NCBI RefSeq assembly: GCF_016888515.1
Contig: NZ_JAFEJK010000001.1
Location: forward strand, 2,017,475-2,081,474
From: Shimia biformata
GTDB lineage: Bacteria > Pseudomonadota > Alphaproteobacteria > Rhodobacterales > Rhodobacteraceae
Length of the DNA stretch: 64,000 nucleotides
Reading direction: 5' to 3'
Shown here: positions 1-64,000 of the stretch, one piece after another
How positions within the stretch are numbered: position 1 is the first letter of the stretch
Layout: each line of letters begins with the position of its first letter
Notes under the pieces: generated by a model
What the model was told of the DNA's origin: nothing
The model's database searches: none
Seen by the model: the letters and a program-made list of their open reading frames with translations, nothing else
Position numbers and translations under genes: made by a program

Positions 1-610
1 GGCCATGACCTCGGTCGGCAACCGCAGTGCGTTCCGAATCAAATCCGACGATGCGGGCGCGGTTTTTGCCGCCGCCGGATTGCTGAAATCGGCGCGCGGC
101 GGGGTGATGGACCTGACGCTTCTGCCGCATGGCGCGGGCAGTTATGACGGCGAATTGAAGGTCACCAACACGCGCGTCCGCGAGGCCCCGGCCATTGCCG
201 AGTTGCTGAACGCGATCAGTGTCGTCGGCCTTCTGGAACAGATGAACGGGCAGGGGATCGCGTTCAACGATGTCTATGCCCGGTTCCGCATGTCCCCGGA
301 CCGGGTGACGGTTGCCGAAAGCAGCGCGGTCGGCGCGTCGATGGGAATTTCGATGGATGGGCATTACTATCCCGCGATCGGTGCATTCGACATGCAGGGG
401 GTGTTGTCGCCGATCTACCTTGTGAACGCGGTCGGGCGGCCCATGTCCAAGCGTGGCGAAGGGTTGATCGGGTTCAACTACAACCTGCGCGGCGACGCCT
501 CTGATCCACAGGTTTCGGTCAACCCGCTTTCGGCCTTGACGCCGGGCTTCTTCCGAGAGATTTTCCGCCGCCCAGCCCCCAATCTCGACTCAAACCGCCC
601 ACAGAACTGA
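1..610 (+). CDS. AsmA-like protein, C-terminal part (gene cut by window edge)
   Basis: The reading frame is already open at the first bases and ends at a TGA at 608-610, so only about the last 200 residues are visible. The text looks like the C-terminal AsmA/DUF3971-type region of large envelope proteins that are thought to bridge inner and outer membrane lipids: alternating beta-strand-like stretches, a stretch of the type LLNAISVVGLLEQMNGQGI, then GFNYNLRGDASDPQVSVNPLS and a short tail FREIFRR. That ending (repeat of 'low-complexity beta, then VNPLS, then basic tail') is typical of alphaproteobacterial AsmA family members. The gap to queA is six bases, so the two are probably co-transcribed. 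The N-terminus, and thus any membrane anchor, lies outside the window. Confidence 0.7.
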   Translation, partial: AMTSVGNRSAFRIKSDDAGAVFAAAGLLKSARGGVMDLTLLPHGAGSYDGELKVTNTRVREAPAIAELLNAISVVGLLEQMNGQGIAFNDVYARFRMSPDRVTVAESSAVGASMGISMDGHYYPAIGAFDMQGVLSPIYLVNAVGRPMSKRGEGLIGFNYNLRGDASDPQVSVNPLSALTPGFFREIFRRPAPNLDSNRPQN

Positions 611-616
611 CCCACG

Positions 617-1672
617 ATGCAGCTTTCCGATTTCGACTTCGATCTGCCCGAGCGGTTGATCGCCACGCGACCTGCGTCGCCGCGCTCGTCCGCCCGTCTC
701 TTGGTGGCCGAGGGCGACAGGATCACCGACGCCATCGTGCGCGATCTGGTCGACTGGCTGCGCCCCGGCGACCGGCTGGTTCTGAACGATACCAAGGTCA
801 TCCCGGCGCGGCTGTTCGGCGAGCGCCGGCGCATCGGTGAACAGGGCGAAACCCGCGCCCGGATCGAGGCGACCTTGCTGGAACCCAAGGGTGGCGCGCG
901 CTGGTCGGCGCTGGTGAAACCCTTGAAAAAGGTCCGTGACGGCGAGGTGATCCACTTCTCGGACGTGTTGTCGGCCAGGCTGGTCGAACGGGGCGACGGG
1001 CAGGCGGTGCTTGAGTTCGACCTCACGGGCGAGGATTTCGATACCGCGTTGGCCGAGGCAGGCGCGATGCCGCTGCCGCCCTATATCGCCGCCAAACGTG
1101 CCGCGGACGAGCAGGACAAGACCGACTATCAGACCGTCTGGGCGAAGCATTCCGGCGCGGTGGCGGCGCCGACCGCGTCTTTGCATTTCGACGAGGCGCT
1201 GCTGGCGGCACTCCAGGCAAAAGGCGTCACCTTCACCCATGTCACCCTGCATGTCGGCGCGGGCACTTTCCTGCCGGTCAAGGTCGAGGACGTCAGCCAG
1301 CACAAGATGCATGGCGAATGGGGCCGCGTCAGCCCGCAGGCGGCGGAAGAAATCGCCGCGACCAAGGCGGCAGGCGGGCGGGTGATCCCGGTCGGCACCA
1401 CCGCGCTGCGGCTGATCGAAAGCGCCGCCCGCGACACCGGGCAGATTGCCCCGTGGGAAGGGGTTACCGACATTTTCATCTATCCCGGCTTCACCTTCCA
1501 TGTCGCCGACGCGCTGATGACCAATTTCCACCTGCCGAAATCGACGCTGATGATGCTGGTCTCGGCCCTGATGGGACAGGACCGGATCAGGGAGATCTAT
1601 GACCACGCGGTCGCCAGCGATTACCGATTCTTCAGCTATGGTGACGCCTCGCTTCTGATCCCCGACAGGTGA
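617..1672 (+). CDS. queA: S-adenosylmethionine:tRNA ribosyltransferase-isomerase
   Basis: QueA transfers and isomerises the ribosyl group of S-adenosylmethionine onto 7-aminomethyl-7-deazaguanine in tRNA, making epoxyqueuosine at the wobble position; it acts in the cytoplasm. The 351-residue product has the family length. Visible family signatures are [18 protein letters not shown] at about residues 51-68, [13 protein letters not shown] near 210-222, and [15 protein letters not shown] near 302-316. The ATG at 617 follows the upstream gene by six bases. No tgt gene is visible downstream, so the second queuosine gene must be elsewhere. Confidence 0.97.
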
Positions 1673-1773
1673 TCCGGGCGCAAACGGGCTGGTAAACTTC
1701 GCAGCCGGACATGTATTTGTCGCATATTCCATGTCACAACGCCGACAGGCCTAGGGACGCAAAGTAAAAGAAC

Positions 1774-3036
1774 ATGATCGATTTCATCAAACACGCCTGG
1801 GCGCTTCTGCTTGGGGTTCTCCTTCTCATGGTGGGCAACGGCATGCAGGGCACGCTTCTGGGTGTGCGCGGCCAGATCGAGGGGTTTTCGACCTTCGAGA
1901 TGTCGCTGGTCATGTCGGCCTATTTCCTTGGCTTCCTGGGCGGATCGCGGATGACGCCGAACATGATCCGGCGCGTTGGCCACGTGCGGGTCTTTGCGGC
2001 GCTGGCGTCGGGGATTTCCGCCGTGCTGATCCTCTATCCGGCGATTGCGCATCCGGCGATGTGGGTGCTGGGGCGGGTGGCCATCGGGTTCTGTTTCTGC
2101 GGCGTCTATGTCACCGCCGAAAGCTGGCTGAACAATGCCGCCAGCAATGAAAACCGCGGGCAGGCTCTGTCGCTTTACATGATCGTGCAGATGGTCGGGA
2201 TCGTGGTGGCGCAGGCGCTCTTGCTGGTGGCGGACCCGTCGGGATACGAGCTGTTCGTGATCCCCTCGATCCTGGTTTCGATCTCGGTCGCACCGATCCT
2301 TCTGTCGGTCTCGCCCACGCCGGCCTTTGACACCACGAAACCGATGAACCTGCGCAAACTGATCCAGACCTCACCACTGGGCGCGGTGGGCATGTTCCTG
2401 ATGGGCGGGGTCTTTGCCGCGCAGTTCGGTATGTCGGCGGTCTTTGGCGCCTCGGTCGGGATGACCGTCAAGCAGATCGCGATCTTCGTCGCCACCTTCT
2501 ATGTCGGGGCAACGGTGCTGCAATACCCGCTTGGCTGGCTGTCGGACCGGATGGACCGCCGGGTTCTGGTGATGATCGTGGCCCTGATCGGCGGCGGCAG
2601 CGCGCTGGTCGGCGCCGCCTTCTGGGATGTCTATTACCTGTTGCTGTTTGCCGCCTTTGTCATCGGCGGCATGTCCAACCCGCTTTATTCGCTGCTGATC
2701 GCGCATACCAACGACTTCCTCGAATACGAAGACATGGCCGCGGCCTCGGGTGGGCTGTTGTTCATCAACGGGCTGGGGGCGATCCTTGGCCCGATCGCGA
2801 CCGGCTGGATCATGGAGACATTTGGCCCGCAGGGGTTCTTCGCGGTTCTGGCCTTCCTTCTTGTGGCGCTTGGGTCTTACGCGGGCTGGCGGATGACCCG
2901 CCGTGCGGCACCGTCTGTCGAGGACACGCAAAGCTATACGCCGGTGATGCCGCAGGCCTCGCCCGTGGCCGTCGAGGTGGCGCAGGAACATGCCTTCGAA
3001 ACCGCCCAGGAAGAAGAGGATATGCCCAAAACGTGA
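1774..3036 (+). CDS. MFS transporter (YcaD-like)
   Basis: A 420-residue integral membrane protein of the major facilitator superfamily, probably with 12 membrane segments. It begins with a hydrophobic helix directly after the start (AWALLLGVLLLMVGNGMQG), has GRVAIGFCFCGVYVTAESW at about residues 100-118, which resembles YcaD-type transporters, and carries the cytoplasmic-loop motif LSDRMDRR after the sixth segment. The hydrophilic tail from about residue 375 is acidic and ends QEEEDMPKT. The substrate cannot be inferred. It stands about 100 bases after queA and is followed by a hairpin with a T run, so it may be a single-gene unit. Confidence 0.9.
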   Translation: MIDFIKHAWALLLGVLLLMVGNGMQGTLLGVRGQIEGFSTFEMSLVMSAYFLGFLGGSRMTPNMIRRVGHVRVFAALASGISAVLILYPAIAHPAMWVLGRVAIGFCFCGVYVTAESWLNNAASNENRGQALSLYMIVQMVGIVVAQALLLVADPSGYELFVIPSILVSISVAPILLSVSPTPAFDTTKPMNLRKLIQTSPLGAVGMFLMGGVFAAQFGMSAVFGASVGMTVKQIAIFVATFYVGATVLQYPLGWLSDRMDRRVLVMIVALIGGGSALVGAAFWDVYYLLLFAAFVIGGMSNPLYSLLIAHTNDFLEYEDMAAASGGLLFINGLGAILGPIATGWIMETFGPQGFFAVLAFLLVALGSYAGWRMTRRAAPSVEDTQSYTPVMPQASPVAVEVAQEHAFETAQEEEDMPKT

Positions 3037-3092
3037 CCGTTAGCGCCACACGCACGGAAAATGTCGCGATTGTTGTAAATTGTTACTTTCGA

Positions 3093-3123
3093 ACACACAT
3101 TTTGGGTGTGTAACGTTTTTTTG
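3093..3123 (+). terminator. Probable terminator after the MFS gene
   Basis: ACACAC at 3093-3098 pairs with GTGTGT at 3106-3111 around a seven-base loop, and a run of seven T follows from 3116. The stem is short, so termination efficiency is uncertain, but it lies just where the MFS transcript should end. Confidence 0.5.
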
Positions 3124-3160
3124 TCACCTTGGTGGGATGCGGTGTGCAAGGAGTGGTGCG

Positions 3161-3742
3161 ATGACAAGCCCCGAAGAAGTCCTCAAGTTCTGGCTCGACG
3201 AAGTTGGGCCTTCCGGCTGGTATGAGGCAAGTGACGCGTTGGATCAGACCATACGCGACCGTTTTCTGGCCGCGTGGGAACACGCGATGGACGGCGGCTA
3301 TGCGCAATGGCTGACCTATCCCAGCGGAACGCTGGCCTATATCATCCTGCTGGATCAGTTCCCAAGAAACATGTTCCGCGGCGACGCCAAAAGCTTTGCC
3401 TCGGACCGGGTGGCGATGGCGGCGGCAAAGGCGGCCATCCATCATCGCTTCGACATGCGGATCGACGCCCCGGCGCGGCAGTTCTTCTATCTGCCGCTGA
3501 TGCATTCGGAAAACCTGTGTGACCAGGAACGCTGTATCCGCCTGTTCATCGAGCGGATGCCCGAGGCGGAAAACAACCTTCTGCACGCGCGCGTTCACCG
3601 CGAGATCATCCGCCGTTTCGGGCGTTTCCCCTATCGCAACGATGCCCTGTCACGCAGTTTCACCGACCCGGAACGCGCCTTTGTCACCGAAGGCGGCTAT
3701 GGCACCATCATGCAGGAACTGCAGGCCGCCGAAGCCGCCTGA
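3161..3742 (+). CDS. DUF924 family protein
   Basis: A 193-residue soluble protein of the DUF924 family, common in alphaproteobacteria and of unknown biochemical function. Family hallmarks visible are the N-terminal EVLKFWLDEVGPSGWY, the central ILLDQFPRNMFRGDAKSFASD, the histidine-containing FFYLPLMHSENLCDQE and the C-terminal RFGRFPYRNDALSR. The start at 3161 is chosen because it follows AAGGAG by about six bases and begins right at the family N-terminus; an in-frame ATG at 3080 would add 27 unrelated residues. The gene stands between a terminator and a convergent minus-strand gene. Confidence 0.88.
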   Translation: MTSPEEVLKFWLDEVGPSGWYEASDALDQTIRDRFLAAWEHAMDGGYAQWLTYPSGTLAYIILLDQFPRNMFRGDAKSFASDRVAMAAAKAAIHHRFDMRIDAPARQFFYLPLMHSENLCDQERCIRLFIERMPEAENNLLHARVHREIIRRFGRFPYRNDALSRSFTDPERAFVTEGGYGTIMQELQAAEAA

Positions 3743-3754
3743 TGTCCGTTTCGT

Positions 3755-4204
3755 TCAGCCGTTCACTGTCTCGGGCTGAACATCGTCGGAAAGGGCGCAA
3801 TTGCTGAGGTTCAGGATGGTCTCTCCGGCCTTCTTGGACGCGGTTTCGACACCGATGCGCATCAGGCGTTCCGGCTCGGAGGCGATATTGTCGATGCGCG
3901 TCTGAACCGCGTCAAGCTTGGTGCCAAACGTGGTAAGCCGCGCCTCGATCCGGGCGGCGCTTGCGCCTGCGGTGCCACCGGCCGTCTCGCCCATCGTCGC
4001 AAGGTCGGCCTTCATCGCAGCCAGATCGCTGCGCAGTCCGCCGATCTCGGTCGTGACAGGTTCCAGCACTTGCAGGTTCCCGGCAAAGGAGGCGGCGACT
4101 TTCTCGACCGTGCCGGACAATTGCCAGAGCAGAAACAGGCAGATCGCGGCCAGAAGCAGGGTCGCGTTGATCATCGCCAGCACCAGGTTCCTAATAAGTC
4201 TCAT
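3755..4204 (-). CDS. Hypothetical single-pass membrane protein with coiled-coil-like region
   Basis: A 149-residue protein that I do not recognise. Residues about 8-28 form one hydrophobic helix (LVLAMINATLLLAAICLFLLW). The rest is hydrophilic with heptad-like spacing from about residue 45 to 110 (GGLRSDLAAMKADLATMGE and then KLDAVQTRIDNIAS), so it probably forms a coiled coil on one side of the membrane, anchored by the N-terminus. A single cysteine near the C-terminus has no partner. It is convergent with the DUF924 gene and divergent from lpdA. The base composition matches its neighbours, which supports a real gene. Confidence 0.65.
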   Translation of the reverse strand: MRLIRNLVLAMINATLLLAAICLFLLWQLSGTVEKVAASFAGNLQVLEPVTTEIGGLRSDLAAMKADLATMGETAGGTAGASAARIEARLTTFGTKLDAVQTRIDNIASEPERLMRIGVETASKKAGETILNLSNCALSDDVQPETVNG

Positions 4205-4264
4205 CGCCGGTTTCTCCGTTTATCCCTGAGGTTGAGCAAACACCAAAATCCGCGTCTTGGGAAC

Positions 4265-4286
4265 CGGGAATTGTCCGGGAATTGTC
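4265..4286 (+). repeat. Perfect tandem 11-bp repeat upstream of lpdA
   Basis: CGGGAATTGTC occurs at 4265-4275 and again at once at 4276-4286. It lies in the 150-bp region between two divergent genes, about 87 bases before the lpdA start, and could be a tandem operator; no regulator is known from the sequence. Confidence 0.5.
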
Positions 4287-4372
4287 ATTGTCTGACATCG
4301 GTGTAGGGCCGCGTTGAAGTGGCGGAAAAACTGCACTAGGCTCAACCAAAACCCATGCTGGAGGGAGGCCGC

Positions 4373-5767
4373 ATGTCAGCCAAGAATTTCGACGTCGTTG
4401 TCATTGGGGCCGGTCCGGGCGGCTATGTTGCGGCGATCCGGGCGGCGCAGCTGGGGCTTTCGGTGGCCATTGTCGAGCGCGAACACATGGGCGGCATCTG
4501 CCTGAACTGGGGCTGCATCCCGACCAAGGCATTGCTCAGGTCGTCCGAGGTGTTTCACCTGATGGAACGCGCCGGAGAGTTCGGGCTGAAGGCGGAAAAG
4601 ATCGGCTATGACCTTGATGCGGTGGTGAAACGTTCGCGCGGGGTGGCGAAGCAGCTGAACTCCGGCATTGGCCACCTGATGAAAAAGAACAAGGTCACGG
4701 TGTTCATGGGCACCGCGACGATCCCCTCCAAGGGCAAGGTCAGCGTCAAGACCGACAAGGGCACCGAGGATCTGACCGCGAAAAACATCGTTCTGGCCAC
4801 CGGCGCACGGGCGCGGGAACTGCCGGGGCTTGAGGCAGATGGCGACCGTGTCTGGACCTACAAACACGCGCTGGTGCCGCCACACATGCCGAAGAAACTC
4901 CTGGTCATCGGGTCCGGCGCGATCGGGATCGAGTTCGCCAGTTTCTACAACACGCTGGGCGCCGACACGACCGTGGTCGAGGTGATGGACCGCGTGCTGC
5001 CGGTTGAAGATGCCGAGATAAGTGCCTTTGCCAAAAAGCAATTTGTCAAACAGGGCATGACGATCATGGAAAAGGCCATGGTCAAGCAGCTTGACCGCGC
5101 CAAGACCAAGGTCACCGCCCATATCGAGGTCAAGGGCAAGGTCGAGAAACACGAGTTCGACACGGTGATCTCTGCCGTCGGCATTGTCGGCAATGTCGAG
5201 GGGCTGGGGCTTGAGGCACTGGGCGTCAAGATCGACCGCACCCATGTGGTGACGGATGAATACTGCCGCACCGGGGTCGAGGGGCTTTTTGCCATCGGCG
5301 ACATCGCCGGCGCGCCGTGGCTGGCGCATAAGGCGTCACATGAGGGCGTGATGGTGGCGGAACTGATCGCCGGCGGCCATCCCCATCCGGTGAAGCCCGA
5401 AAGCATCGCGGGCTGCACCTATTGCCACCCGCAGGTGGCGTCGGTGGGTCTGACCGAGGCCAAGGCCAAGGAACAGGGCTATGACATCAAGGTCGGCCGC
5501 TTCCCCTTTATCGGCAACGGCAAGGCGATTGCGCTGGGGGAACCCGAGGGCATGGTCAAAACCGTGTTTGACGCCAAGACGGGCGAACTTCTGGGCGCGC
5601 ATATGGTCGGCGCGGAAGTGACCGAGATGATCCAGGGCTATGTTATCGGCCGTCAGCTTGAGACCACCGAGGAAGACCTGATGAACACCGTCTTCCCGCA
5701 TCCCACCCTCAGCGAAATGATGCACGAAAGCGTGCTGGATGCCTTTGGCCGTGTGATCCACATGTAA
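4373..5767 (+). CDS. lpdA: Dihydrolipoyl dehydrogenase (E3)
   Basis: This flavoprotein reoxidises dihydrolipoamide on 2-oxoacid dehydrogenase or glycine cleavage complexes and reduces NAD. The 464-residue product has the FAD-binding GAGPGGYVAAIRAAQLG from residue 12, the redox-active pair Cys43/Cys48 in GGICLNWGC, an NAD-binding GSGAIGIEF near residue 180, the second FAD motif AIGDIAGAPWLAHKASHEG, and the catalytic His-Glu segment HPTLSE near residue 443. The start at 4373 sits behind GGAGGG at good spacing; an ATG six codons upstream is less likely. No E1 or E2 gene is adjacent, so the enzyme may serve several complexes, possibly including branched-chain 2-oxoacid dehydrogenase given the valine genes further on. 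A GC-rich hairpin follows the stop. Confidence 0.96.
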   Translation: MSAKNFDVVVIGAGPGGYVAAIRAAQLGLSVAIVEREHMGGICLNWGCIPTKALLRSSEVFHLMERAGEFGLKAEKIGYDLDAVVKRSRGVAKQLNSGIGHLMKKNKVTVFMGTATIPSKGKVSVKTDKGTEDLTAKNIVLATGARARELPGLEADGDRVWTYKHALVPPHMPKKLLVIGSGAIGIEFASFYNTLGADTTVVEVMDRVLPVEDAEISAFAKKQFVKQGMTIMEKAMVKQLDRAKTKVTAHIEVKGKVEKHEFDTVISAVGIVGNVEGLGLEALGVKIDRTHVVTDEYCRTGVEGLFAIGDIAGAPWLAHKASHEGVMVAELIAGGHPHPVKPESIAGCTYCHPQVASVGLTEAKAKEQGYDIKVGRFPFIGNGKAIALGEPEGMVKTVFDAKTGELLGAHMVGAEVTEMIQGYVIGRQLETTEEDLMNTVFPHPTLSEMMHESVLDAFGRVIHM

Positions 5768-5770
5768 AAA

Positions 5771-5799
5771 GGGGCGCCACCCGCGCGCCCCTTCCTCTT
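5771..5799 (+). terminator. Terminator after lpdA
   Basis: GGGGCGC at 5771-5777 pairs with GCGCCCC at 5785-5791 around a seven-base loop and is followed by a T-rich stretch (TTCCTCTT). The T tract doubles as the left end of the dispersed repeat that starts at 5791. Confidence 0.65.
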
Positions 5800-5862
5800 G
5801 CCCGAAATACCTCGGGGGTGAAGCTTGAAAACCCCGTTTTCAAGCGAGGGGGCAGCGCCCCC
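5791..5862 (+). repeat. Dispersed palindromic element, copy 1
   Basis: A 72-bp intergenic element with three hairpins: CCCGA at 5801-5805 with TCGGG at 5812-5816; GCTTGAAAA at 5823-5831 with TTTTCAAGC at 5837-5845; and GGGGGC at 5848-5853 with GCCCCC at 5857-5862. A second, inverted copy differing by a few substitutions and two single-base gaps lies at 24385-24454. Both copies sit downstream of a gene end. Confidence 0.85.
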
Positions 5863-5881
5863 ACGCCTCTACCCCACGCGC

Positions 5882-6259
5882 CTAAAGGATCGCGTGGGCG
5901 AGGATCATCATCACACCCGACCCGATCACATAAAAGACATCGACGCCAATCGCGAACCCCGATTTCTGCGCCCATGCGCCGGTGTTTGCGACATAGGCCG
6001 CCGCCGACAGGATCGCCAACAGCGCGACCCCAAGGCTTTGCGTCGTTTCGGTAAGACCGATGATCAGCGCCAGCAGCAGAATGGCGATCCAGTTGATGAC
6101 CATTGGTCCCATGGGCATTTTTGCAGGCGGTTCCGGGTCGATACGGCTGCCTTCGGCCCACCGTTTCTGCAGGCCCAGAAACGGTCCGTAGACCACGAAG
6201 CCAAACACTGCCGCGGCGACAAACCCGGCAGCAAAGGCAATCCAGTTCATGTCAGTCAT
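5882..6259 (-). CDS. DUF1761 domain membrane protein
   Basis: A 125-residue protein with four predicted membrane segments (about residues 5-25, 52-70, 76-95 and 103-123). The start MNWIAFAAGFVAAAVFGFVVYGP and the conserved WAEGSR-type loop match the DUF1761 family, whose function is unknown. Its ATG overlaps the TGA of the SRPBCC gene (positions 6256-6259), so the two are translationally coupled. It is the last gene of the arsR operon, and its stop lies close to the dispersed repeat. Confidence 0.85.
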   Translation of the reverse strand: MTDMNWIAFAAGFVAAAVFGFVVYGPFLGLQKRWAEGSRIDPEPPAKMPMGPMVINWIAILLLALIIGLTETTQSLGVALLAILSAAAYVANTGAWAQKSGFAIGVDVFYVIGSGVMMILAHAIL

Positions 6260-6684
6260 AGCGCAGCCTCCAGGCTTTCAAGGATCAAGGTCCAGCCGCC
6301 TTCGTGATTGTCGCGGCTTTCCTGATTGGGGAAACGGACATGGGTCAGGGTCAGGTCGGTGCCGCCGTCGCGGGGGCGCAGTGTCAGGGTCACTTCGCTG
6401 TCTTCCTGCGAATAGGGCGATACCCAGGTGAACCGCAGCCGCGTGGCGCGGTCGATTTCCAGGTATTCGCCCTCGTGTGGCCAGCTCTCATCGGCGTCAG
6501 GGGCCTGCATCACGATGCGGAACCGGCCGCCGACGCGTGGGTCGTTTGATGCTTCGGGCACGGTCATGCCGGGGCCGGGGATCATGAATTTCTGCATCAT
6601 GACCGGATCCAGCCAGGCGTCGAACACGCGTTCGGGCGGGTAGGGCAGGTGCCGGGACACCTCTAGCGAAAGTTCATTTGTCAT
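6256..6684 (-). CDS. SRPBCC (AHSA1-type) domain protein
   Basis: A 142-residue START/SRPBCC fold protein. The N-terminal LSLEVSRHLPYPPERVFDAWLDP and the later WVSPYSQEDSEVTLTLRPRDGG are typical of AHSA1-type domains, which form a helix-grip cavity for a hydrophobic ligand. Such proteins are very often encoded directly after an ArsR regulator, as here, where the coding regions overlap. The start at 6684 is preceded by GGAGG at six bases; a neighbouring ATG at 6687 is also possible. The ligand is unknown. With DUF1761 downstream, the set may be a small stress or detoxification unit, but that is inference. Confidence 0.85.
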   Translation of the reverse strand: MTNELSLEVSRHLPYPPERVFDAWLDPVMMQKFMIPGPGMTVPEASNDPRVGGRFRIVMQAPDADESWPHEGEYLEIDRATRLRFTWVSPYSQEDSEVTLTLRPRDGGTDLTLTHVRFPNQESRDNHEGGWTLILESLEAAL

Positions 6685-7018
6685 CATTGTCCTCCTTCAG
6701 GGCAGCGTCGAGGGCATCCAGCCGCAGCGCCCAGATCGAGCGCAACTCGGCAAACCAGGTGTCGATTTCGGAAAGGGGGGCCATTTGCACTTCGATCAGG
6801 TGTTCGCGCCATTCGGTGAGGCGGCTGACCAGCCCTGCGCCTTCCAAGGTTTTGATATGCTTGGAAACAGCATTGAGGCTCTGATCGAAGCGGCGGGCGA
6901 TATCCGTCACCTTCAAGGGGCCGTTCTGGGCCAGAAGGGTGAGGATTTGCCGCCGCGTCGGATCAGACGCGGCCTTGAGAATGGCGCTGAGCGCGCTTGG
7001 ATCCTTTCGTTCAACCAT
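6674..7018 (-). CDS. ArsR family transcriptional regulator
   Basis: A 114-residue winged-helix repressor. The helix-turn-helix lies in VTDIARRFDQSLNAVSKHI at about residues 40-58, followed by the wing segment EGAGLVSRLTEWREHLIEV. No cysteine cluster for metal binding is visible, as in the metal-independent ArsR proteins that accompany SRPBCC genes. The ATG at 7018 starts the family N-terminus (MVERKDPSALSAI); a GTG at 7033 is an alternative. The 3' end overlaps the SRPBCC gene by 11 bases. Two similar palindromic sites cover the start codon and the region 38 bp upstream and are probably its own operators. Confidence 0.9.
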   Translation of the reverse strand: MVERKDPSALSAILKAASDPTRRQILTLLAQNGPLKVTDIARRFDQSLNAVSKHIKTLEGAGLVSRLTEWREHLIEVQMAPLSEIDTWFAELRSIWALRLDALDAALKEDNDDK

Positions 7019-7066
7019 ATGGGTGAATAACACGCGGCCTGCGATCAGTCAACCGTTTGGGTGAAT
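7011..7066 (-). promoter_or_regulatory. Two operator-like repeats at the arsR start
   Basis: TCAACCATATGGGTGAAT at 7011-7028 and TCAACCGTTTGGGTGAAT at 7049-7066 agree at 16 of 18 positions and are spaced 38 bp apart. Each is also an imperfect palindrome (TCAACC opposite GGGTGA). The first covers the arsR start codon, so a bound repressor would block both transcription and initiation. Autoregulation by the ArsR protein is an inference from position and symmetry. Confidence 0.65.
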
Positions 7067-7093
7067 GACGGGCTGCCCGCCCGCCCGCGCAAC

Positions 7094-7121
7094 AAAAAAG
7101 GGGCCGCAACCGGCCCCTTTT
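7094..7121 (-). terminator. Terminator after the VWA repeat protein gene
   Basis: GGGGCCG at 7100-7106 pairs with CGGCCCC at 7111-7117 around CAAC. On the minus strand the stem is followed by a run of T from 7099 to 7094. It lies just downstream of the stop at 7148. Confidence 0.8.
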
Positions 7122-7147
7122 CCAATCATTTGTTTGCGCGGAACGCG

Positions 7148-9622
7148 TTATTTCACCGTGATCGGCTGCCGCATCAGCACGTGGTCGCTGACCCCCAGCA
7201 CATAGACCAGGTCATATTCGCCAGGCGCCTCGGGCAGGGTCAGCGTCAGCACCCCGCCATCCCTTGTATAGGCATAGCCGTGATAGCTGTCGCTGCCGCG
7301 ATCCATCACCGCGATCCAGTCGTCCTGATTGCCCGGTCCGGTCCAGTCCACGGTGATCTGACCGCTTGCTACCATGTCGCCGGTGGTGGTCAGGCTGGCC
7401 GTTGCGGGGGTCAGCGTGACGGGCAGGCGTTCGATCACGGTATTGCCGCTGTCCAGCACATAGGCGATCTCGAACGGGCCTGTTTCCGCCGGAAGGCGCA
7501 GTGTCAGCGGGTTGCCGTCGCGGGTGTAGCTATAGGTCGTGTAGTCGTCGGTTCCGGGGCGCAGGACGGCGATATAATCCCCTTCGGTCCCCGGTCCGGT
7601 CCATGTGACCGAGACAGTGCCGCCCTGTTCCAGCGTGCCATCCACCGACAGCGTCGCGCCAGCAGCGGTCAGCGTGACAGGCACCCGTGTCAGCACCGTG
7701 TTGTCCCGGTCCAGCACGTAAGCCAGGTCATAGTCGCCCGGCTCTCCGGGCAGAGTCAGTCTGGCGGGGTTGCCGTTCTGGGCATAGGCATAGGCGACAT
7801 AGTCATCCGTCCCGCGCCGGAACAGCGCGATATAGTCACCCTTGTTGCCCGGCCCCTGCCACGGCACATCGACCCGCGCCCCGGCTTCCAGCGTCGCGGG
7901 CGCGGTAACGCTGGCCTTTGCCGCGACGATGGTCAGGTCGGCGCGCGCGATCACCTTGTTGCCGGTGTTCAGCACATAGGCCAGCTCATAGGCGCCGGGA
8001 ATGGCGGGCATGGCGATCTCGGCCGGGTTGCCATTGCCGGTATAGGCATAGCTGACGTATTTGTCGGACCCTTTCGGGAACACGGCGACATAATCGCGTT
8101 CATTGTCCGGGCCTTGCCACGCCACCTTGATGCGGCTGCCCGCCTCGGCGGTACCGGGCGAGGTCACGCTGGCCGAAGTGTCCTGAACCTCGATCGGCAT
8201 GGTGGCCAGCACGGTCGCCTTGTTGTTCATCACATAGCGCAGCTCATAGGTGCCGGGTTCGGCGGGCACGGCAATCTCTGCCGGGCTGCCGTGGCGGGTA
8301 TAGACATAGCTGACATAGCCGTCATCGCCGGGCTTGCCGATGGCGATATAGTCGCGTTCGTAATCCGGGCCCTGCCACATGACCTGGGCCGTGCCTCCGG
8401 CGACAAAATCCGTGCTGGGCGACAGAAGGGCCGTCACCGGGGTCACGGTGATTGGCCGTGTCGCCAGCACCTTGGCGCCCTCGTTCAGGACATAGCGGAT
8501 CTCGTAATTGCCATCGGACGGCGGCATCACCAGATCCAGCAGCGGCCCGTGGCGGGTATAGGTATAGTGGACATAGTTGTCGTCACCCGGCACCCCGACG
8601 GCGATATAGTCATGCTGCGCGTCCGGTCCGGTCCAGCCAACCTGCACCGTGGCCCCGGCAACCGCGCTTTCGGGCGCGTCCAGCGTGGCGGGGGGGCGGA
8701 ACTCGGGCAGTTCGACCACCACGGTCTTGTTGACCTTGCCGACGCCGAAAGTGGCCTCGGCTGAGGCCTCGTCCTCGGGGCGCAGCACCTCGACCCGGTA
8801 GGTGCCGGGCAAGAGGGCTTCGGCCAGATCGACTGCCGAATGCTGGTCATGAATGGTGTCATCCTCGCTTGAAAGCGACCAGATCAGCGGCGTGGTGATA
8901 TGGCGCCCGCCGGGGCCGTCGGTGGCCACGATGGTGACCTTGACCGGCTCGGGCGCGGGATCGGGCTCGGGCGGCGCGGCGGTCACGACGGTCAACGCCT
9001 GCGAAAGCTCATCGGCATTGGAGGCGGTGCGGAAAGTGCCCCCGGTTTCATCGGCCAGGCACTGCATCTGCGCCAGCGCGGTCTTGTCCGAGACATCGAA
9101 CCCCACAACATGGGCGGTGAAATTGACCCCGGCCTCTTCCAGCGCGCGGGCGGCGGCGCATGGGTCGGCGTTGCAGGTCTCGACCCCGTCCGAAACAAGG
9201 ATCACCGTGGCGGCGTCCTCGGTATAGCGCAGCGCTTCGGCGGCCTGCCTGACCGCGTCCAGCATCGGCGTCTTGCCCTTGGGTTTGATACCACGCACCG
9301 CGGCGGCGATCTGGTCGCGGGTGGCGGTGCCGGGGGCGACGATGGTTTCGATGTCAGTGCAGTCCCCCTTGCGGCGGTGGCCATAGACCGTCAGCCCCAG
9401 CGCCTGATCCCGGGGCAGGGTCGTCAGCAGCCCCTCGACCACGTCCTGCGCAATTGTGATCTTGGCGGTGCCGTCGATCTGCCCCCACATCGACCCCGAA
9501 CCGTCAAGGACCAGGATCGCCGACGGACGGTCCTGTGCGCTGGCGGGCAGGGCGGTGGTGGCCGCAACAAGGGCGGCGGCGGCAAGGGGGGCACGGGCGG
9601 AACGTGGTAAAACGCGCATCAT
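7148..9622 (-). CDS. Secreted VWA-domain protein with six tandem 86-residue repeats
   Basis: About 824 residues. An N-terminal signal peptide (RAPLAAAALVAATTALPASA, residues 10-29) is followed by a von Willebrand factor A domain with the metal-site motif DGSGSMWG from Asp40, TVYGHRRKGDCTDIET and SDGVETCNADPCAAARA. After a linker of beta character come six tandem repeats of 85-86 residues, encoded at about 8690-7151. Each repeat has the pattern W(T/Q)GP near position 20, DYIAV or a variant near 28, a Gly-Asp-aromatic segment, YxYTR near 45, and ends with YELxYVL. The pattern recalls bacterial SKICH-like beta-sandwich modules with a DWIGIY core, but I cannot confirm this. The start was set at the ATG pair at 9622/9619, because upstream residues do not resemble a secreted protein. 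It is probably periplasmic or exported and may bind ligands through the metal site. Confidence 0.85.
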   Translation of the reverse strand: MMRVLPRSARAPLAAAALVAATTALPASAQDRPSAILVLDGSGSMWGQIDGTAKITIAQDVVEGLLTTLPRDQALGLTVYGHRRKGDCTDIETIVAPGTATRDQIAAAVRGIKPKGKTPMLDAVRQAAEALRYTEDAATVILVSDGVETCNADPCAAARALEEAGVNFTAHVVGFDVSDKTALAQMQCLADETGGTFRTASNADELSQALTVVTAAPPEPDPAPEPVKVTIVATDGPGGRHITTPLIWSLSSEDDTIHDQHSAVDLAEALLPGTYRVEVLRPEDEASAEATFGVGKVNKTVVVELPEFRPPATLDAPESAVAGATVQVGWTGPDAQHDYIAVGVPGDDNYVHYTYTRHGPLLDLVMPPSDGNYEIRYVLNEGAKVLATRPITVTPVTALLSPSTDFVAGGTAQVMWQGPDYERDYIAIGKPGDDGYVSYVYTRHGSPAEIAVPAEPGTYELRYVMNNKATVLATMPIEVQDTSASVTSPGTAEAGSRIKVAWQGPDNERDYVAVFPKGSDKYVSYAYTGNGNPAEIAMPAIPGAYELAYVLNTGNKVIARADLTIVAAKASVTAPATLEAGARVDVPWQGPGNKGDYIALFRRGTDDYVAYAYAQNGNPARLTLPGEPGDYDLAYVLDRDNTVLTRVPVTLTAAGATLSVDGTLEQGGTVSVTWTGPGTEGDYIAVLRPGTDDYTTYSYTRDGNPLTLRLPAETGPFEIAYVLDSGNTVIERLPVTLTPATASLTTTGDMVASGQITVDWTGPGNQDDWIAVMDRGSDSYHGYAYTRDGGVLTLTLPEAPGEYDLVYVLGVSDHVLMRQPITVK
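7151..8690 (-). repeat. Six tandem 258-bp coding repeats
   Basis: The 3' part of the VWA gene consists of six units of about 258 bp (the first about 255 bp), read on the minus strand from about 8690 down to 7151. The three C-terminal units resemble each other most (for example the shared ends PVTLTAA and PVTLTPA), which suggests the most recent duplications were at that end. Confidence 0.8.
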
Positions 9623-9806
9623 CAGGTCTTTCGTAAAATGGCTCTTGTGGAATGCGCTGAATAATGCCGCCTGAGCCGTGACAATCAAGTGAAACCCGCA
9701 ACGTCCCGGTGCTGCGTCCGTATTTCGTCGCGGTGCCGTAATTCTGGTCATAACGGATGCGGATGGCTGCCGATTCCAGGCCTGCGCGGACAAATCAATT
9801 CTCAAA

Positions 9807-9821
9807 GTTCCTGTAATGTTC
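9807..9821 (+). promoter_or_regulatory. LexA binding site (SOS box) upstream of uvrA
   Basis: GTTC at 9807-9810, seven bases, then GTTC at 9818-9821. This is the direct-repeat SOS box known for alphaproteobacterial LexA. It lies 66 bp before the uvrA start. A site of the same form precedes lexA at 60272-60286 in this window. Confidence 0.85.
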
Positions 9822-9886
9822 TCATTTTTCGGTTGGAGACTCGCGCCTGTTCGCCTACATCTGAAAAATCAGTTAACGAGGGCGAC

Positions 9887-12757
9887 ATGGCCGAGTTGAA
9901 GAACATCGAGGTGCGCGGCGCGCGCGAGCATAATCTCAAATCCGTCGACGTGGACATTCCGCGCGATCAGCTGGTGGTGATTACCGGGCTTTCCGGCTCG
10001 GGCAAGTCGTCGCTGGCGTTTGACACGATCTATGCCGAAGGCCAACGCCGTTATGTCGAAAGCCTGTCGGCCTATGCCCGGCAGTTCCTTGACATGATGG
10101 AAAAGCCCGATGTCGACCACATCAGCGGCCTGTCCCCGGCGATTTCCATCGAACAGAAGACCACGTCGAAGAACCCGCGCTCGACCGTTGGCACGGTGAC
10201 CGAGATCTATGACTACCTGCGGCTTCTGTTCGCCCGCGTCGGCACGCCCTATTCCCCCGCCACCGGCAAGCCGATCGAGGCGCAGCAGGTGCAGGACATG
10301 GTCGACCGGATCATGGAGATGGAAGAAGGCACGCGCGCCTATCTGCTGGCCCCGATCGTGCGCGACCGCAAGGGCGAATATCGCAAGGAATTCCTTGAGT
10401 TACGCAAGCAGGGCTTCCAGCGGGTCAAGGTCGACGGCGCATTTTTTGAACTGGACGAACCGCCGAAGCTCGACAAGAAATTCCGCCATGACATCGACGT
10501 GGTGGTGGACCGGATCGTGGTGCGCGAGGGGCTGGAAACGCGGCTGGCCGACAGCCTGCGCACCGCGCTGGACCTTGCCGACGGGATTGCGGTCTTGGAA
10601 ACCGCGCCGAAGGATGACGAGGCGCAGCGCATCACGTTTTCGGAAAACTTCGCCTGCCCGGTGTCGGGTTTCACCATCCCCGAGATCGAACCGCGCCTGT
10701 TTTCCTTCAACGCCCCCTTTGGCGCCTGTCCCGATTGCGACGGGCTGGGGATGGAGCTGTTCTTTGACGAACGGCTGGTGGTGCCCGACCAAACGCTGAA
10801 GGTCTATGACGGCGCGCTGGCCCCGTGGCGCAAGGGCAAGTCGCCTTATTTCCTGCAAACCATTGAAGCGATTGCGAAACACTACGGGTTTGACAAGAAC
10901 ACGCCCTGGAAAGACCTGCCCGAGAAGGTGCAGAAGGTGTTTCTCTATGGCTCGGGCGAGCAAGAGATCGAGTTCCGCTATGACGAGGGCGGCCGCGTCT
11001 ATCAGGTGACGCGCGTCTTCGAAGGCGTGATCCCAAACATGGAACGCCGCTATCGCGAGACCGATTCAAACTGGATCCGCGAAGAATTCGAGCGCTACCA
11101 GAACAACCGCCCCTGCCACACCTGCCGTGGCCACCGCCTGCGGGAAGAGGCGCTGGCGGTCAAGATCGGCAGCGGCGATGAATTGCGCCACATCGGCCAC
11201 GTGGTTCAGATGTCGATCCGCGAGGCACTGGCCTGGATCGAGGACGTGCCGAACCACCTGACCCCGCAACGGCAGGAGATTGCCCGCGCCATCGTCAAGG
11301 AAATCCGCGAACGGCTGGGGTTCCTGAACAATGTCGGTCTGGAATACCTGACTCTGTCGCGGTCGTCGGGCACGCTCTCGGGCGGCGAAAGCCAGCGTAT
11401 CCGGCTGGCCAGCCAGATCGGGTCGGGGCTGACGGGTGTGCTTTACGTGCTGGACGAACCCTCGATCGGGTTGCACCAGCGTGACAATGGCCGGTTGCTG
11501 ACCACGCTCAAGAACCTGCGCGATCAGGGCAACACGGTGATCGTGGTCGAACATGACGAGGAAGCGATCCGCGAGGCGGATTATGTCTTTGACATCGGTC
11601 CCGGCGCCGGGGTGCATGGCGGCCAGATCGTCGCCAAGGGCACACCCGCCGAGATCGCCGCCGACCCCGCCTCGATGACCGGGCAATACCTGTCCGGCAC
11701 CCGCGAGATCCCGGTTCCAACCGAGCGGCGCAAGGGCAACAAGAAATCCGTCACCGTGGTCAAGGCCAGCGGCAACAACCTGCGCGACGTGACAGCCGAG
11801 TTTCCGCTGGGCAAGTTTGTCTGCGTGACCGGCGTATCGGGCGGCGGCAAGTCGACCCTGACGATTGAGACCCTGTTCAAGACCGCCTCGATGCGGCTGA
11901 ACGGCGCGCGCCAGACGCCCGCGCCCTGTGAAACGATCAAGGGGCTGGAACATCTCGACAAGGTCATCGACATCGACCAGCGCCCCATCGGGCGCACGCC
12001 CCGGTCGAACCCCGCAACCTATACCGGGGCCTTCACCCCGATCCGCGACTGGTTCGCCGGTCTGCCCGAGGCCAAGACGCGCGGTTACAAGCCCGGTCGG
12101 TTTTCTTTCAACGTCAAGGGTGGCCGTTGCGAGGCCTGCCAGGGCGACGGCGTGATCAAGATCGAGATGCATTTCCTGCCGGATGTTTACGTCGAATGCG
12201 AGACCTGCAAAGGCGCGCGTTACAACCGCGAGACATTGGAAATCCGCTTTAAAGGCAAAAGCATAGCGGACGTTCTTGATATGACGGTGGAAGAGGCGCA
12301 GGAGTTCTTCAAGGCGGTGCCCGCGATCCGCGACAAGATGGATGCGCTGGCCCGTGTCGGTCTTGGCTATATCAAGGTCGGCCAGCAGGCGACGACGCTT
12401 TCGGGGGGCGAGGCGCAGCGGGTGAAGCTGTCAAAGGAACTCAGCAAACGCTCGACGGGCCGGACGCTCTATATCCTCGACGAACCCACGACGGGCCTGC
12501 ATTTCGAGGATGTGCGCAAGCTGCTTGAGGTGCTGCACGAGCTGGTCGAGCAGGGCAATACGGTGGTGGTGATCGAACACAATCTGGACGTGGTGAAAAC
12601 CGCCGACTGGATTATCGACATCGGGCCCGAAGGCGGTGATGGCGGCGGCGAGATCGTGGCGGTCGGCACGCCCGAAGACGTCGCCAAGGAACCGCGCAGC
12701 CATACCGGGCGCTATCTGGACGCGATGCTGAACGGGACGCCGCTGGCGGCGGAATGA
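9887..12757 (+). CDS. uvrA: Excinuclease ABC subunit A
   Basis: UvrA is the damage-sensing ATPase of nucleotide excision repair; it loads UvrB on lesions. The 956-residue product has the family length and both ABC modules: Walker [10 protein letters not shown] from residue 34 and GVSGGGKST near 649, ABC signatures LSGGESQR near 496 and LSGGEAQR near 838, each followed by a LDEP Walker B. Two zinc-binding CxxC pairs are visible in each half (for example CPDCDGLG, and CEACQGDG with CETCKG). The start at 9887 ([17 protein letters not shown]) matches the family N-terminus; 66 further in-frame codons upstream are not conserved-looking and would cover the SOS box. The gene is probably LexA-regulated. 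Confidence 0.98.
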
Positions 12758-12767
12758 CGGGACAGAA

Positions 12768-12807
12768 CCGGGGCCGGGGGCGCATGTCCCCCGCCTTTGG
12801 TCCCCGG
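12768..12807 (+). terminator. Nested hairpin after uvrA
   Basis: CCGGGG at 12768-12773 pairs with CCCCGG at 12802-12807, and inside it GGGGG at 12776-12780 pairs with CCCCC at 12788-12792. There is no T run, so it may be a factor-dependent end or a structure between the convergent genes. Confidence 0.35.
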
Positions 12808-12811
12808 CGCG

Positions 12812-13177
12812 TCAGCGCAGGATGTCTGCAGTGGCCCCGATCAGCCGCAGAACGGCATTGGTCTTTGGGTCGACGCTATAGACGTGATCGGACGCGATCA
12901 GATAGGTCAGCGCCGGATCAAGCCGATAGCGTTTCGGGTCGGTCAGCTTGATAAAGTCCTTCAGGATGCGATCGCCGGGGCGAAAGATCTTCTTCACCTG
13001 ACCGGGCGGCACACAGGGCACCGCCTTTTTTGCCAATCCCGGCGGACATCCGGCCAGCGCCGTCACGGGCGCCTTGTTGCCTTTGTTTCCCTTGTGGTTC
13101 TTGCCGTTGTCCGCATGTGCGGCCAAGGGCAGGACAAGCGCGGTGGCGATAGCCAATGAGATGACGCGTGTTTTCAT
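12812..13177 (-). CDS. RcnB-like small periplasmic protein
   Basis: A 121-residue exported protein. Residues 1-22 form a signal peptide (MKTRVISLAIATALVLPLAA then HADN). A Lys/Asn/Gly-rich stretch (NGKNHKGNKGNK) and CPPGLAKKAVPCVPPGQ precede a C-terminal region IFRPGDRILKDFIKLTDPKR with YSVDPKTNAVLRLIG, which resembles the RcnB/YbjP-type fold of periplasmic proteins. The start at 13177 follows GGAGG with correct spacing. The gene is convergent with uvrA. Some database entries for such neighbours carry the name of the uvrA product by transfer, which would be wrong here. Any role in metal homeostasis is unproven. Confidence 0.7.
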   Translation of the reverse strand: MKTRVISLAIATALVLPLAAHADNGKNHKGNKGNKAPVTALAGCPPGLAKKAVPCVPPGQVKKIFRPGDRILKDFIKLTDPKRYRLDPALTYLIASDHVYSVDPKTNAVLRLIGATADILR

Positions 13178-13282
13178 GGAAACCTCCGTAAAAGCCTGTG
13201 TGACATGTCGCAAGCCAATGTTCCAGATAGGGAGTCCCACGCATTTTTCATCGGCAGGCCGACGCCGATCCTCAGCTTTTCT

Positions 13283-13477
13283 TCAGCGGGTTTTCACGGG
13301 GCAGGTGCTGAGGCCGAGGATCGAGTAGAACATGCACGAGGACATCAACCCGGACACCAGCGGAACAATCCCGATCAACAGCCACAGCGACCCGGTCATC
13401 GCATAGGCGACCAGCAGGGCGATCCCGAGGATGATCCGCAGGATGCGGTCGATGGTGCCAACGTTTTTCTTCAGCAT
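13283..13477 (-). CDS. DUF2892 (YgaP-like) inner membrane protein
   Basis: A 64-residue membrane protein. It begins MLKKNVGTIDRILRIILGIAL, the standard opening of the DUF2892 family, and has two hydrophobic helices (about residues 13-28 and 31-52) followed by YSILGLSTCP with a conserved cysteine. In other bacteria this domain is fused to rhodanese domains (YgaP); here it stands alone. Function unknown. Confidence 0.85.
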   Translation of the reverse strand: MLKKNVGTIDRILRIILGIALLVAYAMTGSLWLLIGIVPLVSGLMSSCMFYSILGLSTCPVKTR

Positions 13478-13602
13478 GGGGTGTTTCCTTCCACGGAGTT
13501 TGGGTTCTGTTTCAGGCCCTTATCGGAAGGTGAACCGGAAAAACAGGCGCAGTGGCGAAGGACAGATCAGAACGTTCCGTCACGCGCCGTCCGGCCCGTC
13601 GC

Positions 13603-15156
13603 TCAGGCCGCCAGAAGCGCCTGGGCCTCGTAACTTCTGAGGCTGGGACGAACGGCCATGTCGCGCCTGCCGCGACACCGCAGGGCGCGGTCCAGATCGG
13701 CCTGCAGCGCGGGATCGAAGCTGTGCCGCACCTGCGGACCGGGCTGGAAGCTTTCGCTCCATTGCCCGTCCGAGAGGATCAGCTCGTGATCGGGCAGCAG
13801 CAGGTGGAAATAGTCGACACGGTCGGCCTGATGGCAGCGCGTGACGGAGATATCGTTCAAGAGGTCCTTGGCCTTGACCAGCACCTCGTCGCTGCCGAAC
13901 AGCAATTCCGCCCGCGATCCGGTCAAAAGGATGCGATGCTGGGGCGACACGACAAGGTCGCGGTCATTGTCCAGAACCCCGGCGCGGATGCAGATCGGCA
14001 GGTTGTCGGTCTGTGGTGTCAGCACCGAATGGCCAATCCACAGGATCGGCTGATAGCCATTGTCCAGCGTCAGCACACGCATCCCGGCGCGCAGGTCCTC
14101 GACCGCGACGTCGCCATTGTCGGTGGCGATCCGGGTGCCGGGGGCAAAGCAGGGGGCGCGCTGTTCGATCTCGACAAGGGCGGTGTCGGTCTCGCCGCTT
14201 GCGTCCTCGATCGTGTAGTTGAAATAGACCGTCTCGTCATCGCCATCTGCCACGATGGTAAAGGTGCCATCGGGGTTCAGTGTAATCTGCTGCCCGGTGG
14301 CCAGCGTCACGGTGTCGCCCGCCGATACCGGCTGGCCATTGATATGGGTGATCGTCAGGTTCGGCCCGGCAGAGGACACGTCATTGCCCAGCACGTCCAG
14401 CACCTTGGTGCCGCCGTATTTGATCGAAACGTCGTCATCCTGGGCCACGATCGCCGATTGCACCGACCCGCCCGCGATCAGAAGGTTGGTGTCATAGCTG
14501 CTGTCCGAGGCATCCGCGACCCCGATCATCAGCGTGTTGATCCCGTCCTGCAACACTCCGGTGAATGTCAGCGTGACGGTGAACCCGTCCATCTCGGTGT
14601 TGTACTGGTCGTTGGTGTTGTCGATATAGAGGTTCTCGTTGGCGTCGTTGATATTGCTGATCGACGCGGTGCCGTCACCCACCGAAAATGTCGCCAGCTC
14701 GCCGTTGATCCAGACCCCGATCGCATCGTTATAACTGAGGTATTCGGGGTATTCTTCCGAGGACAGCACGAAATCCACCGTCAGAAGTTCACCCGCCGTA
14801 CCGGTGAAATCGATGGTCATGTAAGACGCGTCATAAGTCCGCGCGCCGGCGATCTCGTTGAACAGGGCGTTGTTGTTTTCGCCGCTTGTGTTGGTCGAGC
14901 GCGACGAGGACATGTTGGTGTTGGTGCCGCCATGCGAATTGGTGAAATCATCGACATGGCCGGTGGACAGGATCACGCCGCTGTCGGCGGGGGCAACGCC
15001 GGGGCTGGTGGTGTCGGCGCCGGTGTAAATCCCCGACGACTGGTTGTCGCCGGTATAGGTTGCGCTGACGATGCGGGTGGGATCGCCAAAAATCTCGCTG
15101 GCCATGTCCATCGCGGACGCGGACGTGTTGATGTTCAGCTCGGTCGCTGTTGCCAT
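13603..15156 (-). CDS. Choice-of-anchor L / Hint-domain protein
   Basis: A 517-residue protein without an N-terminal signal peptide. Residues about 15-235 match the choice-of-anchor L type domain (SGVILSTGHVDDFTNSHGG, LSSEEYPEYLSYNDAIGVWI, LMIGVADASDSSYDT). Residues about 240-330 look like a cadherin-like or Ig-like module with VLDVLGNDV. From Cys336 (CFAPGTRIATDNGDVAVEDL) begins a Hint_2 (hedgehog/intein-type) domain, with SPQHRILLTG and a C-terminal VDYFHLLLPDHELILSDG. Such proteins are abundant in Rhodobacteraceae and are thought to be exported by type I secretion, with the Hint domain possibly acting in self-cleavage. No secretion genes or GGxGxD repeats are nearby. Confidence 0.85.
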   Translation of the reverse strand: MATATELNINTSASAMDMASEIFGDPTRIVSATYTGDNQSSGIYTGADTTSPGVAPADSGVILSTGHVDDFTNSHGGTNTNMSSSRSTNTSGENNNALFNEIAGARTYDASYMTIDFTGTAGELLTVDFVLSSEEYPEYLSYNDAIGVWINGELATFSVGDGTASISNINDANENLYIDNTNDQYNTEMDGFTVTLTFTGVLQDGINTLMIGVADASDSSYDTNLLIAGGSVQSAIVAQDDDVSIKYGGTKVLDVLGNDVSSAGPNLTITHINGQPVSAGDTVTLATGQQITLNPDGTFTIVADGDDETVYFNYTIEDASGETDTALVEIEQRAPCFAPGTRIATDNGDVAVEDLRAGMRVLTLDNGYQPILWIGHSVLTPQTDNLPICIRAGVLDNDRDLVVSPQHRILLTGSRAELLFGSDEVLVKAKDLLNDISVTRCHQADRVDYFHLLLPDHELILSDGQWSESFQPGPQVRHSFDPALQADLDRALRCRGRRDMAVRPSLRSYEAQALLAA

Positions 15157-15311
15157 GGGGCTGCTCGTCCCTGATCTGCCTCTTCAGGACATCTGTCGGT
15201 CCTGTTTTGACCAGTTGTTGCGCAGTATTTGTGGCGCGATCAAGGCTTGGGTGGGGAATTTCGCTAAGATTCCCAAAGGTTGAGCTGCAATGGTGTCTGT
15301 TTTGCAACCTT

Positions 15312-15339
15312 TTCCCGGCGCGCCGTGACACGCCGGGAA
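15312..15339 (-). other. Perfect hairpin after mmsB
   Basis: TTCCCGGCG at 15312-15320 pairs perfectly with CGCCGGGAA at 15331-15339 around a ten-base loop. It lies 12 bases past the mmsB stop on the minus strand. No T run follows on either strand, so it may stabilise the 3' end rather than terminate. Confidence 0.55.
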
Positions 15340-15351
15340 GCTGCCCCTGGG

Positions 15352-16224
15352 TCAGCCGCGCCCGCGTTTTTCGAACCGGGGCAGCATGGCCGAGAAATCC
15401 ATGCCCTTGCCGTCTTCCTGATTGACGAAGCGATCATAGAGATCGCGCGCCAGCTGGCCCATCGGCGTGTCGGCATCCGCAGCTTCGGCGGCCTGCTGGC
15501 TGAGGCCAAGATCCTTCAGCATCAATTCGGCGGCGAAACCGGGCTTGTAACCGTTGTCGGCGGGGCTTTGCGGACCGACGCCGGGGGCCGGGCAATAGGC
15601 GTTCATGCTCCAGCTATACCCCGACGAGGTCGAGACCACGTCAAACATCTTCTGACGATCAAGACCCAGCTTGTCGGCCAGTGCAAAAGCCTCGCAAGTC
15701 GCGATCATGGTGACGCCAAGGATCATGTTGTTGCAGATTTTCGCGGCCTGACCCGCGCCCGCATCGCCGCAATGCACCGCCTTCTGGCCCATGATGTCGA
15801 ACAGCGGTTCGGCCTTGGCAAAGGCCTGCGCCGTGCCGCCCGCCATGAAGGTCAGAGTGCCGGCAGACGCACCGCCGATCCCGCCCGAGACCGGCGCATC
15901 CACCGACAGCAGGCCGGATGCATTGGCCGCCGCCGCCACCACGCGGGCGCTTTCGACATCCACGGTCGAGCAATCGACCAGCACCGCGCCCTGGCTCATG
16001 GCGGGGATGATCTCTTCGGCCACCGCGCGCAGGATCTGGCCGTTGGGCAGCATGGTGATGACCACCTCGGCCCCGGTCGCGGCCTCGGCACCCGAGGCGG
16101 CCATGGTCACGCCCTCGATCGTCACCTCCGCCATGTCGAAGCCAATGACCTCGTGGCCCGCCTTGGCAAGGTTCGCGGCCATCGGCCCGCCCATGTTGCC
16201 AAGCCCGATAAATCCGATCTTCAT
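15352..16224 (-). CDS. mmsB: 3-hydroxyisobutyrate dehydrogenase
   Basis: This NAD-dependent enzyme oxidises 3-hydroxyisobutyrate to methylmalonate semialdehyde in valine degradation. The 290-residue product has the Rossmann motif GFIGLGNMGGPMAANLAKAG at residues 4-23, the substrate segment DAPVSGGIGGASAGTLTFMA, and KICNNMILG with the catalytic lysine. The start at 16224 is preceded by GGGAG at eight bases; a GTG at 16233 overlaps the upstream stop and is less likely. It is the last gene of the operon with the isobutyryl-CoA dehydrogenase and the hydrolase, so the three consecutive middle steps of the pathway are together. Confidence 0.95.
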   Translation of the reverse strand: MKIGFIGLGNMGGPMAANLAKAGHEVIGFDMAEVTIEGVTMAASGAEAATGAEVVITMLPNGQILRAVAEEIIPAMSQGAVLVDCSTVDVESARVVAAAANASGLLSVDAPVSGGIGGASAGTLTFMAGGTAQAFAKAEPLFDIMGQKAVHCGDAGAGQAAKICNNMILGVTMIATCEAFALADKLGLDRQKMFDVVSTSSGYSWSMNAYCPAPGVGPQSPADNGYKPGFAAELMLKDLGLSQQAAEAADADTPMGQLARDLYDRFVNQEDGKGMDFSAMLPRFEKRGRG

Positions 16225-16229
16225 GTGGC

Positions 16230-17270
16230 TCACTCCCTTTTTTCGAATGTAAGTTCGTCCGCACCCAGCGGCATCAGCATCTTCGAGACGTCGATGGCGG
16301 GCAAGCGGTCAATGTCGTGTTTCCATGTCGGGTTGCGGTCCTTGTCGATGATCTGGGCGCGCACGCCCTCGACGAAATCACCATGCTCCATGGCCCGGTA
16401 GGTAAAGCGGTATTCCAGCGTCAGCGCCTTCTGGATGTCGGTCGCGCCGCGCAGACGGTGCAGCATCTCGACCGTGCAACCCATGGACAAGGGGCTGGCA
16501 CGGTTCAGTTTTTTCAGCGCGGCGGCGGCGAAATCGCTGTCTGATGTGGTCAGAAGGTTGACAATGTCGCCCAGCGCCTCGCCCGCGAAGAGGGCGTCGA
16601 TCTGGGGCTGTGCGGCCTCTAGGGTGCCTGCGGGGGCAGGGCGGGCGGCGGCGTCGATCCGCGTCCAGTCGCCGGTTTCCTCAAGCGCGGCAATCAGCGC
16701 GGGCCAGTTGTCTTCGGGGATGTAGTAATCGGCAAAGCCGGCAAGGATCGCATCGCCCGCGTTCATCCTGTCGCAGGTCAGGCCGAGGTATTCTCCGATC
16801 CGCCCCGGCGCATTGGCCAGCAACAGGCTGCCGCCCACATCCGGCACCAGCCCGATGCCACATTCCGGCATGGCGATCTGGCTGGTGTCGCCGACAACCC
16901 GGTGCGAGGCATGGCAGCCGACGCCGACACCACCACCCATGGTAAAGCCCTGCATGAAGCTGGCGACGGGTTTCGGGAAGGCGAACATCTTGGCGTTCAT
17001 GCGGTATTCATCGGCCCAGAAACGGCGGCCAAAGCTGTAATCCCCGACCTTTCCGGTCTCGTAAAGTTCGGCAATGTCGCCACCGGCGCAGAAGGCGCGG
17101 TCGCCTGTCGCGTCGATCACGATCATCTTTACCCCGTCGTCCGAGGCCCAGGCATCAAGCGCGTCCTCGATGGCAAGGCACATGTCATAAGACATCGCGT
17201 TCAGCGCCTTGGGGCGGGTGAAGGTGATGCGGCCTGTCTTGCCGGATATGCGGATGTGGATGTCAGACAC
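16230..17270 (-). CDS. 3-hydroxyisobutyryl-CoA hydrolase
   Basis: This crotonase-family enzyme releases CoA from 3-hydroxyisobutyryl-CoA. About 346 residues from the GTG at 17270, which has GGAG nine bases upstream; an in-frame start at 17309 is possible. Visible are the oxyanion-hole segment DRAFCAGGDIAELYETG, FMQGFTMGGGVGVGCHASHR, and MPECGIGLVPDVGGSLLLA, all typical of the ECH_2 subgroup to which HIBCH belongs. The longer C-terminal region distinguishes it from ordinary enoyl-CoA hydratases of about 260 residues. Its stop overlaps the region of the mmsB ribosome binding site. Five consecutive hairpins lie upstream, between it and the dehydrogenase gene. Confidence 0.93.
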   Translation of the reverse strand: MSDIHIRISGKTGRITFTRPKALNAMSYDMCLAIEDALDAWASDDGVKMIVIDATGDRAFCAGGDIAELYETGKVGDYSFGRRFWADEYRMNAKMFAFPKPVASFMQGFTMGGGVGVGCHASHRVVGDTSQIAMPECGIGLVPDVGGSLLLANAPGRIGEYLGLTCDRMNAGDAILAGFADYYIPEDNWPALIAALEETGDWTRIDAAARPAPAGTLEAAQPQIDALFAGEALGDIVNLLTTSDSDFAAAALKKLNRASPLSMGCTVEMLHRLRGATDIQKALTLEYRFTYRAMEHGDFVEGVRAQIIDKDRNPTWKHDIDRLPAIDVSKMLMPLGADELTFEKRE

Positions 17271-17297
17271 TTTTGTTTGCTCCGTTTCCAGTGTTGC

Positions 17298-17380
17298 GCC
17301 CGGCGGCACCGCCGGGCTGCATCATGCTGAAAGCATGCCTCCGGCATGACCCGCCCCCATGGGGCGGCGCATTCTGCGCC
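17298..17380 (-). repeat. Five consecutive perfect hairpins in the valine operon
   Basis: Within 83 bases there are five perfect inverted repeats with loops of three or four bases: GCCCGGCG 17298-17305 / CGCCGGGC 17310-17317; CATGCT 17323-17328 / AGCATG 17332-17337; CATGCC 17334-17339 / GGCATG 17343-17348; CGCCCC 17352-17357 / GGGGCG 17361-17366; GGCGCA 17366-17371 / TGCGCC 17375-17380. The second and third overlap and exclude each other. The array sits between two co-directional genes and should be present in their mRNA. Confidence 0.85.
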
Positions 17381-17406
17381 ACCCCGCGGGTCTATGCAGC
17401 CCTTTG

Positions 17407-18549
17407 TTATACGTCCGAAATCATCTGCCGCGATACGATCAGGCGCATGATCTCGTTTGTGCCTTCAAGGATCTGGTGAACGCGCAGGTCGCGGACGATT
17501 TTCTCGATCCCGTAATCGGCCAGATAGCCATAGCCGCCATGCAGTTGCAGACAGCCATTGGCGACCTCAAACGCGTTGTCGGTGACCATCAGCTTGGCCA
17601 TGGCGCAGAACTTGGTGGCGTCGGGGGCGTTATTGTCCAGCTTCCACGCCGCCTGCCGCAGGAAGGTGCGGGCTGATTGGAGCTTGGTCTCGAACTCGGC
17701 CAGCCGGAATTGCAGCGCCTGGAACTGGTTGATCGGTTTGCCAAAGGCCTTGCGCTCACTCATATAGGCGACCGTCGCATCCAGCGCCGCCTGTGCGCCG
17801 CCCAGCGCGCCTGCCGAGATGTTCAGACGTCCGCCATCCAGCCCCGCCATGGCATAGCTGAAACCTTTGCCCTCTTCCCCGATCAGGTTCTCGGCCGGAA
17901 CAAAGCAATCGTCGAACTGCACCTGGCTGGTGGGTTGGGCAAGCCAGCCCATTTTCTTCTCAAGCGCACCAAAGGACAGGCCCGTCGCGCCATCCTCGAC
18001 CACCACGGTTGAAATCCCCTTGGGCCCGTCGTCGCCGGTGCGCACCATGGTGACATAGGCATCCGAATAGGACCCGCCCGAGATAAACGCCTTGGTGCCG
18101 TTCACCACATAGCCTTCGTTGTTGCGCACCGCGCGGGTCTTGAGCGCCGCCGCATCCGAGCCGGACCCCGGTTCGGTCAGGCAGTAGGAAAACACTTTCT
18201 CCATGGAACAGAGATCGGGCAGCCATTTCTGCTTGGTGTCTTCCGACCCGAACTTGTCGATCATGCCGCCGCACATGTTGTGGATCGACAGGAACGACCC
18301 GACGGCGGGGCAGGACATCGACAGCGCCTCGAAGACCAGCGTCGCATCAAGGCGCGACAGGCCCGATCCGCCGTATGCCTCACTGACATAGAGACCGCCG
18401 AACCCCAGTTCCGCCAGTTTCGGCCACAGGTCCTTCGGGATGGTGCCCTGTTTTTCCCAATCCTGCGCGAAAGGGGCGATATGTTCCTCGCCAAAGCTTT
18501 TGGCCATGTCGAAGATCAGGGTCTGTTCCTCGGTCAGCGCGAAATCCAT
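17407..18549 (-). CDS. Acyl-CoA dehydrogenase, probably isobutyryl-CoA dehydrogenase
   Basis: A 380-residue FAD-dependent acyl-CoA dehydrogenase. It has the signature segments YCLTEPGSGSDAAALKTRA and ISGGSYSDAYVTMVRTG, the C-terminal QILEGTNEIMRLIVSRQM with the catalytic glutamate, and GGYGYLADYGIEKIVRDLR. The enzyme class alone does not fix the substrate. Its place directly before 3-hydroxyisobutyryl-CoA hydrolase and 3-hydroxyisobutyrate dehydrogenase, with mmsA close by, strongly suggests isobutyryl-CoA (valine pathway). An enoyl-CoA hydratase for the intermediate step is not in this operon. The start ATG at 18549 has a TTTTGCAA motif about 75 bp upstream that is shared with the mmsA region. 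Confidence 0.9.
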   Translation of the reverse strand: MDFALTEEQTLIFDMAKSFGEEHIAPFAQDWEKQGTIPKDLWPKLAELGFGGLYVSEAYGGSGLSRLDATLVFEALSMSCPAVGSFLSIHNMCGGMIDKFGSEDTKQKWLPDLCSMEKVFSYCLTEPGSGSDAAALKTRAVRNNEGYVVNGTKAFISGGSYSDAYVTMVRTGDDGPKGISTVVVEDGATGLSFGALEKKMGWLAQPTSQVQFDDCFVPAENLIGEEGKGFSYAMAGLDGGRLNISAGALGGAQAALDATVAYMSERKAFGKPINQFQALQFRLAEFETKLQSARTFLRQAAWKLDNNAPDATKFCAMAKLMVTDNAFEVANGCLQLHGGYGYLADYGIEKIVRDLRVHQILEGTNEIMRLIVSRQMISDV

Positions 18550-18660
18550 GCCGGTCTCCCATTTCCCAGTATTTGAACACTCGTTAAATTATAGAAAGCT
18601 TGCAGCAATGTGTCAGCGCGAAATTTTGCAAAGCGACGCCGCGAAAATTCAAAACGGGTG

Positions 18661-19794
18661 TCACAGGTCGGCGTGGAATTCCTCGGTCAGATGGCGCACG
18701 ACGGCCCGCAGCGCGTCCCTTTGGTCATACTCGGCCTGCACCGCGTCATTGAACACCGCCCGTTGGCGGCTGGCGCTGTTGCCGGTGCGGGTGATGTCGC
18801 GCAGGCGTTCGATCTCGGCCACCGAGTCCAGCGCCTCGGCGTCTTCCATCAGAAGCGCGATCAGTTCCTCGGCCAGTTCCTCAAACGGCACGATCTCGCG
18901 GCGACCCCAGTCGATCAGCCCGTTCGAGATGCCATAACGCTGCGCCCGCCAGCGGTTTTCCTCAACCAGGAAGCGATCATAAAGCCGCCAGCGCTGGTTC
19001 TTGACCGCCAGACGCCACAGCATCCGGGTCAGTGCCTGCGTCAGCGCGGCCAGGGTCAGCGTGTCCTCTAGCCGGGGTTGCACGTCGCAGATGCGGCTTT
19101 CGATGGTCGGGAAACGGGACGAGGGGCGCAGGTCCCACCAGATTTTCGAACTGTCCTCGATCACGCCGATCTGCGTCATCGCCGCGACCGAGCGTTCAAA
19201 GACCGACCAGGACTCCATCTGCGGCGGCAGCCCCGTGCGAGGCAGGTTGTCAAACACCGTAAGGCGATAGCAACTCAGGCCGGTGTCCTCGCCCTGCCAG
19301 AACGGAGAGGAACAGCTGACCGCCAGTAGATGCGGCAGGAAATAGCGCAGCTGGTTCATCAGGTCGATGCGCAGGTCCGGCAGTTCGATCCCGACATGGA
19401 CATGCATGCCGCAGATCAGCATGCGGCGCACCACCCCGGCCAGATCATCGCTGAGCGCGTTATAGCGGTCTTTCTCGGTGTGGTGCTGGTCGCGCCAGTC
19501 GGAAAACGGATGGCAGGAGGCGGCGATCGGGGCCAGGTTGTGCCGGGCCGCCTCGCGCGCGACGGTGCTGCGCAGCCGGCGCAGGTCATCGCGCGCCTCG
19601 CCCACCGTCTTGCACACCTTCGAGCCGATCTCGATCTGGCATTTCAGGAACTCGGGCGCGACCTGATCTTCGAGCGTGGACATACAGGCGTCCATCAACC
19701 CGTCCGGGGCCTCGGCCAGATCGAGGCTGTCCTTGTCGACCAGCAGGTATTCCTCTTCCACGCCGATGGTGAAGGCCGGTTCGTTCAACGCCAT
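18661..19794 (-). CDS. Carboxylate-amine ligase (YbdK/GCS2 family)
   Basis: A 377-residue ATP-grasp-like ligase of the glutamate-cysteine ligase GCS2 group. Visible motifs are [10 protein letters not shown] at residues 11-20, [12 protein letters not shown] in the middle (metal and substrate binding), [13 protein letters not shown], and RWRAQRYGI near the C-terminus. E. coli YbdK has weak glutamate-cysteine ligase activity, and the physiological substrates of this branch are generally unknown. It is on the same strand as the valine genes but has no apparent link to that pathway. It begins 70 bases after the ABM gene stop. Confidence 0.88.
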
Positions 19795-19864
19795 ATCTGA
19801 TCCTCCCGCGATGGGATGAGTTCAGCAGGAAAGCCCTGTCAGATCAAGGCGCTGTGGTGTCGCG

Positions 19865-20185
19865 TCAGGCCAGACCCGCAACCGTGGTGCCTGCCGCGAC
19901 CAGATCGTAATGCGTGATCGACCGGGATTTCACCAGCGCGGCCTCTTCCGGCAGGATGTGGGCATCGGTGTAATCCTCGCCGACAAAGGCTTTCAGGCTG
20001 GTCAGGTCACGCCAGACCATAACAAAGCAGAACGCACTGGGGCTGTCGGCGCGGGGCGCACCGGGAAGCACTGCCGCCAGCCCTTCGGTTTTCAGCATCA
20101 AGGGCACGGCGGTGTTGTGGAAAAAATCGGCAAACTCGGCTTCCTTGCCGGGTTGCGTGGTGACCTGGAAGATACGGATAATCAT
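19865..20185 (-). CDS. Antibiotic biosynthesis monooxygenase (ABM) fold protein
   Basis: A 106-residue dimeric alpha-beta-barrel (ABM-like) protein. The start MIIRIFQVTTQPGKEAEFADFF and later FCFVMVWRDLTSLKAFVGEDY follow the family pattern. ABM-fold proteins range from quinol monooxygenases to haem-binding and purely structural members, and the product here cannot be placed more exactly. It lies between the STAS-like gene and the YbdK-type ligase, all on the minus strand with short gaps, so the three may be one unit. Confidence 0.8.
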   Translation of the reverse strand: MIIRIFQVTTQPGKEAEFADFFHNTAVPLMLKTEGLAAVLPGAPRADSPSAFCFVMVWRDLTSLKAFVGEDYTDAHILPEEAALVKSRSITHYDLVAAGTTVAGLA

Positions 20186-20239
20186 GGTGCATGCCTCCTT
20201 TCGATGGGAAAGGATAACACGGAATTCGGGTCGCAGAGG

Positions 20240-20659
20240 TCAGGTGACCTTTTGCGGCACGTCCGCCAGTTCCGATATGTCCAGGCCCAGCACATCGCAG
20301 GCGTCCTGCAGGCTGTTCAGCACCAGCGGCACGACGGCGTCAATCTCGCGCCAGGATTTCAGCGCGCTATTGGCCATGGCCTGGGTCAGCTCATTGGGCG
20401 CGATGAAGATGAAATAGGCCGGGGCGTCGGCCCCCGTCAGCGCTTCGACCTGCGTGGCCTGAAGGGACATGATCTTGGCAAAGTCGCGTTCGAACTCGGT
20501 CACGTCTGTCAGGTCGAGGATCTGCGACAGGCCCGCCTGAAAAGCGGGGTTTTCGCGGAAGTCGGAAATTCCGCTCATGGACTGGTCCACGTCCACGTAG
20601 CCCCAACAGCGGACATAGACCAGATTGCGTTTTGAAACTATTCGGTATTCGAGGGGCAT
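20240..20659 (-). CDS. STAS/SpoIIAA-like protein
   Basis: A 139-residue soluble protein without membrane segments. The N-terminal YRIVSKRNLVYVRCWGYVDV, the central SQILDLTDVTEFERDFAKI, and an alpha-beta alternation of the right spacing resemble SpoIIAA/SEC14-like STAS domains. I do not recognise a phosphorylatable serine of the classical anti-anti-sigma motif DSSG, so it is probably not a standard anti-sigma antagonist. Function unknown. It ends 54 bases before the ABM gene start and is followed upstream by a terminator-like hairpin that separates it from mmsA. Confidence 0.6.
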   Translation of the reverse strand: MPLEYRIVSKRNLVYVRCWGYVDVDQSMSGISDFRENPAFQAGLSQILDLTDVTEFERDFAKIMSLQATQVEALTGADAPAYFIFIAPNELTQAMANSALKSWREIDAVVPLVLNSLQDACDVLGLDISELADVPQKVT

Positions 20660-20688
20660 TCCCGGTCAATTCCAGTTATTCAACGCAA

Positions 20689-20710
20689 ACGGGCGACCGA
20701 GGCCGCCCGT
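20689..20710 (-). terminator. Hairpin after mmsA
   Basis: ACGGGCG at 20689-20695 pairs perfectly with CGCCCGT at 20704-20710. On the minus strand the stem is followed by TTTGCG, a weak T tract. It lies 28 bases past the mmsA stop and before the STAS-like gene. Confidence 0.5.
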
Positions 20711-20737
20711 GCATTAAGTCACAATTTGACCATTCGA

Positions 20738-22237
20738 TCAATCCATTGGCTTGAAGTTGAATTCTCCGCCTTCCTTGATGCCCGACGGCCAGCGCGAAGT
20801 AATGGTCTTGGTGCGGGTGTAGAACTTGAACGCATCCGGCCCGTGCTGGTTCAGATCGCCAAAGACCGACTTCTTCCAGCCGCCGAAAGTGTGATAGGCC
20901 AGCGGCACCGGGATCGGGACGTTGATGCCGACCATGCCGATATTGATCCGGTTGGCGAAATCGCGGGCGGTGTCGCCGTCGCGGGTGAAGATCGCGGTGC
21001 CGTTGCCATATTCGTGGTCCATGGCAAGGTTGATCGCCTCTTCATAAGACCCGGCGCGCACGGTCGACAGGACCGGACCGAAGATTTCCTTCTTGTAAAT
21101 GTCCATGTCCGGCGTCACGCGGTCAAACAGGTGGGGACCGACAAAGAACCCGTCCTCGTATCCCTGAAGCGAGAAATCGCGCCCATCGACCACCAGCTCC
21201 GCGCCCTGATCGATGCCCGACTGGACGAGGCCAAGGATGTTCTGTTTCGCGGCGGCGGTCACGACCGGGCCGTAATCGACATCATCGCCGGCGGTGTAGG
21301 GGCCAACTTTCAGCTTCTCGATACGCGGCACCAGTTTTTCGATCAGGCGGTCGGCGGTTTCTTCGCCCACCGGCACTGCGACAGAGATCGCCATGCAGCG
21401 CTCACCCGCCGCACCGTAGCCAGCCCCGATCAGCGCGTCGGCGGCCTGGTCCAGATCGGCGTCGGGCATGACGATCATGTGGTTCTTGGCGCCGCCGAAA
21501 CACTGGACGCGCTTACCTTGGGAACAGCCCGTGCCATAGATATATTCGGCAATCGGGGTCGACCCGACAAAGCCGATGGACTGCACGGTGTCATTGTACA
21601 GCATCGCGTCGACGGCTTCCTTGTCGCCGTTCACGACCTGCAGAACACCCTTGGGCAGCCCGGCCTCTTCCATCAGTTCGGCCAGCATCAAGGGCACAGA
21701 GGGGTCACGCTCGGACGGTTTCAGGATGAAGGCGTTGCCGCAGACGATGGCGGGGGCGAACATCCACATCGGGATCATGGCGGGGAAGTTGAACGGCGTG
21801 ATGCCACCTGTCACGCCCAGCGGCTGACGCATGGAATACATGTCGATGCCGGGACCGGCGCTGTCGGTGAACTCGCCCTTCAGCATCTGCGGCGCGCCGA
21901 TGCAGTATTCCACCACTTCCAGCCCGCGCTGAACGTCGCCCTTGGCATCGGGGAAGGTCTTGCCGTGTTCGCGGCTCAGCGCCTCGGCCAGCTTGTCCAT
22001 GTCACGGTTCAGAAGGTCGACGAATTTCATCATCACCCGCGCCCGGCGCTGCGGGTTCACCGCGCCCCATGCGACCTGTGCCTTGGCGGCAATTTCGACG
22101 GCGTGGTCAAACTCTTCTTTCGAGGCCAGCGGCACGCGTGCCTGCACTTCGCCGGTGGCGGGGTTGAAAACATCACCGAAACGGCCCGACGTGCCTTTGA
22201 CATGTTCGCCGTTGATGTAATGGGTCAGCTCTTGCAT
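20738..22237 (-). CDS. mmsA: CoA-acylating methylmalonate-semialdehyde dehydrogenase
   Basis: MmsA converts methylmalonate semialdehyde, NAD and CoA to propanoyl-CoA, the last step of valine (and thymine) degradation. The product is 499 residues, the family length. It has the NAD-binding GFVGSTPIAEYIY region, FGGAKNHMIVMPDADLDQA, and the catalytic Cys281 in GERCMAIS. The start at 22237 follows AGGAGG at about seven bases. It stands divergently from a LysR-type regulator with about 110 bp between the starts, an arrangement that usually means control by that regulator. Confidence 0.96.
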   Translation of the reverse strand: MQELTHYINGEHVKGTSGRFGDVFNPATGEVQARVPLASKEEFDHAVEIAAKAQVAWGAVNPQRRARVMMKFVDLLNRDMDKLAEALSREHGKTFPDAKGDVQRGLEVVEYCIGAPQMLKGEFTDSAGPGIDMYSMRQPLGVTGGITPFNFPAMIPMWMFAPAIVCGNAFILKPSERDPSVPLMLAELMEEAGLPKGVLQVVNGDKEAVDAMLYNDTVQSIGFVGSTPIAEYIYGTGCSQGKRVQCFGGAKNHMIVMPDADLDQAADALIGAGYGAAGERCMAISVAVPVGEETADRLIEKLVPRIEKLKVGPYTAGDDVDYGPVVTAAAKQNILGLVQSGIDQGAELVVDGRDFSLQGYEDGFFVGPHLFDRVTPDMDIYKKEIFGPVLSTVRAGSYEEAINLAMDHEYGNGTAIFTRDGDTARDFANRINIGMVGINVPIPVPLAYHTFGGWKKSVFGDLNQHGPDAFKFYTRTKTITSRWPSGIKEGGEFNFKPMD

Positions 22238-22275
22238 GACAGTGTCCTCCTGAATGCTTTGGCGCCACAATAGGC

Positions 22276-22331
22276 TTGCAAAAACTCATGGAAAAGAGGC
22301 AAGACTCCAAAACCGCTTTGAATTTTTGCAA
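22276..22331. promoter_or_regulatory. Inverted pair of TTTTTGCAA motifs between mmsA and the LysR gene
   Basis: TTTTTGCAA is found on the minus strand at 22284-22276 and on the plus strand at 22323-22331, giving an inverted arrangement in the 112-bp divergent promoter region. A related TTTTGCAA is at 18624-18631, upstream of the isobutyryl-CoA dehydrogenase gene. This could be a shared operator for valine catabolic genes; the assignment is tentative because the motif is AT-rich. Confidence 0.4.
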
Positions 22332-22349
22332 AAGGGGGTGACTCAGGTC

Positions 22350-23246
22350 ATGGCGACGCATTGGGACGATCTGCGTGTTTTCCTTGCCGTTGCGCGCGAG
22401 GAAAGCCTGTCGGCAGCCGGCCGGCGGCTGAAGGTCGATCCGGCCACGGTCGGACGCCGGGTGGCGCGGCTGGAAACCGCGCTTGGGTCGCCGCTTTTTG
22501 CCAAGTCTCCGACGGGTTATGCGCTGACGGATGCGGGGCAACGGCTGATGGGCCATGCCATCCGCATCGAGCAGACCATGGAAGAAGCCGCCGGGGAAAT
22601 GGGCGCGCAGTCGGGGGGGCTGTCGGGACAGATCAGGATCGGCGCGCCGGACGGGGCGGCGAATTTCCTGTTGCCACAGGTCTGCAGCCAGATCGCCCGC
22701 GACAACCCCGACCTTGATATCCAGATCGTCGCCCTGCCACGCATCATCAACCTGTCAAAGCGTGAGGCCGACATGGTCATCGCGGTCAGTCCGCCCTCGG
22801 GTGGGCGCGTCACGGTGCAGAAGATCGCAGATTACAAGCTGCACTTGGCGGCGGCACGCTGGTATCTGCGCAGCCACCCCGAGATCACGTCGCTGGACGA
22901 CCTGAAATCGCACCTTGTCGTCGGCTATATCCCCGACATGATCTTTGACAAGGAACTGGACTATCTCGACGCCACCGGGGTCGAGCGGGTGCGGCTGTCG
23001 TCCAATTCGGCCTCGGTGCAGTTCAACTGGGTGCGGCAGGGCGGCGGCATCGGCATCGTGCATGATTTCGCCATCCCCTCAGGCAAGCGGATCGAGAAGG
23101 TGCTGGCCGATCAGATCAGCCTGACCCGCAGCTTCTACCTGATCCGCCATGCCGATGACCGGCGACTGGAACGGATGAACCGCTTTGCCGAGGAATTGTG
23201 CCTTGGCCTGCGCAAAGAAGTCGCACGTCTCGAAGCGCTGACTTGA
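22350..23246 (+). CDS. LysR family transcriptional regulator (probable valine catabolism regulator)
   Basis: A 298-residue LysR-type regulator. The N-terminal winged helix-turn-helix is at about residues 5-60 (WDDLRVFLAVAREESLSAAG, then RLKVDPATVGRRVARLETAL), followed by a periplasmic-binding-like effector domain (GLSGQIRIGAPDGAANFLL). The start at 22350 is the first ATG after a G-rich Shine-Dalgarno-like stretch; a GTG at 22338 is also possible. It is transcribed divergently from mmsA, and because LysR proteins usually act on the adjacent divergent gene, a role in valine or methylmalonate semialdehyde metabolism is likely but not shown. Confidence 0.88.
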   Translation: MATHWDDLRVFLAVAREESLSAAGRRLKVDPATVGRRVARLETALGSPLFAKSPTGYALTDAGQRLMGHAIRIEQTMEEAAGEMGAQSGGLSGQIRIGAPDGAANFLLPQVCSQIARDNPDLDIQIVALPRIINLSKREADMVIAVSPPSGGRVTVQKIADYKLHLAAARWYLRSHPEITSLDDLKSHLVVGYIPDMIFDKELDYLDATGVERVRLSSNSASVQFNWVRQGGGIGIVHDFAIPSGKRIEKVLADQISLTRSFYLIRHADDRRLERMNRFAEELCLGLRKEVARLEALT

Positions 23247-23306
23247 CTTTGGCATTTGTTGCGGCAACGCTTGAAATTACGAAATATTTTTACAGGAGAT
23301 CCATTC

Positions 23307-23741
23307 ATGCTGGTGCAGCAGATTCTCAAGTCCAAGGGCGATGAAGATGTCGTGACCGTGAAGCCGGGCACGACGGTGGCGGACGCGGCCAAGATCCTGG
23401 CGGAGAAGCGCATCGGTACGGTCGTGATCTCGTCCGATGGCAGCACCGCCGAGGGCATCCTGTCCGAGCGCGACATCGTGCGCGAACTGGCCCGCACCGG
23501 CCCGGGCTGCATGTCCAACAAGGTCGATGACTATATGACCTCGAACCTTGAGACCTGCACCCGTTCAGACAAGGCCGACGATATCCTTGCGCGGATGACC
23601 GAAGGCCGGTTCCGCCACATGCCGGTGGTCGAGGACGGCAAGATGCTGGGGCTGATCACGCTGGGCGACGCGGTCAAGGCGCGCCTGACCGAGCTTTCGA
23701 TGGAGAAAGAAGCGCTGGAAGGCATGATCATGGGCCACTAG
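23307..23741 (+). CDS. CBS-domain protein
   Basis: A 144-residue protein made of two CBS domains in tandem: residues about 10-66 (VTVKPGTTVADAAKILAEKR) and about 75-130 (TCTRSDKADDILARMTEGRF, then HMPVVEDGKMLGLITLGD). CBS pairs bind adenine nucleotides such as AMP, ATP or SAM and usually sense energy state. No catalytic domain is attached. The start at 23307 follows AGGAG at eight bases. It begins 60 bases after the LysR gene and may be read through from it. Confidence 0.9.
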   Translation: MLVQQILKSKGDEDVVTVKPGTTVADAAKILAEKRIGTVVISSDGSTAEGILSERDIVRELARTGPGCMSNKVDDYMTSNLETCTRSDKADDILARMTEGRFRHMPVVEDGKMLGLITLGDAVKARLTELSMEKEALEGMIMGH

Positions 23742-23875
23742 GCCCAAGGATGCGAATGTCGCGGGGCGTGACGGTGCGTCGCGTCCCGTAGTTCTTCGGA
23801 TATGCGCCGCGCACCCTTGCAATGTGCCGCGCAATATTGTTGCGTGGCCCGGGCGACAAAAGCGGAGAGTCCCAT

Positions 23876-24370
23876 ATGCGCGTAGGTCTTTACCCCGGAA
23901 CCTTCGATCCCATCACGATCGGGCATATCGACATCATCCGGCGGGCCACCGCGCTGGTGGACCGTCTTGTCATCGGGGTTGCGATCAACCGCGACAAGGG
24001 GCCGATGTTCTCGCTGGAAGAACGGGTCGCCATGCTGGAAGCGGAAATCGCGCCGCTGCAACAGGAAACCGGGGTCGAGATTGTCGCCCATCCGTTCGAG
24101 AACCTGTTGATTGACTGCGCCCACGACGTTGGTGCAGGGCTGATCATCCGCGGCCTTCGCGCGGTGGCGGATTTCGAATATGAATACCAGATGGTCGGCA
24201 TGAACCGGGCGCTGGATTCCTCGGTCGAGACCGTGTTCCTGATGGCCGATCTGAAACACCAGGCGATCGCGTCGAAACTGGTCAAGGAAATTGCGCGGCT
24301 GGGGGGCGACGTGTCGAAATTCGTCACGCCTGCGGTCTGTGACGCGCTTTATAAGCGGCTGGGGCGCTAG
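23876..24370 (+). CDS. coaD: Pantetheine-phosphate adenylyltransferase
   Basis: CoaD makes dephospho-CoA from 4'-phosphopantetheine and ATP, the penultimate step of CoA synthesis. The 164-residue product has the nucleotidyltransferase signature GTFDPITIGH at residues 8-17 (with the catalytic His17), GLRAVADFEYEYQMVGMN in the middle and SKLVKEIARLGG near the end. The start at 23876 gives the family N-terminus MRVGLYPGTFDP; an upstream in-frame ATG would add 18 residues without similarity. The dispersed palindromic element starts 14 bases after the stop. Confidence 0.96.
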   Translation: MRVGLYPGTFDPITIGHIDIIRRATALVDRLVIGVAINRDKGPMFSLEERVAMLEAEIAPLQQETGVEIVAHPFENLLIDCAHDVGAGLIIRGLRAVADFEYEYQMVGMNRALDSSVETVFLMADLKHQAIASKLVKEIARLGGDVSKFVTPAVCDALYKRLGR

Positions 24371-24384
24371 GCCAACTGTCGCAA

Positions 24385-24454
24385 GGGGCGCTGCCCCTCG
24401 CTTGAAAACAGGTGTTTTCAAGCTTCACCCCGAGGTATTTCCGGCAAGAGGAAG
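24385..24454 (-). repeat. Dispersed palindromic element, copy 2 (inverted)
   Basis: The reverse complement of this stretch matches copy 1 at 5791-5862 with a few substitutions and two single-base gaps. The central palindrome is perfect: GCTTGAAAAC at 24400-24409 with GTTTTCAAGC at 24414-24423. A second stem, GGGGC with GCCCC, is at 24386-24397. It lies between the convergent coaD and Lrp genes and may serve as a shared terminator. Confidence 0.85.
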
Positions 24455-24488
24455 GCACCGCGCCTCCGTGGTTTTTTCAGCGGTTCCT

Positions 24489-24944
24489 TCAGCGCGTGGT
24501 TTTCACCGTTTCCAGGATCAGGTTCGTGGTGGTGTTCGACACGCCGGGCAGTTTCTTCAGCCGGTCGAGAAAGAACCCTTTGAGACTGTCCACATCCGGC
24601 GCTGCCACCCGCAGGATATAGTCGAGATCACCTGTCACCAGCAGGCATTCGGTCACTTCCGGCATCGCCTTCACCGCGCGCAGGAACTCGTCGATGTCGC
24701 GCGGGTTCTGACGCACCAGCCGAACCGAGACGATGACGTTGACGCCATGTCCCAGCGCCGCTGGATTGATCCGCGCGCCATAGCCCCGGATCACGCCGGT
24801 TTCCTCCAGTCGCCGCACCCGCCGGGCGCAGGGCGTGGGGGACAGCCCGACCTTGGCCGCCAGGTCGAGGTTCGAGATCCGGCCATCGGATTGCAGAACG
24901 TCAAGGATGCGGCGGTCGGTTGGGTCAAGGGTGGGTGTGGTCAT
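24489..24944 (-). CDS. Lrp/AsnC family regulator (probable regulator of the adjacent dehydrogenase)
   Basis: A 151-residue Lrp-type regulator. The helix-turn-helix is at about residues 22-50 (RISNLDLAAKVGLSPTPCAR), followed by the RAM ligand-sensing domain (VNVIVSVRLVRQ and then EVTECLLVTGDLDYILRV). It stands divergently from the branched-chain amino acid dehydrogenase gene with 135 bp between the starts. In other bacteria such pairs (BkdR, and Lrp-like regulators of leucine or phenylalanine dehydrogenase) respond to branched-chain or aromatic amino acids. The intergenic region holds a long-spaced inverted repeat that could be its site. Confidence 0.9.
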   Translation of the reverse strand: MTTPTLDPTDRRILDVLQSDGRISNLDLAAKVGLSPTPCARRVRRLEETGVIRGYGARINPAALGHGVNVIVSVRLVRQNPRDIDEFLRAVKAMPEVTECLLVTGDLDYILRVAAPDVDSLKGFFLDRLKKLPGVSNTTTNLILETVKTTR

Positions 24945-24947
24945 TAT

Positions 24948-25009
24948 CGCTCAGATTCCGTCAGTTCGTAGTGAAGTAGCATCGCAATTTAGCGTGATCT
25001 GAGCGTGAT
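24948..25009. promoter_or_regulatory. Inverted and direct repeats between Lrp and the dehydrogenase gene
   Basis: CGCTCAGAT at 24948-24956 is matched exactly by ATCTGAGCG at 24997-25005, an inverted repeat with centres 49 bp apart. In addition AGCGTGAT occurs at 24991-24998 and 25002-25009, 11 bp apart. Sites repeated at helical phasing are typical of Lrp-type regulators. The link to the adjacent Lrp gene is inference. Confidence 0.55.
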
Positions 25010-25079
25010 TGCACGGATTCTCTCATCACGACGCGGTATCATGGGGACAGGAACGGTGCCAGGCAAGAGGATAGGCGCG

Positions 25080-26117
25080 ATGCGGATTTACGATCACAAG
25101 GATTTCGACGGGCACGAGAAAGTGCTATTCTGCCATGACTCCGAAACCGGTCTGCGCGGGATCGTGGCGATCCATTCGACCAAGGCGGGGCCTGCCGCGG
25201 GCGGATGCCGGATGTACCCTTATGCCAACGAAAGTGAAGCGCTGACCGATGTGCTGCGCCTGAGCCGGGGCATGAGCTACAAGAACGCCATGGCCGGGCT
25301 GCCCGTGGGGGGCGGCAAGGCGGTGGTGATCGCCGATCCGCTGAAGGATGACAAGCCGGCGCTGCTGCGCGCCTTCGGGCGTCACATCCAGGCGCTTGGC
25401 GGGCAATACTGGACCGCGATCGACGTCGGCGTCGGCCCCGAGGATGCCGATGTCCTGGCCGAGACCTGTGACTTTGTCTTTGCCCGCGCCAGCCAGCACC
25501 TGGGGGCCAAGACCTCGCATTTCACCGCGCTTGGCGGTTTTGTTGGCATCCGCGCGGCGGCGGCGCATGTCTGGGGGCGCAATGATCTGGGCGGCCTGAC
25601 CGTGGCGATCCAGGGCCTGGGCGGCACCGGCGGCGACCTGGCACGGCAGTTGCACGAAGCGGGCGCCAAGCTGATCGTGGCGGATGTGCGCGCCGATGTC
25701 ACCGCCGAGATCGCGGCGAAATACGACGCGACGCCGGTGGATCCGCAGGTGATCCACGCGGTGGACGCGGATGTGTTTGCGCCCTGCGCGCTGGGGGCGA
25801 TCCTGAATGACACGACCATCCCTGAAATCAAGGCCAAGGTGGTGTGCGGCGTGGCCAACAACCAACTGGCCGAACCCCGCCACGGCGCGGCGCTGAAACA
25901 GCGCGGGATTGCCTATGTCCCGGATTATGTCGTCAATGCCGGGGGCATCATCGGCTCGTCCTCGGTGATCTACACCACGCCGGACGAAGCTCGGATCACC
26001 GACAAGATCCACGGGCTTTACGACACGATCGGCGACATTCTGAAACGCGCCGATGCCAGCGGAGAGGCAACCTCGGACGTGGCGGATCAGATGGCGCGGG
26101 CGCGACTGGCGGCCTGA
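25080..26117 (+). CDS. Glu/Leu/Phe/Val dehydrogenase (leucine/valine dehydrogenase type)
   Basis: This NAD-dependent enzyme oxidatively deaminates a branched-chain or aromatic amino acid to the 2-oxo acid. The 345-residue product has the length of leucine and phenylalanine dehydrogenases, not of glutamate dehydrogenases (about 420-450). It has KAGPAAGGCRMYPYA, the two catalytic lysines of the family at residues 68 and 80 (SYKNAMAGLPVGGGKAVV), a Rossmann motif GLGGTGGDLARQL, and VNAGGIIGSSSVIYT. The start at 25080 has AGAGG upstream. The Lrp gene next door and the valine catabolic genes a few kilobases away fit a first step of branched-chain amino acid use. Leucine, valine or phenylalanine specificity cannot be decided from motifs alone. 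Confidence 0.9.
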   Translation: MRIYDHKDFDGHEKVLFCHDSETGLRGIVAIHSTKAGPAAGGCRMYPYANESEALTDVLRLSRGMSYKNAMAGLPVGGGKAVVIADPLKDDKPALLRAFGRHIQALGGQYWTAIDVGVGPEDADVLAETCDFVFARASQHLGAKTSHFTALGGFVGIRAAAAHVWGRNDLGGLTVAIQGLGGTGGDLARQLHEAGAKLIVADVRADVTAEIAAKYDATPVDPQVIHAVDADVFAPCALGAILNDTTIPEIKAKVVCGVANNQLAEPRHGAALKQRGIAYVPDYVVNAGGIIGSSSVIYTTPDEARITDKIHGLYDTIGDILKRADASGEATSDVADQMARARLAA

Positions 26118-26138
26118 TCCATTGGAAATCGCAGCGAA

Positions 26139-26178
26139 AGCGGCGGGACCGGGCACCGGTTCCGTCGTTTTCTTTTTC
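26139..26178 (+). terminator. Terminator after the amino acid dehydrogenase gene
   Basis: A 14-pair stem (with G-T wobbles) is formed by 26139-26152 and 26156-26169 around a GCA loop and is followed by a T-rich tail (TTTTCTTTTTC, 26168-26178). Confidence 0.8.
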
Positions 26179-26242
26179 AATCGGGCTTGAAAGCGCGCGG
26201 GTAGGGCGGCAGGTTGTCCCTGAACGGCAAAAAGGGCAGGGC

Positions 26243-27214
26243 ATGAGCGGACTTCTGGCACTTTTGGACGATGTTGCGGGGATCGCCAAGATCGCGGCGG
26301 CGTCACTGGACGATGTGGCGGCAAACGCGGCCAAGGCCGGGGCCAAGGCTGCGGGGGCGGTGATCGACGATGCCGCCGTCACGCCGAAATACGTGACCGG
26401 TTTCAAACCGGCGCGGGAATTGCCGATCATCTGGAAGATCGCCAGGGGCAGTTTCCGCAGCAAGTTGTTGATCCTTCTGCCCATCGGCCTTTTGCTGAAC
26501 GAATTTGCGCCTTGGCTGATCGCGCCATTGTTGATGCTCGGCGGGGCGTATTTGTGTTTTGAAGGGGCCGAGAAGATATGGCATGCGCTGTTCCCGCATG
26601 ACCACACGCAGGTCTTCCCCGAGGACAAGCCCGGCGACCCGCTGCACCTGGAAGAAACCAAGGTCGCCGGGGCGATCAAGACGGATTTCATCCTGTCGGC
26701 CGAGATCATGACCATTTCACTGGCGGCGATCCCGGAAAGCACCTTCTGGATGGAGGCAGCGACGCTGGCGGTCGTGGCCATCGGGATCACGGTCGCGGTC
26801 TATGGCTCGGTCGCGCTGATCGTGAAGATGGATGATTTTGGCCTGATGCTGGCCGATCATGGCCGCCTGTCCGCAACCCGCACCTTTGGCAAATGGCTGG
26901 TGCAAGTGATGCCCAAGTTCATGAAACTGCTGACAATTGTCGGGACGGCGGCGATGCTTTGGGTCGGCGGGTCGATCATCGTGCATGGGCTTGAGCAAAT
27001 GGGGTTCGGCTGGCTGGGCCACCATATCCAAGACTGGGCCTATGCGGTGGGTCACATGGCACCCGAGGCCTGGGTCGGCGCGGTCGAGTGGATTTCCAAG
27101 GCGACGATGGACGGCATCTTCGGACTGGCGCTTGGCTTCGTGCTGATCCCGGTGGCGACCAAGGTGATAGTGCCCTTGATCGGTGCTGTAACGGGCAAGG
27201 GTGCGGCGCACTAA
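26243..27214 (+). CDS. DUF808 (YedI-type) membrane protein
   Basis: A 323-residue membrane protein of the DUF808 family (YedI in E. coli), whose function is unknown. The family opening MSGLLALLDDVAGIAKIAAA is intact, followed by a basic segment and about seven hydrophobic helices between residues 75 and 320 (for example LLILLPIGLLLNEFAPWLIA and WMEAATLAVVAIGITVAVYG). The loop segment GAEKIWHALFPHDHT is characteristic. The start at 26243 follows GGGCAGG; upstream in-frame codons overlap the dehydrogenase gene and the terminator and are not part of the protein. Its stop overlaps the stop of the convergent TetR gene (27211-27214). Confidence 0.88.
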   Translation: MSGLLALLDDVAGIAKIAAASLDDVAANAAKAGAKAAGAVIDDAAVTPKYVTGFKPARELPIIWKIARGSFRSKLLILLPIGLLLNEFAPWLIAPLLMLGGAYLCFEGAEKIWHALFPHDHTQVFPEDKPGDPLHLEETKVAGAIKTDFILSAEIMTISLAAIPESTFWMEAATLAVVAIGITVAVYGSVALIVKMDDFGLMLADHGRLSATRTFGKWLVQVMPKFMKLLTIVGTAAMLWVGGSIIVHGLEQMGFGWLGHHIQDWAYAVGHMAPEAWVGAVEWISKATMDGIFGLALGFVLIPVATKVIVPLIGAVTGKGAAH

Positions 27215-27783
27215 GACGGCTTGTCGATCTCGATCGTGGCGCGATAGGCGGCGCGGACATAAGCGTCTGCTGACGCGGGCACGGCCCGGTGTGGCAGGTA
27301 AAGCCGCACCGCCGCCAGCGGGAAGGCCACGATCGCATGTAGGCAGGCGGTCAGGTCATAGGCCCGTGCCGCGGCGAACTCTTCCAGCAGGGCGGCGGCG
27401 CTTGTGTTCAACTGCGCAACCTGTTCGCGGATGTCCTTGGGGGCATTGTCGCTCAACAGCGCCTCGCGGCGGCCGACGCACAGGATCACCGCCCGGTCCC
27501 GCTGAGCGCGGGCAAAGCGGGGGGTGGCCAGCGCCGCGCGCTCGCCCGCGTCGTCATGGCCCGAGGTCAACGCGGCGCGGAACCCGGTCTGAAAGGCCGA
27601 GACAGCGTCCAGCCACGCCGCCGCCATGATCCCCTCGCGAGAGCCGTATCGGTGATAAAGCGACCCGATGGATACGCCCGTGTCCCCGGCCAGTTCCTGG
27701 ATCTTGATATCGCCGCCTGCGGCGACCTGCCGTGCCAGAGCCGCAAAGACCTGTTCATCGGTGAATGTTGACGTTCTGCCCAT
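27211..27783 (-). CDS. TetR family transcriptional regulator
   Basis: A 190-residue TetR-type repressor. The N-terminal DNA-binding helices are at residues 1-60 (FTDEQVFAALARQVAAGG, then IQELAGDTGVSIGSLYHRYG, SREGIMAAAW), with a variable C-terminal ligand domain. The start lies at the edge of a perfect palindrome with the 7-bp arms ACTAGAA and TTCTAGT, a likely autoregulatory operator that also controls the two divergent small membrane protein genes. The effector is unknown. Confidence 0.9.
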   Translation of the reverse strand: MGRTSTFTDEQVFAALARQVAAGGDIKIQELAGDTGVSIGSLYHRYGSREGIMAAAWLDAVSAFQTGFRAALTSGHDDAGERAALATPRFARAQRDRAVILCVGRREALLSDNAPKDIREQVAQLNTSAAALLEEFAAARAYDLTACLHAIVAFPLAAVRLYLPHRAVPASADAYVRAAYRATIEIDKPS

Positions 27784-27795
27784 ATTGGGGAAGAT

Positions 27796-27815
27796 ACTAG
27801 AAAATTGATTCTAGT
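27796..27815. promoter_or_regulatory. Palindromic operator between the TetR gene and the divergent membrane protein genes
   Basis: ACTAGAA at 27796-27802 and TTCTAGT at 27809-27815 form a perfect inverted repeat with a six-base spacer. The site is 13 bases from the TetR start and 15 bases from the start at 27830, so one bound dimer could block both promoters. Position and symmetry suggest TetR-family repression; this is inference. Confidence 0.75.
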
Positions 27816-27829
27816 AAAAGGAAAAACAG

Positions 27830-28201
27830 ATGATCTTGTCCATTTGGCTTTGTGCCGCCATTTCCGCCTCGGCCTTTGCGCTGCATACCTTTGTTGGTGG
27901 CCCGCAGGTCACGCCGCCGCTTTTGCGCAATGCCACCTTGACCGCCCTGTCAAAATGGCTGTCCTTCTATTGCTGGCACATCACCACCGTTCTTTTGTTC
28001 TTCATGGCGGCCGGGTTTGGCTGGCTTGCGCTTAACCCGGACCTGCCATCGCTGGTCTTTCTGACGGCGCTCAGCGCGGCCCTGTCGGTTCTCAGCTTCG
28101 TGGTCGAGCGGATGGGCGGCATCCCGCCGCTGCGCCTGCCGTCGACCAGCCTGTTTGCCTTGATCGCCGGGGCAGGGGTGTCGGCGATCCTTCTGGCATG
28201 A
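27830..28201 (+). CDS. Small hydrophobic membrane protein (first gene after the TetR operator)
   Basis: A 123-residue protein that I do not recognise, with about four hydrophobic segments (residues 2-22, 45-68, 72-90 and 105-122). The second segment contains WLSFYCWHITTVLLFFMAAG with a histidine and several aromatic residues inside the membrane, which might bind a small ligand or cofactor. The start lies directly downstream of the palindromic operator with AAAGG as Shine-Dalgarno. It is followed after ten bases by another membrane protein, so the pair is probably one TetR-controlled operon. Confidence 0.75.
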   Translation: MILSIWLCAAISASAFALHTFVGGPQVTPPLLRNATLTALSKWLSFYCWHITTVLLFFMAAGFGWLALNPDLPSLVFLTALSAALSVLSFVVERMGGIPPLRLPSTSLFALIAGAGVSAILLA

Positions 28202-28211
28202 GGGACGCGGC

Positions 28212-28589
28212 ATGTTGTTGATCGCGGCTTTGCTGCTTGTGCTTGTCGGGCTGATGCACAGCGTCCTTGGCGGTCGGCGGCTGATTGCGCCGCTGCTGGC
28301 GCGGCCTGACCTGCCGGTGATCCTGGGTAGCCAGCGCAACAGCCGCGTGACGCTTTGGGCGGGGTGGCACCTGTTGACGCTGTTCTGGTGGGGGCAGGCG
28401 GTGGTTTTGATGACGATGCAGTTTCGTCCCGACCTAGTGCCGCTTGCGGTGCTGGTTACCGTCTCGGCCTGCTGCGGGATCGGCGCGGGTCTGGCGCTGG
28501 TCCTGTCGCGGGGGCGGCACCTGTCCTGGCTGGGGTTCCTGCCCATCGCGGTGCTGACCGCTTGGGTGGCTCTTTCCCTGCCGGCCTGA
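28212..28589 (+). CDS. Small membrane protein, second gene of the TetR-controlled pair
   Basis: A 125-residue membrane protein, not recognised. Hydrophobic segments are at about residues 2-18, 45-66, 75-98 and 105-122. The hydrophilic loop GGRRLIAPLLARPDLP lies after the first segment, and the histidine-containing SRVTLWAGWHLLTLFWWGQA resembles the histidine/tryptophan-rich second segment of the neighbouring protein, so the two may be distant paralogues acting together. It lies ten bases downstream of its partner and before a bidirectional terminator. Confidence 0.72.
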   Translation: MLLIAALLLVLVGLMHSVLGGRRLIAPLLARPDLPVILGSQRNSRVTLWAGWHLLTLFWWGQAVVLMTMQFRPDLVPLAVLVTVSACCGIGAGLALVLSRGRHLSWLGFLPIAVLTAWVALSLPA

Positions 28590-28621
28590 CCCCGCTGACC
28601 TGAGATCACACCCCGCCAAGG

Positions 28622-28656
28622 AAAAAGGGCGCCCCGAAACCGGGACGCCCTTTTGT
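28622..28656. terminator. Bidirectional terminator between the membrane protein pair and tkt
   Basis: A stem AAAGGGCG-CCCCG with CGGG-CGCCCTTT surrounds a short A-rich loop and has A and T tracts on both sides (AAAAA before, TTTTGTTTT after). It lies between two convergent genes and can terminate both. Confidence 0.8.
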
Positions 28657-28673
28657 TTTCAAGCTGTTGCCGC

Positions 28674-30692
28674 TCAGAGCAGCGCCTTGGCTTTCTCGGC
28701 GACGTTCTCGGCCGAAAAGCCGAACTTTTCGAACAGTTCCTCGGCCGGGGCCGATGCGCCGAAGCGGTCCATGCCGACGAAATCGGATTTGCCGGGGCGG
28801 GCGCGTTCGCCCAGAAGCCATTGATCCCAGCCCTGACGCACGCCGGCCTCGATGCCGACACGCACCGCGGCCCCTGCGGGCAGGACCTTGCGGCGATAGC
28901 TTTCGTCCTGCTGTGCGAACAGCTCCATGCAGGGCATCGACACGACGCGGGTGCCGATGCCTTCGGCCTGAAGCTTGTCACGGGCGGCCAGCGCTACCTC
29001 GACCTCGGAGCCGGTGGCGATCAGGATGACCTGACGCTTGCCCTCGGCCTCGGCCAGAACATAGGCGCCCTGCGCGACAAGGTTCTTGGTCTTGAACTCG
29101 GTCCGCACGGTCGGCAGGTTCTGGCGCGACAGGGCCAGAACCGACGGGGTTTTCTTCTGCGTCAGCGCGATTTCCCAGGCCTCGGCGGTCTCGGTCACGT
29201 CGGCGGGACGGAACACCAGCGTGTTCGGGGTGGCGCGGCTGATCGCCAGATGCTCGACCGGCTGGTGGGTCGGGCCGTCCTCGCCCAGACCGATCGAGTC
29301 ATGGGTCATGACAAAGACGGTCGGGATTTGCGACAGCGCGGCCAGGCGCATCGCGGGGCGGGCATAGTCGGTGAAGCACATGAAGGTGCCGCCATAGGGA
29401 CGGATGCCGCCATGCAGCGCCATACCGTTCATCGCCGCCGCCATGCCATGTTCGCGGATGCCCCAATAGACGTAACGCCCCTTGCGGTTGTCGACGTCAA
29501 AGACACCCAGATCACCGGTCTTGGTGTTGTTCGATCCGGTCAGGTCGGCAGAGCCACCCACGGTTTCCGGCATGATCGGGTTGATGACCTCCAGCGCCAG
29601 TTCCGATGCCTTGCGGGTTGCGACCTTGGGCAGTTCCTCGGAGGCTTTCTTCTTCAGCTGTTTGACCACTGCCGACAGGCGCTTCGGTGCCTCGAACGCA
29701 TAGGCGCGGGTGAACTGGTCCTGCTTGCCTTTCGACAGTTCGGCGAAACGGGCCTGCCACGCGGCATGCTCCGCCGCGCCGCGCGCGCCGAACGCTTCCC
29801 ACTTGGCCTTGACGTCGGCGGGGATCACGAAGGGATCATGCGCCCAGCCCCAGGCCTCTTTCGCGGCGGCATTCTGCTCGGCATTGGTCAGCGCGCCATG
29901 GCCTTTCGAGGTGTCCTGCGCGGCGTGACCCAGGGCGATATGGGTCTTGCAGGCGATCATCGACGGTTTCTTGGTCTTCTTCGCGGCCTCGATCGCGGCG
30001 TCGATCGCCTCGGGGTCGTGGCCGTCGATTTCCTGCACATGCCAGCCCGACGCCTTGAAGCGGGCGACCTGGTTGGTGCTGTCGGACAGTTCGACCGTGC
30101 CGTCGATGGTGATGTTGTTGTTGTCCCAGAGAACGATCAGCTTGCCCAGCTTGTGACGGCCCGCAATGCCGATCGCTTCCTGGCTGACGCCTTCCATCAA
30201 GCAGCCGTCACCGGCGATGACATAGGTGAAGTGATCGACGATCTTGCGGCCGTAATGGGCGCGCTGCATTTCCTCGGCCATGGCAAAACCCACGGCATTC
30301 GAGATACCCTGACCCAGCGGGCCGGTCGTGACCTCGACCCCATCCAGAAGGAAGTTCTCGGGGTGGCCGGCGGTTTTCGCGCCCATCTGACGGAAGTTCT
30401 TGATCTGGTCGATGGTCACCTCGGCGTCACCGACAAGATGTAGAAGCGAATAGATCAGCATCGAGCCGTGACCGGCGGACAGGATGAACCGGTCGCGGTC
30501 GGCCCATTTCGGGGCGGCGGCGTCGAATTTCAGGTGTTTGCCGAACAGCACGGTGGCAACGTCGGCCATGCCGATGGGCATGCCTGAGTGACCGGAGTTG
30601 GCAGCGGTCACCGCATCCAGCGTCAGCGCGCGGATCGCGGTCGACAGAGTCCAGTGTTCGGGGTGTTTCTTGCGAAGGGCAGCGATATCCAC
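28674..30692 (-). CDS. tkt: Transketolase
   Basis: Thiamine-diphosphate enzyme of the pentose phosphate pathway, moving two-carbon units between sugar phosphates. The 672-residue product has the family length. Visible are [17 protein letters not shown] near residue 35, the thiamine-binding segment [15 protein letters not shown] leading to [11 protein letters not shown], and [20 protein letters not shown] in the middle domain with the catalytic histidines. The best start is the GTG at 30692, which follows AAGGAAG; longer in-frame starts would add a tail without family similarity. It is divergent from the coiled-coil gene next to zapA. Such a divergent arrangement of tkt and zapA is common in alphaproteobacteria. 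Confidence 0.96.
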
Positions 30693-30901
30693 GTGGGTCT
30701 TCCTTTGACTGGTCGCGACAGGGCTCGGATGCTCAATAACAGGGTTGCAAGGAAGATCAAGCATGGCTGCCAAGTGGTTGAACCCAAAGGGGGCGCATTT
30801 TATCAGGCCATTGGATAGTATTGTCGAAAGCCGGGGCATTTCGTGATTCGTGGGGACGGGGATCGGGTGCCGATACGGGCAAGATTGACGGGATGAGGCG
30901 A

Positions 30902-31576
30902 ATGAGTGAGATCAGCGAACTGGAAAACCGGCTGTCGAAAGCCATGGCGCGGATCGCCGCCGGGATCGACGCCCTGCCGGGCGCGGCTTCGGAGGCCGAG
31001 GCATCCGCCGATGCCGACGAGATGGCCGCGCTGAAACAGGCGCTCGAGGATGAAAAGACCGCCTCGGCCCAGCTTGAGGAACGGGTGAAGGCGCTTGGCG
31101 ACAAGGCCGACGCGCTGGCCAACGACCTGAAGGCCGAAACCGCGCGGGCGGATGCCGCCGAAGCCCATGCCGCGAAGCTGGCCGATGACGCCGAAGCCGC
31201 AGCAGAGGCGGCGGCAGCGGCGGCGGCCGAGGCCGCGAGCGTCCCGCCTGCGCCCGCAGGCGCGGGGATCGATTTCGACGAGGGGCGCGAGCTTCTGAAC
31301 CAGCTGTCGCGCCGCCTGCGCCGTCTGCGCGGGTTCCTGGCCGAGTTGAAAGCGAACAACAAGCAGATGCGCGCCGCGCTCGAGGCAAACCTGGCCGATC
31401 CGGCGCTGGTCGACCAGTCGCTGCGCGCCGAACTGGAAGAAATGACCACCATGCGCGCCATCGAACAGGCCGAGGCCGAGGCGATCCTCGCCGTGCTGCG
31501 CCCGATGCTGGGCGATGACCTGCCCGAGGTCGCCTCTGGTGGTGCCAACGACAACAAAGAAATGGGGGATGGCTGA
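30902..31576 (+). CDS. Coiled-coil protein co-encoded with zapA (ZauP-like candidate)
   Basis: About 224 residues, mostly charged and alanine-rich with clear heptad character from residue 5 to about 110 ([48 protein letters not shown]), then a second helical block with [20 protein letters not shown]. No membrane segment. The gene overlaps zapA by the TGATG junction at 31574-31578, so the two are translationally coupled. In Caulobacter the protein ZauP is a coiled-coil partner of ZapA encoded in the same operon; by position and structure this is a likely counterpart, though sequence identity cannot be judged here. An ATG nine bases upstream (30893) is an alternative start. Confidence 0.72.
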
Positions 31577-31971
31577 TGCCCGAGGTAGAGATCGAGATCG
31601 GCGGCCGCGTTTTTGAAGTGGCCTGCCAGGACGGGGAACAGCATTACCTGCAATCGGCGGCCAAGATGCTGGATGACGAGGCATCAGTGCTGGTCGCCCA
31701 GATCGGCCGTCTGCCCGAGGCGCGGATGCTTCTGATGGCGGGTCTGATGCTGGCGGACAAGACCGCCGGGGTGCAGGACCGCCTGCGCGAGCTGGAAAGC
31801 AAGCTTCAGACCGTCACCGCCGAGCTTCAGTCGCTGAAGGACGCCCCGAAACCCGAACCGGCCAAGGTCGAGGTGCCGGTCATCCCGACCGAGGTCTCGG
31901 AAACCCTCGCGGAACTCGCGGCCCGGGCCGAGGCGCTGGCCGCCGAGGTTGAGGAAAAAGTCGCGTCCTGA
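31576..31971 (+). CDS. zapA: Cell division protein ZapA
   Basis: ZapA binds FtsZ and bundles its filaments at the division site. The 131-residue product has the family N-terminus (PEVEIEIGGRVFEVACQDGE, then HYLQSAAKMLDDEA) forming a small alpha-beta head and a long C-terminal coiled coil (KTAGVQDRLRELESKLQTV). The tail from about residue 95 to the end is acidic and alanine-rich, longer than in E. coli. It is coupled to the upstream coiled-coil gene. A hairpin with a bulge follows at 31996-32027. No 6S RNA gene could be seen in the 73 bases before the next gene, although it accompanies zapA in some bacteria. Confidence 0.93.
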   Translation: MPEVEIEIGGRVFEVACQDGEQHYLQSAAKMLDDEASVLVAQIGRLPEARMLLMAGLMLADKTAGVQDRLRELESKLQTVTAELQSLKDAPKPEPAKVEVPVIPTEVSETLAELAARAEALAAEVEEKVAS

Positions 31972-31995
31972 TGCGGAACAACCGTTACGTTAGCA

Positions 31996-32027
31996 AGGAA
32001 GCGGGGGCCAGCGGTCTCCGCTTTCCT
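31996..32027 (+). terminator. Hairpin after zapA
   Basis: AGGAAGCGG at 31996-32004 pairs with CCGCTTTCCT at 32018-32027 with one bulged T. The downstream TGTTTCC is only moderately T-rich, so termination is uncertain. Confidence 0.4.
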
Positions 32028-32044
32028 GTTTCCTGGGCGCTGCG

Positions 32045-33241
32045 ATGAAAGTTCTGGCCGATACCAGAACGCTGGTGGACGAGGGCGTGATCTCGTCCGC
32101 GCAGGCCGAGGAAATCCAGCGCCGCGCGCGGGACGAGATGGTGTCCTTTGTCATCAATATCGTGCTGTTTTCCGGCATCATCGCGGTGATCGGCGGCACG
32201 GCGGCGTTCTTGGACGATCCACGAGAATTCTGCCTTCTCGGGGCGGTGGTAACGGCGGGGGCGGCGGTGTTCCTGCTGCGCGGGCCACAGGTTCTGACAC
32301 TTCTTGTCAACGCGGGCGCCGTGATCGGCTCGGTCATGTTCATCGGGGGCGGCATGGCCTGGATCGCGCCGGACCTGAGCGATGCCGCCGCGCTTGTCCT
32401 GCCTGGCGCGGTGATCGCGGGCCTGTCGCTGGCGGGCTGGGTAAAAGGACCGCGCGGCCTGCGCTTTCTGATGGGATGGCTGGCTTTTCTCGGGCTTTGC
32501 CTGCATCTTCTGGGGCTGGTCGGGGCCGAAGCGCCCATTGCGCCCTTGTGGTTGCTTTATTACTACGCCGCCGGGATGCTGATTGCCGCCGGGATCGTGC
32601 TGGACGTGCGGCTTCTGACCGTCCTGTCGCTGATCCCGCTGGCCACGGCGCTGTCCTCGCAGACCTTCTATGTCACCGCGACCTATGGGGTTGTGATCCG
32701 CGAAAGCACGCTGACGATCCTGCAGATGGCGGTGGTGGTGGCGGGGTGCCTGTGGGCCGGGGCAAACCTGAGCGAACGGTACCAGCGTCATACCCGGGTT
32801 CTGGGGCAGCTCAGCTTTGTCTGGATGAACATCGCCTTCTGGATCGGCTCGCTCTGGGGGGACACGGTGGGCGAGGGGCTGTGGCGTCCGCGCCGCAGCG
32901 ACGTGCCCGCCGATGCCACCGATCCCGAGGCCGCCTATCGCGCCATGCTGGATGCGTTCAACGCCAATGCCACGAAAATCAGCGCCGATGCCTTCAGCCT
33001 GGCCTGGGCCGTGCTTCTGGCGGCGGCGGCGGTCTGGGCTGCCAGCAGGGGACGGCGCAAGGTGTTCAATATCGCCGTGACCTTCGGCACGATCCACCTC
33101 TACACTCAGTATTTTGAGCGTTTCCACGCCAGCCCCGGCACGTTCATCATCGGCGGGCTTCTGGCGATCGCGCTGGCCTGGGGGGTATGGATGGCAAACC
33201 GCTGGCTAAAAGAAAAACAGCCGCCCGGAACGGACGGCTGA
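32045..33241 (+). CDS. DUF2157 domain membrane protein
   Basis: A 398-residue membrane protein. The N-terminal soluble segment (residues 1-35: TRTLVDEGVISSAQAEEIQR) is the standard DUF2157 opening and is followed by about ten hydrophobic helices to the end, with one larger extramembrane loop around residues 285-320 (RPRRSDVPADATDPEAAYRA). Function unknown. The C-terminal codons overlap a hairpin that terminates grxD from the other side. Confidence 0.85.
   Translation: MKVLADTRTLVDEGVISSAQAEEIQRRARDEMVSFVINIVLFSGIIAVIGGTAAFLDDPREFCLLGAVVTAGAAVFLLRGPQVLTLLVNAGAVIGSVMFIGGGMAWIAPDLSDAAALVLPGAVIAGLSLAGWVKGPRGLRFLMGWLAFLGLCLHLLGLVGAEAPIAPLWLLYYYAAGMLIAAGIVLDVRLLTVLSLIPLATALSSQTFYVTATYGVVIRESTLTILQMAVVVAGCLWAGANLSERYQRHTRVLGQLSFVWMNIAFWIGSLWGDTVGEGLWRPRRSDVPADATDPEAAYRAMLDAFNANATKISADAFSLAWAVLLAAAAVWAASRGRRKVFNIAVTFGTIHLYTQYFERFHASPGTFIIGGLLAIALAWGVWMANRWLKEKQPPGTDG
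33213..33240 (-). terminator. Terminator of grxD, inside the 3' end of the DUF2157 gene
   Basis: CAGCCG at 33218-33223 pairs with CGGCTG at 33235-33240, extended inside by CCG with CGG. On the minus strand a T run (TTTTT) follows at 33217-33213. The site lies 28 bases past the grxD stop and within the last codons of the DUF2157 gene. Confidence 0.75.
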
Positions 33242-33268
33242 TTTCTTTCGCTGCGCTTGCAGACAGGA

Positions 33269-33631
33269 TCAGGCGTTGGCTTCGCGGATCTTGTCGGCGG
33301 CGTCCTTGTCGAAGGCGACGCCGTTTTCGGCAAACAGCGTGTCCAGTTCACCCGACAGCGTCATCTCGGTGATGATGTCGCAACCGCCGACGAACTCGCC
33401 CTTGACGTAAAGCTGCGGGATGGTGGGCCAGTCGGAATAGTCCTTGATGCCCTGGCGGATGGCGTCATCGGCCAGAACGTTCACGTCGGTGTAATCGACA
33501 CCCATGTAGTTCAGCACACCGGCCACGCGGGACGAGAACCCGCATTGCGGCATTTCCTTGGTGCCTTTCATGTAAAGCACAACGTCGTTGGACTTTACGG
33601 TTTCGTCGATCAGGGTCTTTGCATCAGTCAT
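33269..33631 (-). CDS. grxD: Monothiol glutaredoxin, Grx4 family
   Basis: This small protein binds and transfers [2Fe-2S] clusters with glutathione. The 120-residue product carries the monothiol signature Cys30-Gly-Phe-Ser33 (PQCGFS), the cis-proline segment WPTIPQLYVKGEFVGGCDI, and a single-domain length. It is encoded 24 bases after bolA on the same strand; Grx4 and BolA proteins form cluster-bridging heterodimers, and their joint arrangement after purL is common in alphaproteobacteria. It ends with a terminator within the neighbouring convergent gene. Confidence 0.95.
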   Translation of the reverse strand: MTDAKTLIDETVKSNDVVLYMKGTKEMPQCGFSSRVAGVLNYMGVDYTDVNVLADDAIRQGIKDYSDWPTIPQLYVKGEFVGGCDIITEMTLSGELDTLFAENGVAFDKDAADKIREANA

Positions 33632-33655
33632 GTCTTTTTCCTTCTGGGGGCCGGG

Positions 33656-33886
33656 TCAGGCCGGCGCGCGCGTGGTCAGGGCAAGGGCGTGCAGCGCCCC
33701 GCTGTCAATCGCCGACTTCACTGTCGCGTTGACCGCCCGTTGTTGCTGGATGCGGCTCATGCCGCGAAAGCTCTCGTCAATCACCTCGGCCGAAAAATGC
33801 GCGCCGTCGTCGCCTTGCACGATGATCTTGGCGTCAGGGAAGCCCGCGCGGATCAGGGCTTCGATTTCATGGGCTTGGATCGCCAT
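33656..33886 (-). CDS. BolA family protein (IbaG-like)
   Basis: A 76-residue BolA-fold protein. The pattern MAIQAHEIEALIRAGFPDA, VQGDDGAHFSAEVIDESF and the conserved RIQQQRAVNATVK match the YrbA/IbaG branch of short BolA proteins. The histidine in GDDGAHF is the likely cluster ligand when bound to the monothiol glutaredoxin. Its place between purL and grxD supports a cluster-transfer role. Confidence 0.93.
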   Translation of the reverse strand: MAIQAHEIEALIRAGFPDAKIIVQGDDGAHFSAEVIDESFRGMSRIQQQRAVNATVKSAIDSGALHALALTTRAPA

Positions 33887-33953
33887 TCAGGTTGTCTCCC
33901 AATAGTCCTTGTCCAAGATGTAGAGCCCCGGACGGGGCGCTGCAAGACGTCGA

Positions 33954-36113
33954 TCAGGCAACCGCCCCGGCAAATGCGCTGCGGAAGATGTCGGCCAGCT
34001 CGGAGAGCGGCGCTTCGCTGGCGCCAAAACGCACCGTGTCACCGGTAAAGCGCCCGACGGTTTCGATATGAACCCCGGCCTTGCCCGCCGCGACCATCAG
34101 CGCCTCGGCCTGATCGAAATTGCAGGCGATCAGGTAACGCGCCTGGTCCTCGCCAAAGAGGAATGCGGTGTCGTCGCTGTCCAGATGCACGCCGACGCCT
34201 GCGGTCTCGGCCATCTCGAAGGCCGCCAGCGCAAGGCCGCCATCCGACAGGTCGGTGCAGGCCTTGATGAGGTCGCGGTTGGCGCGGATGAACTCGCCCG
34301 TGGCTTTCTCGGCGTCCAGATCGACATGCGGCGCGTCGCCGTCTTCGCGGTTGAACACCTCGGCCAGAAGCGCCGACTGCCCCAGGTGGCCGGTGGTCTC
34401 ACCGATGACAAGGGCGACATGGCCGTCGCGGGCAGTGCCGGTGATCGGCTCTTCTCCGGCAGCAATCAGGCCCACGGCCCCGATGGTCGGGGTCGGCAGG
34501 ATCGCCGAGCCGTCGGTTTCGTTGTAAAGCGACACGTTGCCCGAGACGATGGGCATATCAAGCGCGGCCACCGCTGCGCCGATGCCTTTGATTGCGCCGA
34601 CGAACTGGCCCATGATCTCGGGTTTTTCCGGGTTGCCGAAGTTGAGGTTATCCGTCGTCGCCAACGGTTTCGCCCCCACAGCACAGAGATTGCGCCAGGC
34701 TTCGGCCACCGCCTGCTTGCCGCCCTCGAACGGGTTGGCACGCACATAGCGCGGGGTCACGTCCGAGGTGAACGCCAGTTTCTTGTCGGTGCCATGCACG
34801 CGGATGATGCCCGCGCCAAGGCCGGGCGCGCGCTGGGTGTCGGCCATGACCATGGTGTCATATTGCTCGTAAACCCATTGCTTGCCCGCGTAGTTCGGCG
34901 AGGAAATCAGCGCCCGCAGCCCGTCAACAGGGTCGATCTGGGGCACGTCGTCCATGGCGGCGGCGGCCGGGGTTTCCACCCAGGGGCGGTCATATTCCGG
35001 CGCGCGGCCCGAGAGCGGCGACAGGGGCAGGTCGGCCTTCACTTCGCCGTTATGCATGATCAGGAAGCGGTCTTCGGCGATGGTTTCGCCGACAATGGCA
35101 AAGTCGAGGTCCCATTTCTCGAACACGGCGCGGGCCTCGGCCTCAAGCTCGGGTTTCAGGACCATCAGCATGCGTTCCTGCGACTCTGACAGCATCATCT
35201 CATAGGCCGTCATGTTCTCTTCGCGCTGCGGCACGTCTTCGAGGTTCAGCTTGACGCCCAGCTTGCCCTTGTCGCCCATCTCGACGGCGGAACAGGTCAG
35301 ACCTGCGGCCCCCATGTCCTGGATCGAGATCACGGCACCGGTCTGCATCAGTTCCAGCGTCGCCTCCATCAGGCGCTTTTCGGTGAACGGGTCGCCGACC
35401 TGAACGGTGGGGCGCTTTTCCTCGATCGTGTCGTCGAACTCGGCCGACGCCATGGTCGCGCCGCCAACCCCGTCGCGGCCCGTCTTGGCCCCGAGATAGA
35501 CCACCGGCATGCCGACACCCGAGGCAGCGGAATAGAAGATGCCATCGGTCTTGGCGAGGCCGGCGGCAAAGGCGTTTACAAGGCAGTTGCCGTTATAGGC
35601 AGGGTGGAACCGCACCTCGCCGCCCACGGTGGGGACGCCGAAACAGTTGCCGTAACCGCCGATCCCCTCGACCACACCGTTCACAAGGCGGCGCGTCTTG
35701 GGGTGGCTGGTCTCACCGAACGAGAGCGAGTTCATCGCCGCCACGGGCCGCGCGCCCATGGTAAAGACGTCGCGCAGGATGCCGCCGACGCCGGTCGCCG
35801 CACCCTGATAGGGTTCGATATACGAGGGGTGGTTGTGGCTTTCCATCTTGAAGACCACCGCGTCGCCGTCGCCAATATCGACGATGCCGGCGTTTTCGCC
35901 GGGGCCGCAGATGACCTGCGGGCCATCGGTGGGCAGGGTGCGCAGCCATTTCTTCGAGGACTTGTAGGAACAATGCTCGTTCCACATGGCCGAGAAGATG
36001 CCCAGCTCGGTGAATGTCGGCTCGCGCCCGATGATTTCCAGGATCAGCTCGTATTCGTCGGGCTTCAGCCCGTGCGCTTCGATCAGGTCGGGGGTGATGG
36101 CAGGCTCTTGCAT
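33954..36113 (-). CDS. purL: Phosphoribosylformylglycinamidine synthase subunit PurL (small type)
   Basis: Catalyses the ATP-dependent amidation of FGAR to FGAM in purine synthesis, using ammonia from PurQ. The 719-residue product has the length of the small PurL that works with PurS and PurQ, not the 1300-residue fused type. Visible are [15 protein letters not shown] near the N-terminus, [20 protein letters not shown] with the catalytic histidine, and [15 protein letters not shown] in the second half. The start at 36113 matches the family N-terminus; about 45 further codons upstream are not conserved-looking. PurS and PurQ are not in the window. bolA and grxD follow on the same strand. Confidence 0.96.
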
Positions 36114-36207
36114 GTCTCTTGGGATTCCCGGGTGGCCGCAGTTTGCCGGGTTTCTATGACAAGGGGCCGGGAAGGGGAAGGGTAAAGCGTGCCGCAGGGC
36201 CGGGACG

Positions 36208-37359
36208 TCAGAACCGCTGACCCACATAGAGGTAAAGCGATTGGTCACCCTCGTCGCTGATCGCGGCGTCGATGCTGTAATCCAGCGGGAAATTCTTGTT
36301 CAACCGGACCCGCAGACCGATCCCCGCTGCGGCATGGACCTGTTTGCCGGTGGTGCCGTCGAAATCGGAATCCGTCATGCCCGCCCCGGCAAAGGCCACC
36401 GCCCCGAACCAGTTGTTGAACCGATGGCGATATTCCCCCTGCACCGAGGCCAGCCCATTGCCGACATAGCGCATCGGCGCGAACCCGCGCAGGCTGTCGG
36501 TGCCGCCGATGGCGCATTTGGAAAAGAACGGGGTCGAGGCCGAGTTCACGCAGCCGGTGAACCGCCCGACAAGAACGCCGTTGTCGCCAAGGGGCCAGTG
36601 CCCCTGAAGCTTGACGATGGTGCGGTGGTAATCGTCGACCAGCCCGTCCAGATCGGTTCCGTAAGAAAGCTTGGCCTCGGCAAATATGCCTTGTGTGGGA
36701 TAGATCGTGTCGTCGCGGGTGTCGTATTCGGCCAGAACCGAGCCGATCAGAAGCGACATGCGCGCGCTTGGCGTCAGTTCGGGCGGCAAGAGACCGCCGG
36801 AATTCAGCGACACACGCGAACGGAAATACTGCACTTCCCCACCGACATAGATCTCGGGGGCGACCTGATATTTCAGGCTGACATCGGCCAGCTCGCCGGT
36901 CTGGTTCAGCGGCACGGGCAGGTTGGCGATATACATGTTGTAATTGATATCGGCATAGCCCGCATAGGCGCCCAGCTTCCAGTTGTCATTGTCGAAACTC
37001 AGGCTGCCCGCCGCACCGTAAGCCAGGCTGTTGTTTTCGCTCTCGAAATAGCCAAGCCCGAAATAGGACGCGCTGGACCCTTCGTCCATCTGGAACAGAT
37101 AGGCGGCGATCCCCGCCAGACCAAAGCCAAGTTCGATGCTGCGGCTTGGAATGGGGGCCGCAACAAACGACCCGTTTTTGATCCCGACCGTGTCTTCCTC
37201 GGTCCCGCTTGGGCTCGCGGATTTCGCGGTGGTTTCAAACAGACCGCCTGACGCGGTGGCGGGCAGGGGGGCGACAAGGACGGCGGCCGCAATCGCCGCG
37301 ACCTTGACCGTCGCGGACACGTTTGCCCGCGCGCGGGAAACTGGGGGAAATGTCGTCAT
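36208..37359 (-). CDS. Outer membrane beta-barrel protein (bacterial surface antigen type)
   Basis: About 383 residues. A signal peptide lies at about residues 15-37 ([20 protein letters not shown]). The rest is a barrel with alternating aromatic-rich strands and the family segments [19 protein letters not shown] and [19 protein letters not shown] (the latter with the RGF motif of the D15/BamA C-terminal barrel), ending in Phe as expected for outer membrane proteins (LYLYVGQRF). It lacks POTRA domains, so it is not BamA or TamA. An in-frame ATG at 37389 overlaps the stop of the upstream MscS gene by four bases; either start keeps the coupling with that gene. Function unknown. Confidence 0.85.
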
Positions 37360-37385
37360 GTTTCCAGACCTTTCGGCGATGCGGG

Positions 37386-39623
37386 TCATGCCCCGGATTG
37401 CTGGTTTCCAGCCTCGGCTGCTGCGGCGGCGGCGATGGCGGCCTGGTCCTGCTCTGAAATCTCGTCATGCGACTCGATCCCCGGAATGGCAACACGCACC
37501 TCGCGGCGGGCAAAGTCGATCCCGGCCTCTTCGAACTCTTTTTTCACGCGGTTGTAGATTTCCTTGCGGATCATAAACTGCTTGCCGGGTTTGGCCATGA
37601 ACTTGCCCCGGATCACCATGCCGACATCGTCGAAATCAAACACGCCCTGCGACTTGAACGGTTGCAGGAAATCATCCTTGTAAAGCGGATCCTCCAGCAT
37701 CTCGTTGCCGATCTTCTTGAAGATCTTCTTGACCTTGTTGGGGTCGGTGTCGAAGGGCACGGTGAATTTGAGCTTCATGATCACCCAGTCGCGGCTGTAG
37801 TTGGTCAGCTTGGGGATCTCGCCATAAGGGATGGTATGCACCGGGCCGCGATGGTGGCGCAGCTGCATCGAGCGGACCGAGATCTTCTCGACCGCGCCCA
37901 TGGTGCCGTCAATCTCGACATAATCCCCGGTGCGGAAGGCGTCGTCGATCAGGAAGAACACGCCCGACACCACATCCGTCACCAGCTTCTGCGCGCCGAA
38001 ACCGATGGCCAGGCCAAGGATGCCGGCACCGGCCAGAAGCGGGGTGATGTCGATGCCCAGATTGCCGATGGCCAGAAGGCCGAAAATGACGATGATCGCA
38101 CTGCGCGCCGTCAAGAGCATCAGCGGCAGGACCGTCGACAGGCGCGACCCGCTGGCCCCGCCCATCTCGGCGTCGGCGTCCTCCTGGCTCATGCCAAGGG
38201 CGGTCTGCTCGGCGGCCAGGCGGCGGTTGATGTAAAGCGACACGCCCTCATAGACCAGATAGCCCACCACCAGCGTCATCAGGAAGCGGAACAAGTTGTC
38301 ACCGATCCCGGCGTTTTCCAGAAGCAGCGTCTGCAACTTCACGTCCCAGGTGCCGGTGATGATGAAGGCAAGCACCCCGACCGCGATCACCCGGCCGATG
38401 CGCACATAGCTGCGCTTGGTGGCGTGATAGGCGGCTTCGGCGACAGGGCCGCCCCCCGACATCGGCGGCACCAGATGCTTGACCAGCCCGCGAATGCCCG
38501 TGTCGATCACCGGCGCGGCCAAGAGCCAGAACATCGTTGTGTAATGCGCCCCCTTGAGCAGTTGCGCGATCTGCCCCGTGCCGATCAGCGTATTGACCAG
38601 AACCCAGGTGCCAACCGCGACCGCAATCGCAAAACCGGGATAGGACCAGGCAAGTTTCCTGTCAAAACGGGTCTGGTCGGCCTCATCATCCGTGCCCAGC
38701 ATCATCTGGCGCAGCGCATCGCGGGACGACCAGACCAGGTAGATGACATAGACATAGATCAGCGAATCCAGCAGGTAGCCGAGGTTGGTCTCGCCCGGCC
38801 GCAGGCCGTTGTTGAACATGAAGCCCACGAAGAAAAGCGTGAAGCCGGCATAGATCATCAGGCCAACAAGGTTGCGATGCAGGAAGCCCGCGCCCTCGTT
38901 GTCGACATTGACCAGCCGCAGCCGCGGTTTCTGCGGCGCCAGCAGGAAGCGCGACAAGGCCGCGCCAAGACGGGGCATCCAGATCAGGTAATAGACAAAG
39001 GGCTGCGCAAAGCTCAGCTGTGTCGGGTTGAACATCAACGGGGCCAATATGCGCAGCACGGCATAAAACACGATCAGCCCGAAGATTTCCCGCATCAGCC
39101 GGCGGCCCAGGAACTTCAGGGCATCGAAAAGGCTTGCTTCGGCGTCGGTCGAGGACGGCTCTTGCAGCCGGATCAGTTTCCGCGCCGCCAGTTCGACGGC
39201 AAAGGCCATCGCCAATGCCACCAGGATCAGGCCAAACAGCGTCATCACGCCGCTGCCGCCGCCCTGGTTTTCAAAGAACTGGCTGAAAGTGCGCTTGGTC
39301 ACCGACGGCAGAACCGCGATCTTGGCACCGGCTTCGCGCATCGGCGATGTGAAAGCGGTCCAGAACCCCCGTACCCGCGCGGCGATCCCCTGTTCCGCGA
39401 CAACACCTTCGTTTTGCGCTGCCACCGCATCAAGCCGCTCAAGCAGGAAGGCGCGCACCTGGTCGTCGGACATGCGCGCGACCATGGCGTCGATCGCCTC
39501 GGGGGTCATCTGCGCCGGATCGGGCATTTCGGCGGCGGGCGCGTCGGATTGGGCAAAGCCGGGCGCCGCGGCGGTCACGGAAATAAGGAAAATGGCCAAA
39601 AGCAAATGGGCGAATCGAAACAT
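37386..39623 (-). CDS. Large MscS-type mechanosensitive channel
   Basis: A 745-residue channel protein of the extended MscS family. Residues 1-24 look like a signal peptide (LLLAIFLISVTAAAPGFAQ); then comes a soluble region of about 130 residues, about nine membrane segments, and the MscS pore and beta domain (AGILGLAIGFGAQKLVTDVV followed by DDAFRTGDYVEIDGTMGAV and SMQLRHHRGPVHTIPYGEI). The C-terminal domain ends with a charged, alanine-rich tail. Such channels open under hypo-osmotic membrane tension. The overlap with the outer-membrane barrel gene indicates joint expression and perhaps a joint envelope stress role; that is inference. Confidence 0.92.
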   Translation of the reverse strand: MFRFAHLLLAIFLISVTAAAPGFAQSDAPAAEMPDPAQMTPEAIDAMVARMSDDQVRAFLLERLDAVAAQNEGVVAEQGIAARVRGFWTAFTSPMREAGAKIAVLPSVTKRTFSQFFENQGGGSGVMTLFGLILVALAMAFAVELAARKLIRLQEPSSTDAEASLFDALKFLGRRLMREIFGLIVFYAVLRILAPLMFNPTQLSFAQPFVYYLIWMPRLGAALSRFLLAPQKPRLRLVNVDNEGAGFLHRNLVGLMIYAGFTLFFVGFMFNNGLRPGETNLGYLLDSLIYVYVIYLVWSSRDALRQMMLGTDDEADQTRFDRKLAWSYPGFAIAVAVGTWVLVNTLIGTGQIAQLLKGAHYTTMFWLLAAPVIDTGIRGLVKHLVPPMSGGGPVAEAAYHATKRSYVRIGRVIAVGVLAFIITGTWDVKLQTLLLENAGIGDNLFRFLMTLVVGYLVYEGVSLYINRRLAAEQTALGMSQEDADAEMGGASGSRLSTVLPLMLLTARSAIIVIFGLLAIGNLGIDITPLLAGAGILGLAIGFGAQKLVTDVVSGVFFLIDDAFRTGDYVEIDGTMGAVEKISVRSMQLRHHRGPVHTIPYGEIPKLTNYSRDWVIMKLKFTVPFDTDPNKVKKIFKKIGNEMLEDPLYKDDFLQPFKSQGVFDFDDVGMVIRGKFMAKPGKQFMIRKEIYNRVKKEFEEAGIDFARREVRVAIPGIESHDEISEQDQAAIAAAAAAEAGNQQSGA

Positions 39624-39736
39624 GGTCTGTCCCTGATGGATTTTTGTGTTTTGCGCAGTTTAGCAATCGCGTCGGCAATTGCACCGCTTTAATCGCGCGC
39701 CGAATTTCGGCGCTTTGGGCAAATTATGTGCAGGGC

Positions 39737-39765
39737 AAAAAAAAGGGCCGAGCATAAGCTCGGCC
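39737..39765 (-). terminator. Strong rho-independent terminator of the candidate small RNA
   Basis: GGCCGAGC at 39746-39753 pairs perfectly with GCTCGGCC at 39758-39765 around ATAA. On the minus strand the stem is followed by eight T (39744-39737). It is the strongest terminator in the window by stem and T run. Confidence 0.88.
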
Positions 39766-39822
39766 TTAAGTCCAACAGGGAGGTATGAAGATGATGCGCA
39801 TTTAAGCAATCACCGTCTTCGA
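39737..39822 (-). ncRNA. Candidate trans-acting small RNA
   Basis: In the 284-base gap between the MscS gene start and the LysR gene stop, the minus strand has a sigma70-like promoter (TTGATC at 39856-39851, 17-base spacer, TATTTC at 39833-39828), so transcription should begin near 39822. About 40 bases downstream lies ACCTCCCT (39784-39777), complementary to Shine-Dalgarno sequences, and then a strong terminator whose T run ends at 39737. The product would be about 86 nt, the usual size of Hfq-dependent small RNAs with an anti-Shine-Dalgarno region. An alternative is a processed 3' UTR of the LysR mRNA. No homology could be tested. Confidence 0.6.
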
Positions 39823-39827
39823 GAGCT

Positions 39828-39856
39828 GAAATAGGTATCGGATATGAATCGATCAA
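39828..39856 (-). promoter_or_regulatory. Sigma70-like promoter of the candidate small RNA
   Basis: On the minus strand TTGATC (39856-39851) and TATTTC (39833-39828) are separated by 17 bases. Four of six bases fit each consensus hexamer. The promoter lies downstream of the LysR stop and is not explained by any coding gene. Confidence 0.5.
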
Positions 39857-39907
39857 GGAAAAAAATGCCGCACCTGCAGCATTGCTGCTATGCGCCTGGC
39901 GCATGGC

Positions 39908-40813
39908 TCACAGGTTTCCTTGCTCTTTCAACTGCTTGCGATGTGAAATGATCTCTTCCTGCACGAAATCGCGGAACACAGAAATGCGTTTCGAGTGCCG
40001 CAACTCCTCTGGATAGGCCAGAAAAACAGGCACTTCCGCGCTTTCGAAGTCGGGCAGGACGCGCTTCAGTTCAGGGAAATCCTGCAGCACATAGTCCGGC
40101 AGAACCCCGATGCCGAGATTGTAAAGAACCGCGTGCAGCACCCCGAAATAGTTGTTCACCGACAGTCGGGACGAGATGTTATAGGCCATCAATTGATGCA
40201 CCATCGACGCGCCTGCGCCGACCTGTGTCGAGGTGGTGTTCTGGCTGATCAGACGGTGCCCGGCAAGGTCCTCGAGCGTCTGAGGTGTGCCGTGGTCCTT
40301 CAGGTACTGTTCGGTAGCATATAGCCGCATCCGCACGCTCATCAGGCGCTTGCGCACCAGGTCGGCCTGGCTGGGTTCTTTCATGCGAATGGCGACATCG
40401 GCCTCGCGCATGGGCAGGTCCAGCACGCGTTCTTCAAGCATCAGGTCGATATTGAGGTCGGGGTATTTCTCATAAAGTTTCGACAGGCGTGGAGCCAGCC
40501 AGAGCGTGCCGAAACCCGTGGTCGTGGTGACGCGCAGCTCACCGAACACTTCTTCCTCGGAATCGCGGATGCGCGCGGCGGCGGCATCCAGCCGCTTGGC
40601 CATGGCACTGGTGGCATCAAACAGCAACTCGCCCTGTTCGGTCAGAATCAGCCCGCGCGCATGGCGGTGAAACAGGGTGGTGTTCAGGCTTTCCTCAAGG
40701 GCGCGCACCTGTCGAGACACCGCAGATTGCGACAAATGCAGGACATCGCCGGCATGGGTCAGGCTGCCGGCATCGGCAACCGCGTGAAATATCCTGAGCT
40801 TGTCCCAATCCAT
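39908..40813 (-). CDS. LysR family transcriptional regulator
   Basis: A 301-residue LysR-type regulator. The N-terminal helix-turn-helix is at about residues 5-60 (LRIFHAVADAGSLTHAGD, then LHLSQSAVSRQVRALEESL), and the effector domain contains ELRVTTTTGFGTLWLAPRLS. It is divergent from the indolepyruvate oxidoreductase gene with about 170 bp between the starts. That region holds an inverted repeat GGTCA-N7-TGACC, so regulation of that gene is possible but not shown. Confidence 0.9.
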   Translation of the reverse strand: MDWDKLRIFHAVADAGSLTHAGDVLHLSQSAVSRQVRALEESLNTTLFHRHARGLILTEQGELLFDATSAMAKRLDAAAARIRDSEEEVFGELRVTTTTGFGTLWLAPRLSKLYEKYPDLNIDLMLEERVLDLPMREADVAIRMKEPSQADLVRKRLMSVRMRLYATEQYLKDHGTPQTLEDLAGHRLISQNTTSTQVGAGASMVHQLMAYNISSRLSVNNYFGVLHAVLYNLGIGVLPDYVLQDFPELKRVLPDFESAEVPVFLAYPEELRHSKRISVFRDFVQEEIISHRKQLKEQGNL

Positions 40814-40917
40814 ACCGGTAACTTTCGCGACGTTTATATCCAGTTAAGCGAAACCAAGCGAAAACAAAACCGCCGTTGCTGCATAACCTTGGGCGAGGTG
40901 ATGAAAATATCTTGATG

Positions 40918-40934
40918 GGTCAGGAATTATGACC
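40918..40934. promoter_or_regulatory. Inverted repeat before the indolepyruvate oxidoreductase gene
   Basis: GGTCA at 40918-40922 and TGACC at 40930-40934 form a perfect inverted repeat with a seven-base spacer. Further upstream AAGCGAAA occurs at 40846-40853 and 40856-40863. These are candidate sites for the divergent LysR protein. Confidence 0.4.
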
Positions 40935-40984
40935 TATTATCGCCCTATATTTGAATAGAGGCCATCCAGCGAGGGGAGCGCAAG

Positions 40985-43900
40985 GTGAGCATTCAGAAAG
41001 TTTCTCTGAGCGACCGTTTTGATCTGACGAAATCACCGGTCCTGTTGAACGGAACCCAGGCGCTTGTGCGTCTGATGATCATGCAAAAGGAACGCGACCG
41101 GAAGGCCGGGCTGAATACGGCCGGTTATGTCACCGGGTATCGCGGTTCGCCGCTTGGCGCGGTGGACAGCTGGATGATGCGCGCCGAAAAACAGCTGAAA
41201 GAGGCCGATGTCCTGTTTCAGTCCGGCCTGAACGAAGACCTTGCCGCAACCCAGCTTTGGGGGTCGCAACAGGCCGAATTGCGCGGCGAGGGCAAGTTCG
41301 ACGGGGTTTTCGGCCTCTGGTATGGCAAGGGGCCGGGCGTCGACCGCACCGGCGACGTGATGCGGCATGCCAACATGGCAGGCACCTCGCAGCATGGCGG
41401 TGTCTTGATGGCCATGGGGGATGACCACACCGGCGAAAGTTCGACCGTGCTGCACCAGTCGGAATGGGCCTTGGTGGATGCCTATATGCCGGTGGTTTCG
41501 CCTGCGGGCGTGCAGGAGATCCTGGACTATGGCATCTATGGCATCGCGCTCAGCCGCTTTGCCGGGGTCTGGGTGGGTCTCAAGACCATGAAAGACACAA
41601 TCGAGGCAACCGCGGTGGTCGATGGCAACCCGGACCGGGTGAAGCTTGTGCTGCCCGAGTTTGACATGCCCGACGGCGGTCTGAACATCCGCCTTGGCGA
41701 CACGCCCCACGCGCAGGAAGCGCGGATGATCGACTATAAACGCTTTGCCGCCGAAGCCTTCAGCCACGCCAACAAGATGGACAAACGCGTCTGGGGCAAG
41801 CCCGGCGCCAAGATCGGCTTTGTCGCAGCCGGAAAGAACTGGCTTGATCTGCAACATGCGCTCAGCCTGCTGGGAGTGACCGAGGCCGAGGCCGAACGCC
41901 TTGGCATCACCACCTACAAGGTCGGCCAGACCTTCCCGCTGGACATGAAGGGCTTTCACGAATGGGCCGAGGGGCTGGACCTGATCGTGGTGGTCGAGGA
42001 AAAGCGCAAGCTGATCGAGATCCAGATCAAGGAAGCGCTGTTCGATGACAACCGCTATCGCGTCTATGGCTGGTACAAGGGCGGGGCAGGCGGTCTGCAC
42101 CGCGAGGAACTGTTCCCCACGCGCGGCGCATTGGACCCGGTCTGGATCGCGCAGAAACTGGGCGAGATCCTGATCGAAGAGGGCCGCGGCACCGAAGGCA
42201 TCAAGGCCGGGCTTCAAACGCTCGAAGCCGCACGCCGTGCCGACAATGCCGAGGATATCGCCCAGCGGACCCCGTGGTTCTGCTCTGGCTGTCCGCATAA
42301 CTCGTCCACCAGGGTGCCCGACGGCAGCCGCGCCTATGCCGGGATCGGCTGTCACTACATGGTGCAGTGGATGGACCGCGAGACGATGGGCTTCACCCAT
42401 ATGGGCGGCGAGGGCGCGAACTGGATCGGCGAGGCGCCGTTTTCCAAGACAAAACACGTGTTCCAGAACCTCGGTGACGGGACCTATAACCACTCGGGCG
42501 TTCAGGCGATCCGCGCGGCGCTGGCGGCAAATACCAACATCACCTACAAGATCCTGTTCAACGACGCCGTGGCGATGACCGGCGGGCAGGCCAATGACGG
42601 CGGGCTTTCCCCGCAGAAAATCGCCGCCGAACTGCGCGCCATGGGGGTCGAGAAGGTCTTCGTCGTCTATGACGAGAAAGAAGATGTGCAAAAAGACGCC
42701 TTCCCCAGGGATGTGACGTTCCATGAACGCGCCGACCTGATGAAGGTTCAGGAAGAATGCCGTGAAATCAGCGGTGTATCGGCCATAGTTTATGTCCAGA
42801 CCTGCGCCAATGAAAAGCGCCGCCGCCGCAAGCGCGGCAAGTTCCCGGACCCGGATCGCCGGGTGTTTATCAATACCGACATCTGCGAAGGCTGCGGCGA
42901 TTGCGGGGTGCAGTCGAACTGCGTGTCGATCGAGCCGGTCGAGACCGAGCTTGGCCGCAAGCGGATGATCAACCAGTCGTCCTGCAACAAGGATTTCTCG
43001 TGTCTCAACGGGTTCTGCCCCTCCTTCGTCACCGTCGAGGGCGCCACGATCCGCAAAGAGGAAACCAAGGACCTCGACCTGCCCGACCTGCCCATGCCCG
43101 AGATCAAGACCATCGAGGGCACCCATAACGTCGTCATCACCGGCGTCGGCGGGACCGGCGTCGTGACCATCGGCGCGGTGCTGGCGCAGGCCGCGCAGAT
43201 CGACGGCAAGGCCGCCGGCATGATGGAGATGGCGGGCCTTGCCCAGAAGGGCGGCGCGGTGCATATCCACTGCCGCCTTGCCGAAACGCCCGAGGACATC
43301 AGCGCCATTCGCGTCGCCACCGGCGAGGCCGACGCGCTGATCGGCGGCGACCTTGTGGTTTCCGCGGGCGCCAAGACGCTCGGCCTGACCTCCACGGGGC
43401 GCACCGGGGCGGTTGTGAACAGCCACGAGATCATCACCGGAGAGTTCACCCGCAATACCGAATTCCGCTTGCCGACCAGTCGCTTGCAGCTTGCTCTTGA
43501 AGCTCGGATCAAGGACGGTCTGGCGCTGTTTGATGCCTCGGAACTGGCGCGGATCGTCATGGGGGATTCGATCTATTCCAACATGATGGTCTTTGGCGGC
43601 GCGTGGCAGCTGGGGCTGATCCCGATCAGCCACGAGGCGATCCATCAGGCGATCGAACTGAACGGCGCGGCGGTCGAACGCAACAAGCGCGCGTTTGAGG
43701 TCGGACGCTGGGCGGTGGCCCACCCGGAAGAGGCCGCGCGCCTTGTCACGCCGAACGTGGTGGCAAAGCCCAAAACGCTGGACGAACAGATCGCGTTCCG
43801 CGCCGACCACCTGATCGCCTATCAGGGCAAGGGGCTGGCGAAGAAATACCGCAAGCTTCTGGACCAGATCGACGATCCGCGCCTGAAAGAGGCGGTCGCC

Positions 43901-44398
43901 AAGGGCTATCACAAGCTGCTGACCTACAAGGATGAATACGAGGTCGCGCGCCTGCATCTTGAAACGCGGAAGAAGGCGGAACAGACCTTTGACGGCGATT
44001 TCACCCTGAAATACCACCTGTCGCCGCCGCTTCTGGCCAAGGAAGGGTCCAACGGACGCCCCGAGAAAAAGGAATACGGCGCGACGATGGAGCGGATGTT
44101 TGGCATTCTGGCCAGGCTCAAGCGCCTGCGCGGGACGCCACTGGATGTCTTTGGCTATTCCGCCGAACGCAAGATGGAACGGGCGCTGATCAGGCAATAC
44201 GAGGCCGACATGAAGGCGCTGATTGCCGAACATGGCAAATCGGCCTCTGATGCCGCCGTCGCGCTTGCCGAGCTGCCGTTGCAGATCAGGGGGTTCGGCC
44301 CGGTGAAGCAGGCCAATGAGCAAAAGGCCGCCAAACAGCGCGAGGCACTTCTGGCGGCGCTGAAACAGGGCGATGCGCCGCTGGCGGCGGCCGAATAA
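40985..44398 (+). CDS. Indolepyruvate:ferredoxin oxidoreductase, fused subunits
   Basis: Thiamine-diphosphate and iron-sulfur enzyme that oxidatively decarboxylates aryl pyruvates, such as indolepyruvate from tryptophan, to aryl-acetyl-CoA. At 1137 residues it is the fused IorAB type. The N-terminal pyrimidine-binding domain includes GYVTGYRGSPLGAVD; the thiamine-binding part contains CSGCPHNSSTRVPDGSRAYA and GGEGANWIG; a [4Fe-4S] site is CEGCGDCGVQSNC; the gamma domain begins GVGGTGVVTIGAVLAQAAQ. The GTG at 40985 follows GAGGGGAG. Its role in Roseobacter-type bacteria is usually aromatic amino acid degradation. It is likely a single-gene unit, with a hairpin after the stop. Confidence 0.93.
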   Translation: MSIQKVSLSDRFDLTKSPVLLNGTQALVRLMIMQKERDRKAGLNTAGYVTGYRGSPLGAVDSWMMRAEKQLKEADVLFQSGLNEDLAATQLWGSQQAELRGEGKFDGVFGLWYGKGPGVDRTGDVMRHANMAGTSQHGGVLMAMGDDHTGESSTVLHQSEWALVDAYMPVVSPAGVQEILDYGIYGIALSRFAGVWVGLKTMKDTIEATAVVDGNPDRVKLVLPEFDMPDGGLNIRLGDTPHAQEARMIDYKRFAAEAFSHANKMDKRVWGKPGAKIGFVAAGKNWLDLQHALSLLGVTEAEAERLGITTYKVGQTFPLDMKGFHEWAEGLDLIVVVEEKRKLIEIQIKEALFDDNRYRVYGWYKGGAGGLHREELFPTRGALDPVWIAQKLGEILIEEGRGTEGIKAGLQTLEAARRADNAEDIAQRTPWFCSGCPHNSSTRVPDGSRAYAGIGCHYMVQWMDRETMGFTHMGGEGANWIGEAPFSKTKHVFQNLGDGTYNHSGVQAIRAALAANTNITYKILFNDAVAMTGGQANDGGLSPQKIAAELRAMGVEKVFVVYDEKEDVQKDAFPRDVTFHERADLMKVQEECREISGVSAIVYVQTCANEKRRRRKRGKFPDPDRRVFINTDICEGCGDCGVQSNCVSIEPVETELGRKRMINQSSCNKDFSCLNGFCPSFVTVEGATIRKEETKDLDLPDLPMPEIKTIEGTHNVVITGVGGTGVVTIGAVLAQAAQIDGKAAGMMEMAGLAQKGGAVHIHCRLAETPEDISAIRVATGEADALIGGDLVVSAGAKTLGLTSTGRTGAVVNSHEIITGEFTRNTEFRLPTSRLQLALEARIKDGLALFDASELARIVMGDSIYSNMMVFGGAWQLGLIPISHEAIHQAIELNGAAVERNKRAFEVGRWAVAHPEEAARLVTPNVVAKPKTLDEQIAFRADHLIAYQGKGLAKKYRKLLDQIDDPRLKEAVAKGYHKLLTYKDEYEVARLHLETRKKAEQTFDGDFTLKYHLSPPLLAKEGSNGRPEKKEYGATMERMFGILARLKRLRGTPLDVFGYSAERKMERALIRQYEADMKALIAEHGKSASDAAVALAELPLQIRGFGPVKQANEQKAAKQREALLAALKQGDAPLAAAE

Positions 44399-44406
44399 GG
44401 CAAAAG

Positions 44407-44432
44407 GGCCAGACAGCCCCGGATGTCTGGCC
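44407..44432 (+). other. Perfect hairpin after the indolepyruvate oxidoreductase gene
   Basis: GGCCAGACA at 44407-44415 pairs with TGTCTGGCC at 44424-44432 around an eight-base loop. On the plus strand no T run follows; on the minus strand TTTT follows. It may act as a weak or factor-assisted terminator. Confidence 0.5.
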
Positions 44433-44562
44433 TCCGCGTCCCGACCCGCTGATGCGTTTTCAGCGCAGGTTTTTGCCAAATTGACATGGCCCTTTCATAC
44501 CCTCTGGCGGCGGGTGAGCGCAGGCCCTAAACAGCGCCCGCAAACTGATCCCGGAAAGCGCC

Positions 44563-45438
44563 ATGTCGCAGAATGCCGTCGCTCGTGAGATTTCCTATGC
44601 CCATTCCGCCCAGACGCGGGGTGGCCGGGCGATGATCCGCGTCATGGAAAACGCCACCGGACGGATCGGGTTGATCAGACGTGCGCGCGGGTATGAACAG
44701 GACGTCGCGGCGGGGCGGGATTTCTGGCAGGTGATGGCCGAGCGCTATGGGCTGAGGCTTGAGGTCATGGGCGGCACGCTGGACAACATCCCGCGCACCG
44801 GGCCGCTGATCCTGATTGCCAATCACCCCTATGGCATCCTTGACGGGTTGATGATGGGCAAGATCCTGTCGGACACGCGCGGCGATTTCCGTATTCTCGC
44901 CAACCACGTGTTCCGCAAGGCCGAGGACCTGAACCGCATCGTCCTGCCGATTGATTTCTCTGAGACCCGCGAGGCGATGAAACTGAACCTGGAAACCCGG
45001 CGCGTCGCGCTGGACTATCTGGGGCAGGGCGGCGCCATCGGGATTTTCCCTGGTGGCACGGTCTCGACCGCCGAACGGCCCTTTGGCCGTCCGCTTGATC
45101 CCGGCTGGCGCAATTTCACCGCGCGGATGGTGGCAAAATCCGGGGCCGCCGTGGTGCCGGTTTTCTTTGACGGCCACACCAGCCGCCTGTTCCAGATCGC
45201 CAGCCACCTGCATTTCACGCTGCGCATGGGCTTTTTGATCCGCGAGTTCAAACGCCGCGTCGATACGCCGGTGCGCGTGGTGATCGGCGAACCGGTCGAT
45301 CCCGGCGAACTGGCGGCGCGGCAAAAGGACTCCAAGCGGCTCATGGACTTTCTGCGCGCGCAAACCTATGCTTTGTCGCCAGAGCCCCTGGCCGATGCCG
45401 GTTACGGGTTCGAATTCGAGCAGAAATATCGCGCCTGA
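44563..45438 (+). CDS. Lysophospholipid acyltransferase family protein
   Basis: A 291-residue PlsC-type acyltransferase. The acceptor motif region LILIANHPYGILDGLMMGK contains the histidine and aspartate with five residues between them, as in the hemolysin-associated subgroup rather than the classical HX4D. A second motif is GIFPGGTVSTAE and a third VPVFFDGHTSRLF. No membrane helix is obvious. The acyl donor and acceptor are unknown; in Rhodobacteraceae related genes act in ornithine lipid or phospholipid remodelling. It is followed after 24 bases by murI. Confidence 0.88.
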   Translation: MSQNAVAREISYAHSAQTRGGRAMIRVMENATGRIGLIRRARGYEQDVAAGRDFWQVMAERYGLRLEVMGGTLDNIPRTGPLILIANHPYGILDGLMMGKILSDTRGDFRILANHVFRKAEDLNRIVLPIDFSETREAMKLNLETRRVALDYLGQGGAIGIFPGGTVSTAERPFGRPLDPGWRNFTARMVAKSGAAVVPVFFDGHTSRLFQIASHLHFTLRMGFLIREFKRRVDTPVRVVIGEPVDPGELAARQKDSKRLMDFLRAQTYALSPEPLADAGYGFEFEQKYRA

Positions 45439-45462
45439 GGGCGGCGGATTTGAGGACGGGCC

Positions 45463-46275
45463 ATGGCAGTTGGCATTTTTGATTCCGGGCTTGGCGGCCT
45501 GACGGTTCTGGACGCGGTAACGCGGCGGCTGCCGGATGTGCCGTTTGTCTATTTCGGCGACAATGGCCATGCGCCTTACGGGGTGCGGGACGCCGAGGAT
45601 GTCTATCAGCTGACCACATCGGCCGTATCGCGCATGTTCGACGCGGGCTGTGACCTTGTGATCCTGGCCTGCAACACCGCCAGCGCCGCCGCGCTGCGCC
45701 GGATGCAGGAAAGCTGGATTCCCGCCGACAAGCGGGTTCTGGGTGTTTTCGTGCCGCTGATCGAGGCGCTGACCGAACGCAAATGGGGGGACAACAGCCC
45801 CCCGCGCGAGGTTGCCGTCAAGCATGTCGCGCTGTTTGCCACCCCCGCCACCGTCGCCAGCCGTGCCTTCCAGCGCGAGTTGGCCTTTCGCGCCATCGGC
45901 GTCGATGTCGAAGCGCAGGCCTGTGGCGGCGTCGTGGATGCGATCGAAGATGGCGACATGATCCTGGCCGAGGCGCTGGTGCGGTCCCATGTCGATGCGC
46001 TGAAACGCAAGATGCCTTCGCCCGAGGCGGCAATCCTTGGCTGCACCCATTACCCGCTGATGCATGACACGTTCCAGGACGCGCTGGGGGCGGATGTGCA
46101 GGTTTACAGCCAGGCCAATCTCGTCGCCGAGTCGCTGGCCGACTATCTTGCCCGTCATCCCAAGATGATCGGGCCGGGAACCGAGTCGATGTTTCTGACC
46201 ACCGGCGACCCGCGCCGCGTCAGCGACCGCGCCACGCAATTCCTGCGACGAAAAATCGAGTTTGCGGCCGCCTGA
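45463..46275 (+). CDS. murI: Glutamate racemase
   Basis: Makes D-glutamate for peptidoglycan. The 270-residue product has both catalytic cysteines: Cys70 in [12 protein letters not shown] and Cys194 in ILGCTHYPL. The N-terminus [16 protein letters not shown] and [11 protein letters not shown] (Asp/Ser substrate contacts) are intact. Start ATG at 45463 with AGGACG upstream. The gene is probably co-transcribed with the acyltransferase gene. Confidence 0.95.
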
Positions 46276-46386
46276 CGCGGCCCCTCGAAATTTCCCGACA
46301 AATCGACTACATCACCCCTTGGACAAGGGGCGCGGGGCGATCCGTCGTGCAGACAGGCCCGCACAGACAAGAAGGACATGGGCAAA

Positions 46387-47415
46387 ATGACCCACAAGAT
46401 CGCAATTCTCGGGGCGTCCGGTTACACCGGGGCCGAACTGGTCCGGCTGATTGCCACCCATCCGTCGATGGACATCGTCGCGCTGGGGGCGGACCGCAAG
46501 GCCGGCATGACCATGGCCGAAGTCTTCCCGCATCTGCGCCACCTCGACCTGCCCGCGCTTTGCACCATTGACCAGATCGACTTTTCACAGGTCGATCTGT
46601 GTTTCTGCGCGCTGCCCCACGCCACCAGCCAGGAAGTGATCCGTGACCTGCCCAAGACGCTGAAAATCGTTGATCTGTCGGCGGATTTCCGGCTGCGTGA
46701 TCCGGCGGAATACAAGAAATGGTATGGCAACGACCATGCCGCGCTCGACTGTCAGGCCGAGGCGGTTTACGGGCTGACCGAGTTCTATCGGGACGAGATC
46801 AAGGCCGCGCGTCTGGTCGCGGGGACCGGTTGCAACGCCGCCACCGGCCAATATGCGCTGCGGCCGCTGATTGCCGCCGGGGTGATTGACTTCGATCAAA
46901 TCATTCTGGACCTGAAATGTGCAGTATCCGGCGCGGGTCGGTCGCTGAAGGAGAACCTTCTGCATGCCGAACTGTCCGAGGGCTATCACGCCTATGCAAT
47001 CGGCGGCACGCACCGCCATCTCGGAGAGTTCGACCAGGAGTTTTCCGCCATCGCCGGGCGGCCCGTGAAGGTCCAGTTCACACCGCATCTGGTGCCCGCC
47101 AACCGGGGCATTCTGGCCACGGTCTATGTGCAGGGCGACGCGAAGGAGATACACAAGACGCTGGCAGAAGCCTATGCCGACGAACCGTTCCTCGAAGTGC
47201 TGCCCTTTGGCGAGGCACCGTCGACACGGGCGATCCGCGGCTCGAATTTCTGCCACATCGGGGTGACATCGGACCGGATCGAAGGCCGCGCCATCGTGAT
47301 CGCGGCGCTCGACAACCTGACCAAGGGGTCCAGCGGGCAGGCGTTGCAGAACGCCAACCTGATGCTGGGCCTTGACGAAACCACGGGGCTGATGCTGGCC
47401 CCGGTCTTTCCCTAA
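46387..47415 (+). CDS. argC: N-acetyl-gamma-glutamyl-phosphate reductase
   Basis: NADP-dependent enzyme of arginine synthesis. The 342-residue product begins [20 protein letters not shown] with the nucleotide-binding GASGYTG and has the active-site segment [14 protein letters not shown] with Cys149. [15 protein letters not shown] is typical of the C-terminal domain. The start at 46387 leaves an AGAAGG Shine-Dalgarno at workable distance; an ATG three codons upstream would be only two bases from it. It precedes ccmE by 45 bases. Confidence 0.95.
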
Positions 47416-47460
47416 CCTGTCTTTCCGAAAGGCGGGCAAGGGGTCTGCGAAAGGGGAACC

Positions 47461-47907
47461 ATGAAGAACCTCAAGAAACGCCGCCGTATCCAGGTGATCC
47501 TTGTTGCAGCCGTGGCGCTGGTCGTGTCGACCGCGCTGATCGGCTATGCCATGCGCGACGGTATCAACTTCTTCCGCTCGCCCAGCCAGGTGGTCGAATC
47601 GCCGCCCGCACCGGACGAGGTGTTCCGCATCGGCGGTCTGGTCGAGGAAGGCACATTGGTGCGCGGACAGGGTGAGACGGTGTTCTTCAGCGTCACCGAT
47701 GGCGGCGCGTCGGTGAAGGTTGCCTATACCGGGGTTCTGCCGGACCTGTTTGAGGAAAATCAGGGGATGGTCGGCACCGGGAAATACATCAACGGTGTCT
47801 TTGAAGCCTCTGAAATCCTTGCCAAACATGACGAGACCTATATGCCGAAAGAGGTCATCGACGCGCTGAAGGAACAGGGTGTCTATCAACACGCCGAGGA
47901 AAGCTGA
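47461..47907 (+). CDS. ccmE: Cytochrome c maturation haem chaperone CcmE
   Basis: CcmE carries haem in the periplasm by a covalent bond to a histidine. The 148-residue product has a basic N-terminus, one membrane helix at residues 11-30 (QVILVAAVALVVSTALIGYA), and the haem-binding His123 with Tyr127 in AKHDETYMP. A strong terminator follows. The other haem lyase genes ccmF and ccmH are 1.4 kb further on, behind two lysis-type genes. Confidence 0.95.
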   Translation: MKNLKKRRRIQVILVAAVALVVSTALIGYAMRDGINFFRSPSQVVESPPAPDEVFRIGGLVEEGTLVRGQGETVFFSVTDGGASVKVAYTGVLPDLFEENQGMVGTGKYINGVFEASEILAKHDETYMPKEVIDALKEQGVYQHAEES

Positions 47908-47932
47908 CCGCTTGCCACAGGTTCCGACATTG

Positions 47933-47964
47933 GCCCCGTCAGAGCGATCTGGCGGGGCTTTTTT
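47933..47964 (+). terminator. Terminator after ccmE
   Basis: An 11-pair stem (one mismatch) is formed by 47933-47943 and 47948-47958 around a GCGA loop, followed by six T at 47959-47964. It separates ccmE from the endolysin gene, so the latter needs its own promoter. Confidence 0.9.
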
Positions 47965-47992
47965 CTGGCCCGCACGGTGGCCAAGCCCGCCA

Positions 47993-47998
47993 TTAACC
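47993..47998 (+). promoter_or_regulatory. TTAACC half-site before the endolysin gene (possible CtrA half-site)
   Basis: TTAACC lies 47 bases before the endolysin start. In alphaproteobacteria CtrA binds TTAA-N7-TTAA and half-sites of the type TTAACC, and gene transfer agent lysis genes depend on CtrA in related bacteria. No second half-site is visible, so the assignment is weak. Confidence 0.25.
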
Positions 47999-48044
47999 AC
48001 GCCGCGCGCAGCATCCTGACCGAAAAAGGCAGAAAGGATGTGAC

Positions 48045-48656
48045 ATGCGGCGGGTCAGGGAACTGGCGGATCAGATCATCGCGCGGGAGGGCGGGTTTGT
48101 CGATGACCCCGACGATCCCGGCGGGGCGACGAAATACGGTGTGACGGTGCATACGCTGCGCCGTCTGGGGCTGGATCTGGATGGTGACGGAGATGTCGAC
48201 GCCGCCGATGTGCGGCGACTCGACCTGCGCCGGGCGCGCGACATTTTCCTCGACCATTATTTCCACCGTCCCGGCATCGGGCGGCTGCCGGAACCGCTCT
48301 GGCCCTCGGTCTTTGACATGTATGTCAACGCAGGTGCCAATGCGGTGAAGGTCTTGCAGCGGTTGTTGCGCGAGATGGGGCAAAAGGTGACGGTGGACGG
48401 GGCCATCGGGCCGCAGACCGAAACCGCCTGTCACCGCGCCTTTGCCCTTGCGCCGGAACAGTTTGTGGATGCCTACGGGATCGCCCGGCGCAATTACTAT
48501 TTCGCCCTTGCCGACGCCCGGCCCGCGTCGCGCAAATACGTCCGCACCCGCGCAGGCGGCAAAGGGGGCTGGATCAAACGCGCCGAGGAATTCATCGCGC
48601 CGCGCTACCACCTGAGCGACGAGGAATTCCGCGAAAGGACCGCGTCATGGGGCTGA
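48045..48656 (+). CDS. Endolysin, glycoside hydrolase family 108 (GTA-type lysis gene)
   Basis: A 203-residue N-acetylmuramidase. The GH108 catalytic motif EGGFVDDPDDPGGATKYGVT begins with the catalytic Glu15. Residues 44-55 (DLDGDGDVDAAD) form an EF-hand-like calcium loop: Asp at 1, 3, 5, 9 and 12, Gly at 6, Val at 8. The C-terminal part has the peptidoglycan-binding segment VDGAIGPQTETA. No signal peptide is present, as expected for a holin-dependent endolysin. The gene overlaps the holin gene by ten bases. In Rhodobacter capsulatus such an endolysin-holin pair, away from the main cluster, releases gene transfer agent particles; the present pair is a good candidate for that function. Confidence 0.88.
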   Translation: MRRVRELADQIIAREGGFVDDPDDPGGATKYGVTVHTLRRLGLDLDGDGDVDAADVRRLDLRRARDIFLDHYFHRPGIGRLPEPLWPSVFDMYVNAGANAVKVLQRLLREMGQKVTVDGAIGPQTETACHRAFALAPEQFVDAYGIARRNYYFALADARPASRKYVRTRAGGKGGWIKRAEEFIAPRYHLSDEEFRERTASWG

Positions 48657-49213
48657 TCCTATCGATTCTTGAGATGGTTTTTGGCAATGGCCGCAATGCC
48701 TTGCGCGAAACAGTTGAGGTGTTTCGCGAAGGTGCCGAAGCCGGGGCGACACGCGACCATGACCTGCAACGCGCCGCAATCGCCGCCTTTGTCAGGGAAT
48801 TCGACCGCCCCAGAAAGGGCCGCTTTGACCGCATCATGGACGGCGTCAACCGCCTGCCACGCCCGATGCTGGCCTTTGGCTGCATGGCGCTTCTGATTGC
48901 CGCCATGGTCGAGCCGGTCTGGTTCTCGACCCGGATGCAGGGCATCGCTTTGGTGCCCGAACCCCTGTGGTGGCTTCTGGGCGTCATCGTCAGCTTCTAT
49001 TTCGGCGCGCGTCATCAGGCCAAGGGGCAGGAGTTCCAGCAATCGGTCGCCGACACGCTGAGCCGCACCAGCACGGTTGTCCGCAATATCGAGGCGCTGG
49101 AGCAGCTGCGCCCGGACGCCGCGCCCATGGCCGTGTCGATAGCCGAGCCGGATGGCAATCCCGCATTGGCCGACTGGCATGCGCAGGCAGGCGGGCAGGG
49201 CGCGACAAAGTGA
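48647..49213 (+). CDS. Holin (3TM family), partner of the GH108 endolysin
   Basis: A 188-residue protein of the phage-type 3TM holin family. A charged N-terminal part (residues 1-70, with FREGAEAGATRDHDLQRAAI, a family hallmark) precedes two clear hydrophobic segments (about residues 74-92 and 105-120). The C-terminal third is hydrophilic. It overlaps the endolysin gene, so the two form a lysis cassette. No phage structural, replication or integrase genes are near, which favours a gene transfer agent role or a phage remnant. Confidence 0.85.
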   Translation: MGLILSILEMVFGNGRNALRETVEVFREGAEAGATRDHDLQRAAIAAFVREFDRPRKGRFDRIMDGVNRLPRPMLAFGCMALLIAAMVEPVWFSTRMQGIALVPEPLWWLLGVIVSFYFGARHQAKGQEFQQSVADTLSRTSTVVRNIEALEQLRPDAAPMAVSIAEPDGNPALADWHAQAGGQGATK

Positions 49214-49272
49214 TCACCCGCACTTGACGAAAGCCATTGGACGCCGCCGCAACCCGGCCTATAACCCGGATC

Positions 49273-51246
49273 ATGGTTACAGAGCTTGGTCATTTCGCCC
49301 TGATCCTGGCCGCGCTGGTCGCGGTTGTTCAGGCCATCGTTCCCCTGATTGGCGCGCACAAGCGTTGGCCCGGCTGGATGGCCGTGGCCGAGCCCGCAGC
49401 GGGGTTGCAATTCATCCTGACGGCGTTTTCCTTCGGGGCGCTGACCTATGCCTTCATGGTGTCGGATTTCTCGGTGCAGCTGGTGATCCAGAACTCGCAT
49501 TCGCTGAAACCGATGATCTACAAGATCAGCGGCACATGGGGCAACCACGAGGGGTCGATGCTGTTGTGGGTGCTGATCCTGACCCTGTTCGGCGCTTGCG
49601 CGGCGTGGTTCGGCGGCAACCTGCCGCCGACGCTGCGGGCGCGCGTTCTGTCGGTTCAGGCGGCGATTGCCGTGGCCTTCTTCGGCTTTATCCTGTTCAC
49701 CTCGAACCCCTTCCTGCGGGTCGGGTTGCCACCGTTTGACGGGCAGGGGCTGAACCCGTTGTTGCAGGACATCGGCCTCGCCCTGCACCCGCCGTTCCTA
49801 TACCTCGGCTATGTCGGGCTTTCGATGGCGTTCAGCTTTGCCGTCGCCGCCCTGATCGAGGGCCGGGTCGACGCCGCATGGGGCCGCTGGGTGCGGCCCT
49901 GGACCCTTGCGGCGTGGATCTTCCTGACCATCGGCATCGCGCTGGGATCGTGGTGGGCCTATTACGAACTGGGCTGGGGCGGGTTCTGGTTCTGGGACCC
50001 GGTCGAGAACGCCTCGTTCATGCCCTGGCTTCTGGCGGCGGCGCTGTTGCATTCGGCCATCGTGGTCGAAAAGCGCGAATCCCTGAAAAGCTGGACCATC
50101 CTTCTGGCGATCCTGGCTTTCGGCTTCTCGCTGATTGGCACATTCATCGTGCGCTCGGGCGTGATCACCTCGGTCCATGCTTTCGCCAATGACCCGGAAC
50201 GGGGCGTGTTCATCCTTGCCATTCTCGCGGTATTTGTCGGCGGCGCGCTGACGCTCTATGCCGCCCGCGCCGCGGCGATGGAGGCCAAGGGCGTCTTTTC
50301 CATGGTCAGCCGCGAAAGCGTGCTGGTGCTGAACAATATCCTTCTGGCGGTGGCCTGTTTCGTGGTCTTTGTCGGCACGATCTGGCCCCTGGTCAGCGAG
50401 ATGTTCTTTACCCGCAAACTGTCCGTCGGCCCGCCGTTCTTCAACATGGCGTTTACCCCCTTCATGGTGGCGCTGGGGCTGATCCTGCCGATTGGCGCGA
50501 TGCTGCCGTGGAAACGGGCCAAGCTGGGCCGCGTGGTGCGGTCGCTGGTGCCTGCCGCCGTGCTTGCCGTTGCGCTTGGCGGGTTGGTCTGGGCGATGCA
50601 GACCGAGAAAACCCTGCTGGGGCCGATTGGCCTTTTGCTGGGCACCTGGCTGGTGGCCGGGGCCGCGACGGACCTGATCAGCCGCACCGGGCGCGGCGAT
50701 TTCGGCGGCCGCATGGCGCGGCTGATGCGCCTGCCGCGTGCGGACTGGGGCAAGGCGGTGGCCCATGCCGGGTTCGGGATCACCATCTTCGGCATCGCCG
50801 GGCTGATGGCCTGGGAAGAAGAGGATATTCGCGTCGCCTATATCGGCCAGCCCTTCACGGTGGGCGAGTATGAACTGGTGCTGGACGGTGTCCGCGAGGT
50901 CCGAGGCCCCAACTACATGTCCACCATGGGCGATGTGCGGCTGTTCAAGGACGGCACGTTCATCACCACGCTGAACCCGGAAAAACGCGACTTCTTTGTC
51001 TCGACCATGCCAACCACCGAGGCGGCGATCGATTATCGCCTGTTCCGCGATGTCTATGTCGTCGTGGGCGAACCGCAGGCGGATGGCGGCTGGACCATGC
51101 GCACCTATATCAAGCCCTTCACCAACTGGATCTGGATCGGCTGTGCGCTGATGTCGCTTGGCGGATTGCTCAGCCTCAGCGACCGGCGTTACCGCGTTGC
51201 GGCCGGGGCGCGCAAATCGACCCCGAAAGGAGTGCCCGCAGAATGA
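49273..51246 (+). CDS. ccmF: Haem lyase CcmF
   Basis: CcmF with CcmH attaches haem to apocytochrome c in the periplasm. The 657-residue membrane protein begins MVTELGHFALILAALVAVVQ and has about 15 membrane helices. The WWD-type haem-handling motif is WAYYELGWGGFWFWDPVENA, and WGNHEGSMLLWV carries a haem-ligand histidine. The start at 49273 is at the family N-terminus; 12 further in-frame codons are possible. The ATG of ccmH overlaps its TGA by four bases. Confidence 0.95.
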   Translation: MVTELGHFALILAALVAVVQAIVPLIGAHKRWPGWMAVAEPAAGLQFILTAFSFGALTYAFMVSDFSVQLVIQNSHSLKPMIYKISGTWGNHEGSMLLWVLILTLFGACAAWFGGNLPPTLRARVLSVQAAIAVAFFGFILFTSNPFLRVGLPPFDGQGLNPLLQDIGLALHPPFLYLGYVGLSMAFSFAVAALIEGRVDAAWGRWVRPWTLAAWIFLTIGIALGSWWAYYELGWGGFWFWDPVENASFMPWLLAAALLHSAIVVEKRESLKSWTILLAILAFGFSLIGTFIVRSGVITSVHAFANDPERGVFILAILAVFVGGALTLYAARAAAMEAKGVFSMVSRESVLVLNNILLAVACFVVFVGTIWPLVSEMFFTRKLSVGPPFFNMAFTPFMVALGLILPIGAMLPWKRAKLGRVVRSLVPAAVLAVALGGLVWAMQTEKTLLGPIGLLLGTWLVAGAATDLISRTGRGDFGGRMARLMRLPRADWGKAVAHAGFGITIFGIAGLMAWEEEDIRVAYIGQPFTVGEYELVLDGVREVRGPNYMSTMGDVRLFKDGTFITTLNPEKRDFFVSTMPTTEAAIDYRLFRDVYVVVGEPQADGGWTMRTYIKPFTNWIWIGCALMSLGGLLSLSDRRYRVAAGARKSTPKGVPAE

Positions 51247-51695
51247 AACGCCTGATTGCGATCCTGCTTCTGGCGGCCACGCCGGTCATGGCCGTTCTGC
51301 CGGACGAGGTGCTGGACGACCCGGTGCTGGAATCCCGTGCGCGCGAATTGTCCAAGGACCTGCGCTGTCTTGTCTGCCGCAACGAATCCATCGACGAAAG
51401 CAACGCCGAACTGGCCCGTGACCTGCGGCTTCTGGTGCGGGAACGGCTTGTGGCGGGTGACACGGACGCGCAGGCGATTGCGTTTATCGTGGACCGTTAT
51501 GGCGAATACGTGCTTCTGAACCCCAAGACCACCGGCTCCAACATGCTGTTGTGGGCCGCCGGTCCCTTGGCGCTGTTGCTGGCGCTTGGGGCGGCGGGGT
51601 TCTACCTGCGCCGCCGTGCAAGCGCCCCGGCGGTCAATGCAGGCGGTCTCAGCCCCGAGGAAGAAGCGCGGCTGAAAGAAATCCTTGAAGATTGA
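51243..51695 (+). CDS. ccmH: Cytochrome c maturation protein CcmH
   Basis: Thiol-reducing partner of CcmF. A signal peptide (RLIAILLLAATPVMA) is followed by the redox motif LRCLVCRNESIDES with Cys42 and Cys45 and by a C-terminal membrane helix at about residues 102-123. The 150-residue product is the short CcmH without the TPR domain (CcmI). It is translationally coupled to ccmF. CcmG is not visible in the window. Confidence 0.95.
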   Translation: MKRLIAILLLAATPVMAVLPDEVLDDPVLESRARELSKDLRCLVCRNESIDESNAELARDLRLLVRERLVAGDTDAQAIAFIVDRYGEYVLLNPKTTGSNMLLWAAGPLALLLALGAAGFYLRRRASAPAVNAGGLSPEEEARLKEILED

Positions 51696-51765
51696 CGCAC
51701 GGTTTCGCTTTCGCCCGGCTACGGGGACGTTAGTGTAGCGCCCAGACAGGAAACAGGGGGCGCCC

Positions 51766-52542
51766 ATGGACTATCAGTGTATCTCAGTTGCAATCGATGA
51801 CGGCATGGCGGTCATCACCATGTCCCGCCCCGAGGTCATGAATGCGCTGTCGACACAGGCGCGGGCAGAGCTGACCCACGCGTTTCGCGACCTCGGCCAG
51901 AAGGCCAAGGTCATCGTGCTGACCGGAGAGGGCAAGGCGTTCTGCACCGGACAGGACCTTGGCGACGGCGGCAATGTCGCCAACATGGACCTCGAACGGG
52001 GGCTGCGCGACGAATACCTGCCGATGTTGAACGCGATCCGTGACTGCCCGGTGCCGACTATTGCGGCGGTGAACGGTCCGGCGGCTGGGGCGGGGGCCAG
52101 CCTTGCCCTGGCGCTTGACGTGGTGATCGCCAGCGAAAACGCCTATTTCCTTCAGGCTTTCAGCCGCATCGGTCTGATCCCGGATGCCGGTGGCACCTAT
52201 TACCTGCCGCGCCAGGTTGGTCTGGCCAAGGCGGTCGGCGCGGCGCTGTTTGCCGACAAGATCACCGCGCGTCAGGCGGAACAATGGGGCATGATCTGGG
52301 AAGTCACCACCGAAGACGCCTTCGAAGAAACCTGGAAGGCCCGTGCCACGCATCTGGCCAACGGTCCGACCGTGGCCTATCGCCATATCGTCGAGGCGAT
52401 GCGCGCGAGCTTCCACAATGACTTCGAAAGCCAATTCCTGCTGGAAGCCCAGCTTCAGGGCAAATGCGGCCAGACCCGCGATTTCCGCGAGGGTGTCGTG
52501 GCCTTCCTCGAAAAACGCCCGCCGCATTACGAAGGGCGCTGA
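51766..52542 (+). CDS. Enoyl-CoA hydratase/isomerase (PaaG-like)
   Basis: A 258-residue crotonase. The oxyanion-hole segment AFCTGQDL and AAVNGPAAGAGASLALALD are typical, and the FCTGQDL plus ANGPTVAYRHI segments resemble the PaaG isomerase of phenylacetate degradation more than standard hydratases. No other paa genes are near, so the true substrate is open. It could supply the hydratase step missing from the valine cluster, but nothing in the sequence ties it to that pathway. The TGA is directly followed by the stop of the convergent lipoprotein gene. Confidence 0.85.
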   Translation: MDYQCISVAIDDGMAVITMSRPEVMNALSTQARAELTHAFRDLGQKAKVIVLTGEGKAFCTGQDLGDGGNVANMDLERGLRDEYLPMLNAIRDCPVPTIAAVNGPAAGAGASLALALDVVIASENAYFLQAFSRIGLIPDAGGTYYLPRQVGLAKAVGAALFADKITARQAEQWGMIWEVTTEDAFEETWKARATHLANGPTVAYRHIVEAMRASFHNDFESQFLLEAQLQGKCGQTRDFREGVVAFLEKRPPHYEGR

Positions 52543-53163
52543 TCAGCTGCACACCACCGGGTAGGTGAACAGGACCGGGTTGGACGGTATGGTCTTGCCC
52601 GGCTCAAAACAGGTGACCCGGCCGACGCCCTCGATCCAGAAATACTGCGGGTCGGCAGGCAGTTCATGGCCGTCGGCCTGTTTCTCGCGCACTTCGAAAT
52701 GCAGGTGCGGCTGAAACTGTGCCGCCGCCCCGGTCAGACCCAGCGTGCCAACTTGCTGGCCGCGTTTCACCACGTCGCCTTCCTTGGAAATCCGCGTGTC
52801 CAGATGGACGTAGCGGGTGATCAGCACCTTGCCGTTCGGCCCGCGCCCATGTTCGACCGCGATCTGGTTGCCAAAGATCGGCTCATAGAACGACGCCCGG
52901 ACGCGGCCATCGGCGGCGGCGATGACAGGCGTGCCGATCGGGGCCTTGATGTCAATCGCCAGATGGTCGCCAAGCCGTTGCTTTTCCTCGCTCATTTCCG
53001 GGAAATAACGATACTGCTGCGAGATCGACGGCGCGTTGGGGGGCATCACGATGTCGACCTTGTGCGGGTTCTCGGGGTGGAAATGGGTCGACTCGCCCTC
53101 GCTTGTATAGGCGCAGCCGGACAGGATCAGCGCCCAAAGGCCAAAATAGCGTCCAGATGTCAT
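52543..53163 (-). CDS. M23-family (LytM) peptidase lipoprotein
   Basis: A 206-residue lipoprotein. The lipobox LILSGC puts the lipid on Cys17. The LytM/M23 domain has the zinc-site pattern GDHLAIDI and PHLHFEV at the two ends of the fold, separated by about 95 residues. Such enzymes cleave peptidoglycan cross-links or act as activators of amidases. The long insertion SISQQYRYFPEMSEEKQR precedes the domain. Some M23 lipoproteins have lost activity; here the histidine and aspartate ligands are present. Confidence 0.88.
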   Translation of the reverse strand: MTSGRYFGLWALILSGCAYTSEGESTHFHPENPHKVDIVMPPNAPSISQQYRYFPEMSEEKQRLGDHLAIDIKAPIGTPVIAAADGRVRASFYEPIFGNQIAVEHGRGPNGKVLITRYVHLDTRISKEGDVVKRGQQVGTLGLTGAAAQFQPHLHFEVREKQADGHELPADPQYFWIEGVGRVTCFEPGKTIPSNPVLFTYPVVCS

Positions 53164-53221
53164 GTGGCCCTCGCTCTTGCCCGTGCCGGAATGGACCCGG
53201 CACGGGTTTTCTAACCGCCCT

Positions 53222-53731
53222 TCAGCGTCCGCGCAAACGCTCCATCAGCGCCAGCGCATCAACACTGGGTTTCTGCTCGATCCGGCGATAGACGCGGCCG
53301 TCGCGGGTGCGGGTCGCCAGCCTGTGGTCGATCAGCGAGCGCCGCAGCAGCACATGGTCGTCAAAACCCAAACCGTCCTTGAGGATGGCGTTGACCTCTT
53401 TCTCGGTCATGTCCTGATGCGCCGGCATCCGCGCCCAGAACGGCCAGAGGCAGAGCCCCTGCACCTTGGTCCATTTCGGCCAGCGGATCATGCGGCCCTG
53501 ATCGTCAAAGACGCGAAGCGCGCGTTTTAGCGCCAGGTCGTCAAGCTGCGGTTCCTCGGGCGTTGCCGCCTTCAGATGCTGGTGATTGCGATAACCTGCG
53601 GCCTTGGCCACGAGCCCCAGCATGGCGGCCTGACCGGGCAGATTTTCCTGCTCGGCCAGCGACTTGCGCAGGGTTTTTGTAAAGGCCGATACGTCGGCAA
53701 TGAAAAGAGGTGTCACGTCACGCGACATCAT
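53222..53731 (-). CDS. DUF2087 domain protein
   Basis: A 169-residue protein. The C-terminal half (from about residue 80) has the DUF2087 pattern WPKWTKVQGLCLWPFWARM, DMTEKEVNAILKDGLGF and HVLLRRSLIDHRLATRTRDG, a winged-helix-like module often found in regulators. The N-terminal half looks like a helical region of unknown family. The start at 53731 follows AGGAG at five bases. No clear functional link to its neighbours. Confidence 0.8.
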   Translation of the reverse strand: MMSRDVTPLFIADVSAFTKTLRKSLAEQENLPGQAAMLGLVAKAAGYRNHQHLKAATPEEPQLDDLALKRALRVFDDQGRMIRWPKWTKVQGLCLWPFWARMPAHQDMTEKEVNAILKDGLGFDDHVLLRRSLIDHRLATRTRDGRVYRRIEQKPSVDALALMERLRGR

Positions 53732-53946
53732 ATGCACTCCTGTTGTCATGCTCGTGCAAACCCCGGCGGGGTGCGATGGCCGCCCTTGTCGACGGCACAA
53801 GCCAGAAGGCAGGTCGTCGTAATATCAAACAGGTTTAGCGTGGTCAGATGACCGGCGGCGCCTCGGTGAACTGCGGACCGTGATGCGCTAGATAGGGGCA
53901 GGGGGATGGTTTGGCAAGAGGACAAGGGCCGCGCCCGAACCTATCA

Positions 53947-54078
53947 CCCGGATCGCCCGCGATCCGGGTCGCGCCCGACCCCGCCCCGTCGCACCGAAGG
54001 TGCGCCTTCAAATAAAAAGGCACGCTTCCAGCGAGGTGGCGGGCGCGATACGCCCACCCTCGGTGCCGGGCGCGACCC
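53947..54078. repeat. Structured element with nested inverted repeats
   Basis: Three inverted repeats are nested: CCCGGATCG at 53947-53955 with CGATCCGGG at 53960-53968 (perfect, four-base loop); GGGTCGCGCCCG at 53966-53977 with CGGGCGCGACCC at 54067-54078 (12-bp arms, 89 bases apart); and inner GC-rich arms near 53980 and 54040. A short A-rich patch (AAATAAAAAG) lies in the centre. It could be a structured RNA or a dispersed mobile-like repeat; no function is known. Confidence 0.75.
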
Positions 54079-54123
54079 TCTGTATCGAGACTATGGGCCA
54101 TCCAATGCGCCACCATCCCAAAG

Positions 54124-54153
54124 AAAAAGGCCGCCCCGAGGGACGGCCTTTTT
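54124..54153 (-). terminator. Terminator of the low-GC lipoprotein gene
   Basis: AAAAAGGCCG at 54124-54133 pairs with CGGCCTTTTT at 54144-54153. On the minus strand a T run continues (TTTTTCTTT). It lies 15 bases past the lipoprotein gene stop and looks bidirectional. Confidence 0.82.
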
Positions 54154-54168
54154 GCTAAGAAGCATTGA

Positions 54169-54561
54169 TTACCAAACAATGTCGATTGTCTGCCCTTTGC
54201 TGGTTTTGCAGAGCCCTACACCACCAGCAGTAGTAAAGCCGGAACTGTCAGCATAGTTCATTTGGCAGCGCATAGATGAGCCTTTGTTCCCAAGGAGTGT
54301 TGCCACGAAGGCACCACTTGTCGTGCTTCCAAAAATTGCATCGCCAGTAGACGTCCAGCCATAACCTGATTGTGAGTTCGCTGGAACTGCCTTGCCTCTA
54401 TACGTTTCACCCGCAAGCTGCATGACGTAGACATCATGGTCCATTCCTTGCTCGTAGGCGATTTTGACGGGCGTGCCTGAACCACGCACGACCCCTGTCA
54501 TTTCACCCGCACATCCAGCCAACAAGACGCCGGCCAGAACCCCCATTAATGCTCGAACCAT
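54169..54561 (-). CDS. Small lipoprotein of unknown function, low GC
   Basis: A 130-residue lipoprotein. The signal ends in a lipobox LLAGCAGE with Cys17 as the modified residue. The mature part is rich in small polar residues with MQLAGETYRGKAVPANSQSG and a pair of cysteines (SMRCQMN and GVGLCKTSKG) near the C-terminus that could form a disulfide. I do not recognise a family. By hand count two 60-base lines of the gene have about 48-53 % GC, well below the neighbouring genes, which suggests horizontal acquisition. Longer upstream reading frames in other tracks are not supported. Confidence 0.75.
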   Translation of the reverse strand: MVRALMGVLAGVLLAGCAGEMTGVVRGSGTPVKIAYEQGMDHDVYVMQLAGETYRGKAVPANSQSGYGWTSTGDAIFGSTTSGAFVATLLGNKGSSMRCQMNYADSSGFTTAGGVGLCKTSKGQTIDIVW

Positions 54562-54583
54562 AGTTTTGTTTCCGTTTTCTACT

Positions 54584-55879
54584 TCAGCGGTTCTCGATAT
54601 CGACATAGGAGCGTTCGGTCTCGCCTTTGTAAAGCTGGCGCGGGCGGCCGATCTTGTGGGCCGGATCCGAGAACTGTTCCTTCCACTGGCTGATCCAGCC
54701 AACGGTGCGCGACAGCGCGAAGATCGGGGTGAACATCGAGGTCGGGAAGCCCATCGCCTCGAGGATGATGCCCGAATAGAAGTCGACATTCGGGAACAGC
54801 TTTTTCTCGGCGAAATAGGGGTCGGCCAATGCCGCCTCTTCCAGCGCCTTTGCGGTCGCCAGGATCGGGTTGTTCTCGACGCCCAGAAGCTCCAGCACCT
54901 CGTCGGCGGACTGTTTCATCACCGTCGCGCGCGGGTCGAAGTTCTTGTAGACGCGGTGGCCGAAACCCATCAGGCGGAACGGATCGTTCTTGTCCTTGGC
55001 GCGGGCGATGAATTCAGGAATACGATCCGGGGTGCCGATTTCCTTCAGCATTTCAAGGCAGGCCTGGTTTGCCCCGCCATGCGCCGGACCCCAAAGGCAG
55101 GCGATCCCGGCGGCGATACAGGCAAACGGGTTTGCCCCCGACGAGGACGCCAGACGCACGGTCGAGGTCGAGGCGTTCTGCTCATGATCGGCATGCAGGG
55201 TAAAGATCCGGTCCATCGCGCGGGCCAGGATCGGGTCGACATGATATTCCTCGGCCGGAACCGCAAAGCACATGTGCAGGAAGTTGGCGGCATAATCCAG
55301 GTCGTTGCGCGGATACACAAACGGCTGCCCGATCGAGTATTTATAGGCCATCGCCGCGATGGTCGGCAGTTTCGCGATCAGGCGGATCGCCGCGACTTCG
55401 CGCTGCCAGGGATCATTCACATCGGTCGAGTCGTGATAAAACGCCGACATCGCGCCGACCACGCCAACCAGCGTTGCCATCGGGTGCGCGTCGCGGCGGA
55501 AACCACGGAAGAAGTTGTGCATCTGCTCATGCACCATGGTGTGGCGGGTGACGCGGGTCTCGAAATCCTCAAGCTGCGCGGTGGTGGGCAGTTCGCCGTA
55601 AAGCAGCAGGTAGCACACTTCGAGGTAATGCGATTTGCCCGCCAGTTCGCTGATTGGATAGCCACGGTGCAGCAACACGCCTTCTTCGCCGTCGATGAAG
55701 GTGATCGTCGATTCACAGGCCGCGGTCGAGGTGAAACCCGGGTCATAGGTAAAGACGCCGGCGGTGCCGTAAAGCTTGCGGATGTCGATCACATCCGGGC
55801 CAGCGGTGGGCGAATAGACCGGCAGATCATAGCTTTGATCCCCAATGGTCAGCGTCGCGGTCTTTTGAGTGTCAGACAT
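54584..55879 (-). CDS. gltA: Citrate synthase
   Basis: First enzyme of the TCA cycle. The 431-residue product is of the type II (hexameric, NADH-sensitive) length. It has the active-site segments [16 protein letters not shown] with the histidine near the middle, [15 protein letters not shown] with the substrate-binding histidine, and [14 protein letters not shown] with the catalytic histidine and arginines. It lies 84 bases after gltX on the same strand. Composition is normal for the genome, in contrast to the low-GC stretches on both sides. Confidence 0.97.
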
Positions 55880-55962
55880 TCTCGATCCCTTCCTTCCGGT
55901 CCCGGAACCGTTTTGTCCGGGCTATTGGCGTGCATTGGCCTTGGTCACGTCACATGCGCGCC

Positions 55963-57369
55963 TCAGCCACCTTTTGCCGCGTCCTCGATCCGCGCGATTG
56001 TTTCTTCACGCCCAAGGACCAGCATCATATCGAATACGCTGGGGGTCACCGCCCGGCCTGCCAAAGCCGCCCGCAGAGGGCCTGCCATCTTGCCGAATTT
56101 GATCTCTTTTTCTTCCGCGAAAGAGCTGGTGACAGCCTCCAATCCATCTCGGGTCCAGCTAGCATTTTGCAGATGCGGCGTCAATTCATTCAGTATACCA
56201 CGGGATACCGTATCAAGTTGCCTGGCCGCTTTCTCGTCCGGCTGAAGGGGTCTGTCAGCCAATACAAACTCAGCCTTTTCAATAAGTTCCGGGAAAGTCT
56301 TGGCCCGTTCCTTGAGGCAATACATCGCAGTCCGTAGTAATACTGTTTTCGCTGCGTCAACCGGGGCCGCGCCGGTGGCTTTCAGATATGCCTGAAGTTC
56401 ATGCAGCAGCGCGGCATCGTCGGCCTGCGCAATATGCTGGCCACACAGGTTTTCCAGCTTCTTGAGGTCGAACCGCGCCGGGCTCTTGCCGATTCCGTCG
56501 AAATCGAACCATGCCTTGGCCTGGTCGTCGGTGAAGAACTCGTCATCGCCATGAGACCAACCCAGCCGCGCCAGATAGTTGCGCATGCCCGCCGCCGGAT
56601 AGCCCATTTTCTGGTATTCCTCGGCCCCCAGCGCGCCGTGGCGTTTCGACAGTTTCTTGCCGTCCGGCCCGTGGATCAGCGGAATATGCGCCCATGTCGG
56701 CACGTCCCAGCCCATCGCCTGATAGATCATCATCTGCCGCGCGGCATTGTTCAGGTGGTCATCCCCCCGGATCACATGGGTCACGCCCATGTCATGGTCA
56801 TCGACCACGACGGCCAGCATATAGACCGGCGTGCCATCGCTGCGCAGAAGGATCATGTCGTCCAGCTGATCGTTGCGGATCGTGACGTCGCCCTGCACCT
56901 GATCGCGGATCACGGTCTGGCCATCCTGCGGTGCCTTGATGCGAATGACAAAAGGCGCGTCCGGGTGGGTCGCCGGATCAGCGTCGCGCCAGGGCGAGCG
57001 ATAAAGCGTCGACTTGCCCTCGGCCCGCGCCTGTTCGCGGAAGGCGGCAATCTCGTCCTGGGTGGCAAAACACTTATAGGCCTTGCCCGCCGCCAGAAGC
57101 TGATGCGCGACCTCGGCGTGGCGGTCGGCGCGTTCGAACTGACTGATCGGGTCGCCGTCCCAGTCCAGCCCCAGCCATGTCAGCCCTTTCAGGATGGCTT
57201 CGGTCGCCTCCGGGGTCGAGCGTTCGCGGTCGGTATCCTCGATCCGCAGCAGGAACTTGCCGCCGCGCCCGCGTGCGTAAAGCCAGTTGAACAGCGCGGT
57301 GCGGGCGCCGCCGATATGCAGATAGCCCGTGGGCGAGGGCGCGAAACGGGTGACGACTTGGTCGGACAT
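55963..57369 (-). CDS. gltX: Glutamate-tRNA ligase, with a low-GC C-terminal patch
   Basis: Class I aminoacyl-tRNA synthetase charging tRNA-Glu. The 468-residue product has the HIGH-like motif [11 protein letters not shown] at residues 11-21 and the KMSKS-like KKLSKRHG about residue 240. The frame is open to the end. Residues about 344-423, in the anticodon-binding half, are encoded by DNA of about 51 % GC by hand count with codons unlike the rest (for example AAT, ATA and TTT-rich), whereas the first 330 residues have normal high-GC codon use. This suggests a recombined segment; the enzyme should still be functional. It is 84 bases upstream of gltA. Confidence 0.95.
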
Positions 57370-57446
57370 GTCGGGATTAACCTCTTGGTAACCACGGGAG
57401 AGTTAGATTTGGCGCCTGTCTATCGGCCAGACGAAGCTAGGACAAG

Positions 57447-59498
57447 GTGGGACGCGCCGTGGAGATCCTTGGCCATATCCGCTTGGCGATCCTGCGCCAA
57501 CAGGGGCATCTTCTGTTGTGGGCCCCGGTCTGCCTCGGTCTGGGGATCGGGGTGTTTTTCCTGTTGAAATTCGAACCTGCGGTGCTGTCGATGGCCGTGT
57601 TGGGCATCGCCGGGGCGGGTCTGCTGACGTTCAGCCGCTTCATGGGCGAGGTTCCGGCCCCGCCGACACGCGCCATTGCGCTGATCCTGCTGGGCGTTGC
57701 CCTTGCCGCGACCCGCGCCCATCTGGTGGCCGACCCGGTCCTGTCCTTCCGCTATTATGGCCCGGTCGAGGGGCGGATCGTGGCCATCGACCGCTCGGCC
57801 AGCGACGTGATCCGCCTGACCCTGGCGGATGTGCGGCTGGATCGCGTGGCGCGGGACCGGACACCGGGGCGGGTGCGGGTGGCGTTGCATGGCGACCAGC
57901 GTTTCCTGACGCCAAAGCCGGGGCAGCTGGTGGGCATGACCGCCCACCTCGCGCCGCCCTCCGGCCCGGCGGAACCCGGCGGGTTCGACTTCCAGCGCCA
58001 CGCGTGGTTTCTTGGCATCGGTGCGGTGGGCTATACCCGCGTGCCGGCGCTGGCGCTTGCGCCGCCCCCCGATGCCCCGTCGATCTTTGCCACCCGCATG
58101 GCGCTTTCTGCCGCTGTGCAATCAAATCTGCCGGGCGAAACCGGGGCTTTCGCCGCCGCCGTGACCACCGGCGACCGCTCGGCCATGTCGCAGGCCACGA
58201 TCGAGACGCTGCGGCGGTCGAACCTGGCTCACCTGCTGGCCATTTCCGGCCTGCATATGGGGCTTCTGGCCGGGTTTGTCTTTGCCGCGATCCGGCTGGG
58301 GCTTGCGCTGGTGCCGCGCGTGTCGCTGCGCATCCCGGCCAAGAAGGTCGCGGCGGTCGGAGCGTTCCTTGCTGCTGCGGGCTATCTGGCCCTGTCAGGG
58401 GGGAGCGTCGCCACCGAACGCGCCTTCATCATGTCGGCGGTGGCACTGGGGGCGGTGCTGGTCGACCGCCGCGCCCTGTCGCTGCGCGCGGTGGCCATCG
58501 CCGCGCTGATTGTCCTTGTTCTGCGTCCCGAGGCATTGATGAGCCCGGGCTTCCAGATGTCCTTTGCCGCCACCACCGCGCTGGTCGCGGTGTTCCGGTT
58601 CATCAGCGACAACAACATCCGCCTTGGCCCGCCTGTCCTGCGCCCAGTGGTGGCGGTGGTGATCTCAAGCCTTGTGGCGGGGCTGGCCACGGCCCCGATT
58701 GCGGCGGCCCATTTCAACCAGATCGCCCATTACGGGCTGATCGCCAACCTGCTGTCGGTGCCGGTGATGGGGGCGGTGGTGGTGCCTGCGGCGGTGCTGG
58801 CGGCCTGCCTCTCACCGATCGGGCTTGAGGGGCTGGGCCTTGCCATCATGGGGCTGGGGCTGGACTGGATTCTCTGGGTTGCGGCCTGGGTCTCGGGGCT
58901 GGACGGTGCGCGCGGCGCGGTCATGGCGCCGCCCGCCTGGGTCTTGCCTGTGTTCTGCCTTGGCGCGGTATTTGCCGTGATCTGGCAGGGAAAAGAGCGC
59001 GTGGCCGGCGCCGTGCCGATGATTGTGGCGCTGGCCTTCTGGGGCACGGCGGACCGCCCGGCGATCCTGATTGCCGACACCGGCGGGCTGGTCGGGGTGA
59101 TGACGGCGGAGGGCCGCGCCCTGAGCCGGGACAAGGGGCAGGGGTTCGTGGCGCGTATCTGGCTGGAAAACGACGGTGATGCGGTGGATCAGCCGGGCGC
59201 GGCACATCGCTGGCCCGAAACCGGCGCCCTGCGCCGCTTTGCCATTCCCGGCGGCACGCTGATCCACGTCCACGGCAAACGCGCGCTTGCCGGGTTCACC
59301 GGCTGCGCGCCCGGTGATCTTGTCGTCTTTTCAATGGAGTACGATCAGCCGCTGCCCTGCGCCTCGCTTGGGCCCAAGGTGCTGGCGCAGTCGGGCGCGG
59401 TGGCGATCAAGTCGCGCGGGAGCGGGTTTGTGCAGGCCACGGCACGGCAGGTCAGCGGCGCGCGCCTGTGGAACACGCGCGCGACCGACGACCGCTAG
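57447..59498 (+). CDS. ComEC/Rec2-type DNA uptake protein
   Basis: A 683-residue membrane protein of the ComEC family, which forms the channel for single-stranded DNA in natural transformation. It has an N-terminal soluble OB-like region (residues about 85-195), the ComEC-competence segment HLLAISGLHMGLLAGFVFA, and multiple membrane helices up to about residue 545. A C-terminal metallo-beta-lactamase domain of the longer type is not seen, so it is the shorter form. The start is a GTG at 57447. It is convergent with lexA, which is noteworthy because DNA uptake and the gene transfer agent both use ComEC in Rhodobacter. Confidence 0.9.
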   Translation: MGRAVEILGHIRLAILRQQGHLLLWAPVCLGLGIGVFFLLKFEPAVLSMAVLGIAGAGLLTFSRFMGEVPAPPTRAIALILLGVALAATRAHLVADPVLSFRYYGPVEGRIVAIDRSASDVIRLTLADVRLDRVARDRTPGRVRVALHGDQRFLTPKPGQLVGMTAHLAPPSGPAEPGGFDFQRHAWFLGIGAVGYTRVPALALAPPPDAPSIFATRMALSAAVQSNLPGETGAFAAAVTTGDRSAMSQATIETLRRSNLAHLLAISGLHMGLLAGFVFAAIRLGLALVPRVSLRIPAKKVAAVGAFLAAAGYLALSGGSVATERAFIMSAVALGAVLVDRRALSLRAVAIAALIVLVLRPEALMSPGFQMSFAATTALVAVFRFISDNNIRLGPPVLRPVVAVVISSLVAGLATAPIAAAHFNQIAHYGLIANLLSVPVMGAVVVPAAVLAACLSPIGLEGLGLAIMGLGLDWILWVAAWVSGLDGARGAVMAPPAWVLPVFCLGAVFAVIWQGKERVAGAVPMIVALAFWGTADRPAILIADTGGLVGVMTAEGRALSRDKGQGFVARIWLENDGDAVDQPGAAHRWPETGALRRFAIPGGTLIHVHGKRALAGFTGCAPGDLVVFSMEYDQPLPCASLGPKVLAQSGAVAIKSRGSGFVQATARQVSGARLWNTRATDDR

Positions 59499-59512
59499 AG
59501 GCGGGCCATTGG

Positions 59513-59547
59513 GTGCGGATCAAGTGCAGATCAGTAGGTGCGGATCA
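59513..59547. repeat. Triple 10-bp repeat at the lexA stop
   Basis: GTGCGGATCA at 59513-59522, GTGCAGATCA at 59524-59533 and GTGCGGATCA at 59538-59547. The right copy is inside the last lexA codons, and the left two lie beyond its stop. They look like copies of the 3' codons made by local duplication. Confidence 0.5.
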
Positions 59548-60244
59548 GGCCGACCAGCTTGCCCTGCACCTTGACCTTGTCCTCGGGGTAAACGCGGGTC
59601 TCGTAAGCCGGGTTCGCCGCCTCAAGGGCAATCGAGCGGCCATTGTGGTGGAACCGTTTCAGCGTCGCTTCCTGATCCTCGACCAGCGCCACGACGATAT
59701 CGCCGTTATCAGCAGTGCGGCCTTCGCGGATGATCACGACATCACCGTCGTTGATCCCGGCCTCGATCATGGAATCGCCTTTGACTTCAAGCGCATAGTG
59801 GTTGCCCCCGGTGCTGATCATCTGGCCCGGTACGGCGACGTGATGATCGACATGGCTGATCGCCTCGATCGGGACACCAGCGGCGATCTTGCCCATGACG
59901 GGGATCTCGCGGGCGTGCAGGATCACCTCTTCGGGCAGGATGTTGGCGGGCTGGGTGGGCGAGGGGTGCGGCCCGTCGATCACCCGCGGGGTGAAACCCT
60001 TGGTGGGCGCACTGGGCACGCCACCCATGGATTCGGGCAGTTTCACGATCTCGATCGCGCGGGCGCGGTGGGCAAGGCGGCGGATGAACCCCCGTTCCTC
60101 AAGCGCGGTGATCAGGCGGTGGATGCCGGACTTCGACCGTAGGTCAAGCGCATCCTTCATCTCGTCAAAACTGGGGGGCACGCCGTCGCGCTGAACGCGC
60201 TTGTGAATGAACTCCAACAAATCGAGCTGTTTCTTCGTCAGCAT
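59531..60244 (-). CDS. lexA: LexA repressor
   Basis: SOS repressor, inactivated by RecA-stimulated self-cleavage. The 237-residue protein has the winged helix DNA-binding domain at residues 1-65, the Ala122-Gly123 cleavage bond in [10 protein letters not shown], the nucleophile Ser158 in [10 protein letters not shown] and the base Lys196 in QEATLKRF. The operator GTTC-N7-GTTC at 60272-60286 precedes it by 28 bp, so it is autoregulated. The same box form is found before uvrA. It lies downstream of moeA but has its own promoter region. Confidence 0.97.
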
Positions 60245-60271
60245 GACTGCCTCCGTTGCCTGTTTGCGTTT

Positions 60272-60286
60272 GTTCTACGCATGTTC
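60272..60286 (-). promoter_or_regulatory. LexA binding site (SOS box) upstream of lexA
   Basis: On the plus strand GTTC at 60272-60275, seven bases, GTTC at 60283-60286; the minus strand reads GAAC-N7-GAAC. It lies 28 bases before the lexA start, consistent with autoregulation, and matches the form of the uvrA site. Confidence 0.88.
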
Positions 60287-60376
60287 TCGTTTTGTGTCAA
60301 CGGTTTGGTTGACAACACGTGAAACGACACGGGAACCCGGCGGATCAGACACAAGCGTCGCGGGCCGGGTTCGGCG

Positions 60377-61552
60377 CTAGATTGGCAGGTATTCGACCAT
60401 GTCTCCGGCGGCGCGGGCCGGGTCTGCGGGCGGGCGGATCGCCAGTGCATTGGCATCGGCCAGAACCGTCAGAAGCGCGCTGTCCTGATTGTCAAACACG
60501 GTCAGTTTGCCATCTTCCAGCCGCGCGCGCATGTAATGTTCGCGCGGGCCATTGGCGTCCAGATCATGGGCAAGCGGCGCGCTGGAGCGAACCTGTGCCG
60601 CCGCGCCAAGGCCCAGCATCTGCCGGATCACCGGCGCCACGAAGACATGGCCGCAGACCATGGCCGACACCGGGTTCCCCGGCAGCCCGATCATCATCGC
60701 CCCCGACGCCAGACGCCCCGCCATCAGCGGTTTTCCCGGCCGCATGGCGATCTTGTAGAAGCTGCGGTCCATGCCAAGCTCTGCCGCCACGTCGCCGACC
60801 AGATCGTGATCGCCCACGGACGCGCCACCGATGGTCAGCAACAGGTCGGCGTCATCCACCAGCGAGAACGCCATCTCCAGCGAGGCCCGGCTGTCCCGCG
60901 CAATCGGCAGCATCCGCACTTCGGCGCCAAGGTCTTCCAGCATTCCCTTCAGGCCAAAACTGTTCGACGCGATGATCTGGTCGGGGCCGGGGGTCTCTCC
61001 GGGCATGACCAGCTCGTCGCCGGTAGCCAGAATCGCCACCTTGGGGCGGCGGGTCACGGGAACCTCGGCAATATTCATCGCCGCCAGAAGCGCGACATGG
61101 GCCGGGCGCAGGATCTTGGGCGCGTCGACCATTTGGCCGTCGCGGAAATCGGCCCCCTTGGGGCGGATATGCGTGCTGGTGCCGGGGTCGCGGGCGATGG
61201 TGATCGCATCGCCATCGCGTTCGATATCTTCTTGAATCACCACGCGGGTAGCGCCCTCGGGAACGGGCGCGCCGGTAAAGATGCGCACCGCCTGTCCGGG
61301 GCCCACGGAGCCGTCGAACCCGTGTCCGGCGGCGGCCTCTCCGATCACGGTGAACGACGCGCCAAGGGCGACCTCGTCGTCGCGCATCGCGTAACCATCC
61401 ATGGCCGAAGCGGAAAACGGCGGCTGATCGCGCTGCGCCGCCACCGGGCGGGCCAGAACCCGGCCATTGGCCCGTTTCAGGTCCACCGTCTCGACCGGCA
61501 AGGGCGCGGCAAGGTCAAACAGCAGTGCAAGCGCTTCGGAAACAGGGATCAT
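60377..61552 (-). CDS. moeA: Molybdopterin molybdotransferase MoeA
   Basis: Inserts molybdate into adenylated molybdopterin. The 391-residue product has the MoeA segments [47 protein letters not shown] and [13 protein letters not shown], and the C-terminal [16 protein letters not shown]. Its ATG overlaps the moaC stop by four bases, and moaC overlaps trpC by one base, so the three genes are translationally coupled. The shared operon of molybdenum cofactor and tryptophan genes is typical for Rhodobacterales. Confidence 0.96.
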
Positions 61553-62037
61553 GTCGCCTCGTAACGTCCTGATTTGCCGCCATCTTTCAGCGTGACATGG
61601 ATGCCGCCGATCTCCATTGCCTTGTCCACGGCCTTGGCCATGTCATAGACCGTCAGGGCGGCGATATTGACGGCGGTCAGTGCCTCCATCTCGACCCCGG
61701 TCTGTCCGGTGGTCTTGACCGTTGCCTCGATGCGGACGCCGGGCAGGTCGGCGTCGGTCGCAAGTTCCACCGCGACCTTGGTGATCGGCAGCGGGTGACA
61801 CAGCGGGATCAGGTCGGCGCATTTCTTGGCCCCCATGATCCCCGCCAGCCGAGCCACGGCCAGAACATCGCCCTTCTTGGCGCGACCTTCTGCAATGATA
61901 TCATGGGTTTGCGGCTTCATCTTCACGTAGCCAACAGCCGTGGCAACGCGCGACGTCACCGCCTTGTCCGAGACATCGACCATATGCGCGTCGCCCTTAC
62001 CATCGAAATGGCTGAGACCCGAGGGATGATCCGCCAT
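61549..62037 (-). CDS. moaC: Cyclic pyranopterin monophosphate synthase MoaC
   Basis: Second enzyme of molybdenum cofactor synthesis, acting after MoaA on the GTP-derived intermediate. The 162-residue product has the family signature [17 protein letters not shown] with the histidine of the active site, [20 protein letters not shown], and the C-terminal [18 protein letters not shown]. The ATG overlaps trpC by a single base. Confidence 0.97.
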
Positions 62038-62846
62038 CAGAACCCCCCGGTCAGCGGGTTGGCCAGAAGGTTGCGGGTGGCGCGTTCGACGTCGTCCTGC
62101 CGCATCAGGCTTTCACCGATCAGGAAGATACGCGCGCCATAGCGGGCCATATCCGCAAGGTCTTCGGGCGTGTTCAGACCGCTTTCCGAGACGATCACCC
62201 GGTCGGCAGGCACCAGTTTCGACAGGGTGCGCGTGGTGTCCAGCGTGGTCTCAAACGTCTTGAGGTTGCGGTTGTTGATGCCGATCAGGTCGGATTTCAG
62301 GTGCTGGGCGCGTTCCAGTTCCTCGGCGTCATGGACCTCGATCAGGACGTCCATGTCCCAGCTGCGGGCGGCGTCCTCAAGCTCAAGCGCCTGGGTGACG
62401 CTGACGCTGGCCATGATGATCAGGATACAGTCCGCCCCCAGCGCGCGGGCCTCGGCGACCTGATAGGTGTCATACATGAAGTCCTTGCGCAGCGCGGGCA
62501 GGCTGGTGGCATGGCGCGCCTCGGTCAGGAAGGGTTTTGCGCCCTGAAAACTGGGCGTGTCGGTCAGGACCGACAGGCAGGTCGCGCCGCCCGCCTCATA
62601 GGCCTTGGCCAGGGTTGCGGGATCGAAATCTTCGCGGATCAGCCCCTTCGAGGGCGAGGCTTTCTTGACCTCGGCAATCAGCCCATACCCGGTGCGGCTG
62701 GCCTGTTTCAGCGCCTCGCCGAAGCCGCGCGTCGGGCCGGCGGCGCGGGCCTCGGCCTCGACCGCCTCAAGCGGTTTGGCGGCCTTGTCCGCCGCGATTT
62801 CCTCAAGCTTATAGGCCTTGATCTTGTCCAGAACCGTTCCGGTCAT
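62037..62846 (-). CDS. trpC: Indole-3-glycerol phosphate synthase
   Basis: Ring-closing enzyme of tryptophan synthesis. The 269-residue single-domain protein has the conserved [18 protein letters not shown] at the first strand, [47 protein letters not shown] and [14 protein letters not shown]. It overlaps ung by four bases and moaC by one, so it is translated as part of one operon. trpD lies upstream of ung. Confidence 0.97.
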
Positions 62847-63499
62847 GCCCTCGTCCAGTTTATTGCGGGCTCACCACGGGCGGCAAGCCAGGTGTTGACG
62901 CGCGAGAACGGTCGCGCTCCGAAGAAACCGCGCCGCGCCGACAGGGGCGAGGGATGCGCGGTTTCGATGATCAGGTGTTCGCCGCCATCTTTAGGCGATG
63001 ATATGTGACACGCAAGACCTTGCGCCTGTTTTCCCCACAAGAGAAAGGCGGTTGGCCGGGTTGCGACGCTGGCAACCACCTGTTCGGCAAGGCGCTGCCA
63101 GCCCAGCCGGGCGTGACCATTGGCCTCGCCTGCAGGAACGCTGAGGCAGGTGTTCAGCAACAGGACGCCCTGATCGGCCCAGAAGCGCAAATCGCCGTTA
63201 TCCGGTGCCGCGCCAAGATCGGACTGCAATTCTTTGAAGATATTGCCCAGCGATCGGGGCAGGGGGCGCACGTCGGGTTCCACCGAAAACGCCAGCCCAT
63301 GCGCATGGCCGGGGGTGGGATAGGGGTCCTGTCCCAGGATCACCACGCGCACCTTCTCAGGTGGGCAGCGCTCAAGCGCGGCAAAGCGTTGGTGGTCTGG
63401 GGGCAGGATTTCGCGGGTATCGGCTGCAAGCGCGGCGGCGATGCGGGGCATGTCGTCAGTGAAAAACGGCAGATGAGACCAGGCGGCGGGTGGGGTCAT
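62843..63499 (-). CDS. ung: Uracil-DNA glycosylase, family 1
   Basis: Removes uracil from DNA in base excision repair. The 218-residue product has the water-activating motif GQDPYP with catalytic Asp58, [20 protein letters not shown], and [11 protein letters not shown] with catalytic His182. The usual GQDPYH is GQDPYP here; His at this place is not essential and the variant is probably a lineage feature. The gene is inserted between trpD and trpC and is coupled to trpC by a four-base overlap. Confidence 0.95.
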
Positions 63500-63622
63500 T
63501 GGGTGAGGCCCAAATGTGTGCCGGGCAGTTCCCGACCGCGGGTGGGCGCCGAAACGGTTCCGAATTGCGCTTTATGTCGCGGCATATCTCTGATGTTGCT
63601 TTGAAATGGCAAGGTCGCAAAA

Positions 63623-63651
63623 GCGCCCGCCCGGGGGGCGGTCGGGCGCTG
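63623..63651 (-). terminator. Terminator after trpD
   Basis: AGCGCCCG at 63623-63630 pairs perfectly with CGGGCGCT at 63644-63651. On the minus strand TTTTGCG follows. It is 50 bases past the trpD stop and upstream of ung, so at least part of the trp transcript ends here and ung needs its own initiation. Confidence 0.65.
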
Positions 63652-63701
63652 CCCGGCGGTGTCTGCGACACCTTGATTCCGGGCTTGGTGTTTCGCCGAC
63701 C

Positions 63702-64000
63702 TCACGCCGCGCCCGAGGTGACCTTGGCCAGTGCCTCGACCTTGGCTTTCGCCGCACCGCTGTCGATGCTTTCACGCGCTTTCTCGACACCGTCGCGCAG
63801 ATCGCTGGCGGCATCCGCCACCACCAGCGCAGCCGCCGCGTTCAGCAGAACCGCGTCGCGATAGGCGTTCTCGGCCCCGTCCAGCAGCGCGCGGAAGGCA
63901 TTTGCGTTCTCCTCGGGCGTGCCGCCGATGATCTGTTCGAACGGGCGCACGGGCAATCCGGCATCTTCGGGGTGCAGTTCGGCGTCGCGGATCGTGCCGT
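63702..64000 (-). CDS. trpD: Anthranilate phosphoribosyltransferase, C-terminal part (gene cut by window edge)
   Basis: The reading frame runs to the right edge of the window. About 98 codons remain. The segment [20 protein letters not shown], then [20 protein letters not shown] and a final [22 protein letters not shown] matches the C-terminal domain of TrpD. The enzyme attaches phosphoribosyl pyrophosphate to anthranilate. trpC follows after ung and a terminator. Confidence 0.93.

Follow-up and report, generated by a model that had tools for sequence, protein, structure and literature searches.

The RIME elements of rhizobia are palindromic repeats, and the other described systems closest to the one reported here are also small structured elements. 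As described in the extracts of the papers cited here, REP elements are imperfect palindromes located outside genes; they carry a short conserved head at the 5' side, and the preserved complementarity of their arms was taken as a sign that complementary mutations are selected (PMC2817692). The CIR (CerM-associated intergenic repeats) of Caulobacter, Brucella, and other alphaproteobacteria are about 110 bp long, form two hairpin arms, and carry GANTC (PMC2229807). Bru-RS1 and Bru-RS2 of Brucella are palindromic intergenic repeats of 103 to 105 bp (PMC2267715). The ERIC/IRU element of enterobacteria, also a small repeat, is sometimes transcribed together with the genes on its two sides and can bear on mRNA stability; it is listed with terminal inverted repeats, TA ends, and a target-site duplication, and a review reports that, depending on its orientation, it can make upstream mRNA less stable (PMC2229807). 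The HRC-8-4 motif is a terminator-like single stem that is followed by U's and is found mainly between cco operons (PMC8632094).

The sequence-only reading of a 64,000-nucleotide stretch of the Shimia biformata genome (the window, which lies within contig C10 of this 3.94-Mb genome) reported five back-to-back perfect hairpins between two co-directional genes. The results presented here indicated that these hairpins are quite probably pieces of one copy of a dispersed, insertion-type palindromic repeat of the Rhodobacteraceae. The element is apparently non-autonomous and REP/CIR-like, and the family of small palindromic repeats to which it belongs looks undescribed. The features of the locus and two further family copies in the window are listed below. 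R1 is a covariance model built from eight copies of the element, and R2 is a second model built from 21 copies.

15352..16224, minus strand: 3-hydroxyisobutyrate dehydrogenase gene, next after the hydrolase gene
16230..17270, minus strand: 3-hydroxyisobutyryl-CoA hydrolase gene, the downstream gene (NF004127, 369 bits, exceeding the cut-off of 274)
17298..17402, minus strand (operon strand): whole element, window copy, 105 nt (R1 match C10:2034772-2034876, E 2.4e-8)
17298..17317, minus strand: second hairpin (P3), GCCCGGCGGTGCCGCCGGGC, which abuts the outer stem; other hairpins take its place in other copies
17314..17322, minus strand: outer stem, 3' arm, ATGCAGCCC; four bases also belong to P3
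17323..17347, minus strand: accessory module of three mutually complementary segments, corresponding to the two overlapping hairpins
17348..17354, minus strand: inner stem, 3' arm, GCGGGTC, which pairs with 17386-17392
17355..17360, minus strand: G-run bulge, ATGGGG, six bases on the 3' side of the apex, unpaired in the folds; conserved in the family and the site of accessory inserts elsewhere
17361..17385, minus strand: apical hairpin, GGGGTGGCGCA-GAA-TGCGCCGCCCC, as seen in the folds of 17272-17409 and 17310-17406; includes the hairpin at 17366-17380
17386..17392, minus strand: inner stem, 5' arm, GACCCGC, which pairs with 17348-17354
17394..17402, minus strand: outer stem, 5' arm, GGGCTGCAT, which pairs with 17314-17322 over 9 bp (100% complementarity)
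17403..17406, minus strand: 5' tail, CAAA, immediately before the outer stem
17407..18549, minus strand: acyl-CoA dehydrogenase gene (acd), the upstream gene; acyl-CoA dehydrogenase families matched, none above its curated cut-off
53951..54078, minus strand: third family copy in the window, divergent, with a G-bulge insert by eye (R2, 27.1 bits, E 0.0018)
63523..63670, plus strand: second copy of the family in this window, a long-class member whose tip is 72 nt (R2, 51.8 bits, E 1.1e-8)

Judging from spacing and function, acd, the hydrolase gene, and the 3-hydroxyisobutyrate dehydrogenase gene are likely to form one valine operon; a methylmalonate-semialdehyde dehydrogenase gene is located farther upstream of acd on the same minus strand. 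Based on an ad hoc gene caller, the element lies 4 nt from the acd stop codon and 27 nt from the hydrolase start. Its parts are, in order, the outer stem, the bulged inner stem, the accessory module, and the abutting hairpin P3.

When positions 17290-17410 were searched for perfect hairpins (at least 6 bp, loops of 3 to 4 nt), exactly the five reported hairpins were found. They are located at 17298-17317 (8 bp, loop of 4), 17323-17337 (6 bp, loop of 3), 17334-17348 (6 bp, loop of 3), 17351-17367 (7 bp, loop of 3), and 17366-17380 (6 bp, loop of 3). The window contains 64 such hairpins in total, and 17298 was the only 83-nt position with five of them. Dinucleotide shuffles of the 83 nt (n = 2000) yielded a mean of 0.21 hairpins and a maximum of 3. 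The RNA fold of 17272-17409 on the minus strand (z -4.3) and the DNA fold of 17290-17410 (z -5.1) were both more stable than their shuffles, as none of 200 was equally stable in either case.

The description of these hairpins as a back-to-back array gave way to a different one, in which they are slices of one branched element. Specifically, two longer-range helices were absent from the earlier hairpin list: an outer helix of 9 bp (17314-17322/17394-17402) and an inner helix of 7 bp (17348-17354/17386-17392). Because these helices reach beyond the listed hairpins, the structural unit ends at 17402 and not at 17380. The helices cannot all coexist, since the hairpin at 17351-17367 competes with the inner stem, and the full P3 and the outer stem, which have four bases in common, are mutually exclusive. 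The outer stem formed when 17310-17406 was folded, and it also formed in the element alone, there with a shortened P3. In the longer folds (RNA of 17272-17409 and DNA of 17290-17410), the full P3 formed and the 9-bp outer stem did not. The overlapping hairpins at 17323-17337 and 17334-17348 do exclude each other, as had been stated, but nothing was found that pointed to the switching that had been proposed for them.

A 125-nt region containing the element produced 46 matches in the S. biformata genome at E<=10, including one near-full match at 90% identity. This copy (C10:2320040-2320142) is 285 kb away and has the same accessory module (17323..17347) as the window copy; the module was missing from 21 aligned S. 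biformata copies. R1 identified 25 places in the genome at E<=1 (best 150 of 2595 candidates scored), and R2 yielded 40 rows at E<=0.5, with opposite-strand shadows among them (best 150 of 4524 candidates). Because only part of the candidates were scored, all of the genome copy and match counts are lower bounds. In total, about 31 copies were accepted in this genome. For further analysis, we used a set of 117 copies, which consisted of the 31 S. biformata places (25 from R1, five more from R2, and 53951-54078 in the window) and 86 copies drawn from part of the matches in relatives. Excluded from the relatives' copies were opposite-strand shadows, two places counted under another locus (L256), and the weak L235, L080, third match in L213, and second match in L211. 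The R2 rows were used without their shadows, without C25:15403-15482, and without the second strand of C21:275655.

The copies share an anatomy: the 5' tail is short and mostly ends in purine-A, the stem is long, the apex with its G-run bulge is conserved, accessory modules are optional, and a second hairpin abuts the stem. The base at -1 before the outer stem was A in 90 of the 117 copies, NNRA tails were present in 78, and CARA tails were present in 24; the corresponding background values, which were obtained with the same test 8 to 55 positions farther upstream, were 22.4 (mean), 13.5, and 0.9. One C10 place (L040, C10:2004556-2004602) is a 47-nt derivative of a window-type element, in which an internal deletion has left the second hairpin and the 5' part in place. 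The copies on C10 are dispersed and regionally clustered: 22 of the 27 are located within 1.31-2.33 Mb, and there are none in the first 0.97 Mb, which contains parS (0.36 Mb) and dnaA (0.70 Mb). Six gaps between C10 copies were shorter than 7 kb, compared to 1.5 expected, and 9 of 5000 random trials gave a value as high.

The stem arms vary between copies (GGGCAGCG, GGTTCGCG, GGATCGCG, GGACAGCC, and others), mostly together with their complements. In an alignment of 21 S. biformata copies, 88.9% of the cells were paired and both sides had changed in 15 of 30 pairs. The covariation score was 0.277, compared to 0.109 for shuffled versions (0 of 500 shuffles came near) and at most 0.083 for slid versions, over which the reference structure has an advantage because it was taken from one member sequence in each alignment. 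Similar results were observed with 31 copies from relatives, a set that does not overlap the 21 copies and that was not used to build R2, although it was found with that model and is therefore biased toward copies that pair: 90.1% of the cells were paired, both sides had changed in 18 of 33 pairs, and the score was 0.305, compared to 0.115 for shuffled and at most 0.062 for slid versions. Relatives supplied 63 shorter copies, of which this alignment included 31; those of G024 and others were omitted by choice. Helix 2 of A4, the counterpart of the apical hairpin, was 94.7% paired across 21 other copies. Unpaired cells were present in every helix, and the abutting second hairpin was about 72% paired in both alignments. 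The compensating arms and the conserved apex suggest selection on structure, beyond what would be expected for inert repeat copies.

Element copies adjoin unrelated genes, and 97 of the 117 were called intergenic. At co-directional junctions, orientation was neutral, with 33 copies in the same sense as the genes and 32 in the opposite sense. The remaining copies were at convergent junctions (28), at divergent junctions (4, all in G024), at contig or locus edges (4), or inside ORF calls (16); the calls came from our own script, which was trained on the same sequence, and the 16 are possibly over-extended genes. The even split in orientation and, on the assumption that convergent and divergent junctions are about equally frequent on a circular genome, the small number of divergent copies fit a promoter-avoiding DNA element and not a strand-specific RNA. 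For the long class alone (copies >125 nt), the small numbers were 10 with the genes, 4 against, and 13 convergent. The G467 subfamily (L292-L310) consists of 19 copies in which an apex of about 100 nt is nearly invariant, within a palindrome of about 190 nt that has outer inverted repeats by eye. Based on the 17 of 19 copies that were aligned, conservation falls from the apex outward and the base of the palindrome varies. Four of the 19 are at divergent junctions, which runs counter to promoter avoidance.

How does the element compare with the described systems? It resembles REP/BIME in being an imperfect palindrome that is mostly extragenic, in the short 5' head that precedes the hairpin, and in the complementarity that has been preserved, as far as these are described in the extract of PMC2817692. 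It also has the many, mostly extragenic palindromic copies in both orientations that are typical of REP-like small palindromic repeats of a general kind. However, the element is two to four times longer than the 20 to 40 bp given for REP in the extract of PMC3733652, and the GT(A/G)G head of REP is missing from most copies, which carry NNRA instead (78/117). Specifically, the two heads counted in the 12 nt upstream of the 31 S. biformata copies were GTAG (2/31) and CGTC (0/31). The Y1 transposase (PF01797) was rejected as the mobilizer because it had 0 matches in the S. biformata genome, in a search whose control was positive in E. coli and four others; among the 16 element-bearing genomes (E<=0.1), G015 alone had PF01797. 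A gene located between closely spaced copies was also rejected as the mobilizer, as the seven intervals contained ordinary-looking genes and none that was obviously shared (by eye, from gene-caller output).

The likeness to CIR, according to the extract of PMC2229807, lies in a length of about 110 bp, an intergenic location, two hairpin arms, and occurrence in alphaproteobacteria. When the two were compared by description, the element differed in that GANTC was present in 1 of 31 S. biformata copies and in that a long, G-bulged stem makes up one of its arms. Because the tests for the REP tag, the transposase, and the CIR GANTC failed, the element was filed in neither REP nor CIR. By analogy, we read its architecture as one that would work like those of REP and CIR elements. 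Bru-RS elements are similarly intergenic, palindromic, of similar length, and from an alphaproteobacterium (extract of PMC2267715); the element appears unlike Bru-RS and RIME in its distribution, since R2 matched its own family alone in a class-wide sample (4/385 genomes). For a cis effect of the element, the nearest precedent is the effect of ERIC on upstream mRNA (extract of PMC2229807), but the model-defined ends of the element, unlike those of ERIC, read GGGC in the same direction (54/117 at each end). The terminal inverted repeats of MITEs were likewise absent from the model-set ends, and G467 has the outer inverted repeats noted above. The HRC-8-4 motif resembles the element in being structured, intergenic, and from the same order (extract of PMC8632094); it was rejected as the same motif, and the element differs from it in that its own strand lacks a U-run and it is not tied to one gene neighbor.

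The element family is undescribed in the extracts of PMC12306157, PMC8632094, PMC2267715, PMC2229807, and PMC2817692, and a term search of PMC3733652 found no mention of Rhodobacter, Alphaproteobacteria, or four genera. We found no description of the family in the open full-text literature, which mostly excludes subscription papers, so an earlier description is possible. In a comparison of 17200-17500 with the 4227 models of Rfam, the best matches were 16.7 bits (cut-offs of 45 and 52), and no Rfam match at E<=0.5 coincided with an element in six loci that contain other copies. Thus, a structured element that is present across many genera of one family and on plasmids is without an Rfam match.

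The bacterial family that carries the element is a major marine group. When 41 genomes were searched with R2, 16 had a match at E<=0.1 and all were among the 25 Rhodobacteraceae (up to 113 candidates per genome); no match at this threshold was found in the 16 genomes of other families of the class. In the class-wide sample, the four matching genomes of 385 (E<=1e-6, 12 candidates per genome) were all from this same family; five of its genomes were among those shown, four with matches, and 361 genomes without a match were not itemized. Presence within the family was patchy: 58 of 198 genomes had a match at E<=1e-8 and 140 had none (23 candidates per genome), with a threshold that is strict and that loses genomes matching in the 41-genome search, such as G024. 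In an order-level sample, matches at E<=1e-6 were found in 56 of 101 genomes and 37 of 55 genera (46 candidates per genome). The named relatives with the element are Roseobacter-group and Rhodobacteraceae records.

A plasmid collection contained 206 matching records (E<=1e-3) from eight named genera, including Pseudosulfitobacter (128), Phaeobacter (39), and Leisingera (31), and 67 of the records covered at least 80% of the query in one place. One query copy was tried against phage records and had no match. Plasmid copies were also located between rfbB and rfbD (rhamnose biosynthesis). At a Leisingera junction beside an FAD-dependent oxidoreductase gene, the element is in one orientation in S166 and M597 and reversed in M602 and S132 (about 32 bits). 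A G-bulge insert of about 30 nt, missing from sister copies, was found in L. methylohalidivorans at the oxidoreductase junction and in strain M658 at another junction. In L034, L267, and L273, the G-bulge carries a module of about 30 nt that contains three mutually complementary segments and is missing from sister copies; this module is analogous to, but different from, the module of the window copy. The Phaeobacter inhibens DSM 17395 allele has an apparent internal deletion between two GGGC repeats (by eye). Neither a target-site duplication nor an alignable empty site was found at the Leisingera and Phaeobacter plasmid junctions or at the valine junction.

We compared 94 orthologous acd-hydrolase junctions (80 named and 14 unnamed, with S. 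biformata included and one genome represented twice). In 58 of the 94, the gap between the genes was 25 nt or less, and in the nearest named dehydrogenase, that of Marimonas lutisalis (91% identity), the genes overlap and there is no element. The family element was present in six junctions: those of S. biformata, L119 (reversed), L120, L149, L100, and L156. L119, L120, and L149 were R2 matches at E<=0.1. L100 (a long-class copy) and L156 were found by R1 (E 0.0006 and 0.014, respectively); R2 gave weak pieces on L100 and E 0.033 on L156. R1 was run on these two alone and the other 92 junctions were examined with R2 and by eye, so weaker copies in the 92 may be missed. Across the 80 orthologous regions (1.0 Mb), R2 produced three matches at E<=0.1, and all three were in the acd-hydrolase junction. 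This result would hardly be expected from random landing and hints that the acd-hydrolase junction is a place where hairpins are of use or are tolerated well.

In a tree of the 94 dehydrogenases, the five filled rows (L156, a labeled fragment, was excluded) required 5 changes, at least 3 of which were forced by well-supported branches, and the filled rows were no more clustered than with shuffled labels. L196 (JAHVJD010000001.1), which is titled Nocardioides marinus, groups with Leisingera in this tree; because of this grouping, its title or assembly is probably mislabeled. Other hairpins were also observed in the junction. In L123, L126, L130, L133, L135, and L139 (Shimia and relatives), a GC-rich hairpin is followed by at least 4 T and is intrinsic-terminator-like by eye; z values were -1.4 to -1.5 for L123, L126, L130, and L133. 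L153 and L110, from other genera, have a different, AT-richer pair of palindromes (z -3.2 and -2.3), which is perhaps another dispersed repeat family.

The simplest of the alternatives to a dispersed repeat is that the hairpins arose by chance in a GC-rich spacer. Stems form easily in GC-rich DNA, but the failure of any of 2000 shuffles to give five hairpins, the homologous copies, and the compensatory changes in two alignments refute this idea. The sequence-only reading had held that hairpin-free junctions in sister strains would be a sign of chance. Most of the relatives that we examined do have such junctions; chance does not follow, because element-free sister junctions together with homologous copies elsewhere in the genome point to insertion. 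Of its four suggestions, the one that gained support is a mobile palindromic repeat, for which the dispersed copies, the mostly element-free orthologous junctions, the two orientations, and the plasmid copies speak indirectly. A slowing of exonucleases and a differential expression of the two genes, which it also proposed, would be compatible with where the element lies. A strand-specific regulatory RNA of the valine operon, acting as a leader or riboswitch that switches through the overlapping hairpins, would account for the strong fold on the operon strand and for the mutually exclusive hairpins. We consider it very improbable, as no Rfam family reached its cut-off, the neighboring genes are unrelated, the overlapping-hairpin module is missing from the 21 aligned S. 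biformata copies, and the 33 versus 32 orientations largely refute it. A site at which a chromosomal protein (a nucleoid, repair, or replication factor) recognizes the apex and G-bulge, and which has spread by some route and is kept for that role, is an unlikely explanation of the locus. The conserved apex next to arms that vary by compensation would fit such a site, as would the near-invariant 100 nt around the G467 apex above a variable base and the clustering of the C10 copies away from parS. However, copy number varies widely, 140 of 198 family genomes lack a match at the strict threshold, and the G003 and G009 matches are, by eye, distributed along the chromosome.

A cis-acting hairpin that is selected between acd and the hydrolase gene, where it would set relative mRNA levels as an attenuator, decay barrier, or processing site, is possible, although we regard it as doubtful. 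The three R2 matches that fall in this one junction, the unrelated hairpins that other lineages have there (including the terminator-like Shimia ones and the L153/L110 palindromes), and the fold of the window junction, which is far below its shuffles (z -5.3), are consistent with it. The short gap in most orthologous junctions and the reversed element in L119 argue against it. An intrinsic terminator was rejected, since nothing terminator-like was found at 17150-17550 and TTTT within 8 nt downstream on the element strand was present in 1 of 117 copies. No promoter-like site was found at 17150-17550 either, and shuffles also gave almost no sites of the two kinds. TTTT within 8 nt after the element was rare whichever strand was read: on the element's own strand, it followed none of the 93 copies at co-directional or convergent junctions, and on the other strand it followed 6 of the 117, one of them among the 32 opposite-sense copies.

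For the dispersed, insertion-type repeat that we favor, the mode of movement may be like that of REP/Y1 systems. By analogy with these, the element would move as single-stranded DNA, and a factor acting in trans would recognize the tail and the bulged hairpin; we put forward this trans-acting, single-stranded route tentatively, as a reasonable possibility. The element would land in tolerated sites, such as those just after stop codons, which here would be the stop codon of acd. Because it occupies a short gap between two co-directional genes, the element is expected to be transcribed and to form a very stable RNA hairpin. Between the two cistrons, this hairpin may be an obstacle to RNA polymerase or may delay 3'-to-5' decay, and the cis effect would be a by-product that selection may keep. 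If the element is mobile, the question of its mover could be tested in culturable Phaeobacter and Leisingera strains; if it is selected, the conserved bulged apex points to a binding factor. Copies that lie between genes of one pathway, as in valine degradation or between rfbB and rfbD, could pass for riboswitches or terminators.

To our knowledge, the long class, with its variable tip of near-constant length, is the part of the family that is least like known systems. In all 20 aligned copies (of the 27 copies >125 nt, at loci including L202, L203, L206, L210, L211, and L217-L222), the arms are conserved and the tip is 67 to 73 nt. The arms of the G009 long class were 96% identical and the tips 58% (45% when shuffled). 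In G003, the values were 82% by column for arms and 52% pairwise (38% by column) for tips; in two G015 copies they were 90% and 53%, and one G004 pair was less extreme (93% and 80%). Strongly differing tips on similar arms are not what whole-element copying alone produces. Either the sequence of the tips is unconstrained and their length constrained, or the tips are replaced. The tips were on average no more folded than simple shuffles (mean z -0.07). We can imagine that the family is a modular single-stranded DNA or RNA scaffold, in which a selected bulged apex or stem holds a variable tip as an address, guide, or payload for a factor, but this idea is speculative and rather improbable.

The possibility that tips are captured neighbor DNA was rejected, as the longest exact matches to their own flanks averaged 9.45, compared to 9.40 for other loci. 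The tip of L250 had a 14-nt match to its own flank, compared to a control maximum of 13. The tip of the window long copy, extended by about 11 bases from the 3' arm, had no match among phages or plasmids. When this tip was compared with 25 genomes (its own and 24 relatives), it matched itself alone in its own genome and had weak matches of 24 to 28 nt in G007, G009, G010, and G014 (E 0.001-0.009).

Follow-up and report, generated by a model that had tools for sequence, protein, structure and literature searches.

The 86-nt RNA encoded on the minus strand between a LysR-type regulator gene and an MscS-type channel gene is, as judged from its sequence and gene order, an orthologue of SorY (RSs1543), a small RNA known from Rhodobacter sphaeroides (Table 1; the window is the whole stretch of 64,000 nt that was analysed). 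The best explanation of the locus as a whole, to which we give a probability of about 0.85, is that it is the SorY gene of this Rhodobacteraceae species and that its product would serve as a stress RNA blocking ribosome binding sites. Orthology, promoter type, secondary structure and an open seed are established here, whereas regulation and action, including a trans-acting mechanism in this organism, are presumed from R. sphaeroides SorY and Caulobacter SisA. SorY itself was already known; the additions are its almost universal occurrence across the family, the cause of its missing annotation and a proposed union with the alphaR8 RNAs.

Table 1. Features of the small-RNA locus and its neighbours (positions within the window)
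Feature	Position	Strand	Basis or remark
SorY-orthologous small RNA, 86 nt	39737..39822	-	RF02651 full-length match, 67.5 bits; start 39822 by homology
Promoter C-TTGATC-N17-TATTTC, RpoHI/RpoHII type	39828..39857	-	base conservation in 129 orthologues compared with published logos
TTGATC, 17-base spacer, TATTTC	39856-39851 (TTGATC); 39833-39828 (TATTTC)	-	sequence
5' hairpin, GAAG... paired with ...CUUC	39787..39820	-	folding of 126 distinct orthologous segments
Single-stranded seed UACCUCCCUGUUGGACU	39769..39785	-	conservation behind LysR orthologues and ensemble pairing
Anti-Shine-Dalgarno core ACCUCCCU (ACCTCCCT in DNA)	39784-39777	-	inside the seed
Rho-independent terminator	39737..39765	-	8-bp stem 39765-39746 with 7 G-C pairs, then T8 at 39744-39737
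Terminator-like stem of the LysR gene, then T run	39864..39883	-	directly upstream of the small-RNA promoter
LysR-type regulator gene	39908..40813	-	Pfam HTH_1, LysR_substrate; conserved upstream neighbour, same strand as the small RNA
Indolepyruvate ferredoxin oxidoreductase-type gene	40985..44398	+	Pfam POR, TPP_enzyme_C, DUF6537; divergent from LysR
MscS-type channel gene	37386..39623	-	Pfam MS_channel; incidental downstream neighbour of the small RNA

Identification of the RNA

The initial annotation had proposed an independent small RNA that has a promoter of its own and carries an anti-Shine-Dalgarno segment, a proposal that the present analysis supports, while the known status of the RNA as SorY had been missed. 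The promoter, the ACCTCCCT segment and the terminator that it described are all present, right to the base, and the 86-nt transcript that it drew (39822-39737) has a predicted start that corresponds by homology exactly to the one mapped for SorY. Its description of the terminator as the strongest in the window holds for the T run, since the T8 behind the stem is the only one there and the longest T run within the window, but not for the hairpin, as several hairpins with shorter T runs are more stable. The CCTCC segment and the terminator, by whose conservation in related genomes the proposal was to be judged, are both conserved, and the function that had been guessed was right in kind.

At Rfam's curated cut-offs the site is silent, and it was a permissive search that led to the SorY model. 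RF02651 (SorY) matches the RNA over model positions 1-83 of 83 with 67.5 bits (E 1e-13; 3.5e-13 for the whole genome), compared with 39.1 bits for RF02784 (SorX) and 28.6 bits for RF00519 (mmgR/suhB, alphaR8; E 3e-4 in a 271-nt search, cut-off 41). The score of 67.5 bits lies below the RF02651 gathering score of 111 bits, which is a curator's cut-off and not a biological trait, because the hairpin sequence differs from that of R. sphaeroides SorY. Among the 101 genomes searched with the SorY model only R. sphaeroides exceeds 111 bits, and orthologues at the LysR position in Rhodobacteraceae score about 32-69 bits; the cut-off thus admits R. sphaeroides alone, and the SorY orthologue consequently stays unannotated. 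The sole match above it lies at G051:C4:1632645-1632727, with a weaker match in the same genome at 2598232; because these sit at the published R. sphaeroides starts of SorY (1,632,642) and SorX (2,598,224; PMC6238624), this genome is R. sphaeroides 2.4.1. Its SorY begins TCGAAG, and the T homologous to that first base in the window is 39822. The R. sphaeroides RNA is a primary transcript with a mapped start; it is bound by Hfq and undergoes no processing (PMC6238624, PMC8307010, PMC5036791). An 84-nt RNA of Paracoccus denitrificans, Intergenic 134, confirmed by RT-PCR and matching an R. sphaeroides RNA in its context (PMC5107571), may be the same RNA as SorY.

Several signals at the locus exceed chance. 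The fold of the small RNA has a z of -3.1 against shuffled sequences, two terminators occur in 320 nt where shuffled sequence gives 0.3, and the 17-mer ACCTCCCTGTTGGACTT occurs a single time in the window, with 0.05 occurrences expected at up to 3 mismatches. Elsewhere in the window, at 53827-53880 on the minus strand, the COG3860 RNA motif (RF02940) gives a match of 62.8 bits, above its cut-off.

Promoter and secondary structure

A CTTG lies upstream of the small RNA in 124 of 129 orthologues, compared with 27% in shuffles, and at fixed spacing from it the -10 side is conserved in the same 129 loci as C (68%), T (94%), A (94%) and T (96%). The published RpoHI/RpoHII logos emphasise C-37, TTG, C-14, T-13, A-12 and T-9 (PMC3441632). 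By their spacing the conserved bases fall on these logo positions, the elements lying 2 nt closer relative to the mapped SorY start. A strict sigma-70 scan does not recover this promoter, whose sequence fits the RpoH type better. RpoH and RpoD promoters look alike in alphaproteobacteria. Because of this similarity, the sigma factor assignment leans on data for R. sphaeroides, where SorY is reported to be under RpoHI/RpoHII control (PMC5036791, PMC8307010).

In the fold of the RNA a 5' hairpin (39820-39787) comes first, followed by an open stretch, AUACCUCCCUGUUGGACUU, and then by the terminator. The seed core is mostly unpaired in the ensemble, with a minimum of 0.31 at one C, and the GG of the UUGG in the seed is mostly paired. 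Across 126 distinct 46-nt orthologous segments the 5' hairpin gives a mean z of -2.96, with z below -1 in 99%; its sequence varies among orthologues while its folding is retained in nearly all. These values derive from single-sequence folding against shuffles, an approach chosen because RNAalifold, run on the sequence alignment, missed the helix, alignments of mixed orientation or with divergent 5' parts being useless for covariation; support for the helix thus comes from these folding statistics and not from formal covariation. In an alignment of 41 orthologues the terminator stem is preserved, with both-sided changes at a few pairs.

Phylogenetic distribution and gene order

The small RNA occupies the minus-strand gap between the LysR stop at 39908 and the MscS start at 39623, on the same strand as LysR and 86 nt behind its stop codon. 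In R. sphaeroides, and in 129 of 158 core-bearing loci, the RNA lies behind an orthologue of this LysR gene and on its strand; many of the 158 were fetched by the exact 17-mer, and seed conservation among them is therefore partly by construction. Beyond LysR, the divergent indolepyruvate oxidoreductase gene is found in most of the LysR-linked loci and likewise in R. sphaeroides, so that the window RNA shares the defining gene order of SorY, downstream of a LysR gene divergent from indolepyruvate oxidoreductase. An MscS gene follows in a minority of orthologous loci and is absent there at R. sphaeroides SorY. In the LysR gene beside sorY in R. sphaeroides (G051:C4:1631580-1632476), and likewise in G026 and G057, one TGA falls within the matched stretch, which may simply reflect an alignment running beyond the stop codon.

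In an unbiased survey, the starting set consisted of LysR orthologues picked irrespective of the RNA. The orthologue is present in 58 of 61 genera, and the downstream region was read in 56 cases, of which 47 contain CTCCCTGTTGGA and four more (G013, G004, G017 and G008) carry an altered core before a terminator. In R. sphaeroides and G026 a SorY match lies directly behind LysR by coordinates. The survey thus places the core after LysR in 49 of the 58 LysR-bearing genera and an altered core in a further four; in G034 the RNA is located away from LysR. DNA of the small RNA was matched in 135 of 149 genera of Rhodobacteraceae. A SorY-type RNA is nearly universal in the family. Rhodobacteraceae are abundant in the sea, yet standard annotation overlooks their SorY-type RNA, the Rfam cut-off being fitted to a single species. 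An apparently complementary distribution of SorY and alphaR8 was dropped, since three genomes without a SorY match carry a diverged SorY-like RNA behind LysR.

Proposed function and candidate targets

The small RNA probably blocks the translation of transporter messages under stress. By analogy, RpoHI and RpoHII would produce it under singlet oxygen or heat and Hfq would bind it; the open ACCUCCCUG would then pair with AGGGAGG-type Shine-Dalgarno regions, chiefly of nutrient-uptake genes, blocking ribosome binding and lowering message levels. The consequence would be less carbon uptake and a lighter load on the TCA cycle under oxidative stress. In R. sphaeroides takP mRNA is the target through which the stress-linked SorY limits the import of malate (PMC6238624, PMC8307010, PMC5036791), and in Caulobacter the UUUCCUCCCU of SisA pairs with 5' UTRs and represses mRNAs, with support from compensatory mutation (PMC12559287). 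The window RNA probably works alongside two same-seed sibling RNAs that would be driven by other promoters.

Within its own genome, and leaving the gene itself aside, CAGGGAGG precedes an ATG by 3-8 nt at 17 sites, compared with none for the reversed pattern, a count that proves nothing alone since CAGGGAGG is also a strong ribosome binding site and enriched at start codons anyway. Among these 17 candidate targets are four periplasmic solute-binding proteins (DctP, TctC, SBP_bac_1 and Peripla_BP_6) and a branched-chain permease, for which 11 consecutive bases match. Their start regions are at G000:C10:939949 (DctP), 2433343 (TctC), 163011 (SBP_bac_1), 2511450 (Peripla_BP_6) and 2514266 (permease). 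The set would fit a role in damping uptake. The candidates are accessory genes, which limits the comparison of the pairing among relatives; one DctP orthologue (G031) keeps ACAGGGAGGA and one Peripla_BP_6 orthologue (G061) is without it.

Alternative explanations

The initial annotation offered a processed 3' UTR of the LysR mRNA as the alternative; RNase E would then release the RNA in the way that it frees SorX from the ompR-1 mRNA. This reading draws on the position of the RNA on the LysR strand, 86 nt behind the stop codon, and on the fact that its sibling SorX is made in this way (PMC6238624). It is very unlikely, given that a terminator (39883-39864) intervenes between LysR and the small-RNA promoter, that 129 orthologues keep this promoter with its elements at constant spacing, that R. 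sphaeroides SorY has its own mapped start and is unprocessed (PMC6238624, PMC8307010), and that the RNA occurs apart from LysR in G034. That the RNA belongs to the SorX family instead of SorY would accord with the common seed and the RF02784 match of 39.1 bits; this is highly improbable, however, because an OmpR-type gene elsewhere in the genome is followed by a distinct SorX orthologue (80.5 bits), the RNA itself scores much better with the SorY model, at 67.5 bits, and the gene order is that of SorY. By definition SorX occupies the 3' UTR of a gene for an OmpR-type response regulator, and the neighbour here is LysR.

The activity of the RNA might be set mainly by an RNA sponge and not by its own promoter, since the seed type is common to SisA-D, whose activity is set by CrfA in Caulobacter (PMC12559287); R. 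sphaeroides SorY, however, is reported to be controlled by RpoHI/RpoHII and to have an mRNA target, takP (PMC5036791, PMC6238624), and such a sponge is unlikely to be the main determinant. A 71-codon frame on the minus strand (39689-39904) is open across the RNA, and a short protein might be read from it, but its start lies upstream of the promoter, the frame runs through the terminator, and the orthologous hairpins vary in length and sequence with pairing retained, leaving this possibility negligible.

Relation to SorX, alphaR8 and other known RNAs

The window RNA falls outside alphaR8 (RF00519: MmgR of Sinorhizobium, SisA-D of Caulobacter) on both the defining 10-mer and the score. In place of the alphaR8 10-mer UUUCCUCCCU (PMC12559287), followed by AGACUU, it has AUACCUCCCU, identical at 8 of 10 positions, followed by GUUGGACUU, and its RF00519 score of 28.6 bits does not exceed 41. 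A hairpin upstream of the 10-mer position and a Rho-independent terminator are nevertheless present, as alphaR8 demands. It probably works like an alphaR8 member and probably descends from one.

SorY, SorX and alphaR8 (MmgR, SisA-D) appear to form one lineage, because intermediate sequences, a hybrid third copy and alphaR8-model matches at LysR loci connect them. Intermediates between alphaR8 (UUUCCUCCCUAGACUU) and the open stretch of SorY lie behind LysR in G017 (UUUCCUCCCUGUCUGACUU) and G008 (AUCCUCCCUGUCUAGACUU); the exact alphaR8 10-mer is joined to a SorY-like tail in the relative G017 and in the third copy of this genome; and with the RF00519 model about 13 relatives give a match at their LysR-linked locus (E below 1e-3 per genome), in every case under the cut-off. 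In G004 (C832), G008 (C252) and G017 (C56) a canonical alphaR8 RNA lies elsewhere in the genome in addition to the intermediate RNA behind LysR, which makes these loci useful for dating the origin of SorY. There is no clan linking SorY, SorX and alphaR8 in Rfam's table, and a 2025 paper on SisA names MmgR as the sole alphaR8 RNA characterised earlier (PMC12559287).

It seems likely that SorY and SorX did not arise separately within Rhodobacter but are a derived branch of the class-wide alphaR8 family, in which siblings with one seed each respond to a different signal and converge on nutrient-uptake messages, the signals being RpoHI/RpoHII for SorY and an FNR-like box or OmpR-type gene for SorX. 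Should SorY and SorX belong with alphaR8, the findings on PHB storage (MmgR), on carbon starvation and the sponge CrfA (SisA-D) and on defence against singlet oxygen (SorY, SorX) would all concern a single RNA lineage, and the question arises whether same-seed siblings have common targets and differ only in the timing of their synthesis.

The SorX orthologue of this genome (G000:C10:542449-542520, plus strand; L200:2950-3021) lies above the Rfam cut-off and has the sequence TTGACGTGGATCAA. In SorX-type RNAs of several roseobacters, in this genome and at L040, L051, L052, L071, L072, L100 and L109, an FNR-like box, TTGAYNNNNRTCAA, lies 50-95 nt ahead of the seed; the box was found at none of the 129 SorY loci. 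Its presence suggests an oxygen-controlled promoter for an RNA known in R. sphaeroides as a processed 3' UTR. The third sibling (G000:C10:2159612-2159674, minus strand; L201:3113-3175), GUUUCCUCCCUGUUGGACUGGGCCG, combines the exact alphaR8 10-mer with a SorY tail and sits in a gap flanked by a divergent ATPase-like gene on one side and a secreted-protein gene of 195 codons on the other. A further exact seed match at G000:C10:2349099 is without a terminator and was taken as chance.

Among the characterised systems, alphaR8 RNAs have in common with the window RNA a weak hairpin, an open CCUCCCU and a terminator, and the two match again in the downstream GACUU(G)GGCCG. Most single-copy alphaR8 members adjoin an N-formylglutamate amidohydrolase gene, whereas the window RNA adjoins LysR; anti-Shine-Dalgarno action is demonstrated for SisA, and the window RNA has the same open core. 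SorX (RF02784) of R. sphaeroides has an identical seed core, CCUCCCUGUUGGA, with the terminator right behind it; unlike the window RNA, it forms part of an OmpR-type gene's 3' UTR, from which RNase E excises it, and it has another hairpin. CcsR1-4 of R. sphaeroides are, like SorY, RpoHI/RpoHII-dependent, Hfq-bound stress RNAs (PMC5036791, PMC8307010); unlike SorY, they are processed from the ccaF1 transcript, and no match to them was found here. With R. sphaeroides SorY, from which it differs in its hairpin sequence and in the MscS gene downstream, the window RNA has in common its gene order, promoter, start base, 5' hairpin, 17-nt seed, terminator and length.
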